A stretch of 41,535 nucleotides of DNA, taken from the NCBI GenBank assembly GCA_019311105.1, contig JAFDDA010000076.1, positions 1-41,535 of the forward strand, in the 5' to 3' direction. Below are positions 1 to 41,535 of the stretch, piece by piece (within the stretch, counting starts at the first letter, position 1; each line of letters starts with the position of its first letter). Made by a program: the position numbers and the translations under genes. The DNA comes from Deltaproteobacteria bacterium (GTDB lineage Bacteria > Myxococcota_A > UBA9160 > JAFDDA01). Below the pieces are notes generated by a model, which worked only from the letters and a program-made list of their open reading frames with translations, made no database searches and was not told the DNA's origin.

Positions 1-2
1 TG

Positions 3-599
3 GGCTTTGCCGTGGACTTCTCCGAGGACCGGACGGCCACGAACTGGGGCATCGAGTTCTCGTGGACGGCGGACAAGGACTTCGTGAACAGCGAAGTGCC
101 GTCGCTGCGGAGCGACAGCGACGTCCTCGCGCTCACGGTCTCCGTGGACCGGCCGACCTTCATCCACTTCCTGAACCGCGAGCGGACGTTCTTCTTCAAC
201 ATGCAGTGGTTCGTCGAGTACATCCCGGATCACGTCGGCATCGGAGACGACGACAGCTATCGCGGCTACGCGGTCGACGGGCCGGTGTCCGCTCTCGGCG
301 TATTCACCCTTGAGACCGGTTTCTTCCAGGATCGTCTGGTGCCCAGTGCGACGTTCGTCTACGACGTGCGCTCCGAGTCGGGCGCGGTTGCGCTCGACAT
401 GCGGTACCGCTTCAGTGCGGAGTTCACAGTGACGATCGGCATGAACCACTTCTACGGGCCGGGCGACAGCTACATCACCCCGATCGGCTTCGGGGCCCTC
501 GGCGAGTCGAACCAGACCTACCGATCGGAACGCTATTCGCGATTGAACGCGGTGCGCGAGCGCGACGAACTGTTCGCGGTGTTCCGTTACACCTTCTAG
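3..599 (+). CDS. Outer-membrane beta-barrel protein, C-terminal part (partial)
   Basis: The reading frame is open from the window edge (G-F-A-V-D-F at position 3), so the true start lies outside the window and only about 198 residues are seen. The sequence alternates hydrophobic and polar residues with many aromatics, in strands separated by short Asp/Gly-rich turns. It ends in R-Y-T-F, and a C-terminal aromatic residue is the usual barrel-assembly signal of Gram-negative outer-membrane proteins. It resembles the end of DUF1302-type barrels, but I am not certain of the family. It converges on the decaheme cytochrome gene with a 32-base gap that holds no clear terminator. Its position next to a porin-cytochrome operon suggests a related role. 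Confidence 0.7.
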   Translation, partial: GFAVDFSEDRTATNWGIEFSWTADKDFVNSEVPSLRSDSDVLALTVSVDRPTFIHFLNRERTFFFNMQWFVEYIPDHVGIGDDDSYRGYAVDGPVSALGVFTLETGFFQDRLVPSATFVYDVRSESGAVALDMRYRFSAEFTVTIGMNHFYGPGDSYITPIGFGALGESNQTYRSERYSRLNAVRERDELFAVFRYTF

Positions 600-631
600 G
601 GGGTGGCGGAGAATCAGCTTCGAGAGCTCGC

Positions 632-2479
632 CTACGGCACCGGAAGTCGGAGCGGCGCGTCGGGCAACACGGTCCTGGGTCTAGGAGCGTGGTACTCGTG
701 GCAGGTCAGGCATCCCGTGCCCGCAGACACCGGGGAATGGCAGTCGATGCACGCGTCCTTGTCGAGGGGTTGGAAGACGCTGGTGAAGACCGTCGGGTCG
801 CGCTCGGCGTAGGCGTCGAGGAAGGCGCTGCTACTCGTGGCGAGTCCGTGGCAGGTCTGGCAGCCGCGTTCGTCGAGAAGTGGGAAGTGCGCCTCGTGAG
901 AGAACTTGACCAGGCCTCGAGCGTCGCTGTCGCGAGGCGCGGCAACCCAGTTCAGAACCGCTCCCGAGCGGGTGTCGTCGATGCTATGGCATTTCGTGCA
1001 GCGGCCCACCGCCTCGGGGTCCGCGAGCGCAGCGAACGTGGCGGCGGCGCCGCGAACCCCCGGGGTCTGCGACGTTCGCGCAGCGAGGTCGAGCCAGGAA
1101 CGTAGGAACTCATCCCTGTGGCCCCGGGGGCGGTAACGCAAGGAGAAGTCGAGATCGTTGCGATACCAGCCGCCCGAAGAGACCCAGTCTTCGACGACCG
1201 ATTCTCCGGGCTCGAACACGGCGTCTTCCATGGGATCGAACTCGTGGGCCACCCCCACCGCCCGTTCGCGCAGCTCCAACGGGAGACGCGGCAGCCATCG
1301 CTCCTGAATCTCTCGCAGCGCGGCCTGGGGCAGGGCTCCCGCGAGCGCCGAGAGTTCGGGCGTCGAGACCTCCCGGCCCAGCACCGTCTCGAGCCTCGCC
1401 CGGAGTGCCTCGTGGCCCCCGGCGGCAATGTCGGCCAGCAATGACTTGACGGCCCAGGCCAGTCGGCCCACCGCAGCCAGCTCGTTCCCGTTCGCCTCGC
1501 TGAGGTCGAGCAGGTCGAGCCCGGCGATCTGATCGAGATCCCGGCCGACCTGTCGATCGCTCGCGAGCAACAGCTCCATGAAGGGCGTGAGCGTCCCTTC
1601 GCTGATGGCGGAGTCGGCGGGCCACTGGCCGATCGCGATCCCGTTCGCCGCGAGGGTCAGGGTGTCGAGCGCCGGAAGGGCCAGGACGGGCACGCCGGTT
1701 TCCCCGACCCGCCCCAGACCTTCGACCTCGGCGCCGTGGCAGGCGCCTCCGCAGCTGTCCTCGAAACCCATGGAGAGCATGTTGCGGCCCGACGCGTCCG
1801 GGGCGTGACAATCGGTGCAGGCGTCTGGCGCCGGTCCAGTGTCGCGTGCGAGGAAGTGCTTCCGAATGTGCGAGCGGTGGTCGAAGACGATTCTCAGCCG
1901 CCGCTCGTAGGGATAGCCATCGAAGTCGGAGTGACCGTGAGCGAAACGATCGATGCGCACCACGTGGCATCCCTGGCAGCGCGAATCGCTGACCGCCTCC
2001 AGATCGGCACCGGAGCCCCGGTGTTCGTGATGGCAGAGCGAGCAGGCGTACTCGCCGGAGGGCGAGCGCGGTGGGTGCAGCAGGGCGCGGGTCGCGGCTC
2101 GCCGAGCACCGGGCTCGAGGACGGCCCGTTCCGCGCTGCGAGTGCGCTCCGCAAGCGCGTGCGGTGGCAAGCCATGGGCTTGAAGACCATCGTTCCCCAT
2201 GGCGTGGCAGGCACGGCACTTCTCACTCTCTTCGAGGCTCAGCGCAGACGACGACAATCCCTGGAGGATTCCCTTGGTGGCCGTCTTCGAGGCGACGTGA
2301 CACGCGCCACAGTCGGCGCCGAAAGCTGCGTGGGGAGAGCTCGACTCGCCGGGGACCAGGAGGTCCGGCCCCAGCGGTGACACGAGGAGGATCGCGACGC
2401 CCGTGAGGGTCAACGCGGCGGATCCGCCGGCAGCCCGGAGGAGGGTCGTTGCGAGTCGGGGCGCCGCGGAAGGGGGCAC
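632..2479 (-). CDS. Decaheme c-type cytochrome, membrane-anchored or secreted
   Basis: This 615-residue protein starts at GTG with GGAG about 7 bases upstream. Residues 14-43 form a hydrophobic signal or anchor, so it acts outside the cytoplasm. Nine CXXCH heme sites lie at C57, C88, C146, C168, C221, C494, C540, C577 and C590. A tenth site, C243-G-G-A-C-H248, has three residues between the cysteines. Six sites are N-terminal and four C-terminal, separated by about 245 heme-free residues of mostly helical character. Additional His residues (for example H151, H153, H181, H183, H201, H204) could be distal ligands. It is the last gene of the five-gene operon, 3 bases after the membrane protein gene. 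Its role is inferred to be electron transfer; no substrate can be named. Confidence 0.88.
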   Translation of the reverse strand: MPPSAAPRLATTLLRAAGGSAALTLTGVAILLVSPLGPDLLVPGESSSPHAAFGADCGACHVASKTATKGILQGLSSSALSLEESEKCRACHAMGNDGLQAHGLPPHALAERTRSAERAVLEPGARRAATRALLHPPRSPSGEYACSLCHHEHRGSGADLEAVSDSRCQGCHVVRIDRFAHGHSDFDGYPYERRLRIVFDHRSHIRKHFLARDTGPAPDACTDCHAPDASGRNMLSMGFEDSCGGACHGAEVEGLGRVGETGVPVLALPALDTLTLAANGIAIGQWPADSAISEGTLTPFMELLLASDRQVGRDLDQIAGLDLLDLSEANGNELAAVGRLAWAVKSLLADIAAGGHEALRARLETVLGREVSTPELSALAGALPQAALREIQERWLPRLPLELRERAVGVAHEFDPMEDAVFEPGESVVEDWVSSGGWYRNDLDFSLRYRPRGHRDEFLRSWLDLAARTSQTPGVRGAAATFAALADPEAVGRCTKCHSIDDTRSGAVLNWVAAPRDSDARGLVKFSHEAHFPLLDERGCQTCHGLATSSSAFLDAYAERDPTVFTSVFQPLDKDACIDCHSPVSAGTGCLTCHEYHAPRPRTVLPDAPLRLPVP

Positions 2480-2482
2480 GCT

Positions 2483-3289
2483 TCAGCTCCCGAGCATCAG
2501 GTGCGCGAACAGCCCGTGGCCATGGGCCAGCAGGCCGTGCATCGCGCCCAGGGTGAGCAAGCTCGCGCCAAGAGAGATGTGGAAGAGCAGCCAGCAGCGC
2601 ACCCAGACACATCCCGCGTGCTGGACGTCGAGCCGGTCCTTGGCAAGGACGAGCTCCGCCAGCTCTTCCAGGGTTCCGCGCTCGTGCGGCGGCGCGGCGG
2701 CGCGCACGGCAGCCAGATCGCGAAGCAGTCGACGCAACGGCCGTCCCGATCCCAGCGCCTGCTGCCACGGAGATCGAGGCGCTTCGAAGTGGCGCAGGAA
2801 TTCGCCCGTGGTCCCGCCCGCCGCCCCGCCCTCGAACAGGGCGGAGGCACGGTGCTGGAGCTCGCGGTGCGCCTCCGCGAGGGGAGCCGGATCCGCGTCG
2901 CCCGGACATTCCAGAGCTCCCGATCGCAGCGCCCGCTGGAGCATGGCTCCCAGCACTGCGCTGGCCAGCAGAAGCAGGAAGAGGCCTGCGAGTACGCAGT
3001 CGAGCCAGCCGTTGGGAAACCGGAACTCCACGTGGAGCGCGAACGAGACCAGGGTGAGGAGACCGAGTCCGAGCGAGGGTGCGACCCAGCGCGTGGGAGG
3101 TGCGGAGCTTCGGATCGCCCACCAACGCCGTGCGCCGGCGCTGGCGAGGAGCACGAGCAGCGTCCAGCCGGTGACGAAGCCGACCGCATAGAGGGATTGG
3201 TGGGAGGCGGCGAAGGCCAGGCTCGCAATCGCGATTCCGCCCAGAAGGCCCGCCGTCCGGGTCACTCGACTCAGCGTCCGACCCGCCAC
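2483..3289 (-). CDS. Integral membrane protein, possible heme-b electron-transfer subunit
   Basis: I place the start at GTG 3289, 7 bases after the stop of the tetraheme cytochrome; a second in-frame GTG lies at 3265. The ATG that overlaps the upstream stop is out of frame. The product is about 268 residues with two N-terminal hydrophobic segments, a further pair after a short linker, a soluble central part (about 110 residues) and a final hydrophobic segment. That last segment carries well-spaced histidines (L-L-F-H-I-S, A-M-H-G, A-H-G-H, A-H-L-M). Histidines in membrane helices beside multiheme cytochromes recall diheme cytochrome b subunits that pass electrons from the quinone pool. That reading is inferred from context, and the protein could equally be a structural anchor. 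Confidence 0.65.
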   Translation of the reverse strand: MAGRTLSRVTRTAGLLGGIAIASLAFAASHQSLYAVGFVTGWTLLVLLASAGARRWWAIRSSAPPTRWVAPSLGLGLLTLVSFALHVEFRFPNGWLDCVLAGLFLLLLASAVLGAMLQRALRSGALECPGDADPAPLAEAHRELQHRASALFEGGAAGGTTGEFLRHFEAPRSPWQQALGSGRPLRRLLRDLAAVRAAAPPHERGTLEELAELVLAKDRLDVQHAGCVWVRCWLLFHISLGASLLTLGAMHGLLAHGHGLFAHLMLGS

Positions 3290-3296
3290 AGGGCGC

Positions 3297-4502
3297 TCAT
3301 CCTCCCAGGTCCGCGGGAGGGCCCGACTCGACCGCGGGCGAGCCCGACTTCCCGGAATCCCGGCGTTCCGCGCTGCGTTGCAGCGCTTCGACACGGGCAT
3401 CGAGTGCGGCCAGTTCCCGGCCGGTGTAGTTCTCGGCGATGGTCCGCGCCGAGCTCTCGACCTCAGCCGCTGCGTCGAGAACCGCCTCGCGCTGGTTCGC
3501 CACCCGCATGGCGCCTTCCGCCGCTCGGAGCGCATCCCTGACTTCGGGCAGCGACGCCAACGCGTCGATCGCGGCCAGGCGTTCCAGTGCCGCCCGCACC
3601 CGCCCCGTCACCCGCTCTGCGTAGGAGCTGCCGGCGTTTGCCCTCGCCAGGACGCGCAGTGCCGATTCCAGCTCCAAGGTCTGGCCGAGCAGGTACATGA
3701 GGCGCTTACGCTCCGCGGAGGATTCCTCGTTCGTTCCGGCCGGGCCACGCCAGTAGTTGTGCCGCATGTCGCCCTGCGACCACGACATCAGCTCGAAATC
3801 ACCACCGACGGGATGCCCCCCGTCCTCGACGATTTCCTCGCTCGGTGTCGTATGGCACGCGAAGCAGCGCGCAGCCAACCCGTAGAGGCGTTCGGCCCGG
3901 TTCATTCCGGCGCGGTCGCACGCGGCCAGGCGTTCGGCCCGATGCTCGGGTGTCTCGGTTTCCGGGGTGGCGTCGGGTTCCCCGTACTTGTCGTGGACCT
4001 CGATCCACTCGCGCGCAGCCCCATGGCACGACTCGCAGGAAACGCCCTGGGTCGCCTTCGGCCGCGGTCCGGCCTGCTGCTCGACCGTGTAGTGGCACGA
4101 GATGCAGGCTTCGGCCGCCTTGATCCTGCGAATTCCGAGGGCCTTGGCGATGCGCTTCGCCTCGGGAGAACGGGGAAGCGACATGGCACCCGTGTAGTGG
4201 TCGGTGTCCTTCCAGGTCTCGACCTCCTTCTCGTGGCACTCCGAGCAGGACCTGGCGCCAACGACCCGGGCCGGATCGGAGAAATAGGGCGCTACCACCG
4301 TCTCGCTGTCGCTGGCCCTGATCGCGCCGGTGCCGACATCGCCGCCGAAGGCCTCGAGCGGACTCGAGCTGGCCCACATGAGGACGACGGCGCCGACAGC
4401 GAACGTCGCAGCCCGAACCCGCCGGTCGGACGAGCTCCGCGTTGGCGCAAGCTCGCTCCCAGCGCCCGTCCCACCTGCGTCGCCCTCCCTGCCGCCGCTC
4501 AT
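3297..4502 (-). CDS. Tetraheme cytochrome c554-like protein
   Basis: The protein has about 401 residues, starting at ATG 4502 (a GTG one codon earlier is possible). Residues 30-47 are a hydrophobic N-terminal segment, so the protein is exported or anchored. Four CXXCH sites lie near residues 86, 133, 156 and 213, with the spacing of the cytochrome c554 family: the first is followed by E-V-E-T-W and H-Y-T-G, and the third is C-E-S-C-H-G. The last 150 residues have no heme site and are rich in Ala, Glu and Arg, consistent with a helical coiled region. It sits between the outer-membrane barrel gene (12-base gap) and the membrane protein gene (7-base gap), which fits a periplasmic electron carrier. 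Confidence 0.87.
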   Translation of the reverse strand: MSGGREGDAGGTGAGSELAPTRSSSDRRVRAATFAVGAVVLMWASSSPLEAFGGDVGTGAIRASDSETVVAPYFSDPARVVGARSCSECHEKEVETWKDTDHYTGAMSLPRSPEAKRIAKALGIRRIKAAEACISCHYTVEQQAGPRPKATQGVSCESCHGAAREWIEVHDKYGEPDATPETETPEHRAERLAACDRAGMNRAERLYGLAARCFACHTTPSEEIVEDGGHPVGGDFELMSWSQGDMRHNYWRGPAGTNEESSAERKRLMYLLGQTLELESALRVLARANAGSSYAERVTGRVRAALERLAAIDALASLPEVRDALRAAEGAMRVANQREAVLDAAAEVESSARTIAENYTGRELAALDARVEALQRSAERRDSGKSGSPAVESGPPADLGG

Positions 4503-4514
4503 CACGTGCTCATC

Positions 4515-5933
4515 TCAGAACTTGATACGCCACTCGCAGCGCACTCCACTCGCAAGGCCCGAGGTGCCATTGCGCCCGCCGATGAAGCCGTCGAGCTGCA
4601 GGATGTGGTGTTGTCCGAAGGCCTGCTGAAAGCGCACGCCCCCGGCGATGGCGGCGGTATCGCTGCCGTCGGTGTCCTGCCGGGCGCCCAGCTCGAGGAT
4701 CAGCTGCCGGCGGATGTTTCCCAGGAACATCTGGTAGCCGACGCTCGCGCCCACGACGTCCTGGGCATCGTTGCTCAGCGGCGGGGCGTAGCGCCCGATC
4801 TCGGGGGAAGCGAACAGGATGCCGACACGGCCCAGCGGACCTCCTGCGCCCCGCCTGCGCGCGGCCGAGACGAAGTCGCCGATGCCCGCGAAGACGTTCA
4901 GATAGGCGATGTTGTCGGTCCGCAGCGGCTTGAAGGAAACCTCGCTCACCAGCAGAGCCCCTCCGTCGGCATCGGGGGTGTCCCTCCCGGTCGGGATCGA
5001 GCCCATGGCGCGGAAAGTGGTATTGAAGTGTCCAATCCGCTGGACGGCGCTGGCGGCGATGAAGAACGCATCGCCACGATCGGGCTTCGAATCGACGAAC
5101 ACCAGATCGACGCTCACGGTGCTCGTCTGGAAATCGGCCTCACTGAAGAGCCCGTACAGGTTGGCGCTGCTGTCGCGGCGGTTGGTCCCGCGATCGATGT
5201 GTCCCCAGCCGTAGAGCCCGGTGATGCGCAGGTTCGCCACGCCCCTGGGTAGCAGGGTGTTTCGCACCACCCCGACCGATTCGATGATGTCGTTGATGAG
5301 CAGACCGTCCTGTACGAGCAGGGGTTGGCGGCCGACCGAGAATCCGTAGTCCAGCTTCATGCGGTCCTCGGGATCGAGGCCCGGGAAGATCTCGCCGAAA
5401 TCCCCCTCGAAGAAGAGCACGTTCAGCCGACCGTTGAACTCGCCCCGGGAGTCCGTATCTCCGGGGCTGAACTCCACACCGGAGTAGTTCTTCTCGTCCT
5501 GGTCGAAGGGGCGGAATCCGAACACGAGCCGCTCGGTCCCGGTGAGCTGCAGGTTGCCGTACAGGTCGAGGCGATTGGCCCACTCGCTCGAGGCCGTGTC
5601 GCCGTCGTCGAACCTCTGGATGGCCGTGCGAAGGGACCCCCAGAGCAGCAGGGACGGCCGCCATACGGCGCCGGTGGGTATCTCGAACTCCCATCCCCCC
5701 ACGGGCCCCACCCCGAGGAACGGGTCGCCTAGTTCGAGGCGGGGACGGGGGCGATCCGGTACGGCATCGACCTGGAGCGGGATGACCTCGTCGCTGATCC
5801 GGCTCGGGTGTGCGTTGCTCCCGGAGGTGCCCCTGCCATCCTCCATGGCGGCGTGCTCGCCCGCCATCTCTCCCGCTCCCGCGGTGGCGGCCAGCGTCAC
5901 GGCGCAGATCAGTGCAGTGATGGACCCCCGCAC
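4515..5933 (-). CDS. Outer-membrane beta-barrel porin-like protein of the cytochrome operon
   Basis: I chose GTG 5933 rather than the longer frame to 5969 because a strong GAGGTGG lies 7 bases upstream and the start then falls 2 bases after the upstream stop. The 472-residue product begins with a clear signal peptide (V-R-G-S-I-T-A-L-I-C-A-V, cleavage near A-G-A-G). After about 60 residues it shows amphipathic beta strands, Gly/Asp turns and a C-terminal W-R-I-K-F typical of barrel proteins. It is embedded between pentaheme and tetraheme cytochrome genes. By analogy with known porin-cytochrome conduits, it would hold or face a cytochrome across the outer membrane. The family is not one I can name from sequence alone. 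Confidence 0.8.
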   Translation of the reverse strand: MRGSITALICAVTLAATAGAGEMAGEHAAMEDGRGTSGSNAHPSRISDEVIPLQVDAVPDRPRPRLELGDPFLGVGPVGGWEFEIPTGAVWRPSLLLWGSLRTAIQRFDDGDTASSEWANRLDLYGNLQLTGTERLVFGFRPFDQDEKNYSGVEFSPGDTDSRGEFNGRLNVLFFEGDFGEIFPGLDPEDRMKLDYGFSVGRQPLLVQDGLLINDIIESVGVVRNTLLPRGVANLRITGLYGWGHIDRGTNRRDSSANLYGLFSEADFQTSTVSVDLVFVDSKPDRGDAFFIAASAVQRIGHFNTTFRAMGSIPTGRDTPDADGGALLVSEVSFKPLRTDNIAYLNVFAGIGDFVSAARRRGAGGPLGRVGILFASPEIGRYAPPLSNDAQDVVGASVGYQMFLGNIRRQLILELGARQDTDGSDTAAIAGGVRFQQAFGQHHILQLDGFIGGRNGTSGLASGVRCEWRIKF

Positions 5934-5935
5934 GA

Positions 5936-7738
5936 TCAATCCACCTCGACCGCAACGTCGCGTTCCCACAGCACCCGATGCCCGGCGACCACGGCATCCG
6001 CGATCCCTCGCGCACTCAGACCGTAGTCGAAGCCCATGCCCTTGATGGCATCGATCAGGTTCGGTGGGACCATCCCGGCGATGAGCTTGATGTTGGCCGA
6101 GTAGGGCGGCGCCCCCGAGAGCTCGGAGGCCTTGACCTCGTACTTCGCCCAGCGATGTCCACCCGGCTCGATCGTCTTGCGGTGGGTTCGCGCACCCGGC
6201 GCGCGACCCGTCAGGATGGCGGGACCGACGCTGGGACGGGCATAGGGCAGTGGATCGACGGAGTAGTTGAACGCGATCACCTGCTCGCGCTCGCTACCGC
6301 GCACGTTGACCGTGAGGAAGCGCGACTGGAGGTTGAAGAGCTGCCGATCGAGGGGAAGCTCACCGTTGTGCACGTAGAGCGAGTGCAGGTCGCGGACGTC
6401 GCCGTTGGGATCCAGATCGCCGGAGACGAACACCACCTCGCCGTCTGCATCGGTGACCGTGACCTGGAGAAACACCATGCGCTCGCCGATGAATCCGGTC
6501 GGGGCGTTGTGCCCGTCGGCCCCATTCTTCACCTCGACCCGGAAGCGCAGACCCTTTTCGTCGGCCCGGTCGACGATCACCTCGCCGAGGCGATAGCCGG
6601 TTCGGAGCAACTGGGTTCCACTCGCGAAGGCCTCCGCGCGCAACGCGAGCTGCAGGTCGAGGATATCGCGGGCATCGTACCGGTCATCGGCCGACGACCA
6701 TCGCGCCGGGAACTCGGTGCCGTCGCCGACACGGTCCTCGAACGCGTCGGTTCCCCAGCCGGCTTCATGGTCGAACTCGAGCCACTCGTCCGTCGTCGCC
6801 AGCTCCGCCGCCTCCGGGTTGTGCGGGAAGATTCCTGGGTGGACGATCGGGAAGTCCGGTCCGACCCACATGTGGGTCGTGCGCTTCCGAACCCGCGTCT
6901 CCTCGTCCCCCATCTTCGCAACGGGTTCGTCCCGGTAGCCCTTGGCTTCGCCGGGCTCCGTGCCCATGTGGCAATCCTGGCAGGTCTCGCCGCGCTTCGC
7001 GGCCGGCGACCCTTTGTACTCGCTGAAGGCCTCTTCGAGTCGGAAACCGGTGACGAAGTTCACGTCGTGGCAGGAGGCACAGAAGCCGGGTCGGCTGATC
7101 GGCTCGAACAAGGTCGCCTCTGCGTGGATCTTGCGACCGCGTTCGTTCGGCGTCGTCACCACGCCGTAGGTGTCGCGTTCCTCGAGGACGCGCTCGACCT
7201 CCTCGTTTCCCGTCGGACCGAAGATCGGCTCGAAGACGTCACCTGCCACGAGGCGTCGCCTTCCGGTCACCTTGCCGTAAGCCTTGTTCACCCGGTGGCA
7301 GACGATGCAGGTCACGCCCTCGACGGAAACGGGCGCACGCTGTGAATTCGGCGCGAAGACGGGCTCTCCCAGCCTCATCCCAACGGGGGTATGGCAGCGG
7401 ATGCAGAAGTCGCCAAAGGTGCCGTTGGTCGCCGCAATGATCGTGCCCTGTAGCGTGTTGAAGATCGGGCTGATCTGCGCGTAGGCGTGCTGCGAAACCG
7501 ACCACTCCCGGTAGTGATCGGGGTGGCAGGTGCGGCAGGTCGTGGCCCGCGGGAATGGATCTGCTTCGAAGACCGCGCGGTGGGACTCGAGCGCGGCGCC
7601 GGCGGGCAGCTCGCCCGACCCATCGTCTGGCGACGAAGCCACGGCTCGGCCCGCTGCAGTCGACACGATCGTCAGCAGGGAGAGAACCAGAAACGACTGC
7701 GTGCCCCAGACCGGCTTCCGCATGGACCGCTTCCGCAT
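5936..7738 (-). CDS. Pentaheme c-type cytochrome, first gene of operon
   Basis: This 600-residue exported protein has a signal peptide at residues 10-35. Five CXXCH sites lie at C68, C112, C144, C220 and C253, all within the first 260 residues. The remaining 340 residues lack heme sites and look beta-rich, with segments such as F-R-V-E-V-K-N-G-A-D-G-H-N-A-P-T-G and R-M-V-F-L-Q-V-T-V-T-D-A-D-G. This resembles heme domain plus beta-sandwich layouts of surface or periplasmic multiheme cytochromes. AAAGGGAG precedes ATG 7738, and an ATG at 7723 is an alternative. It leads the operon, so the promoter should lie in the 437-base gap upstream. It may be a redox enzyme or a terminal reductase; the substrate is unknown. 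Confidence 0.87.
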   Translation of the reverse strand: MRKRSMRKPVWGTQSFLVLSLLTIVSTAAGRAVASSPDDGSGELPAGAALESHRAVFEADPFPRATTCRTCHPDHYREWSVSQHAYAQISPIFNTLQGTIIAATNGTFGDFCIRCHTPVGMRLGEPVFAPNSQRAPVSVEGVTCIVCHRVNKAYGKVTGRRRLVAGDVFEPIFGPTGNEEVERVLEERDTYGVVTTPNERGRKIHAEATLFEPISRPGFCASCHDVNFVTGFRLEEAFSEYKGSPAAKRGETCQDCHMGTEPGEAKGYRDEPVAKMGDEETRVRKRTTHMWVGPDFPIVHPGIFPHNPEAAELATTDEWLEFDHEAGWGTDAFEDRVGDGTEFPARWSSADDRYDARDILDLQLALRAEAFASGTQLLRTGYRLGEVIVDRADEKGLRFRVEVKNGADGHNAPTGFIGERMVFLQVTVTDADGEVVFVSGDLDPNGDVRDLHSLYVHNGELPLDRQLFNLQSRFLTVNVRGSEREQVIAFNYSVDPLPYARPSVGPAILTGRAPGARTHRKTIEPGGHRWAKYEVKASELSGAPPYSANIKLIAGMVPPNLIDAIKGMGFDYGLSARGIADAVVAGHRVLWERDVAVEVD

Positions 7739-8175
7739 GAACTCCCTTTGTCAGGTGCCCGGGTGCCCGGAGGGCCCGCGGTCCGATCTTTCACATCGGA
7801 GGCCCCGCCGTAGAGGCCGCTGGCCATCTTAGCAGTAGAACTTCGCTGGAAGCGGTTCACCGTGGCCTGGAGGTTCACCAATGCCCACGCTGGATTGGTT
7901 TCACGACCCGCGAAGTGGAGTCGGCCATGAACGCGAGGCCCGCGCGACTCACAGACCCCTCGTCCTCACTGTCGCCTTCCGCCACAGCCATACGAGCCGC
8001 TCTCGTCATGAACGGAAGGGAAGCTTCACAGCGCTCCCAGAAGTTCACCCGGGCTCGATGCTTTCTCGGGGATCCTTCTGGGGTGGCGGCAAGGGCTCGA
8101 TGCCGACAGTCTCGAGCCGCGACGGCCTCGTCTTCGCCACTTCCACCGGGACTGTGTCTTTTTGGGCCGTCGAGT
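7739..8175. other. 437-base gap: probable leader and promoter of the cytochrome operon
   Basis: I see no convincing gene here; the short frames lack coding character. On the minus strand there is an extended -10-like TGCTAAGAT (plus 7826-7834) with no good -35. Just upstream, GGTTCACC occurs twice as a direct repeat at 7854-7861 and 7872-7879, where an activator could replace a -35 box. The leader holds a small hairpin, CCGAT at 7783-7787 and ATCGG at 7795-7799. All of this is suggestive only. The rest of the gap, up to the ridA stop codon, shows nothing I can assign. Confidence 0.35.
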
Positions 8176-8571
8176 TCAGCCCTGCCCGGGTGCCCGCGCG
8201 ATGCACTCGATCTCGACGCGCGCGCCGAGGGCCAGCTCGGCGCCGCCGACGGTGATGCGGGCGGGCGGGTCGCGGGTGAAGAAGGCGGCGTAGGCCTCGT
8301 TCATGGCGCCGAAGTCCTTCATCTCTGCCACGTAGACCGAGACCTTCACGAGGTCGTCGAGGGTGGCGCCCTCGGCGGCGAGGATGGTCTCGATGTTCTT
8401 CAGGGTCTGGGTGGTTTCCGGGCCGACGCCGCCGGGGGCGAGCTTCATGCTGCCGGACTCGGTGCCGAGGGTGCCGGAGACGAAGATCAAGCCGCCCGCC
8501 GTGGAAGCGTGGGAGAAGACGGGGAGCCGGCCGAGGCCGGGGACGATGGTGCGGGGAGGGGTCGGGCTCAT
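8176..8571 (-). CDS. ridA: RidA/YjgF family enamine/imine deaminase
   Basis: The protein has 131 residues, the usual family length. RidA enzymes hydrolyse reactive 2-aminoacrylate-type enamines and imines released by PLP enzymes, and act as cytoplasmic trimers. The conserved substrate-binding Arg is present in P-P-A-R105-I-T-V-G and the catalytic-site Glu in V-E120-I-E-C-I-A. The G-L-I-F-V-S-G-T-L strand near residue 30 is also typical. The start has no Shine-Dalgarno sequence, but TAGGCT ends 7 bases before the ATG, which suggests a leaderless transcript. It lies 10 bases downstream of the DUF3553 gene on the same strand, yet it appears to have its own promoter. Confidence 0.93.
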   Translation of the reverse strand: MSPTPPRTIVPGLGRLPVFSHASTAGGLIFVSGTLGTESGSMKLAPGGVGPETTQTLKNIETILAAEGATLDDLVKVSVYVAEMKDFGAMNEAYAAFFTRDPPARITVGGAELALGARVEIECIARAPGQG

Positions 8572-8578
8572 GGGGCCG

Positions 8579-8584
8579 AGCCTA
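8579..8584 (-). promoter_or_regulatory. -10-like box TAGGCT of ridA (leaderless)
   Basis: TAGGCT ends 7 bases before the ridA ATG and no ribosome binding site is present between them. This matches the TAnnnT box seen at the same distance before other genes in this window. Confidence 0.5.
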
Positions 8585-8782
8585 CCAGGGAGGGCGGCCT
8601 TTGCGCGTCGGTTCGGCGGGCGGCGCGAGCTCGAGGTGGTCGGCGAGCACGGTTTTGATGCCGCCCGAATCGAAGAGCGCCTTCACCTTCCCGCCGGCTT
8701 CACCATCGCCGATGACTTGGCCGACGCCCCAGTCGGGGCACTTCGGATGCTGCACGCGGTCGCCGGCCTGGAAGCGTTTCAT
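8582..8782 (-). CDS. DUF3553 family small protein
   Basis: This 66-residue protein reads as one small beta-rich domain: F-Q-A-G-D-R-V-Q-H-P-K-C-P-D-W-G-V-G-Q-V followed by G-G-K-V-K-A-L-F and G-I-K-T-V. The H-P-K-C-P-D-W-G-x-G-Q-V core is characteristic of DUF3553. That domain is also found near the C-terminus of UvrD/PcrA-type helicases, where it resembles a Tudor-like fold involved in binding RNA polymerase. A free-standing copy could act as a small nucleic-acid or protein-binding module; its function is not established. The start lacks a Shine-Dalgarno sequence and has TAGCCT 6 bases upstream. It is divergent from the FkbM gene. Confidence 0.85.
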   Translation of the reverse strand: MKRFQAGDRVQHPKCPDWGVGQVIGDGEAGGKVKALFDSGGIKTVLADHLELAPPAEPTRKGRPPW

Positions 8783-8788
8783 GGGGCG

Positions 8789-8794
8789 AGGCTA
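8789..8794 (-). promoter_or_regulatory. -10-like box TAGCCT of the DUF3553 gene (leaderless)
   Basis: TAGCCT ends 6 bases before ATG 8782 and no ribosome binding site lies in between. It is divergent from the TAAAGT box of the FkbM gene at 8821. Confidence 0.5.
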
Positions 8795-8820
8795 CCGGAT
8801 CGGTTGCGGGGGGCAGGTGG

Positions 8821-8826
8821 TAAAGT
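8821..8826 (+). promoter_or_regulatory. -10-like box TAAAGT of the FkbM gene (leaderless)
   Basis: TAAAGT ends 6 bases before the GTG start at 8833. No -35 hexamer is obvious at 16-18 bases upstream. Confidence 0.45.
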
Positions 8827-8832
8827 GGCGGA

Positions 8833-9570
8833 GTGACTCGCACGGTCAAAGCGTGGCTGCTCCGATGGCTCGGGCCCGAAGGCTACGGCCGGGTGAAACA
8901 GGTGCTCGATCGCTTCGTCTTCCGCTATCGGCGCCGTGCCTACTCGCAGTTCGGTGAGGATCTCTTCCTGGCCGACTACTTCGAAGGTCAGGCCGAGGGC
9001 ACCTACGTCGACGTCGGGGCCTTCCATCCGCGTCAGTTCTCGAACACCCAACTCCTCTACGAGCGCGGCTGGCGTGGGCTCAACGTCGACGCGACGCCGG
9101 GGAGCATGCGGCTGTTCGCGGCGCTTCGGCCCAGCGATGTGAACCTCGAGCTCGCGATCTCCGACCAGCCGGGCCCGCACGCGCTTCATTCGTGGGGGCT
9201 CCACGCGGAGAACAGCCTCGCTCCGGACCAGGTCCGAGCGGCGGAGGCGCAACTGGGAGCCGCCCACGAGGTGGTCTCGCTGGAAGCGCGCACGCTCACC
9301 CAGGTGCTCGACGACAACGGGTTTCAGAATCGGCCGATCGATCTGCTCACCGTCGACGCCGAAGGGCACGATCTCGCCGTCCTCCGCTCCCTCGACTGGA
9401 GCCGCTATCGCCCGCGCCTCGTCGTGGCGGAGCTCTTTGCGCCCGACCTCGAGGCACTCCTCGTGTCGGATCGCTACGCTTTCATGAACAAGCAGGGCTA
9501 TCGCCTGGTCGGCTGGCATCGGCCGAGTGTGATCTTCGAGTCGGAACTCGAGGACGGAGGTGAGGGATGA
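8833..9570 (+). CDS. FkbM family SAM-dependent methyltransferase
   Basis: The 245-residue protein has the FkbM pattern: S-Q-F-G-E-D near residue 36, the SAM-binding G-T-Y-V-D-V-G-A-F-H-P around residue 56, then N-T-Q-L-L-Y-E-R-G-W-R-G-L-N-V-D. A later I-D-L-L-T-V-D-A-E-G-H-D segment is the family hallmark. FkbM enzymes O-methylate hydroxyls of sugars, lipids or polyketides, so a cell-envelope glycan is a plausible substrate, though nothing nearby proves it. The GTG start at 8833 has TAAAGT 6 bases upstream. Its end overlaps the following small membrane protein gene by 4 bases, suggesting translational coupling. Confidence 0.9.
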   Translation: MTRTVKAWLLRWLGPEGYGRVKQVLDRFVFRYRRRAYSQFGEDLFLADYFEGQAEGTYVDVGAFHPRQFSNTQLLYERGWRGLNVDATPGSMRLFAALRPSDVNLELAISDQPGPHALHSWGLHAENSLAPDQVRAAEAQLGAAHEVVSLEARTLTQVLDDNGFQNRPIDLLTVDAEGHDLAVLRSLDWSRYRPRLVVAELFAPDLEALLVSDRYAFMNKQGYRLVGWHRPSVIFESELEDGGEG

Positions 9571-9941
9571 ACTGGCTGGTCGCGGCGTTTGGCCTGTTCC
9601 TCTTCGTCATTGGACTCTATGGGATGGTCTCGCCCGAGCCTGTGCTCCGCGTGCTGCGGGGCTGGAGTCCGTCGCAACGCCTCGGCATTGCCGTCGGCGG
9701 CCGGGCCGTGCTGGGCGTGATCTTCCTGCTGGCGGCAGATTCCACGCGCCATCCCGGCCTCATCACCGCGATCGGTGTGATCGCGCTGCTGGCCGCAGCG
9801 CTGATGCCGCTCTTCGGAGCGCAGCGGATCAGCGCAATGTTCGATTGGTTCCTCGACCGCCCGCCGCCCCTGCTGCGCGCCTGGTTCGTCGCCGCCGTGA
9901 TTTTCGGCGCGGGCCTCGTCTGGGTGGCGCTCCCGGCCTAG
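9567..9941 (+). CDS. Small four-helix membrane protein
   Basis: This 124-residue protein starts in an ATGA overlap with the FkbM gene, with GAGGTGAGGG just upstream. It contains about four hydrophobic helices (residues 3-22, 41-58, 62-80 and 101-121) separated by short charged loops. The first half resembles small DUF2065-like inner-membrane proteins, but I do not recognise it with confidence. Its stop overlaps the stop region of the converging oxidoreductase gene. The overlap implies co-expression with the methyltransferase. Its function is unknown. Confidence 0.75.
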   Translation: MNWLVAAFGLFLFVIGLYGMVSPEPVLRVLRGWSPSQRLGIAVGGRAVLGVIFLLAADSTRHPGLITAIGVIALLAAALMPLFGAQRISAMFDWFLDRPPPLLRAWFVAAVIFGAGLVWVALPA

Positions 9942-10897
9942 CTCGGCTCCGCCGAGACCCGGATCATCCGCTTGCCGCGGTTCGCGCCGGCGAGCAAGCC
10001 GATCAGACCCTCGGGTGCGTTCTCGAGGCCGTCGATCACGTCCTCGATGACCTTCAGCTCGCCGCTTGCGGTCCATGCGGCGAGGTCGCGCTCGGCCACA
10101 TCGTCGCGGTCGGCGAAATCCATGACGATGAAGCCCTCCATGCGGATGCGCTTCACCACGAGCAGGCCCGGGATGCCGACCGGCCCCGTGATGGGCCCTC
10201 CGTCATACATCGAGACGGCGCCGCAGCAGGCGCCGCCCGTGTTGTCGAAGTAGACGTCGATGCCGCCGTCGCAGTGTTTGGCGAGACCCGCCGGGACGTC
10301 GTCGTTCTTGTAGTCGATGCAGGCGTCGAAGCCGAGCTCGTCGACGACCCAGGCGCACTTCTCGGGCCCGCCGGCGACGCCGACCACCTTCGCGCCGCGA
10401 ATCTTTCCAATTTGTCCGACGATCGTCCCTACGGAACCCGCAGCCGCCGAGACGAGCAGCGTCTCGCCCGCTTCGATCCCCGAGAGATGGACGAGCCCGT
10501 GGTAGGCGGTCTTGCCCGCGATGCCGAGCACCGAGAGCTGCTGGGTGAGCGGCCGGTGGTCCGAGCAGCGCGCCACGTGCCGCGCGTCCACCGCGACGTA
10601 CTCCTGCCAACCGACCTCGCCGAAGACCAGGTCGCCCTCGGCGAACCCGTCGGCGCGGGATTCCACGACCTGCGCGATGCCGCCGCCCGCCATCACGTCG
10701 CCTGCATTCACGGCGTCGCGGTAGGTGGCGCCCTGCATCCATGCGCGGTTCGCCGCATCGAGGGAAAGCAGGACGCTGCGCAGCAGCAGCTGCCCCTCGG
10801 CCGGGGCCGGGATCTCGCCCTCGCGCAACTGGAAGTGACTCGCCTGAAGCATCCCCGTAGGCCGCTCCACCAGCAGGATCTGTGTGTTCTTGCTCAT
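9938..10897 (-). CDS. NADP-dependent MDR-superfamily oxidoreductase
   Basis: The 319-residue zinc-free medium-chain reductase resembles the CurA / leukotriene-B4 dehydrogenase group. An N-terminal catalytic domain is followed by a Rossmann domain with the signature V-S-A-A-A-G-S-V-G-T-I-V-G-Q near residue 150, then K-V-V-G-V-A-G-G and a C-I-D-Y-K-N-D segment. No structural zinc cysteine cluster is present. Such enzymes reduce alpha,beta-unsaturated ketones or aldehydes using NADPH. It is divergent from the CoA-transferase gene, with 73 bases between them containing a perfect 12-base palindrome at 10911-10922. This context fits lipid or steroid catabolism, but the substrate is not determined. 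Confidence 0.9.
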   Translation of the reverse strand: MSKNTQILLVERPTGMLQASHFQLREGEIPAPAEGQLLLRSVLLSLDAANRAWMQGATYRDAVNAGDVMAGGGIAQVVESRADGFAEGDLVFGEVGWQEYVAVDARHVARCSDHRPLTQQLSVLGIAGKTAYHGLVHLSGIEAGETLLVSAAAGSVGTIVGQIGKIRGAKVVGVAGGPEKCAWVVDELGFDACIDYKNDDVPAGLAKHCDGGIDVYFDNTGGACCGAVSMYDGGPITGPVGIPGLLVVKRIRMEGFIVMDFADRDDVAERDLAAWTASGELKVIEDVIDGLENAPEGLIGLLAGANRGKRMIRVSAEPS

Positions 10898-10903
10898 GGC
10901 CCG

Positions 10904-10909
10904 AGTCTA
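10904..10909 (-). promoter_or_regulatory. -10-like box TAGACT of the MDR oxidoreductase gene (leaderless)
   Basis: TAGACT ends 6 bases before ATG 10897 with no ribosome binding site. A 12-base perfect palindrome (ACCCGGCCGGGT, 10911-10922) abuts it upstream and could be an operator. Confidence 0.5.
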
Positions 10910-10955
10910 CACCCGGCCGGGTCGCGGTGGAGTTGTTCGCCCCTGTTCGCGAGGG

Positions 10956-10961
10956 TAACCT
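10956..10961 (+). promoter_or_regulatory. -10-like box TAACCT of the CoA-transferase gene (leaderless)
   Basis: TAACCT ends 9 bases before ATG 10971, with TTGTTC 17 bases upstream at 10933-10938 as a partial -35. No Shine-Dalgarno sequence is present. Confidence 0.5.
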
Positions 10962-10970
10962 GCGCGCCCC

Positions 10971-12224
10971 ATGACGAATTCGAAGTCCGACCCCGCTGCA
11001 CCCCTCGCCGGGCTGCGAGTCATCGAGAGTTCGATGCTCGGCCCGGCCGCCATCACGACCCACCTCGCCGACCTCGGCGCCGAGGTGATCAAGGTCGAGC
11101 CGCCCGCCGGCGACTACGTGCGCGACATGACCTGGCCGATCATCGAAGGTGTCTCGCTGCTCCACTATCACGTGAACCGGGGCAAGAAGAGCCTGACCCT
11201 CGACCTGCGCAACCCCGAAGCCGTCGAGGTCTACAAGGATCTGGTGAAGGGCGCGGACGTGGTGGTCGAGGCCATGCGCCCGGGCTCACTCGCCCGCCGC
11301 GGGCTCGGCTTCGAGGTCCTGAAGGCCATCAATCCGAAGATCGTCTTCTGCAACATCTCGGGCTACGGCATGAGCGGGCCCTACCAGAACCTCCCGGCCC
11401 ACGGCATCGCCTTCGACACCTGGGCGGGCATCATCAACCCGGCCTACGACGACGAAGGCTTCTGCTTCATCCCCGAGCACGCATCGATCGGGATGCACGC
11501 GGGCCCGATGCTGGGTGCCATGGGCATCCTCGCCGCCGTCCTGCGCGCCCGCGCGACGGGGGAGGGGGCGATGCTCGAGGTGGGCCAGTCCGACGCCGCC
11601 GCGTACATGGATTGGTACCGCTCCGAGAGCTGGCTGGCCTACGAGCGGCCAGAAGACGTGGTGACGGGAAACAAGTCCGACGACTACGTCCGGCGCGCGC
11701 CCGGCACGGCGGGGATGAAGGAAGGCGTCCGCTACCAGATGTACGAGGCCTCGGATGGCCACGTGCTCTTCATGTGCAGCGAGCAGGCCTTCTGGAAGAA
11801 CTTCTGCGAGGGCGTTGGGCGCGAAGAACTCTTCGAGCGTTGGCCTGGGTCGAAGTATGCCGACCACGCGCGGGGCAACCGCGAACTCCAGATCGAGCTA
11901 CGCGACATCTTCAAGACGAAGAGCTGCGAGGAGTGGATCCGGCTCGGCGACGAGAAGAACTTCCCGATCGCGCCCGTGAATACACCGCAGACCCTGACCG
12001 AAGACCCGCAGTTCGTCGATCGCTTCCCGCTCTATCCCCACGCCGAGCACGGCGCCGACATGCTGCCCTTCCCGGTGAAGTTCCTGGGCGAGACGCTTCC
12101 GGCTCCGGGCAAGGCACCGACGGTGGGCGAGCACAGCGAGGCGGTGTTGCGCGAGGTCCTGGGCTACGACGACGCGAAGATCGCGGCCCTCGACGACGCG
12201 GGAGCCCTGCGCGGCAAGAAGTAG
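10971..12224 (+). CDS. Class III CoA-transferase (CaiB/BaiF family)
   Basis: This 417-residue protein opens with the family pattern L-A-G-L-R-V-I-E and L-A-D-L-G-A-E-V-I-K-V-E-P-P. It continues with N-R-G-K-K-S-L-T-L-D-L, D-V-V-V-E-A-M-R-P-G and S-G-Y-G-M-S-G-P-Y, then R-A-T-G-E-G near 194. Family members move CoA between carboxylic acids, or racemise 2-methylacyl-CoA, through an enzyme-bound Asp. By local alignment that Asp should sit four residues before G178, but residue 174 is Gly and no Asp lies in A171-H176. It may therefore be non-canonical or use another residue. It converges on the amidohydrolase gene with 12 bases between stops, beside thiolase and MDR genes, suggesting acyl-CoA metabolism. 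Confidence 0.9.
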   Translation: MTNSKSDPAAPLAGLRVIESSMLGPAAITTHLADLGAEVIKVEPPAGDYVRDMTWPIIEGVSLLHYHVNRGKKSLTLDLRNPEAVEVYKDLVKGADVVVEAMRPGSLARRGLGFEVLKAINPKIVFCNISGYGMSGPYQNLPAHGIAFDTWAGIINPAYDDEGFCFIPEHASIGMHAGPMLGAMGILAAVLRARATGEGAMLEVGQSDAAAYMDWYRSESWLAYERPEDVVTGNKSDDYVRRAPGTAGMKEGVRYQMYEASDGHVLFMCSEQAFWKNFCEGVGREELFERWPGSKYADHARGNRELQIELRDIFKTKSCEEWIRLGDEKNFPIAPVNTPQTLTEDPQFVDRFPLYPHAEHGADMLPFPVKFLGETLPAPGKAPTVGEHSEAVLREVLGYDDAKIAALDDAGALRGKK

Positions 12225-12236
12225 CCGCGCCGCGAG

Positions 12237-13421
12237 CTAGAGCGAGGGCAGACCTCGCCCCATCAGATCCACGAAGTTCTCCGCGTAGAAGCGGTTGCGG
12301 TCGACGTCGCCGAGGCTGCGCTCGAAGCGCTCGTAGGGGCGGCGGCCGCCCTCGACGTGGGGGAAGTCGGTGGAGAACATGCAGATGCCCGGGCCCACCT
12401 GCTCGGTGACCCAGCCGACATCCTCGGTCGGGTAGGGCGTGACCCGGATCTGCCGCTCCACGTACTCGCTCGGTTTGAGGGAGAGCGCCTTCAGGCGGTC
12501 TTCGTGCCGGCGGAATGCCTCGAAGGCCGACTCCATCTGGCGCATCCAGCTCGGTAGCCAGATCGCACCTTGTTCGATGACGCCGATGCGAAGCTCCGGG
12601 AAGCGATCGAGCACGCCGTCGAAGATCAGCGTGGCGAGGGTCTGCATGGGCGGGCCGGGGATCCCCATGTAGTCGACGGAGCGGAAGTTCTCGTCGCCCC
12701 CGTGGAAGTCGGCCGGGATCGGCAGCCCGTTCTGGAAGTAGGCCGCGTCGATCAGGTCGCCCGTGCCGCCGACGTGGAAGACGATCGGGATGCCGGCCTC
12801 CTCGGCCATGGCCCAGACCGGATCGAGTGCGATGTGGCTCGGGGAATGTCCGGGCGGGCAGCCGGACGCCACCAACAGGGCCGCGGCTCCCGCATCGAGC
12901 GATTCGCGCGCCATCGCCCGGGCACGCTCGAAGTCGACCAGCGGCACGTAGCAGGTCGGTAGCAGCCGCGGATCGGCTTCACAGAACTCGAGGATGCCGC
13001 GGTTGTGAGCACGCGCCGCCCCGTAGGCGAGGTCGAGGTCGCCCCCGTGCTCCCAATCGCGCAAGCGGCGGTTGTAGAACGTGTTGAAGAGCAGCTGGCT
13101 CGCCACCCCGATCAGGTCGATGGCGCGGCTGCGATGCTCGGGGAGGAACGATCCCGTCGCCGCGAAGTTCTTGCGGTTCATGATCTCGGCGGCCTCGGCC
13201 TCGCGGTAGGCCTCGGAGCGGTGCTTGCCCGCCAGGCGCTCGAACGTGGCGTCGAGGTCGGCGAGCTGGCTGTCGTCACCCGTCTGCTTCAGCTCGTTCA
13301 CGTAGCCGGGCGGGGCGATCCGGGCGCGCAATGCCGGGTCGGCGTAGTCCCGCAACCAGTGGGGGGGCTCCATGAGGTGCGCGTCGGCGTCATGGACGAG
13401 TCGGCCTTCGATGTAGGGCAA
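12237..13421 (-). CDS. Amidohydrolase-2 family metal-dependent hydrolase
   Basis: The open frame continues upstream into the thiolase gene, but coding character begins at L-P-Y-I-E-G-R-L-V-H-D-A-D-A-H. I therefore start at TTG 13421, 17 bases after the thiolase stop, giving 394 residues. The D-A-D-A-H-L-M-E motif occupies the N-terminal metal-site position of this TIM-barrel family. I-V-F-H-V-G-G-T-G-D, a long barrel segment ending R-I-G-V-I-E-Q-G and F-S-T-D-F-P-H-V-E-G-G near the C-terminus supply the later His and Asp ligands. Relatives include hydrolases and decarboxylases in aromatic, steroid and xenobiotic breakdown. It is the third gene of an operon with thiolase and HD proteins. Confidence 0.88.
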   Translation of the reverse strand: MPYIEGRLVHDADAHLMEPPHWLRDYADPALRARIAPPGYVNELKQTGDDSQLADLDATFERLAGKHRSEAYREAEAAEIMNRKNFAATGSFLPEHRSRAIDLIGVASQLLFNTFYNRRLRDWEHGGDLDLAYGAARAHNRGILEFCEADPRLLPTCYVPLVDFERARAMARESLDAGAAALLVASGCPPGHSPSHIALDPVWAMAEEAGIPIVFHVGGTGDLIDAAYFQNGLPIPADFHGGDENFRSVDYMGIPGPPMQTLATLIFDGVLDRFPELRIGVIEQGAIWLPSWMRQMESAFEAFRRHEDRLKALSLKPSEYVERQIRVTPYPTEDVGWVTEQVGPGICMFSTDFPHVEGGRRPYERFERSLGDVDRNRFYAENFVDLMGRGLPSL

Positions 13422-13438
13422 AGGTGCGCCGCCGTGTC

Positions 13439-14617
<1,179 letters not shown>

Positions 14618-15445
14618 CTAGAGCTCGTGCTCGGTGGCGAACACGTGGGAGTAGAGGCCGGCGACCCATTGCTTGCCGGTCTGGGTGACGCGCAGATACG
14701 AGATGGCCTCGCGCACGAAGGGGCTGACGACGTTCCAGAAGAAGTGGGGATACGAACGCGCGAGATCCGCCGGCGTCTTGTAGCCGAGCTTCTCGTTGGT
14801 CCCCGTCTCCTGGAATTCGTAGAAGAGCGCCGGGTGCTTTCTCAGGTAGCTCGGGTCGGCGAGTTGGCCGATCAGGTCGGCGGAGCGAACCAGGCCCTGG
14901 AAATTCGCGGTCTGGGTGTGGTCGCGGTCTTCGGGGACCGGGAAGCGCGTGAGCTCGATGTAGCTCGCAACCCGGTCGGCATCGATGATCGAGTGCCCGC
15001 CGAACCGTTCGCGGATGAAGAGCTTGCCACGGTCCACGTGGTGCGGCGTGAGGGCGGCATCCGTCGCGCCGGGCGGCAGCGTGACGGTTTCGCCGGCGAC
15101 GCCGGTGGTGCAGGTGTTCCCATCGTCGTCGCGGCAGACCCCGCGCACGTAGCCGATGTCGTGGCAGAGGAGGGCGATCATGAAATGCAGCCAATCCTTC
15201 GGCGACACGCCGCCTTCGCGGATGTGTTTGCCCTTCAGGATCTCCTGGCCGACGAGGGTGACCATCATCGTGTGCTCGACGTCGTGGTAGAGGGCATCGC
15301 TGTTGGCGATGCGCTCCATGGCCATGCGGCCGGCCCAGCCGAGCAGCTCTGGGTAGGTGGGCTCGAGGTTTCCGTAGTTTCGACGGTAGGCGGCCTCGAG
15401 GCGTTCGACGAAGGCGTCGTTCAAGAGTTCGGCGGCGTTGAACAT
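14618..15445 (-). CDS. HD-domain metal-dependent phosphohydrolase-like protein
   Basis: This 275-residue protein has the HD-superfamily pattern. A first His lies in D-A-L-Y-H-D-V-E-H-T near residue 52, followed by the HD doublet in L-L-C-H-D-I-G-Y near residue 93, and later by His and Asp residues (H-S-I-I-D-A-D-R). HD proteins bind one or two metals and usually hydrolyse phosphate esters or cyclic nucleotides. An insertion, C-R-D-D-D-G-N-T-C, follows the HD motif. The start at 15445 has GGGAGGA about 6 bases upstream. It heads an operon with thiolase and amidohydrolase genes, an unusual pairing. A perfect-armed palindrome sits 33 bases before its start codon. Confidence 0.85.
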   Translation of the reverse strand: MFNAAELLNDAFVERLEAAYRRNYGNLEPTYPELLGWAGRMAMERIANSDALYHDVEHTMMVTLVGQEILKGKHIREGGVSPKDWLHFMIALLCHDIGYVRGVCRDDDGNTCTTGVAGETVTLPPGATDAALTPHHVDRGKLFIRERFGGHSIIDADRVASYIELTRFPVPEDRDHTQTANFQGLVRSADLIGQLADPSYLRKHPALFYEFQETGTNEKLGYKTPADLARSYPHFFWNVVSPFVREAISYLRVTQTGKQWVAGLYSHVFATEHEL

Positions 15446-15477
15446 CGGATCCTCCCGAGGGGTGCGTCGACCTCATG

Positions 15478-15499
15478 TAGCACGGCCGGCGCCGTGCTA
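15478..15499. promoter_or_regulatory. 22-base palindrome, candidate operator between divergent genes
   Basis: The arms TAGCACGGC and GCCGTGCTA are perfect inverted copies separated by 4 bases. The site lies between the HD-thiolase-amidohydrolase operon and the CPBP protease gene. It overlaps a minus-strand TACATG that could serve as a -10 box. The symmetry and position fit a dimeric repressor of the TetR or GntR kind, but no regulator gene is adjacent. Confidence 0.5.
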
Positions 15500-15567
15500 G
15501 AAACCCGACGCGCGGCGGCTCACGCAGCGCGCGACGAGCAGGGATCGTCGCACGGCGAGGACGCCCC

Positions 15568-16278
15568 GTGAACCCGCAACCCGCGCGCACCCCCGAAATC
15601 TGGATCGATGCGCTGCCCTACGCGCTGCCCTATCTCGCCTTCGGCGTCGTGCTGTCGCTGAAAGGGGAGGGCGCGCACGTGGGCTGGGCCCTGGCGCAGG
15701 TGCTGGCCCCCGCCGTCCTGATCGCCGGTTTCGCGTTCCGCGGTGCCTATCCCGAACTTTCGGGTTTCCGCCCCCGAATTTCGGGCGGGCTGGCCGACGT
15801 GGCCGTCGGCCTCGGCATCGCCGCCCTCTGGCTCGTGCCGTTCCTGGCTTTCGATGTGCTCCCCCGCCCGGGCCCGGAGGCGGCCTTCGACCCGGGCGAG
15901 GCGGGCATGCGGGGCGTGAACCTGGCCCTCCGCTTTGCCGGTTTCGCCCTCGTGACGCCCTTCATGGAGGAGCTCTTCGTCCGAAGCTTCCTGATTCGCT
16001 TCCTCGACGTTTTCGACGCAGAGGCAGATTTCCGCGAGATTCCGATCGGACGTTTCGCCTGGCGCAGTTTCATCGGCACCGTCCTGTGGTTCACGGTCAC
16101 CCATCAGACATGGGAATGGCTCGTCGCGCTACCGACCGGGATCGTCTTGAACCTCTGGCTCTATCGCCGACGGCACTTGGGCTCGGTGGTGCTGGCCCAT
16201 GCCACGGCCAACGCAGCCATCTTCACGTACGTGCTGATGAGGGCGAGCACGAATCCAGATCTCTGGATCTTCCTCTAG
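15568..16278 (+). CDS. CPBP-family intramembrane protease (CAAX protease related)
   Basis: The 236-residue multi-spanning protein has about six to seven hydrophobic segments. The glutamic-protease motif E-E-L-F-V-R lies near residue 134, followed by a conserved His in F-T-V-T-H-Q near 177 and another in L-A-H-A-T-A-N near 212. These are the three motif positions of the Abi/CPBP family. The layout recalls the CAAX-related subgroup often encoded with exosortases, but no exosortase is in this window. The start is GTG 15568 with GAGGA about 6 bases upstream. It is followed by a separate small HPt-like gene. The substrate is unknown. Confidence 0.88.
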   Translation: MNPQPARTPEIWIDALPYALPYLAFGVVLSLKGEGAHVGWALAQVLAPAVLIAGFAFRGAYPELSGFRPRISGGLADVAVGLGIAALWLVPFLAFDVLPRPGPEAAFDPGEAGMRGVNLALRFAGFALVTPFMEELFVRSFLIRFLDVFDAEADFREIPIGRFAWRSFIGTVLWFTVTHQTWEWLVALPTGIVLNLWLYRRRHLGSVVLAHATANAAIFTYVLMRASTNPDLWIFL

Positions 16279-16361
16279 TCGACCCGGCGGTCCTCGATGA
16301 GGACGGCCCGCCCCCTTCGAACGACGTCAATCCCGATGCGCCTGCGGCCGATACGGAGGCC

Positions 16362-16691
16362 ATGGGCTACCAGCGCCTGGCTCCGATCCACTCCGTCCAC
16401 GAAGACGACCCCGAGTTCTCCGAAGGCATCGACGCGTTCGTCGTGGGCCTCGGTGAATGGATCGACACGCTGCAGGATGCGCACGCTGCGGGCGACTTCG
16501 AGACCCTGGTGGCGCGGGCCGCCGCACAAGCGCTGGCGGCGACGACCCTCGGCTATCCGGGGCTGAGTGACGCCGCCCGGCAGGTCGTGCGCGCCGCGGA
16601 AGACGGCGAGGACGAGAACTCCCGAAAGGCCATCGGCGACCTCATCGAGCTCGTCCAGCGCGTGCGCCTGGGCCACCGAAGCGCCGCCTAG
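16362..16691 (+). CDS. Small HPt-like helical protein lacking the phospho-His
   Basis: The frame is open from the protease stop at 16278, but the first usable start codon is ATG 16362 (GGAGG lies only 2 bases before it), giving 109 residues. Coding character seems to extend slightly upstream, so the start is uncertain. The helical pattern F-E-T-L-V-A-R-A-A-A-Q-A-L-A-A-T-T-L-G-Y-P matches HPt domains, whose usual core is A-H-x-L-K-G-x-x. Here the phosphorylatable His is replaced by Ala or Gln, and the K-G by other residues. It may be a non-catalytic HPt-like inhibitor or a structural module. It overlaps the end of the convergent kinase gene by about 50 bases. Confidence 0.6.
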   Translation: MGYQRLAPIHSVHEDDPEFSEGIDAFVVGLGEWIDTLQDAHAAGDFETLVARAAAQALAATTLGYPGLSDAARQVVRAAEDGEDENSRKAIGDLIELVQRVRLGHRSAA

Positions 16692-17967
16692 GCTCGAAGA
16701 CCTCCACAGCGAGCAATACCGCCTGGACGCGGCCCGGTCCGGCCGGCGCCACGGCGATGTCTGCTTCAGCGAGGGCGCGCGTGAGACGCCCGTACGCTTC
16801 GAGGCGTCGCCCGAGCACGTGCCAGGCGGCTTCGAGGGAGGCGTTGTGCCGGACTTCGTGGGCCTGGACGGTTTGTGCGCCGCGCTCGAGGATCAACACG
16901 GAAGCCTCGCGCCCACAGAGCAACGCCAGCGGCCGGGGAGCGAGGCCGCGGGCGGCCAGGACCAGCGCGCGGGCCAGCACGCGACGGCCGGCCCGGACGC
17001 TGGTGCGTTCGAGTCGCACGGTCCACTCCGAATCCGCCGACGTCCCGTGAATCGGCTCCTGGGCCGCGACCGCACGCGCCGCCGCGCGCTCGAGTCGACC
17101 CGGATCGAGGCCGGGCAGGGTGAGGCCGCTCCAGTCCGGCAGGCGCACCGCTTCGTAGCGTCGACCCGGCACCGTGGCATTTCGGAAGAGATGCCGAGCA
17201 TCCCGGCTTGCCAGAGCGGGGGCCTGGGCCTCGAGGGCGCGCCAGTGTGCGCGCGCGGCTGCGGAGTCGCCGCCCGCGTAGGCGCGCAGGAAGCGCATCC
17301 GCAGGGTCGAGGGCGCGCGTCCGAGTTCGCGATCGAGCTTTGCGAGGGCCCGGTGACGCAGCCGGCGTGGCACCCGCCGCAGAAGCCGCGCCCGTTCGAA
17401 GTCGATCACGAAGAGTTCAGGCGAGTCGCCGTGCCAGCGGACCAGGAAGTTGTTGGGTTGGAAGTCGTCCTGGTGAAGCCCGGCATCGTGGAGGTTGCGC
17501 GCCAGCGCGCCGAACGCCTGCGCGACCGCGCGCCGGCGAGCGGGGCGGGGCTCCGGCAAGGCGAGCTCCTCGCGGAGGTCCGTCACGTCGGCCAGCAGCG
17601 GGACGAGCAGGTAGCACGCTTCGAGCCGCCCGTTCTCTCGCCGCTCCCCAGCCGCGATCGGGAGCGGCGCCGGCAGCCCGAGGGTGGCGAGGGCGGTGGC
17701 GATGGCGAGCTCGTGCCGGGCCTTCGAGGACTTCGAACCCACGCGCCGCGTTCCCGCGTAGCGGTTGACCTTGAGCAGGTGATCGGGCGTGCCCGACCCC
17801 GACAGATCGAGCCGATAGTTCCCCTTGCGACGCCCACGCTTCAGGTCGGGTGCGCCGGCAGCGAGCGCGGCCAGGGCGCGCGCGATGAGCGGCTCGGCGA
17901 GTTCGGGCGCGCCCCCCGGCGACAGCCACCACTCGAGGCCGCCCACCTCCAGATCGGCCGCGGTCAC
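16642..17967 (-). CDS. Lipopolysaccharide kinase (WaaP/KdkA-like) family protein
   Basis: The frame runs further upstream, but GTG 17967 overlaps the previous gene's TGA in a GTGA junction and coding character starts there, giving 441 residues. The kinase core is clear: L-H-Q-D-D-F-Q-P-N-N-F-L-V with catalytic Asp and metal-binding Asn, then F-V-I-D-F-E-R-A as the DFG-equivalent. A G-N-Y-R-L-D strand and the L-L-K-V-N-R Lys lie upstream. Relatives phosphorylate Kdo or heptose of the LPS inner core. The C-terminal 150 residues form a second domain, also kinase-like in texture and rich in Ala and Arg, that may be degenerate. It probably acts on a cell-surface glycolipid at the inner face of the membrane. 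Confidence 0.8.
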   Translation of the reverse strand: MTAADLEVGGLEWWLSPGGAPELAEPLIARALAALAAGAPDLKRGRRKGNYRLDLSGSGTPDHLLKVNRYAGTRRVGSKSSKARHELAIATALATLGLPAPLPIAAGERRENGRLEACYLLVPLLADVTDLREELALPEPRPARRRAVAQAFGALARNLHDAGLHQDDFQPNNFLVRWHGDSPELFVIDFERARLLRRVPRRLRHRALAKLDRELGRAPSTLRMRFLRAYAGGDSAAARAHWRALEAQAPALASRDARHLFRNATVPGRRYEAVRLPDWSGLTLPGLDPGRLERAAARAVAAQEPIHGTSADSEWTVRLERTSVRAGRRVLARALVLAARGLAPRPLALLCGREASVLILERGAQTVQAHEVRHNASLEAAWHVLGRRLEAYGRLTRALAEADIAVAPAGPGRVQAVLLAVEVFEPRRRFGGPGARAGRAR

Positions 17968-18641
17968 CGGAAGTCGTAGAGCATCATGTGGAAGGAGAGC
18001 TTCTCCGCCCCGTCCGCCGTCTCGACCTCGAAGGTCCGCTTCTCGGGCGAATCGAAGGGGGCGAGGATCCGCGCGGCGTCGGTGCCACGCTTGGCCATCC
18101 GGACCCGGGCCACCCCGCCGGCGAAGTCGACGATTCGGGGTTCCGCGCCCTCCGCCCAGCTGGCCAGGCGCAGGCGCCCCGACATGATGTCGAAGTCGAA
18201 GCCTCCGCGTTGCCGCATGGCGCGCTGGAACTCCACGTTGGCGAGATCGGTTCGCGAGATCCCCGGGAGGGTGACGAGCAACGAGCCGCGCACGTCGGGG
18301 GCGGGGACGCCGAGGATGTCGCTGCAGCGGGAGGCGACGTCGGTGTCGACCCCGTGGAACGTGATGCGGTTGGCCGTCGGGCGGACGTGCTTGGCGGCCG
18401 GTGCGATCACGAGGCGGCGCAAACGGCTTCGCGCAGACCCCTCGTAGTCGCAGACGATCGGCGAGGCCCAGCGCCCCCGCAGCCAGTCGAGGGCGCGGCG
18501 GTTCAGGTCGGCGCCCTGGGCGGAAGCGTCGCCCGGGCTGATCGCAACGAGGGCGCCCGCGAGGGCCAGGAGGAAGGCGCATGCGATGGCGAGGCGGGCA
18601 CGGCGCAGGGTGCGGCTCGCGGTGCGAAGGAGGCTCGACAT
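17964..18641 (-). CDS. Secreted or anchored protein of unknown function
   Basis: I use ATG 18641 rather than the longer frame to 18737, giving 225 residues. Residues 14-42 are a basic then hydrophobic signal or anchor ending A-S-A-Q. The rest is a mixed alpha/beta domain with two Cys (I-V-C-D-Y-E and S-R-C-S-D-I) that could pair in the periplasm. I do not recognise a family. It overlaps the LPS-kinase-like gene by 4 bases (GTGA), so the two are very likely co-translated and work on the same surface component. Upstream is TAGCCT, 10 bases before the start, inside a tandem repeat. Confidence 0.75.
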   Translation of the reverse strand: MSSLLRTASRTLRRARLAIACAFLLALAGALVAISPGDASAQGADLNRRALDWLRGRWASPIVCDYEGSARSRLRRLVIAPAAKHVRPTANRITFHGVDTDVASRCSDILGVPAPDVRGSLLVTLPGISRTDLANVEFQRAMRQRGGFDFDIMSGRLRLASWAEGAEPRIVDFAGGVARVRMAKRGTDAARILAPFDSPEKRTFEVETADGAEKLSFHMMLYDFR

Positions 18642-18710
18642 GGCCGCGGCGAGGCTAACACACCGCGCTTCGCAGGGGCCGCGACGAGGCCAACACACCG
18701 CGCTTCGCAG
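18642..18710. repeat. Tandem 34-base direct repeat in a promoter region
   Basis: Two copies, 18642-18675 and 18677-18710, differ at only two positions and are separated by one base. The first copy abuts the start codon of the secreted-protein gene and carries its TAGCCT box on the minus strand. In the second copy that box is TGGCCT. It looks like a recent local duplication of the start region. Confidence 0.85.
18652..18657 (-). promoter_or_regulatory. -10-like box TAGCCT before the secreted-protein gene
   Basis: TAGCCT ends 10 bases before ATG 18641, and no Shine-Dalgarno sequence is present. It lies in the first copy of the tandem repeat. Confidence 0.45.
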
Positions 18711-18766
18711 ACCGGGGTTCGCCCATGGGATTGACACGGCCGGCCCGCGTGGCGCACGGTTGCAAC

Positions 18767-19057
18767 GTGCGATGTCACGGGTGCGATGCAGAGCGAGACC
18801 TCGCTGGGAACGAACGCGTCGGCTTTCGCGAGGCCTGCGAATCTTGCGATCGGGATCTGCACGTCTGCCTGAACTGTCGCCACCACGACCCCGCCGCGTA
18901 CAACGAATGTCGCGAGCCCAATGCCGAACGCGTCACCGACCCCGATCGGGGGAACCGCTGCGACTACTTCGCCGCGGGCGCGGGGGAGGGCCCGGCCGGG
19001 GAGTCGCCGGCAACCTCGGCACGCAGCGATCTCGACGCCCTGTTCAAGAAATCCTGA
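18767..19057 (+). CDS. Cysteine-rich small protein, probable zinc binder
   Basis: I start at GTG 18767, giving 96 residues; an in-frame ATG at 18725 is an alternative. Cysteines occur as C-H-G-C, C-E-S-C, C-L-N-C and later C-R-E and C-D-Y-F, with C-L-N-C-R-H-H adding His. Paired CxxC units of this kind form zinc ribbons. The sequence after N-R-C-D-Y-F-A is low complexity (Gly, Ala, Glu) and ends in D-L-D-A-L-F-K-K-S, a short motif that could be a protein-binding tail. I do not know a function. It is upstream of the LOG-family gene on the same strand, 72 bases away. Confidence 0.7.
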   Translation: MRCHGCDAERDLAGNERVGFREACESCDRDLHVCLNCRHHDPAAYNECREPNAERVTDPDRGNRCDYFAAGAGEGPAGESPATSARSDLDALFKKS

Positions 19058-19129
19058 CGCCGGCCGCACCAAGGGCCGTGGAACTCCGCGCCGTCAAGGC
19101 TCGGGCGTTCCGTTCCGATAGGAGTGGAA

Positions 19130-19834
19130 ATGGACGACACAGAAGAAAAGCGAGTGGTGCGCGGCCGACGTTCCGTCGACTTCCGCGGCAAGGACACCTG
19201 GAGCGTGTTCCGCATCATGGCGGAGTTCGTGGAGGGGTTCGAAACGCTCCGGCCCCTCTGGCCGGCGGTCTCGATCTTCGGAAGCGCGCGCCTCCAGCCC
19301 GACGACGCGAGCTACATCCATGCGATGGAGATCGCTGAAGCGCTCTCCCGCGATGGCTTCAACGTCATTACCGGGGGCGGCCCGGGGATCATGGAGGCGG
19401 CCAACCGCGGCGCCGCCGAGGGCCCGAGCGTCTCGATCGGCCTGAACATCAAGCTCCCCCATGAACAGGAGAGCAACGGCTTCGCCGACACCGAACTGAA
19501 CCATCGCTACTTCTTCGTACGCAAGGTCATGTTCGCGAAGTACGCCGTCGGCTTCGTCGGCCTTCCGGGCGGCTTCGGCACCCTCGACGAGATCTTCGAG
19601 GCCTTGACCCTGAAGCAGACGGGCAAGATGAAGGAGTTCCCGGTCATTCTGTACGGGAGCGAGTTCTGGGGCGGGCTCATCGAGTGGCTCCACTCCCAGC
19701 CCCTCGAGCGCGGCACCGTCTCGGCCGCCGACCTCGAGCTCTTCCGCGTCACCGATGACGTGGGCGAGGTGGTCGCCTCGATCCGCCAGCATTACGACGC
19801 GCGTCGCAGCGCAGGGGCCCACGAGACCCCCTAG
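19130..19834 (+). CDS. LOG family protein (nucleotide phosphoribohydrolase-like)
   Basis: I choose ATG 19130, six bases after AGGAG, over a GTG at 19124, giving 234 residues. The signature G-G-G-P-G-I-M-E-A-A-N near residue 83 and P-G-G-F-G-T-L-D-E near residue 145 define the family. LOG enzymes cleave the N-glycosidic bond of nucleoside 5'-monophosphates, including cytokinin ribotides in plants. Bacterial members are often involved in purine salvage or nucleotide clean-up. The R-K-V-M-F-A-K-Y-A segment before the motif is typical of the TIGR00730 group. Confidence 0.93.
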   Translation: MDDTEEKRVVRGRRSVDFRGKDTWSVFRIMAEFVEGFETLRPLWPAVSIFGSARLQPDDASYIHAMEIAEALSRDGFNVITGGGPGIMEAANRGAAEGPSVSIGLNIKLPHEQESNGFADTELNHRYFFVRKVMFAKYAVGFVGLPGGFGTLDEIFEALTLKQTGKMKEFPVILYGSEFWGGLIEWLHSQPLERGTVSAADLELFRVTDDVGEVVASIRQHYDARRSAGAHETP

Positions 19835-19861
19835 GCGCCCACGAGAAGCCCTTGCTCGCTG

Positions 19862-20323
19862 CTAGCGAGGCGTCGGGTCGGGCGGTGTGGTGAAGGCCAG
19901 CGTGTCGTCGTCGTCGCGCCCGGGTCGCAGATCGGGGTCGACCGGCAGGCCGGCCTCGAGGAAGTGGAACACCGTCTCGCCGAGTGTGATCTCGTCGTTG
20001 TGGCACAGCTCGGCGGACCGCACGCGTTTGCCGTTCACCTTGGTTCCGTTGCTCGACTCCAGGTCTTCGATGCTGAAGACGCCGGTCTGAGGGTCGCGCA
20101 GGATGACGGCGTGCTCGCGCGAGAGCCCTTCGTCGAGAAGCGTGATGTCGGTGTTCGGGTTGCGGCCGATCACGACCTCATCCCCTTCGATCTCGAAGCG
20201 TGTACCGGCGAAGCCGCCGGAGCCGATCAGGAGATACGGTCGATCGGTGTAGTCGAGCGGTTCCAATCTTGCCTCCGTCCGAGCGAGAGCGAACTTCGGA
20301 GCGGGTTTGCCCAAAGGAAACAT
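19862..20323 (-). CDS. FHA domain protein
   Basis: The start is ATG 20323 or GTG 20335, giving about 153 residues. The forkhead-associated domain spans roughly residues 30-118: V-V-I-G-R-N, L-S-R-E-H-A-V-I-L and S-S-N-G-T-K-V-N-G. The G-R, S-x-x-H and N-G positions that read phosphothreonine are all present. The 35-residue N-terminal lead and the acidic D-D-D-D tail have no known motif. FHA domains bind phosphothreonine peptides made by Ser/Thr kinases, common in myxobacteria-like organisms. No kinase is encoded nearby, so its partner is unknown. It converges on the LOG gene. Confidence 0.92.
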   Translation of the reverse strand: MFPLGKPAPKFALARTEARLEPLDYTDRPYLLIGSGGFAGTRFEIEGDEVVIGRNPNTDITLLDEGLSREHAVILRDPQTGVFSIEDLESSNGTKVNGKRVRSAELCHNDEITLGETVFHFLEAGLPVDPDLRPGRDDDDTLAFTTPPDPTPR

Positions 20324-20362
20324 CGGAAGTCGCACAACCCGCCTTGAGCCAACTCCGGCACA

Positions 20363-20398
20363 GCCCCTGACGAAGGGGACGCCCCTGACGAAGGGGAC
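20363..20398. repeat. Two tandem copies of an 18-base REP-like unit
   Basis: The 18-base unit GCCCCTGACGAAGGGGAC occurs at 20363-20380 and again at 20381-20398. Each can fold through CCCC and GGGG arms. It is followed by GGTTCTATTTGATG, which is unusually AT-rich for this window. This resembles the REP-type repeats that RAYT (Y1) transposases spread in some deltaproteobacterial genomes, but that link is from memory. It sits between the FHA and amidase genes, both transcribed leftwards. Confidence 0.65.
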
Positions 20399-20455
20399 GG
20401 TTCTATTTGATGACGAGGGAGCGTCGGATCGATCCGAATCGCCTTGGGCAGGGGC

Positions 20456-21262
20456 TCAGACGCGGCGGTGGCGGAGGGCGGGTAGCCCCGCCCGGATCTG
20501 CTCGAGGTCCTCGACGCGGCAGTCTGCCACCACGACGCCGGGGCGGTCTCCCGCCTGGGCCAGGACGAGGCCCCACGGGTCGATGATCATGCTGCGTCCG
20601 TAGCTGGCCCGGTCGGGGCCGTGCCGTCCGGCCTGGGCCGGCGCCAGCACGAAGCTCTGGTTCTCGATCGCGCGTGCCCGGAGTAGGACCTCCCAATGGT
20701 CCTTGCCCGTGTGGGGTGTGAAGGCGCTCGGCACGGCGAGGAAGCGGGCGCCTCGCTTCGCCATCTCGCGGTAGAGCTCGGGAAAGCGGAGGTCGTAGCA
20801 GACGGAAAGGCCGAGGCCGCCGAAGGGTGTCTCGGCGACCACGAGCTCGCTGCCCGGCGCAACGTGGGTCGACTCCCGGTATTCCCCGCCGCCGCTGGCG
20901 GAGAGGTCGACGTCGAACAGATGGATCTTCCGGTAGACGGCCTCCACCGCACCGGCGGCCGAGACCAGCACGCTCGTGTTGTGGAAGCGGGCCGGGTCGC
21001 CGGCGACGACTTCAGGGAAGGTGCCGGCGAGGATCCACACGCCGAGTTCCCGGGCCCACGCGCGCACCTGGCCGATGATCTCGCCCTCGACCTCCTGGCG
21101 GCAGGGCATGGGCTGCCCCTCGCGGCGCATGAAGGCGAAGTTCTCGGGCAGCGCCACGAACTCGGCACCCGCAAGCGCGGCCTCGCGCACGAAGCCTTCC
21201 GCGGCCTTCAGATTCGCGGCCAGATCGTCGGTGGAACACATCTGGACGACGGCAGCGCGCAT
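20456..21262 (-). CDS. Carbon-nitrogen hydrolase (nitrilase superfamily, Nit2/omega-amidase-like)
   Basis: The 268-residue protein has the catalytic triad of the superfamily: Glu40 in A-L-P-E-N, Lys112 in Y-R-K-I-H-L-F-D and Cys155 in S-V-C-Y-D-L-R-F-P-E-L-Y. The Y-R-K-I-H-L-F-D-V-D and C-Y-D-L-R-F-P-E-L-Y segments are most like Nit1/Nit2 and omega-amidases. Those enzymes hydrolyse alpha-ketoglutaramate, alpha-ketosuccinamate or deaminated glutathione to the acid and ammonia. TAAGCT lies 6 bases before the ATG with no Shine-Dalgarno, fitting a leaderless transcript. It is downstream of the AAA+ gene but probably separately expressed. Confidence 0.92.
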   Translation of the reverse strand: MRAAVVQMCSTDDLAANLKAAEGFVREAALAGAEFVALPENFAFMRREGQPMPCRQEVEGEIIGQVRAWARELGVWILAGTFPEVVAGDPARFHNTSVLVSAAGAVEAVYRKIHLFDVDLSASGGGEYRESTHVAPGSELVVAETPFGGLGLSVCYDLRFPELYREMAKRGARFLAVPSAFTPHTGKDHWEVLLRARAIENQSFVLAPAQAGRHGPDRASYGRSMIIDPWGLVLAQAGDRPGVVVADCRVEDLEQIRAGLPALRHRRV

Positions 21263-21268
21263 CGGGGG

Positions 21269-21274
21269 AGCTTA
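21269..21274 (-). promoter_or_regulatory. -10-like box TAAGCT of the amidase gene (leaderless)
   Basis: TAAGCT ends 6 bases before ATG 21262, with no ribosome binding site between them. Confidence 0.5.
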
Positions 21275-21369
21275 GCCCTCCAGGTCGCCACGCGTCCGAT
21301 CGCCGCCGAGAGCCAGAACGCAAAGCGGCGCCCGAAGGCGCCGCGGTGCGAGCGATGGAGCGCCGCGCC

Positions 21370-22332
21370 TCAGCCGCGGAACTGTTGCGGGTCGACGCCG
21401 GTGCGCCGGATCACGTCGTAGAAGTCCTTGCGGTCCTTCTTGGCGAGGCGGGCGGCGCGGCTGATGTTGCCGCTGCAGCGCCGGAGCAGGCCCTCGACGT
21501 AGCGCGTCTCGAAGGCGCGCTTGGCCTCCTTGAAGGACGGCACTTCGGCGGCCTCCGAGGCCAGCATCAACGCCTCGGCCGAGATCGCGCCGTTGCCTGC
21601 CACCCGTACGGCCTGGCGCACGCGCTCCTCGAGCTCGCGCACGTTGTCCGTCCACGGCTCGGCCATCAGGTATTCGCGTGCGTCGGAGGTGAACCCGACG
21701 GGGCGGACGCCTGCCTCCTCGGCGGAGCTCGCCAGGAACTGGGCGGCCAGGGGCAGGATGTCCTCGCGCCGGGCATCGAGGCTCGGCACGTTGATCTCCT
21801 GGTGCGGGAGTTCGCCGAGAATGCGCTCGGCCGAGTCGCGCCCGGTCGCGACGATGCGCGCCTCGAGCGGGATCGACTCGTCGCTGCCCTCGCGCCGGAA
21901 GGTTCGCTCGCGGACCGCTTCGACGAGCGACTTGCGAACGCTTGCCGGGAGCTCTTCGGGGTCGGCCAGGACGAGCGTGCCGCCGGCGAGCTGGGAGAGG
22001 GCGCCATCGCCATCCCGGCTACCGAGGATCTCCTGCGCCTGGGTCCCCGGCTCGAGGCTGCCGCACGCGATCACGCGGTAGGGGCCCGAAGCCCGGTTGC
22101 TCCACGCGTGGACGGCCCGGGCGAGGAATTTCTTGCCTGCGCCCGACGGGCCGGTGATCACGACCGGGAGGTCGGATCGGGCCGCGGCCGTGGCGCGCTC
22201 GACGAGCTGTTGGATCGCGCGGCTCGCGCCGACGATGCGATCGGTTCGCCGTCTTCCGAGGGGTCGTCCGAGGGCTTCCGCCCCCTCTGTCCCTTCGGTC
22301 TTGATGGTTCGAGGCTCCTGGCCGGCATCCAT
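21370..22332 (-). CDS. Degenerate sigma-54-activator-like AAA+ protein with Fis-type HTH
   Basis: I start at ATG 22332, 9 bases after a G-rich Shine-Dalgarno, giving 320 residues. The AAA+ module aligns with sigma-54 activators: Walker A G-P-S-G-A-G-K-K, S-N-R-x-x-x-P-Y, G-G-T-L-V-L-A-D-P-E-E-L-P and a WPGNVREL-like W-T-D-N-V-R-E-L-E. The C-terminus has a Fis-type helix-turn-helix (G-N-I-S-R-A-A-R-L-A). Three features needed by true activators are missing. There is no GAFTGA loop, the Walker B Asp-Glu is Ala-Asp, and the FREDLYYRL arginine-finger region is absent. It has no receiver or sensor domain. It may therefore be a DNA-binding regulator that does not drive sigma-54. TTGACA with an 18-base spacer to TAGATT lies upstream. 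Confidence 0.88.
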   Translation of the reverse strand: MDAGQEPRTIKTEGTEGAEALGRPLGRRRTDRIVGASRAIQQLVERATAAARSDLPVVITGPSGAGKKFLARAVHAWSNRASGPYRVIACGSLEPGTQAQEILGSRDGDGALSQLAGGTLVLADPEELPASVRKSLVEAVRERTFRREGSDESIPLEARIVATGRDSAERILGELPHQEINVPSLDARREDILPLAAQFLASSAEEAGVRPVGFTSDAREYLMAEPWTDNVRELEERVRQAVRVAGNGAISAEALMLASEAAEVPSFKEAKRAFETRYVEGLLRRCSGNISRAARLAKKDRKDFYDVIRRTGVDPQQFRG

Positions 22333-22366
22333 GTCTTTGATCCCCCCCAAAAACGAGGCCTTGGGG

Positions 22367-22396
22367 AATCTATTGACCGATCCGCAGGGTTGTCAA
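22367..22396 (-). promoter_or_regulatory. Sigma-70-type promoter for the AAA+ gene
   Basis: On the minus strand, TTGACA (rc of 22391-22396) is followed after 18 bases by TAGATT (rc of 22367-22372). The predicted start leaves a leader of about 28 bases to ATG 22332 with a G-rich Shine-Dalgarno. Confidence 0.6.
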
Positions 22397-22402
22397 TGTA
22401 TT
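22373..22402 (+). promoter_or_regulatory. Candidate divergent promoter for mutL
   Basis: TTGACC (22373-22378) and TGTATT (22397-22402) are spaced 18 bases apart. It overlaps the minus-strand promoter through the inverted pair TTGAC and GTCAA, so the two cannot both be bound fully. mutL starts 90 bases downstream of the -10 box. Confidence 0.4.
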
Positions 22403-22491
22403 TGCGTGGGAAATTTCACCCTGCGTCGCCTTGACGGCCCGCAGCCGCACGTGATACCGGTAAACCCGCTTCCTAAAAGGAGAAACCTCCC

Positions 22492-24390
22492 ATGTCGGGC
22501 GCTGAAGACGGGCCGTCTCGCGGGCCCAGGCCCCCCGGGCCCAGCGGGGAGTCGCCGCGCATCCACGTCCTTCCCGACGCGCTGATCGACCAGATCGCGG
22601 CGGGGGAGGTGGTGGAGCGCCCCGCCTCGGTGGTCAAGGAGCTGGTGGAAAACGCTCTGGACGCCGATGCACGGCGCCTGCGAATCGACGTGCGCGAGGG
22701 CGGGCGGGCCCTGGTGGCGGTCTCGGATGACGGCACCGGAATGACGCCCGCCGAAGCGCGCCTCGCCGTCCGTCGCCACGCCACGAGCAAGCTCGCGAGC
22801 GCGGAGGACCTGCTGCGGATCGGGACGTTCGGGTTCCGCGGCGAAGCCCTGCCGGCGATCGCCTCGGTCTCTCGCTTCCGCCTGCGCACGCGCCCGCGCG
22901 GTGGGGACGAAGGGTTCGAGATCCACATCGAGGGCGGGCGTCTCGTCGACGAACGCACCGCCGCCGGCCCGGAGGGAACGCGCATCGAGGTGGCCGACCT
23001 CTTCGCCCAGGTTCCGGCCCGACGAAAGTTCCTGAAGACCGCGGGCACCGAGTGGGGGCATGCGGCCGAGTGGCTCGGTCGGGCGGCGTTGGCGCGCCCG
23101 GAGATCCACTTCGAGATCCGACGCGACGACCGCAAGGCGATCGTCTGGCCCGCGACGACGGAAGCACTCGACCGGGTGGCCGCCGTGCTCTCGGACGAAG
23201 AGGCGGCCGCGATGGTCCCGGTCGATCACGACGCGCCCCTCGGCGACGGCCGCGCGCGCATCCACGGCTTTGCCTCGAGCCCCGGGCACCACCGCGGCAC
23301 CGCCGGCGGGATGCACCTCTACGTCAACGGCCGCCCCGTGCGCGACCGCCTGTTGCGTCACGCCGTGATGGAGATCTATCGCGACGTGCTGCCGCGCGGG
23401 CGCTTCCCGTCTCTCGTGTTGTTCCTGGATCTGCCCACCGAAGCCGTCGACGTGAACGTGCACCCGGCGAAATGGGAGGTGCGCTTCGACGACCCGCGTG
23501 GGATCCATCGCCTGGTGCGCGATGGCTTGAACGGCGCGGTGGCGGCGCGGCGTTGGCTCCGAGGCGCGGCGCCGGCCGGCGACGCGGGGGCACCGTTCGC
23601 CGGGCGTGTCGCGGAGCCAGGCGCGGAGCGCGAGCCCGGGGCGACCCACGAGCCCGGCGCGACCGATTGGGTCTTCGCCCGGGCGGGCGAGCCGGCAGGG
23701 GAGGGTGCGCTGCCGTTCCATGCGCCGGCCAGCGCAGAGACCGGGTTCGAGCCGGGCGCCGGACGCCCCGACTCCGGGGCGCCCGTCCGCTTCGGCGACC
23801 TGCGGGTCGTCGGCCAGTTGCTTTCGACCTACCTGTTGTGCGAGCAGCCGGAGGGCGTGTTGCTCGTCGATCAGCACGCCGCCCACGAGCGGATCCTCTA
23901 CGAGCGATTGCGGTCCCAGTGGCTCGACGAGAAGGTCGCACGCCAGGCGTTGCTCTTGCCGGAGACGGTCGAGATGGCGCCCGAGGCCGTCGCCGCCCTC
24001 GAAGTCGCCGCCCCCGCCGTCGAGCGCCTGGGCTTCGAGGTCGAGCCCTTCGGCGAGACCGCCGTGGTCGTGCGGGCGCTTCCGGCGCTGCTCTCGGGCC
24101 GCTCCCCCGAACGGCTGGTTCGTGACCTCGCCGCCGAGGTCTCCGAGGCCCGCGAGGTCGGCGCGGCCTTCCAGGCGGGCTCGCGCATCTTGGTCGATGC
24201 GGACCGGACGCTTGCCACCATGGCCTGCCATTCCGCCCGGCGCGCTGGCGAGGCGCTCTCGACCTCCGAGCAGCGCAGCCTGCTCGCCGAACTCGACACG
24301 ATCCCCTGGGCTCCCACGTGTCCCCACGGCCGCCCCGTCGCCGTGCCGCTCACCCGCGACGAGATCGAGCGGCGCTTCGCCCGACGCTGA
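22492..24390 (+). CDS. mutL: DNA mismatch repair protein MutL (endonuclease type)
   Basis: The 632-residue protein is a GHKL ATPase that links MutS mismatch recognition to strand incision. In order it shows L-P-D-A-L-I-D-Q-I-A-A-G-E-V-V-E-R-P-A, catalytic E50 in V-V-K-E-L-V-E-N, D-D-G-T-G at 79-83 and G-F-R-G-E-A-L at 114-120. After a low-complexity linker (about 355-425), the C-terminal domain has D460-Q-H-A-A-H-E-R-I-L-Y-E, the DQHA(X)2E(X)4E metal-binding endonuclease motif. A-C-H-S-A and C-P-H-G-R-P complete the site. It should therefore be nicking-competent, as in bacteria without MutH. AGGAG lies 9 bases before the ATG. miaA follows 89 bases downstream. Confidence 0.98.
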   Translation: MSGAEDGPSRGPRPPGPSGESPRIHVLPDALIDQIAAGEVVERPASVVKELVENALDADARRLRIDVREGGRALVAVSDDGTGMTPAEARLAVRRHATSKLASAEDLLRIGTFGFRGEALPAIASVSRFRLRTRPRGGDEGFEIHIEGGRLVDERTAAGPEGTRIEVADLFAQVPARRKFLKTAGTEWGHAAEWLGRAALARPEIHFEIRRDDRKAIVWPATTEALDRVAAVLSDEEAAAMVPVDHDAPLGDGRARIHGFASSPGHHRGTAGGMHLYVNGRPVRDRLLRHAVMEIYRDVLPRGRFPSLVLFLDLPTEAVDVNVHPAKWEVRFDDPRGIHRLVRDGLNGAVAARRWLRGAAPAGDAGAPFAGRVAEPGAEREPGATHEPGATDWVFARAGEPAGEGALPFHAPASAETGFEPGAGRPDSGAPVRFGDLRVVGQLLSTYLLCEQPEGVLLVDQHAAHERILYERLRSQWLDEKVARQALLLPETVEMAPEAVAALEVAAPAVERLGFEVEPFGETAVVVRALPALLSGRSPERLVRDLAAEVSEAREVGAAFQAGSRILVDADRTLATMACHSARRAGEALSTSEQRSLLAELDTIPWAPTCPHGRPVAVPLTRDEIERRFARR

Positions 24391-24396
24391 CCGTCC

Positions 24397-24499
24397 GGAC
24401 CGGGTTGCCGCGCTAGGCTCCGCCGCCATGACCCGCCCCGACTTCAACGGACCGGGTTGCCGCGCTAGGCTCCGCCGCCATGACCCGCCCCGACTTCAA
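24397..24499. repeat. 51-base tandem duplication copying the miaA start region
   Basis: Copies at 24397-24447 and 24449-24499 are identical. Each contains the same TAGGCT box, the same 8-base spacer, ATG and the first 19 coding bases. The 52-base period is not a multiple of three, so the upstream ATG at 24428 reads out of frame with miaA. Confidence 0.95.
24466..24471 (+). promoter_or_regulatory. -10-like box TAGGCT of miaA (leaderless)
   Basis: TAGGCT ends 8 bases before ATG 24480 with no ribosome binding site. The identical upstream copy is at 24414-24419. Confidence 0.5.
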
Positions 24500-25466
24500 A
24501 CCCGACCCCAGACCGCCGGTCGTGGTCGTGGCCGGCCCGACCGCTGCGGGCAAGACCACGCTCGCGCTGACCCTCGCCGAGGGGTTCGGAGCCGAGATCG
24601 TGAGCGCCGACTCGATGCAGGTCTATCGCTACCTCGACATTGGCACCGCGAAGCCGAGTGTCGAGGAACGCGGGCGCGCGGCGCACCACCTGATCGACGT
24701 CGTGACGCCCGACCTCCCGTATAGCGCCGGGCGCTACCTCGAGGATGCACGGGCGGCGGCAGCGGAGATCCACGGGCGCGGAAAACCCGTTCTTCTCACC
24801 GGAGGCACGGGCCTCTACGTCCGCGCCATGCTCGAGGGCCTGGTGCCGGCGGGCGGCGCCGACCCCGAGCTGCGCAGTGGGCTCGAAGCCCGGGATCGCG
24901 AGGCGCGCGAGCGGGGCGAAACGGATTGGCTCCACCGGCGTCTCGCCGAGCGCGACCCCGAGCGTGCCCGCGAACTCCACCCCAACGACGTCCAGCGCAT
25001 CGTGCGCGCCCTCGAGATCTTCGAGCGCAAGGGTTCGACGGCAACCCCGCGAGCCGACGCCCAGGCCGCCGGGTGCCCCTACCGGGTGCTTCATTTCGCG
25101 GTCGACCCGGGCCGCGAGCTGCTGAACGAACGCATCGATGCGCGCTGCGACGCCATGGTCGAAGCGGGCTTGCTGAATGAGGTGCGCGACCTCGCGAAGC
25201 GGGGCTACGGGCCCGACCTACGGCCGCTGCAGGGCATCGGCTATCGCCACATGCACCCCGTGGTCGCCGGTTCCGACACCCTCGTGAACGCGGTGGCCGA
25301 GATGAAGCGCGACACCCGGCGCTTTGCCCGCCGCCAGCGGACCTGGCTGCGGGCCGTGGACGGGATCTCGTGGCGCGACCCGTCCGAGGCCGACGCCATC
25401 GCCGCCGACGTCGAGCGCTTCCTCGCCGAGAGCGAAGAAGCCGGCTGGCGCGACGCCTCTCGCTGA
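24480..25466 (+). CDS. miaA: tRNA dimethylallyltransferase
   Basis: The 328-residue enzyme adds the isopentenyl group from dimethylallyl diphosphate to A37 of tRNAs reading UNN codons. It has the P-loop G-P-T-A-A-G-K-T at 19-26, S-A-D-S-M-Q-V-Y-R near 42, D-I-G-T-A-K-P and T-G-G-T-G-L-Y. Late motifs R-P-L-Q-G-I-G-Y and R-R-F-A-R-R-Q-R-T-W-L are also standard. The true start is ATG 24480; an identical ATG at 24428, copied in a tandem repeat, is out of frame. It ends before a bidirectional hairpin at 25488-25525. Confidence 0.97.
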   Translation: MTRPDFKPDPRPPVVVVAGPTAAGKTTLALTLAEGFGAEIVSADSMQVYRYLDIGTAKPSVEERGRAAHHLIDVVTPDLPYSAGRYLEDARAAAAEIHGRGKPVLLTGGTGLYVRAMLEGLVPAGGADPELRSGLEARDREARERGETDWLHRRLAERDPERARELHPNDVQRIVRALEIFERKGSTATPRADAQAAGCPYRVLHFAVDPGRELLNERIDARCDAMVEAGLLNEVRDLAKRGYGPDLRPLQGIGYRHMHPVVAGSDTLVNAVAEMKRDTRRFARRQRTWLRAVDGISWRDPSEADAIAADVERFLAESEEAGWRDASR

Positions 25467-25487
25467 AGCGGGCTCTCCCAAAGAAAA

Positions 25488-25525
25488 GGGCGCGGCGTGC
25501 AGGCCCAAGGCCGCGCGCCGCGCCC
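25488..25525. terminator. Bidirectional intrinsic terminator between convergent genes
   Basis: The arms GGGCGCGGCG and CGCCGCGCCC form a perfect 10-bp stem around an 18-base loop. On the minus strand the stem is followed by TTTTCTTT, a good U-tract for the hypothetical gene at 25545. On the plus strand only GTTTC follows, so it is weaker for miaA. Confidence 0.75.
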
Positions 25526-25544
25526 GTTTCGAAGGACTGGCAGG

Positions 25545-26015
25545 TCAGTAGGCCGAGGCACCCGTGTAGTCGATCCCGAACTTCACGTTCAGGAAGCGGG
25601 TGTCGTAGTCGACCAGGGCATCGCCGCGCTCGACCGGCGCATAGAGCGGGTCGAGGTCGGCGTCGAAGAAGAGAAGGCCGAGCCCCGGCACGAACTCGAG
25701 CACGCCCGTGATGGCGCGGATGGTGCCGGCGCCGAGCTGGACACCCGTGAGGAACATGTAGCCGGGGATCGCGTAGAAGACGCGGACCGGCACCGTGTCG
25801 TCGATCTCGCGCATGTTCGTGATGATCGTCTTGCCGGCCACGATGGGCGCGAGGACGATGTCCAAGGGCGCCATCAGCAGATTGCTGCTGGCCCGCTTCA
25901 AGGTTTCGCCCGTTGCGTGGGCCGTGCCCGGGGCGCCTGCGAGCAGAGCGAGCGCCAAGGCGCTGGCTGCGACTCGCGAAATGAGGCCAACTGTTCGGAA
26001 TCCTTGAGTTCTCAC
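25545..26015 (-). CDS. Exported hypothetical protein, possibly exosortase-associated TIGR04073-like
   Basis: GTG 26015 with GGAGGAG 5 bases upstream gives 156 residues. Residues 1-33 form a signal peptide ending A-P-G-T-A-H-A. The mature part, with G-E-T-L-K-R-A-S-S-N-L-L, P-L-D-I-V-L-A-P and a hydrophobic central helix (V-Q-L-G-A-G-T-I-R-A-I-T-G), recalls the TIGR04073 exosortase-system-associated family. I am not certain of this. The C-terminus ends in a Tyr-rich N-V-K-F-G-I-D-Y-T-G-A-S-A-Y. Its own promoter is suggested by TAGAGT (rc of 26048-26053). It converges on miaA. Confidence 0.65.
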   Translation of the reverse strand: MRTQGFRTVGLISRVAASALALALLAGAPGTAHATGETLKRASSNLLMAPLDIVLAPIVAGKTIITNMREIDDTVPVRVFYAIPGYMFLTGVQLGAGTIRAITGVLEFVPGLGLLFFDADLDPLYAPVERGDALVDYDTRFLNVKFGIDYTGASAY

Positions 26016-26201
26016 CTCTGCTCCTCCGTGCCCGATGGCGGGAGTCGACTCTAAGTGGCCCCGCGGGTGAATGTCAAGCAAACCCTCGCTGCGTCGCAGC
26101 GTTCGGTGGGCTGGATGCGGGTCGGACCCCTCGGATCCCGAGCCGGCGCGCGGCCCATCCGCAGCGTGCCGCCCCTTCGGCGTGACGGGCGCGGGCGGGG
26201 C

Positions 26202-26207
26202 TATGGT
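26202..26207 (+). promoter_or_regulatory. -10-like box TATGGT of der (leaderless)
   Basis: TATGGT ends 9 bases before ATG 26217 with no Shine-Dalgarno. Confidence 0.4.
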
Positions 26208-26216
26208 TCCGCCGCC

Positions 26217-27593
26217 ATGTCTCCGGGTCCCACCTCCGTTCGCGCTGCCGGTACCGCGCTCCCGATCGTCGCGATCGTGGGGCGCCCGAACGTCGGCAAG
26301 TCGACGCTCTTCAATCGCTACGCCGGGAGCCGGCGCGCACTGGTCGAAGACACGCCGGGCGTCACGCGCGACCGCATCGTCGAGACGGTGGAGGCGGCGG
26401 GCCGATCGATCCTGCTCGTCGACACGGCAGGGCTCGACCCGGACCCCGACGGCGGCCTGGAACAGGCCGTCCAGGCCCAGGCCGAGGCGGCGGTCGAAGA
26501 AGCCGACGCGATCCTCTTCGTCGTCGATGGCAAGGGCGGCCTTCTCCCCGAGGACGAAGAGATCGCGCGCACGCTGCGCAAGAGCCCGCGGCCCTTGCTC
26601 CTACTCGTCAACAAGATCGATGCCCCGAGCCATCAAGTGAACGCTGCCGAGTTCCATCGGCTCGGCTTGCCCATGCGCACGGCCTCGGCCGAGCACGGCT
26701 CGGGCGCGTGGGACGCACTCGAAGCCCTCGTGGAAGAGCTCCCCGAGGGCGAGGCGTTGCCCGAGGCGGCGGGGGAGGGCGGCCCCGTGCGGATCGCCCT
26801 CGTGGGCCGCCCCAACGTGGGAAAGAGTTCATGGGTGAACCGGCTGTTGGGCAGCGAGCGCGTCGTCGTCTCCGACGTGCCGGGGACGACGCGCGACTCC
26901 GTGGACAGCCTGCTCGAAACCGAGCGGGGCAATTTCATCCTGGTCGATACGGCCGGCCTGCGCCGGCCGGGCCGGCGGGATGCGGTGGCCGAGCGTGCCT
27001 CGGCGTACATGACGATGCGAGCCCTCGAGCGAGCCGACGTGGCGATGGTCGTGATCGATGCCTCCGAGGGGTTCACGGATCAGGACGCGCGCGTCTGCGG
27101 GCTCGCGCGCGAGCGGGGCCGACCGGCGGCGGTGCTCGCCAACAAGTGGGATCTCCTCGATCGCGACGACCCGCGGGAGTCGAAGCGCGTCCGCGACGAG
27201 ATCGACCGGCGGCTGCGATTCATGGCGGACACGCCCGTGCTCCAGGTATCCGCCAAGAGCGGCGCGCGTGGCAAGCGCATCCTGCCCCTGGCCCAGGAGC
27301 TGGCGAAGGCCGGGCGCACAAAGATTGCCACGCCCGTGCTCAACGAATGGCTCAAGGACGCGACCGCTCGACACGAGCCGGCCATGGCCCAGCGGGGCCT
27401 TCGGCGGAAGCCCGTGAAGTTCCTCTACGCCACCCAGGTCGCCGTGCTGCCGCCGACGATCGTGCTCTTCTGCACGGCGCCGGACACCATCCAGAAGAGC
27501 TACGTGCGCTTCCTCGAGAACCGGCTGCGCGAGCGTTTCGGTCTCGAGGGGAGCCCGGTCCGGCTCCTGCTGCGCCATCGCCGCAAGGACTGA
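26217..27593 (+). CDS. der: GTPase Der (EngA), ribosome assembly
   Basis: The 458-residue protein has two tandem GTPase domains, the hallmark of Der. Domain 1 has G-R-P-N-V-G-K-S-T near 21, D-T-A-G-L and N-K-I-D; domain 2 has G-R-P-N-V-G-K-S-S near 200, D-T-A-G-L-R and N-K-W-D. A C-terminal KH-like domain follows (K-F-L-Y-A-T-Q-V). Der binds the 50S subunit and is needed for its maturation. I start at ATG 26217 because the longer frame from 26055 lacks coding character. It is followed by a YfgM-like gene. In many bacteria yfgM, bamB and der are neighbours, which supports the call. Confidence 0.97.
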   Translation: MSPGPTSVRAAGTALPIVAIVGRPNVGKSTLFNRYAGSRRALVEDTPGVTRDRIVETVEAAGRSILLVDTAGLDPDPDGGLEQAVQAQAEAAVEEADAILFVVDGKGGLLPEDEEIARTLRKSPRPLLLLVNKIDAPSHQVNAAEFHRLGLPMRTASAEHGSGAWDALEALVEELPEGEALPEAAGEGGPVRIALVGRPNVGKSSWVNRLLGSERVVVSDVPGTTRDSVDSLLETERGNFILVDTAGLRRPGRRDAVAERASAYMTMRALERADVAMVVIDASEGFTDQDARVCGLARERGRPAAVLANKWDLLDRDDPRESKRVRDEIDRRLRFMADTPVLQVSAKSGARGKRILPLAQELAKAGRTKIATPVLNEWLKDATARHEPAMAQRGLRRKPVKFLYATQVAVLPPTIVLFCTAPDTIQKSYVRFLENRLRERFGLEGSPVRLLLRHRRKD

Positions 27594-27666
27594 GCCGGCG
27601 CCGCGAGCCTCCGAACGATGCAGAGGGTCGGGGCGAATGCGGCACGCCAGAGCGGACGCCCGGCGC

Positions 27667-27672
27667 TACACT
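27667..27672 (+). promoter_or_regulatory. Candidate -10 box TACACT for the YfgM-like gene
   Basis: TACACT ends 28 bases before GTG 27701. A start about 7 bases on would give a 20-base leader carrying the GAGGAG ribosome site. No clear -35 is visible. Confidence 0.35.
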
Positions 27673-27700
27673 GCGTGCCCCGAAGGACGAGGAGACCCGA

Positions 27701-28465
27701 GTGGCCCGCCGCAAAGAACCGAACCAGGCCGACGAGACCCTGCACCAGATCGAAGAGAGCTTCGACAAGGTCGCGCATTGGGTGTCGGAGAAGCGGATCC
27801 CCCTGGCGATCGCCGCGGCGGTGATCCTCGCCGTGGCAGCCGGCTCCGACATGCTCCGCAGCCAGCGTGCAAGCGCCGGCAACGAGGGTGCGGCCGCGCT
27901 GGCCGAGGTCCGGACGGAATTCCTCGCCGCGATGGGCGCGGAGCCCGGCGCCCTGGTCTTCGCCGAGCCCGCCAACCCCGCGGTGGCCCGCGAGGCCCGA
28001 GACCGGTTCGCCAAGGAATTCGAGGCCGTGGGCCGGGAACACGAAGGCTCTGCGGCATCGGCCATGGCGCTGCTCGAGGCGGGGAATCTCCACGAGCAGC
28101 TCGGTGCGCCGCACCTGGCACGCGACGACTGGGAGGCGGGCCTCGCGTCGGCGGGCTCGGGCACGAACCTCGAAGCCCTGGTGCTGCGCCGGCTGGCGCG
28201 GGCTCAGGAGGACGCCGGCGAATGGTCGGCCGCCGCCGAGTCCCACGAACGGGCGGGCCGCAACAGCGACTATCCCGGCCACTGGGACGCACTGGCCGCC
28301 GCGGCCCGATGTCGCCTCGAAGCCGGCGAGATCGACGCGGCGCTCGCTCTGCTTGCGGAGCTCGAGAACGGAGAGGTCCTCGATCGGATCGCGCCGCCGA
28401 CCGTCGCGCGCCTGCGCGAGGCCCGAGCATCCCGCGACCTCGACTCGGCTGGCGCAGACAGCTAG
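27701..28465 (+). CDS. YfgM-like TPR membrane protein
   Basis: GTG 27701 with GGAG 6-9 bases upstream gives 254 residues. A short basic cytoplasmic tail is followed by one transmembrane helix (about residues 30-47) and a periplasmic region of TPR-like helix pairs. These include G-N-L-H-E-Q-L-G-A-P-H-L-A, L-A-R-A-Q-E-D-A-G-E-W and R-L-E-A-G-E-I-D-A-A-L. This matches the layout of YfgM, an ancillary subunit at the SecYEG translocon and chaperone network, whose gene lies near der in E. coli. Bitopic TPR proteins are common, so the assignment rests on neighbourhood and topology. Confidence 0.78.
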   Translation: MARRKEPNQADETLHQIEESFDKVAHWVSEKRIPLAIAAAVILAVAAGSDMLRSQRASAGNEGAAALAEVRTEFLAAMGAEPGALVFAEPANPAVAREARDRFAKEFEAVGREHEGSAASAMALLEAGNLHEQLGAPHLARDDWEAGLASAGSGTNLEALVLRRLARAQEDAGEWSAAAESHERAGRNSDYPGHWDALAAAARCRLEAGEIDAALALLAELENGEVLDRIAPPTVARLREARASRDLDSAGADS

Positions 28466-28610
28466 CCCCAAATCCCGCTCCAACGGACCCTCAGCGCGAT
28501 CCCGGGCAGCCACCAGCACGCCCGGGCCACCCTCCGACTCGCCTCATCGGGCCCTTCGATGCCCGCTGCCTCCTGACGCCTTGCCAATCCTCTCCCACCC
28601 GTAACGTCCG

Positions 28611-28624
28611 ATAAGATAGATTAT
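28611..28624. promoter_or_regulatory. AT-rich palindromic site in the gap before the UAP1-like gene
   Basis: ATAAGATAGATTAT (ATAA and TTAT arms) stands out in a very GC-rich gap of 243 bases (28466-28708) that otherwise holds no gene. It could be an operator or an AT-rich promoter element about 85 bases before the UAP1-like start. I found no well-spaced -35/-10 pair. Confidence 0.3.
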
Positions 28625-28708
28625 GTCAAGTAGACGATGTAAGGCTGCGAGGGGTCACGCCCGGGCTCGGCTCATCCGGCGCCTCCCCTGTGCTATCCGC
28701 CCGCCGTC

Positions 28709-30106
28709 ATGAACGACGAGACAGCGCTTCGAGAACGCTGGGGAGCGGCTGGGCAGGCCCAGGTCTTCGACCACTGGGGTGCGCTCGACGCCGCCGGCCG
28801 CGAGCGGCTGCTGGCTCAGCTCGGGCACTTCGATCCCGAACCTCTGGCTCCCGCCGCCGCAGCGGCGATGTCGCCACGAGCCGTGGACCCGGCCACGCTC
28901 GAACCCCCGGAGCCGGCCTTCGGCCCCGAGGATCCCGGCCAGGCCGCGCTGGCCGAAGCCGGTGCGGCCGAGCTGGCTGCGGGCCGCGTGGCGGTCCTGA
29001 CCGTGGCCGGCGGCCAGGGCACGCGCCTTGGTTTCGACGGGCCCAAGGGAGCCTTCCCGATCGGCCCCGTGAGCGACCGCTCGCTCTTCGGCCTCTTCGC
29101 CCAGCGGATGGCGGGCCTCGCCCGGCGCCACGGGCGGATGCCGCCCTGGCTCGTGATGACGAGCCCGGCCACGGACGGGCCGACCCGAGCCTTCTTTGCC
29201 GCCCAGGATTTTTTTGGTCTCGACCGCGAGCAAGTCCGGTTCGTGGTTCAGGGCACTCTGCCCGCAGTGGGCCTCGACGGCCGGGTCCTGCTGGCCGCGC
29301 CCGACCGGGTCGCCGAGGCGCCTGACGGCCACGGAGGCGTCTTTGCCGCCCTGCTCTCCTCGGGCGCCTTGGCGGACCTCGAGGCTCGCGGGATCGAGCG
29401 CGTCTTCTACCACCACGTGGACAACCCGCTCGCCCGGCTCGCGGACCCGGCCTTCCTGGGCCTCCATGCCGTCCGCGGCGCCGAGATGTCCTGCAAGGCC
29501 GTCGAGAAGCTCGACCCGCTCGAGAGCATGGGGTTCCTGTGCCGGCGGGCCGGCCAGACCGCGGTGATCGAATACAGCGAAATCCCACCCGAGGTGGCCG
29601 CCGCGCAGGCCCCGAGCGGCGCCGGCCTGCGGTACCGCCTGGGCAGCGTGGGCATCCACGTCTTCGAGCGGAGCTTCCTCGAACGGGTGGCCCAGGGCCC
29701 CGCCCTGCCCCTCCACGGTGCCCAAAAACCCATCCGGGCCCTCGATGCCAAAGGCCGCCTCGGAACGGTCGAAGGCTGGAAACTCGAACGTTTCGTCTTC
29801 GATGCACTGGCACGGGCACGGGTGGTTGCGTTAATGGAATCCCGCCGCGCGGACGAGTACTCGCCCGTGAAGAACCTTCTGGGGGAAGCGTCCCCGGCGA
29901 CGGCCCGCCGGGACCTGAATGCGAGCTATCGCCGCTGGCTGACCGAAGCGGGGCTGCAAGCCCCCGGCGATGGCCCTGAGACCGAGTTGCTGATCGAGAT
30001 GGACCACACACGAATCGACGGCCCGAACGACCTGAGGCGGAGTGAGTTCCGCCCGATTACCGATGCCGCGCCCTGGATCCGAATTGCCAAGGGAGCAGAG
30101 CGATGA
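28709..30106 (+). CDS. UDP-N-acetylhexosamine pyrophosphorylase (UAP1/AGX-like)
   Basis: This 465-residue nucleotidyltransferase joins UTP and an N-acetylhexosamine 1-phosphate to give the UDP-sugar. The pyrophosphorylase loop is [10 protein letters not shown], with P-K-G next. [28 protein letters not shown] and D-E-Y-S-P-V-K-N follow in the order seen in eukaryote-type UAP1, not in bacterial GlmU. Bacterial copies exist but are uncommon. Plain UTP-glucose-1-P uridylyltransferase of the same Pfam group is the main alternative. A T7 run lies at 29210-29216 within the coding sequence. Its end overlaps the next gene by 4 bases (ATGA). Confidence 0.85.
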
Positions 30107-30765
30107 GCCCTGCCAAGAAGACCGCAGCCAAGAAAAAGGCCACGAAGAAGACCACCGCCCGGAAGGCTCCCGCCAGGAAGAAGCCTGCCAAGAAGGCGAC
30201 GGCGAAGAAGGCGACGGCCAAGAAGAAGGCCCCGGCCAAGAAACCGGCCGCCAAGAAGGCGACCAAGGCCCCGGCCAAGAAGGCCCAGGCGAAAAAGGCC
30301 GTAGCCAAGAAGGGCGCGCCGAAGAAGGCCGCGAAGAAGAAGGCCTCGGCCAAGAAGGCGACCAAGAAAAAGGGCGGCAAGAAGAAGGTCGAAGAGCCGG
30401 CCCCCGTCCGCCCGAAGAACCCGGGCAAGCTCGTCGTGGCCCGTGGCAAGCAGGTCTCGAAGCTCGGCGATCGCTGGACGTGCTGGGGCTGCGAAGCCGT
30501 CTTCTACGACCTCAACCAGCCGAGGCCCAAGTGCCCGAAGTGCGGCCAGGACCAGATGGCCAAGCAGGGTGCCGGCGACGATAAGAAGAAGAAGAAGAAG
30601 AAGCCCACGAAGCGCGACAGCATGCGCGCGCTCCGGGTCCTCGACGACGATGACGGCCCCGCCGCCGCGCCCGAGTCCGCCACGGTCGAGATGGACATCG
30701 AACTCGGCACCGACGAGAAGCTTCTCGAGCAAGCCGACAAGGTCGCCGACACCGAAGAGGAGTGA
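30103..30765 (+). CDS. Histone-H1-like Lys/Ala repeat fused to a FYDLN zinc domain
   Basis: The 220-residue protein has three parts. Residues 4-95 are Lys/Ala/Pro repeats of the A-K-K type, like the H1-like DNA-binding tails of bacterial nucleoid proteins. Residues 117-152 carry C127, C130, C144 and C147 around F-Y-D-L-N (134-138), the FYDLN-acid domain, a probable zinc ribbon. A seven-Lys run (161-167) follows, and the C-terminus is strongly acidic (D-D-D-D-G, E-E-E). It probably binds DNA or RNA. It overlaps the UAP1-like gene by 4 bases, so the two are co-translated. The gene includes near-microsatellite AAG codons. Confidence 0.85.
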
Positions 30766-30780
30766 CCCGCGGCGCCTCGC

Positions 30781-32706
30781 CTAGCGAGGCAGGCCGAAGG
30801 CCACCAGCGAGTCGCCCTGGCGAGACCCCGCCCGGGAGTGTCCGCCGGCCGCGATCACCACGAGCTGGCGACCGCTCGGGCTGCGGTAGCTCATGGGCGT
30901 CGCCTGCCCGCCCGCCGGGAGCCGGCCGGCGAAGAGTTCTTCGCCCGTCGCCAGGTCAAAGGCCCGCAGATAGTCATCCAACGCCGCCCCCACGAAGACG
31001 AGCCCGCTGCGCGTCACGAGCGGCCCGCCCAGATTCGGGACGCCGAGCTTCCACGCCACCGGCACGGGCGAGATGTCGCGCGTGGTGCCGAGGGGCACCT
31101 GCCAGGAGATCGAGCCGTCGGCGAGGTCGATGGCGGCGAGCGTGCCCCAGGGCGGCGGGTTGCACGGGATCCCGATCGGTGACAGCAGGGAGGTGCGGCG
31201 CATTCCGAAGGGCATCCCGCGCTGGCGGCCCCACTCGACGTCGGGTTCGGCGGCACGGAGGGTTTCGAATTCATCGCGCGGAACCAGGTGGATCGTCCAC
31301 GCGAGATCCATGGTGTTCGCGACGAGGATGCGGCGGCTCGGGTCGACGGCCACCCCTCCCCAGTTCGAACCGCCCGCGTTCCCGGGCAACATGATCGAGC
31401 CCTGCTCGCTGGGTGGCGTGTAGATGCCCTCGGAGCGAAGTCCGGCGATCGTGTTCTTACAGGCCCACCGGTCGAGGGGTGTGATGCCCCATGCGTCCTC
31501 GGGCCCGATCGCGGTGTGGCGCACCAGGGGCGGCGGCATCAGCGGGAAGGGCTGGGTCGGCGACAACACCTCACCGAGCGCCCCGCCCTGCGGAACGGGG
31601 CGCTCTTCCACGGGGAAGACCGGCTCGCCCGTCTCCCGGTGGAGGACGAAGAAGAGGCCCATCTTCGTCGCCTGGACGACGACGGGGATCGTCTTGCCGC
31701 CTCGCACCACCGTGGTGAGCGTCGGCTGGGCGGACACGTCGAAATCCCAGAGGTCGTGGTGGACGGTCTGGAAGTGCCAGACGACTTCACCCGTCGAGCC
31801 GCGCAGGGCCACGACGGAGCTGCCGTAGTGGTCGGGGCGCTTGCCCCCGTGGAAGTAGTCCGGCGCCGGGTTGCCCGTGGGCAGGAAGACGAGGTCGCGC
31901 TCGGCATCCACCGACATCGGGGCCCAGACGTTGGGGGTGGCCAGGGCCCAGCCCGCGTCGCTCGTGTTCTCGGGCGTTCGGACGAAGCCGGGGGGCGCCA
32001 GGTCGAAGGCCCAACGGAGCGCCCCGCTGCGGGCGTCGTAGCCCCGCACGACTCCGCTCGGCGCATCGGTCCGAACGTTGTCGCCTACGGCGCCCCCCAC
32101 CACGATGACGTCGCCGACGGTCACCGGCGGCGAAGTATGCGAATACTCGCCGGGCCATTCGATGCGACCGACCCCCTTGCTGAGATCCACCGCCCCGCCC
32201 TCGCCAAAGCCCGCACACGGGCGGCCCGAGGCGGCGTCGAGCGCGATCAGGCGCATGTCCACCGTCGCGGTGAGAACGCGCAGACCGCAGGCCGCATCGG
32301 GCTCGGCGGCGGGGTCGCGCCAGGCCTCAACGCCGCGGCAGGTCAGCTGATTTGCATAGCGCGCCGTGAGGTCGACCTTCGGGTCGAAGACCCAGCGTTC
32401 CGCGCCGGTCTCCGGGTCGAGCGAGGCCACGCGGTTCTGGGGTGTGCAGACGTAGAGGCTGCCGTCGACGAGGATGGGGGTCGCCTCGAAGGCCATCCCG
32501 GCCCGGGGCTGCGGGCCCTCGAGCTCGCCGGAGTGCCAGACCCACGCCACCTCGAGCTGGTCGACGTTCGCGGGAGTGATCTCATCGAGGGCGACGTAGC
32601 GTTGGCCGCCGGCGTCGCCGCCGTAGTGGCCCCATCCCTCGGCGCCCGCCGGCGCTGCGAGGGCGGTGAGAAGCGTGAAGACGGCCGCCGGGTGCAGGGT
32701 TCGCAT
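30781..32706 (-). CDS. PQQ-dependent dehydrogenase, glucose-dehydrogenase-like
   Basis: The 641-residue protein begins with a signal peptide ending A-P-A-G-A (start ATG 32706; the longer frame to 32742 adds 12 residues). The rest is an eight-bladed propeller: W-G-H-Y-G-G-D-A-G-G-Q-R-Y, A-S-L-D-P-E-T-G-A-E-R-W, G-Y-D-A-R-S-G-A-L-R-W, H-H-D-L-W-D-F-D and G-G-S-N-W-G-G-V-A-V-D-P. These are typical of quinoprotein sugar or alcohol dehydrogenases. It lacks both the five-helix anchor of membrane Gcd and a C-terminal cytochrome domain, so it should be periplasmic. PQQ synthesis genes are not in the window. Confidence 0.9.
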   Translation of the reverse strand: MRTLHPAAVFTLLTALAAPAGAEGWGHYGGDAGGQRYVALDEITPANVDQLEVAWVWHSGELEGPQPRAGMAFEATPILVDGSLYVCTPQNRVASLDPETGAERWVFDPKVDLTARYANQLTCRGVEAWRDPAAEPDAACGLRVLTATVDMRLIALDAASGRPCAGFGEGGAVDLSKGVGRIEWPGEYSHTSPPVTVGDVIVVGGAVGDNVRTDAPSGVVRGYDARSGALRWAFDLAPPGFVRTPENTSDAGWALATPNVWAPMSVDAERDLVFLPTGNPAPDYFHGGKRPDHYGSSVVALRGSTGEVVWHFQTVHHDLWDFDVSAQPTLTTVVRGGKTIPVVVQATKMGLFFVLHRETGEPVFPVEERPVPQGGALGEVLSPTQPFPLMPPPLVRHTAIGPEDAWGITPLDRWACKNTIAGLRSEGIYTPPSEQGSIMLPGNAGGSNWGGVAVDPSRRILVANTMDLAWTIHLVPRDEFETLRAAEPDVEWGRQRGMPFGMRRTSLLSPIGIPCNPPPWGTLAAIDLADGSISWQVPLGTTRDISPVPVAWKLGVPNLGGPLVTRSGLVFVGAALDDYLRAFDLATGEELFAGRLPAGGQATPMSYRSPSGRQLVVIAAGGHSRAGSRQGDSLVAFGLPR

Positions 32707-32774
32707 GCCGGAACGGGTAGTCGAGCCAAGGCCGGGACGCACCTGCCGCGGATGCGCTGCGCCGTCGCGGGCGC

Positions 32775-33203
32775 CTAGATCGTCAGGAGGCGTTTCAGGT
32801 GGAATTGGAGCACGTCGGCCTCGCCCTTGCGGTGCTCGATCTCCGCCGCGAGTTCGCCCGTGGCGGTCTGCTGCATCGAGAGCTTCACGCCGAGCCCACG
32901 GCTCGCCGAGGAATGGCGCTGTGCGGCTTCGAAGGCTGCGATGTTTTCGCCCAGCATGCCGCCCTCGCGGCCCTGCCCGAGCTTTCCGCGGGCCTTCTCG
33001 TACTGCTGCTCCACCATCGCGTTCTCGGCTTCGTAGGCCGCCAGCAGCGCCTCGAGGTCGGCCTGCGAGTAGGTCTTGTACGGCCGCGGGGCAGTGGTCT
33101 CGGCCTTCCAGTTCCGGTGGTAGTTGTACCCGCCGGCTGCGACGAGCCCGAGCAGGACGACGACGGGCAGCATCGAGATGCCCGAGACACGCTTGCGATC
33201 CAT
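32775..33203 (-). CDS. Single-pass membrane protein with coiled coil, unknown function
   Basis: I start at ATG 33203, 7 bases after GGGAGG; the longer frame has no coding character. The 142-residue protein has a basic N-terminus, one transmembrane helix (about residues 10-26) and an extended helical tail. The tail includes A-D-L-E-A-L-L-A-A-Y-E-A-E-N-A-M-V-E-Q-Q-Y-E and E-I-E-H-R-K-G-E-A-D-V-L, likely coiled coil. I do not recognise a family. It lies 25 bases downstream of the pfkB gene and may be co-transcribed with it. Confidence 0.75.
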   Translation of the reverse strand: MDRKRVSGISMLPVVVLLGLVAAGGYNYHRNWKAETTAPRPYKTYSQADLEALLAAYEAENAMVEQQYEKARGKLGQGREGGMLGENIAAFEAAQRHSSASRGLGVKLSMQQTATGELAAEIEHRKGEADVLQFHLKRLLTI

Positions 33204-33228
33204 GACGAACCTCCCTTCGGGAGACGTC

Positions 33229-34224
33229 TCAGATCCGCACGCTCGCAGGCTCGCGCCAGGGCCGCGGGCGCTGCTCGGCGAGGAACGCATCGAGGCCCGC
33301 CCGGCTTGGCAGCCCGCCCTGGGCCCCGAGGCCGGTGCAGTTGAGCGCGGCCGTGGCGTGGGCCCAGCGAAGGGCCCCTTCGGCGTCCTGGCCGGCAAGG
33401 AGGCCCAGCAGGAAGCCCGCCCGGAAGGCATCGCCGGCGCCGGTGGTGTCGCGCGCCGCGACTTCGTAGCCCGGCGAGCGGATCAGCCGGTCGCCGACCC
33501 GGGCGACGGCGCCCTCTTCACCGAGGGTCACCACCGCCATCCGCGCCCCGCCTCGCACCAACGCATCGAGCGCCGTAGAAACGGAGACATCTCCTGAGAA
33601 AACTTCGGCAAACGACTGGGAAACGATAGGGAAATCGACGTGGGGAAGGAGCGCGTCGAGGCCCTCCACGGGGGCGTCGGCGTCGAGCACCACGGGCACG
33701 TCCGCGCCGCGTGCCGCCCGGGCGGCCGCCGTCGCAGCCGCCATGTGGACGGTGTCGAGGTGGAGCACGCGCGCCGACGTGACGTAGCCCGGTGCCGCAT
33801 CGGCGGCCTCGAGCTGAAGCCGCGGGTCACGGTGCCAGACGAGCGTCCGTTCTCCCGACTTCCGGTCGATCAGGATCATGGACAGCTGGGTTGCGGCGCC
33901 CCCGACCCGCTTCACCTGGGAGACATCGACGCCTGCCGCCTCGAGCGGCGCGAGCACGCGGCGGCCCGCATCGTCGTCCCCCACCGCGCCGATGAAGCCG
34001 GCCCGCAGGCCGAGCCGCGCCGCGCCGTGCATCGCCGTAGCCACCTGCCCTCCCGGCATCTGCTCGTAGCCCACCAGAGGCACCTTGCCGGCGAATTTCG
34101 GGAGCCCATCCGCGAGGGTGCCCACGTGATCGAGGGCGCACTCGCCGAGCCCCACGACATCGAAGCGTGCGTCCTCGCGCGCCGCCGCGGGCCAGAGCGG
34201 CCCGCTCTCGCCCACGGCGCTCAA
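33229..34224 (-). CDS. PfkB-family carbohydrate kinase
   Basis: TTG 34224 overlaps the upstream TGA, giving 331 residues; GTG 34215 is a nearby alternative. The family signature is D-T-T-G-A-G-D-A-F-R-A-G-F near residue 270, with the catalytic Asp in G-A-G-D. An N-terminal G-G-Q-V-A-T-A-M-H-G-A-A-R-L-G and F-I-G-A-V-G-D-D-D-A-G form the sugar-binding part. PfkB enzymes phosphorylate ribose, fructose, adenosine or similar sugars with ATP, and the exact substrate cannot be read. It lies directly after the lytic transglycosylase gene, so recycling of cell-wall sugars is one guess. Confidence 0.9.
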   Translation of the reverse strand: MSAVGESGPLWPAAAREDARFDVVGLGECALDHVGTLADGLPKFAGKVPLVGYEQMPGGQVATAMHGAARLGLRAGFIGAVGDDDAGRRVLAPLEAAGVDVSQVKRVGGAATQLSMILIDRKSGERTLVWHRDPRLQLEAADAAPGYVTSARVLHLDTVHMAAATAAARAARGADVPVVLDADAPVEGLDALLPHVDFPIVSQSFAEVFSGDVSVSTALDALVRGGARMAVVTLGEEGAVARVGDRLIRSPGYEVAARDTTGAGDAFRAGFLLGLLAGQDAEGALRWAHATAALNCTGLGAQGGLPSRAGLDAFLAEQRPRPWREPASVRI

Positions 34225-36317
34225 TAGAGCACCCGATAGGCGTGTACGCTCCGCAGCACGCGCTTCACGTAGGCGCGGGTCTGGGAGTACGGGACGGCCT
34301 CGACCCACTCGTCGTCGGCCAGGCCGGGGTGTTCTTCGGTCCAGCGCGTCGCCGCGTTTGGGCCCGCGTTGTAGCTCGCGATGGCGGCCTCCATGCGGCC
34401 GTCGAACTGGGTGGCCAGCTGCTGCAGGTAAAAGGCGCCCAGCTGGATGTTGACGCGCGGGCGGTAGAGGTCATCGGGATCGAAGCGCCGCAGGCCCAGC
34501 TGTCGAGCGAGGCGGTGGCCCGTCTCGGGCATGATCTGCAAGAGGCCCCGTGCACCGGCAGGCGACGTGACGGCGGGCCGATAGCCGCTCTCCTCACGCA
34601 TCACGGCGGAGACGATCTCGGGCCGGAGCGGCGGGCCCTCGGGTGAGAGCTCGAGCACGAGTTCGCCGTAGGCTTCGGGCCAGGCGAGCCACCACAGGTC
34701 TTCTTGTCCGGCGACGACGCCACGCGCGAGGTCGGTGCGGTAGTGGCGGACCACGAGGCTCTGGGCCCGGTGGTACTCGCCGGCGTCGGCGAGCAGGCGA
34801 GCGACTTCAACGCGATCTTCGACCCCGCCGGCCCGCTCTGCGGCCCGGGAGAGCTCTCGCGTCGCGTCGGCGTTGAGGCCGGCCTCGAGCAGGATCCGGC
34901 CACGTGCAAGGTCTGCCGGCTTGAGAGTGCGCGTGCCGGGCTCGATCGGGGGGCGCGTGGTCTCGGGCGGATCGGCGAGCTCGGCGACGGGCGGATCCGC
35001 CGGGCTCTCCTCCGGCTCGGGAAGCGGGACGCGCCCGCTGGAACGCCAGCCGTAGTAGGAGATCGGAAACTCACGGGCGATCGCTTCGAAGGCCGGCTGC
35101 GCGTCTGCCTCGCCCAACTTCTCGCCCGCCCGCGCGGCCCAGTATCGCGCGCGCAGCTGGCCGATCGGGTCGCTCGCGAGCCGGCCCGCGAGCGATTGGA
35201 ACTGGTCGCGCGCGTCGGCGGCGTCGCCCTGCCGCCAGGCGGTCCAGCCCAGATACCAGAGCGACGGGTTCGCGTAGCGCGGGTGGTCGGAGTTGCCGGC
35301 GACCTTGGCGAAGTGCCGGCGCGCGCGGAGCAGTTCGTCCTCGTCCTCCAGTAGCAAGGCCGCGATGTAGCGAGCGTAGACAGAGGTGCGGCCCCAGCGG
35401 CCGCCGGCGATGGCCTCGAGCTCGGCGATGGCCGTGGGCACGTCGCCCGAGCGCGCGATCGAGCGCGCCCGTGAGACGGCGGAGTCCGGGTCGGGCGCGA
35501 GATCGGTGAAGGCCTGGGTGGCCTCGGTGTAGCGGCGGATGGCAAACAGGCTCTGGGCCCGACTGCGAAGCGTGCGGCGGCGATCCCGAGGTTTGAGGTC
35601 ACCGACGCCTAGCGCCCGGTCGTAGGCGAGGATGGCCATCTCGTTTTGGCCCGCGCTGCGCAGCGCATCGCCCCGGGTGCGGGCGTCGAGCCCGGTACGC
35701 AGCGAACGCCCGAGTTCCTGCTCGATCTCGCGGAGCCGCACCTCGGCCTGATCGCCCTGGGGCGAAAGTGGGTCGCGCCGCCAGATGTCGAGGTATGCCT
35801 TGCCGGCGGCCTCGTGGCGGCCCGCGCGGAAGTGGGTCTCGCCCAGGGCCGCGGTGATCCGTGTGCGCTCGGCTTTGCGATCGGTCTGTTCGAGGGCCAG
35901 CTCCCAGGCGGCGCGGGCGCCCTCCTCATCCCCGACGGCGAGTAGTGCCTCACCCAGGGCCATCTGCAGTTGAGGCGCCAGCGGGCTCTTCGGGTGACGG
36001 GCGACGGCCAGGCGAGCGGCTTCCGCCGTGGCGGCAGGGTCGTCGCCACGAGCCAGGGTTTCGATGCGCAGGCGGTCTGCGTAGTCGGCCACGACCGGGT
36101 GGGAGACGGCGACGCCTTCGAGCAAGGCCAGCGCGTTCGCTTCGTCGCCGGCCTCCATGGCCTCCACCGCTGCGCGCAGAGCCGCGCCGGGCGCGACCGG
36201 CACGGTCGCTTCGCCGCCGGCGGGCGCTGCGTCGGCTTGGACGGGCGCGGGTGCCCCGAGGAGCGAAAGACACAAGGCGGCGAGCAGCGCATCGGGGCGG
36301 ACGCGGGAAGGGTTCAT
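34221..36317 (-). CDS. Soluble lytic murein transglycosylase (Slt-like, GH23)
   Basis: ATG 36317 gives 698 residues with a signal peptide (L-L-A-A-L-C-L-S-L-L-G-A-P-A). Residues 60-450 are helical repeats, the superhelical ring of Slt70-type enzymes, with Ala-rich TPR-like units. The C-terminal SLT domain has catalytic Glu576 in R-E-E-S-G-Y-R-P, then S-P-A-G-A-R-G-L-L-Q-I-M-P-E and A-S-Y-N-A-G-P-N. It cleaves glycan strands of peptidoglycan, forming 1,6-anhydro-muramic ends in the periplasm. It is followed by a pfkB kinase gene with a TTGA overlap. Confidence 0.95.
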   Translation of the reverse strand: MNPSRVRPDALLAALCLSLLGAPAPVQADAAPAGGEATVPVAPGAALRAAVEAMEAGDEANALALLEGVAVSHPVVADYADRLRIETLARGDDPAATAEAARLAVARHPKSPLAPQLQMALGEALLAVGDEEGARAAWELALEQTDRKAERTRITAALGETHFRAGRHEAAGKAYLDIWRRDPLSPQGDQAEVRLREIEQELGRSLRTGLDARTRGDALRSAGQNEMAILAYDRALGVGDLKPRDRRRTLRSRAQSLFAIRRYTEATQAFTDLAPDPDSAVSRARSIARSGDVPTAIAELEAIAGGRWGRTSVYARYIAALLLEDEDELLRARRHFAKVAGNSDHPRYANPSLWYLGWTAWRQGDAADARDQFQSLAGRLASDPIGQLRARYWAARAGEKLGEADAQPAFEAIAREFPISYYGWRSSGRVPLPEPEESPADPPVAELADPPETTRPPIEPGTRTLKPADLARGRILLEAGLNADATRELSRAAERAGGVEDRVEVARLLADAGEYHRAQSLVVRHYRTDLARGVVAGQEDLWWLAWPEAYGELVLELSPEGPPLRPEIVSAVMREESGYRPAVTSPAGARGLLQIMPETGHRLARQLGLRRFDPDDLYRPRVNIQLGAFYLQQLATQFDGRMEAAIASYNAGPNAATRWTEEHPGLADDEWVEAVPYSQTRAYVKRVLRSVHAYRVLY

Positions 36318-36530
36318 CCCCGCCGACTGTGCCGAGCCCTCCCGCTCTGTCAACGACCGCGCCACGGCTTCCTCCGAAAAGACACGCCTGCCTGGAACAC
36401 GCCACTTCGTGCCCTACGAGTTCGACGTCGCCGGGCGCCCGGGGCTTCGATCTTCGAGCCCGGCGGCTCGTTGTGACGCTCGGGGTCGTCGGGTAGGTTC
36501 GGCGCCTTGCCGCCCGACCCCACGACCCCG

Positions 36531-37746
36531 ATGCCTCGCCCGGCTCGCGCGCTGCTCGCGGGGCTCTTGACCCTGGTGCTCTGCGCCGGCTCGACCCGGG
36601 CCGACCCTCGGCCACCGCCGGAAGTGAAGCGGCCGCTCGGGCTGTGGGTTCTGGCGGAGGGTTCGCAGCGGGTCCTCGAGAACCCGGAACGCATCCCTGC
36701 CCTGCTGCGCGATGCCCGAGCGCTGGGGGCGACGGATCTTTTCGTGCAGGTGGTTCGACGCGGGGTCACGTGGTGGCCCAGCACGGTGGCCCGGCCCGCC
36801 GAGACGTGGGCCGCCGCCCGGGCGGCCGCGCCGGACACGCCCGACCCCTTGGCCCGGCTCCTCGCCGACGCGCACGATGAGGGCCTCAAGGTGCACGCCT
36901 GGGTGAACCTCCTCTCGCTGGGCAGCAATGCGGAGGCGCCGATCCTCGCGGCGCTGGGCACCGGCGTCCTGCAGGTCGATCGCAAGGGCCGCTCGATCCT
37001 CGACTATCCGGATCGGCGCGTGCCCGAGCCGGACTCGGCCTTCCTCCAGATGGGGACCCCTGCTCTCTGGGTCGACCCGGCGGCGCCGGGCGTTGCCGCA
37101 TGGCAGCGCGAGCTGGTCGCCGAGTTGTTCTCGCTCTACCCGAGCCTCGACGGGTTGCACCTCGATCACGTGCGCTACCCCGACGTGCTGCCCTTCACGC
37201 CGGGGTCGCGCTTCGCAGTGGGGCTCGACTTCGGATACGGCGAAGCCACGCGCGCGCGCTTTGCGGCGGCGACGAATCTCAGCGCGCCGCTCGGCAGCGA
37301 GACCACCAACGCCGAGGCCTGGGACGCGTGGCGGCGTGCCGAGTTGACCGAGCTGGTCGCCGGCCTGCGCGAGACGATGCGCGGCGTGGCGCCCGGGGCT
37401 GCACTCTCGGCCGCCGTCTTCGCATGGCAGAACCGCGCCTACCTCTCGCTCTACCAGGATTGGTTCGGCTGGCTCGAGGCGGGGTTGCTCGAGTTCGCCG
37501 TGCCGATGCTCTACACGCGCGACCCGCGCCTGCTCCGCTACCAAGCTGCGGCCTTCGCGGGCGGCGTCGCACACGAGCGCATCTGGACGGGCCTTGGTTC
37601 CTGGCTCTTCCGTGCGCAGCCCGAAGGCGCGGTGGCGCAGCTGCGTGAGGTCGATCGGCTGGGCGTTGCGGGCCGGGCGTTCTTCTCGTGGGATTCGATC
37701 GCGGAGGCACCCGCACTGCGCGCGGCGCTCGTCGAGGAGGCCAAGC

Positions 37747-37763
<17 letters not shown>
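36531..37763 (+). CDS. GHL10-type glycoside hydrolase-like protein (YngK family)
   Basis: ATG 36531 gives 410 residues with a signal peptide (A-L-L-A-G-L-L-T-L-V-L-C-A-G). A TTG at 36507, preceded by TAGGTT at 36494-36499, is an alternative leaderless start. The TIM-barrel sequence includes G-L-W-V, T-D-L-F-V-Q-V-V-R-R-G, H-A-W-V-N and L-D-G-L-H-L-D-H-V-R-Y-P. The last is the hallmark of GHL10/DUF187 proteins. Relatives may cleave cell-wall or polysaccharide glycans. It is secreted and divergent from the lytic transglycosylase. Its end overlaps queA by 17 bases. Confidence 0.85.
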
Positions 37764-40926
<3,163 letters not shown>

Positions 40927-40940
40927 CCGGCCCCTTCACA

Positions 40941-40965
40941 CCCGATTTTCCCTTTTGAAAACGGG
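40941..40965. repeat. AT-rich inverted repeat between divergent genes
   Basis: CCCGATTTTC and GAAAACGGG pair into a stem with one bulged base. It is T-rich for this genome and sits 15 bases upstream of the ROK kinase start, where it could be an operator or a leader hairpin. Confidence 0.4.
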
Positions 40966-40968
40966 CTG

Positions 40969-40996
40969 TTGAATGGAAGACCCGCGAGGGTATCAC
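40969..40996 (+). promoter_or_regulatory. Candidate promoter for the lipoprotein gene
   Basis: TTGAAT (40969-40974) and TATCAC (40991-40996) are spaced 16 bases apart, about 100 bases before ATG 41097. This is a modest match to sigma-70. Confidence 0.35.
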
Positions 40997-41096
40997 GGCC
41001 CTTCGGTTCCGGGCCGGAATGGCCGATAGGAAAAACGGCCCTGCCGGCCCGCGCTTCGCCGTGGGTGTTGCCGGTTGGAGGCCAGGAGGGTTGCAC

Positions 41097-41535
41097 ATGA
41101 CCGCCGACCGACTCACTCGTGCGCTGGCACTTTCACTCCTGCTCGCGCTGGTCTCGGGTTGCGGGAGCTTCTGGAGCATCGCCGACACGGACGGGACGCT
41201 CGAAGACTCCGTGCGCACCTACGCCAAGCTGATGCGCTGGGGCGAGATCGAGCGCGCGAGCATGTTCGTCGAGGAGGAAAGCCGCGGCGAGTTCATCGCG
41301 CTGGCTTCCGACCTCCGGCGGCTCCGCATCACCGACTTCGATCTCGGGCCCGTGGACCAGCCGATGCCGAACGAGGCTCACGTCACCATCGTCTACAGCT
41401 TCTACGACCTCAGGACCCTGATCGAGCGCCAGGTGAGCATGCCCCTCGTCTGGACCGACAGCGGCTCGAAGGGCACGCACAAGTGGTTCGTCCGGCCCGA
41501 CCTCACGAACTTCGAGGCGGCCGTCGGCAAGCCGA
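41097..41535 (+). CDS. Lipoprotein of unknown function (partial at 3' end)
   Basis: ATG 41097 has GGAGG about 8 bases upstream. A signal peptide is followed by the lipobox L-V-S-G-C near residues 18-22, so the mature N-terminal Cys should be lipidated. Beyond it, D-G-T-L-E-D-S-V-R-T-Y-A-K-L-M-R-W-G-E and a mixed alpha/beta stretch recall small NTF2-like envelope lipoproteins, but I do not recognise a family. The gene runs off the window after about 146 residues. It is divergent from the ROK kinase. Confidence 0.8.
   Translation, partial: MTADRLTRALALSLLLALVSGCGSFWSIADTDGTLEDSVRTYAKLMRWGEIERASMFVEEESRGEFIALASDLRRLRITDFDLGPVDQPMPNEAHVTIVYSFYDLRTLIERQVSMPLVWTDSGSKGTHKWFVRPDLTNFEAAVGKP

Follow-up and report, generated by a model that had tools for sequence, protein, structure and literature searches.

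The window, that is the whole stretch of DNA that was analysed (41,535 nucleotides), is an entire contig (C114); the draft genome to which it belongs measures 4.76 Mb in 258 contigs and is 89.9% complete. Checking its open reading frames confirmed five tightly packed genes running on the minus strand from 7738 to 632, with the coordinates and strand claimed in a first-pass annotation made from the sequence alone. They are called E, D, C, B and A here (Table 1). The gaps E-D, D-C, C-B and B-A measure 2, 9, 7 and 3 bases, which is consistent with a single transcript. Motif counting gave 5, 4 and 10 c-haem motifs in E, C and A, i.e. 18 CXXCH and one CX3CH, exactly the 19 sites annotated, and no CXXCH in D and B. 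Since shuffled versions of each protein carried a mean of 0–0.03 CXXCH (maximum 2), the observed motifs are far above chance. Among all other ORFs of more than 100 codons in the window, a single one contains CXXCH, with one motif. The operon is real and probably functional. Its GC content (66–71%) is like that of the remaining window, and recent transfer, judged by composition, was rejected on this ground. The contig end lies just past A. At 3–599 of the plus strand, convergent with the operon and interrupted by the contig end, we also observed what may be the C-terminal part of another outer-membrane barrel; it matches DUF1302 weakly (E 0.05).

Table 1. Operon genes, and positions in B discussed as haem ligands
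Feature	Position	Strand	Characteristics
E, pentahaem c-type cytochrome, PHC family	5936..7738	-	5 CXXCH; Pfam Cytochrome_C554, E 1.7e-7
D, predicted outer-membrane beta-barrel, ~18 strands	4515..5933	-	AlphaFold2 mean pLDDT 87.7
C, tetrahaem cytochrome	3297..4505	-	4 CXXCH; Pfam Cytochrome_C554, E 1.3e-15
B, five-helix inner-membrane b-type cytochrome (PCC4 'IMP')	2483..3289	-	homologues in 44 loci
Ser72 of B (counted from GTG 3289), codon TCG	3074..3076	-	His ligand in the other 43 aligned homologues
His86 of B, retained periplasm-side ligand, TM3	3032..3034	-	alignment, predicted topology
His251 of B, expected partner of His86 (codon)	2537..2539	-	alignment, predicted topology
A, decahaem cytochrome	632..2479	-	9 CXXCH + 1 CX3CH (CGGACH); Pfam Cytochrome_C7, E 1.9e-14

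E starts with a signal peptide and ends with a haem-free domain carrying a GHNxPTG motif. Five haems and a C-terminal Ig-like domain homologous to c552/ExtKL characterise the PHC family, which is known from cable bacteria and, as ExtKL, from Geobacter (PMC11976967). The family profile of E matched the penta-haem cytochrome c552 of Thermochromatium tepidum (PDB 5ze8, E 1.1e-15) over both parts, with the haem segments aligned and the PTG motif aligned weakly, and E is placed in this family. Similarity to ExtKL itself is distant: all 21 members of the E family match the ExtKL model (NF040886 equivalog) far under its cut-off, E with 35 bits against 250, and the identification of E as ExtKL was rejected. 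Although c552 is like E in its haem segments and its PTG domain, we know of no pairing of c552 with a barrel, and to our knowledge its function is unsettled.

For D, which likely starts at the GTG at 5933, AlphaFold2 predicted a barrel over the interval where one had been annotated, preceded by a signal peptide and a low-confidence N-terminal segment, so that the annotation stands on this point. The model resembles 18-stranded porins (OprD/Occ family, AlgE and MOMP; VIA Z 24–28, rmsd ~3–5 Å). D belongs to no Pfam family, and sequence searches detected no homology to a named uptake porin.

C consists of a c554-like N-terminal part, matching cytochrome c554 (PDB 1bvb) with E 3.4e-10, and a haem-free C-terminal part, in keeping with its annotation as a tetrahaem c554-like cytochrome. 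A carries a hydrophobic anchor or signal at its N-terminus, and its closest homologues (40% identical) belong to PCC4-like clusters of Nitrospirales. Its ten haem motifs follow the same order as in homologues; the sixth, CX3CH in the window, has two intervening residues (CX2CH) in most of them and four (CX4CH) in L038, a locus from the same order of bacteria.

B likely starts at the GTG at 3289, directly past the stop of the tetrahaem gene. Hydropathy gave five segments, the positive-inside rule placing the N-terminus in the cytoplasm, and the 109-residue loop between TM4 and TM5 is predicted on the same side. The AlphaFold2 model is all-helical (pLDDT 87.9). A fold search with it brought up nothing more specific than generic helical bundles (best Foldseek E 0.11), and cytochrome b561 (Z 10.2) was tied with unrelated chains, so that no fold is assigned to B.

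To place the operon among relatives, named prokaryote genomes were scanned with an alignment of E, yielding at least 80 loci. The matches listed span about ten phyla, almost always with the same barrel alongside. ORFs were clustered from 86 loci (the 80 scan matches listed, five loci from the order of the host, and the window), where D was found in 82, C in 54, A in 47 and B in 44; D adjoins E in nearly every related locus. Two further families recur, X (37 loci), a cyclic-nucleotide-binding (cNMP)/4Fe-4S protein carrying PF13247, and Y (36 loci), a FAD/NAD/2Fe-2S reductase, and some related clusters add an FHA protein. Many loci end at contig ends, and these presences are lower bounds. Profile searches over 90 loci showed E-D-C-B-A-X-Y to be the commonest set (27 loci). 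The window alone among these 90 has E-D-C-B-A with neither X nor Y nearby, and it alone has the inner-membrane pair B and A without them.

The host order contains other arrangements. Y-X-B-A occurs in three genomes with no E, D or C nearby, and E-D in three with the rest not nearby, one of these loci being interrupted by a contig end just past D; inner- and outer-membrane parts are thus separable modules. One genome (G040) holds the full set rearranged and without Y, as C(8 haems)-X-B-A-FHA-E-D (L038, 3–10722). In a quick tree of E with long branches, the window forms a supported four-member group with L050, L075 and L080, and the L035–L037 sequences of its own order group with the Myxococcota-labelled L081 and not with the window, which suggests a separate ancestry of the window E within the order. 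An even smaller version, E-D-C-A with no recognisable B, X or Y, was seen in a Neomarinimicrobiota-labelled record (L087, 162–5931).

The first-pass annotation had taken the gene set and haem distribution as unrecognised. This does not hold: a porin, cytochromes with 4, 5 and 10 haems and a conserved inner-membrane protein (di-haem-b) define PCC4, proposed from genomes in 2017 by He et al. in some Proteobacteria and Planctomycetes (PMC5566968). The PCC4 inner-membrane protein has five helices and carries one WX3HX13H motif in TM3, another in TM5, and SGXXG in TM4; the system also includes other redox proteins, among them a FAD/NAD/2Fe-2S reductase and, for subgroup II, an Fe-S protein with PF13247 (PMC5566968). 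The literature found on this exact gene set consists of He et al. and a 2026 karst study mentioning PCC4, and we found there no experimental test of any PCC4 function.

The window shares with PCC4 the barrel gene in the cluster (AlphaFold2 and fold matches), the three cytochromes with 4, 5 and 10 sites (one site of A being CX3CH), and in B the five predicted helices and homology to the B proteins of PCC4-like loci. In other loci, the domains of X and Y agree with the PCC4 description, and in Hyphomicrobium-type loci both the gene order, which is divergent, and the reductase, whose domains are shuffled, are those of PCC4 subgroup I. Judged on gene content, motifs and taxa (Hyphomicrobium/Rhizobiales loci), and compared with PCC4 by its published description, the window cluster is a variant of this already proposed system, not a new kind. 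The annotated porin-cytochrome electron-transfer operon remains the best reading, backed by homology, as its five families recur together across many phyla.

The window departs from PCC4 at two points. The PF13247 4Fe-4S gene (X) and the FAD/NAD/2Fe-2S gene (Y) are missing from its cluster, an absence to be read with the contig end just past A and the ~90% completeness of the genome, through which either could be missed. In B, the TM5 motif WX3HX13H is intact, whereas TM3 reads WX3SX13H and TM4 SAVLG. Among the 44 aligned B proteins the window alone has Ser for the first His and SA in place of SG (or TG, MG); read by eye, the TM3 and TM5 histidines are also kept in four more B proteins of the same order or class. 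A sequencing error at Ser72 was rejected, TCG being three base changes from any His codon. The predicted topology puts the missing ligand towards the cytoplasm, the expected site of action of X and Y. X-less Nitrospirales and Hyphomicrobium-type clusters keep both WX3HX13H motifs, so that loss of X alone does not coincide with loss of the His. B is divergent (19–27% identity to homologues), which leaves doubt even about the haem whose ligands are kept.

We favour, with a probability of about 0.6, a reduced PCC4-type porin-cytochrome conduit. The operon brings together redox parts for the inner membrane, the periplasm and the outer membrane, and PCC4 is known from candidate Fe/Mn-cycling bacteria (PMC5566968). 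Genes for cytochrome c assembly (PF01578) are present in the genome. Electrons would pass, in one direction or the other, between inner-membrane quinol/quinone and the periplasm-side haem b of B. Next in line would come decahaem A, anchored either in the inner membrane or just outside it, then periplasmic tetrahaem C, and then pentahaem E, which would dock to barrel D of the outer membrane and exchange electrons with a redox partner outside the cell. This path and its coupling to quinone are inferred; the docking of E to D is proposed because their adjacency is nearly constant, and the arrangement of B in the membrane is as hydropathy and the positive-inside rule predict. In fuller PCC4 systems cytoplasmic X and Y presumably feed the cytoplasm-side haem b. 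With both absent from the locus and the ligand on that side gone, exchange should occur at the quinone level only, and the conduit, in this one case, would be cut off from the cytoplasm and be fed or drained from the periplasmic side. A more specific version, in which the cytoplasmic Fe-S/flavin modules and the cytoplasm-side haem b were lost together and a single periplasm-side haem b gates exchange between quinone pool and conduit, is put forward tentatively, at somewhat less than even odds; the link between the two losses would rest on a single case.

Other known systems share parts of this scheme. MtrCAB, PioAB and MtoAB likewise combine a barrel with multihaem cytochromes in a trans-outer-membrane logic. 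However, MtrB has 26 strands and holds MtrA (PMC7198977), against ~18 in D; the barrel neighbour is a decahaem cytochrome of MtrA type in MtrAB and a pentahaem PHC in the window, where no surface MtrC occurs. A conduit of MtrAB type, with a 26–28-strand barrel round an adjoining decahaem cytochrome, was rejected, the barrel being too small and the partner wrong. A cytochrome inserted through D is doubtful given its size, and the operon encodes no separate surface cytochrome. The Geobacter extHIJKLMNOPQS cluster shares a pentahaem PHC near a porin, a tetrahaem and a decahaem cytochrome and inner-membrane b-type components, but it also contains a 12-haem cytochrome, a Rieske protein and a rhodanese, unlike the window. 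ExtI, reported as unique to Geobacteraceae (PMC5877670), was compared with D by its description.

The direction of transfer is a separate matter. There is a slight preference for electron export by a heterotroph, because the draft genome yielded no gene for the RuBisCO large subunit and because the studied relatives of E include metal/metalloid-reduction systems. Uptake, in which Fe(II) or Mn(II) oxidation outside the cell supplies the quinone pool, was the proposal of He et al. for PCC4 and appears rather unlikely here. The occurrence of PCC4 in Fe(II)-oxidising Zetaproteobacteria and in water-filter relatives of Hyphomicrobium speaks for it (PMC5566968). The RuBisCO result speaks mildly against Calvin-cycle lithoautotrophy; as the sole carbon-fixation marker looked for, it leaves room for lithoheterotrophy or another pathway.

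The small barrel also leaves room for a system acting on a soluble substrate, in which D would be an OprD-like uptake channel for a small molecule or oxyanion, whose reduction or oxidation in the periplasm would fall to E together with C and A, no electron crossing the outer membrane. The resemblance of D to substrate-specific 18-strand porins agrees with this, and Geobacter offers a precedent: ExtI, encoded beside pentahaem ExtKL, to which E is distantly related, is linked to selenite and tellurite reduction, while Fe(III) citrate reduction was unaffected (PMC5877670). The sequence searches with D gave the idea no such support, and in many phyla E and D often stand beside inner-membrane electron-entry genes, as a conduit would predict. 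We regard this alternative as unlikely.

Still less probable is an ordinary full PCC4, whose X and Y would lie in the unassembled part of the genome or be replaced by unrelated proteins, the haem on the Ser72 side having another ligand. Incompleteness and fragmentation of the draft, and the position of the contig end on the A side, would allow it, and a FAD/2Fe-2S reductase-like match, of the same general type as Y, was found on another contig (E 4e-22). X and Y, however, usually lie inside the cluster where present, no full-length X was found in this ~90% complete draft (matches cover a generic ferredoxin domain only), and the histidine is kept in 43 of 43 other aligned homologues and in four loci read by eye. 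A decaying cluster, in which B lost its ligand as the system fell out of use, would account for the deviation of B at two motifs that are otherwise conserved, but five open frames, the short gaps, 19 haem motifs and an intact second WX3HX13H make it very improbable.

The scan widens the range of the PCC4 module beyond the Proteobacteria and Planctomycetes of 2017, to records labelled Acidobacteriota, Nitrospirota, Nitrospinota, Verrucomicrobiota, Rhodothermota, Myxococcota, Latescibacterota and others, its parts travelling as E-D alone, as Y-X-B-A alone or all together. It is also present in Tistlia consotensis and Ferruginivarius sediminum, named isolates where it could be tested. As a natural experiment, the window variant bears on the question of which haem in the inner-membrane protein serves the cytoplasmic partners. 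If exchange is indeed confined to quinone, the inner-membrane complex would be modular, and the branch on its cytoplasmic side would be an NAD(P)H-linked arm separable from the rest.

The FHA protein of L038 and a gene for a PP2C-like phosphatase (by eye) adjoining C in L039 (1955–2944) hint at control by phosphorylation or cyclic nucleotides. Elsewhere in the host genome, on contig C64, a cytochrome cd1-type protein that also has a c domain is encoded in a row with a c554-like tetrahaem cytochrome, a 4Fe-4S protein and a membrane protein of NrfD type (L040, 6157–11436), possibly another quinone-linked respiratory cluster. Contig C146 encodes an unusual fusion of 762 residues, an AhpC/TSA peroxiredoxin domain with c554-type multihaem segments and 9 haem motifs (L041, 5138–7423), and contig C62 a multihaem c7-type cytochrome fused to tetratricopeptide repeats (L043, 4–1980).
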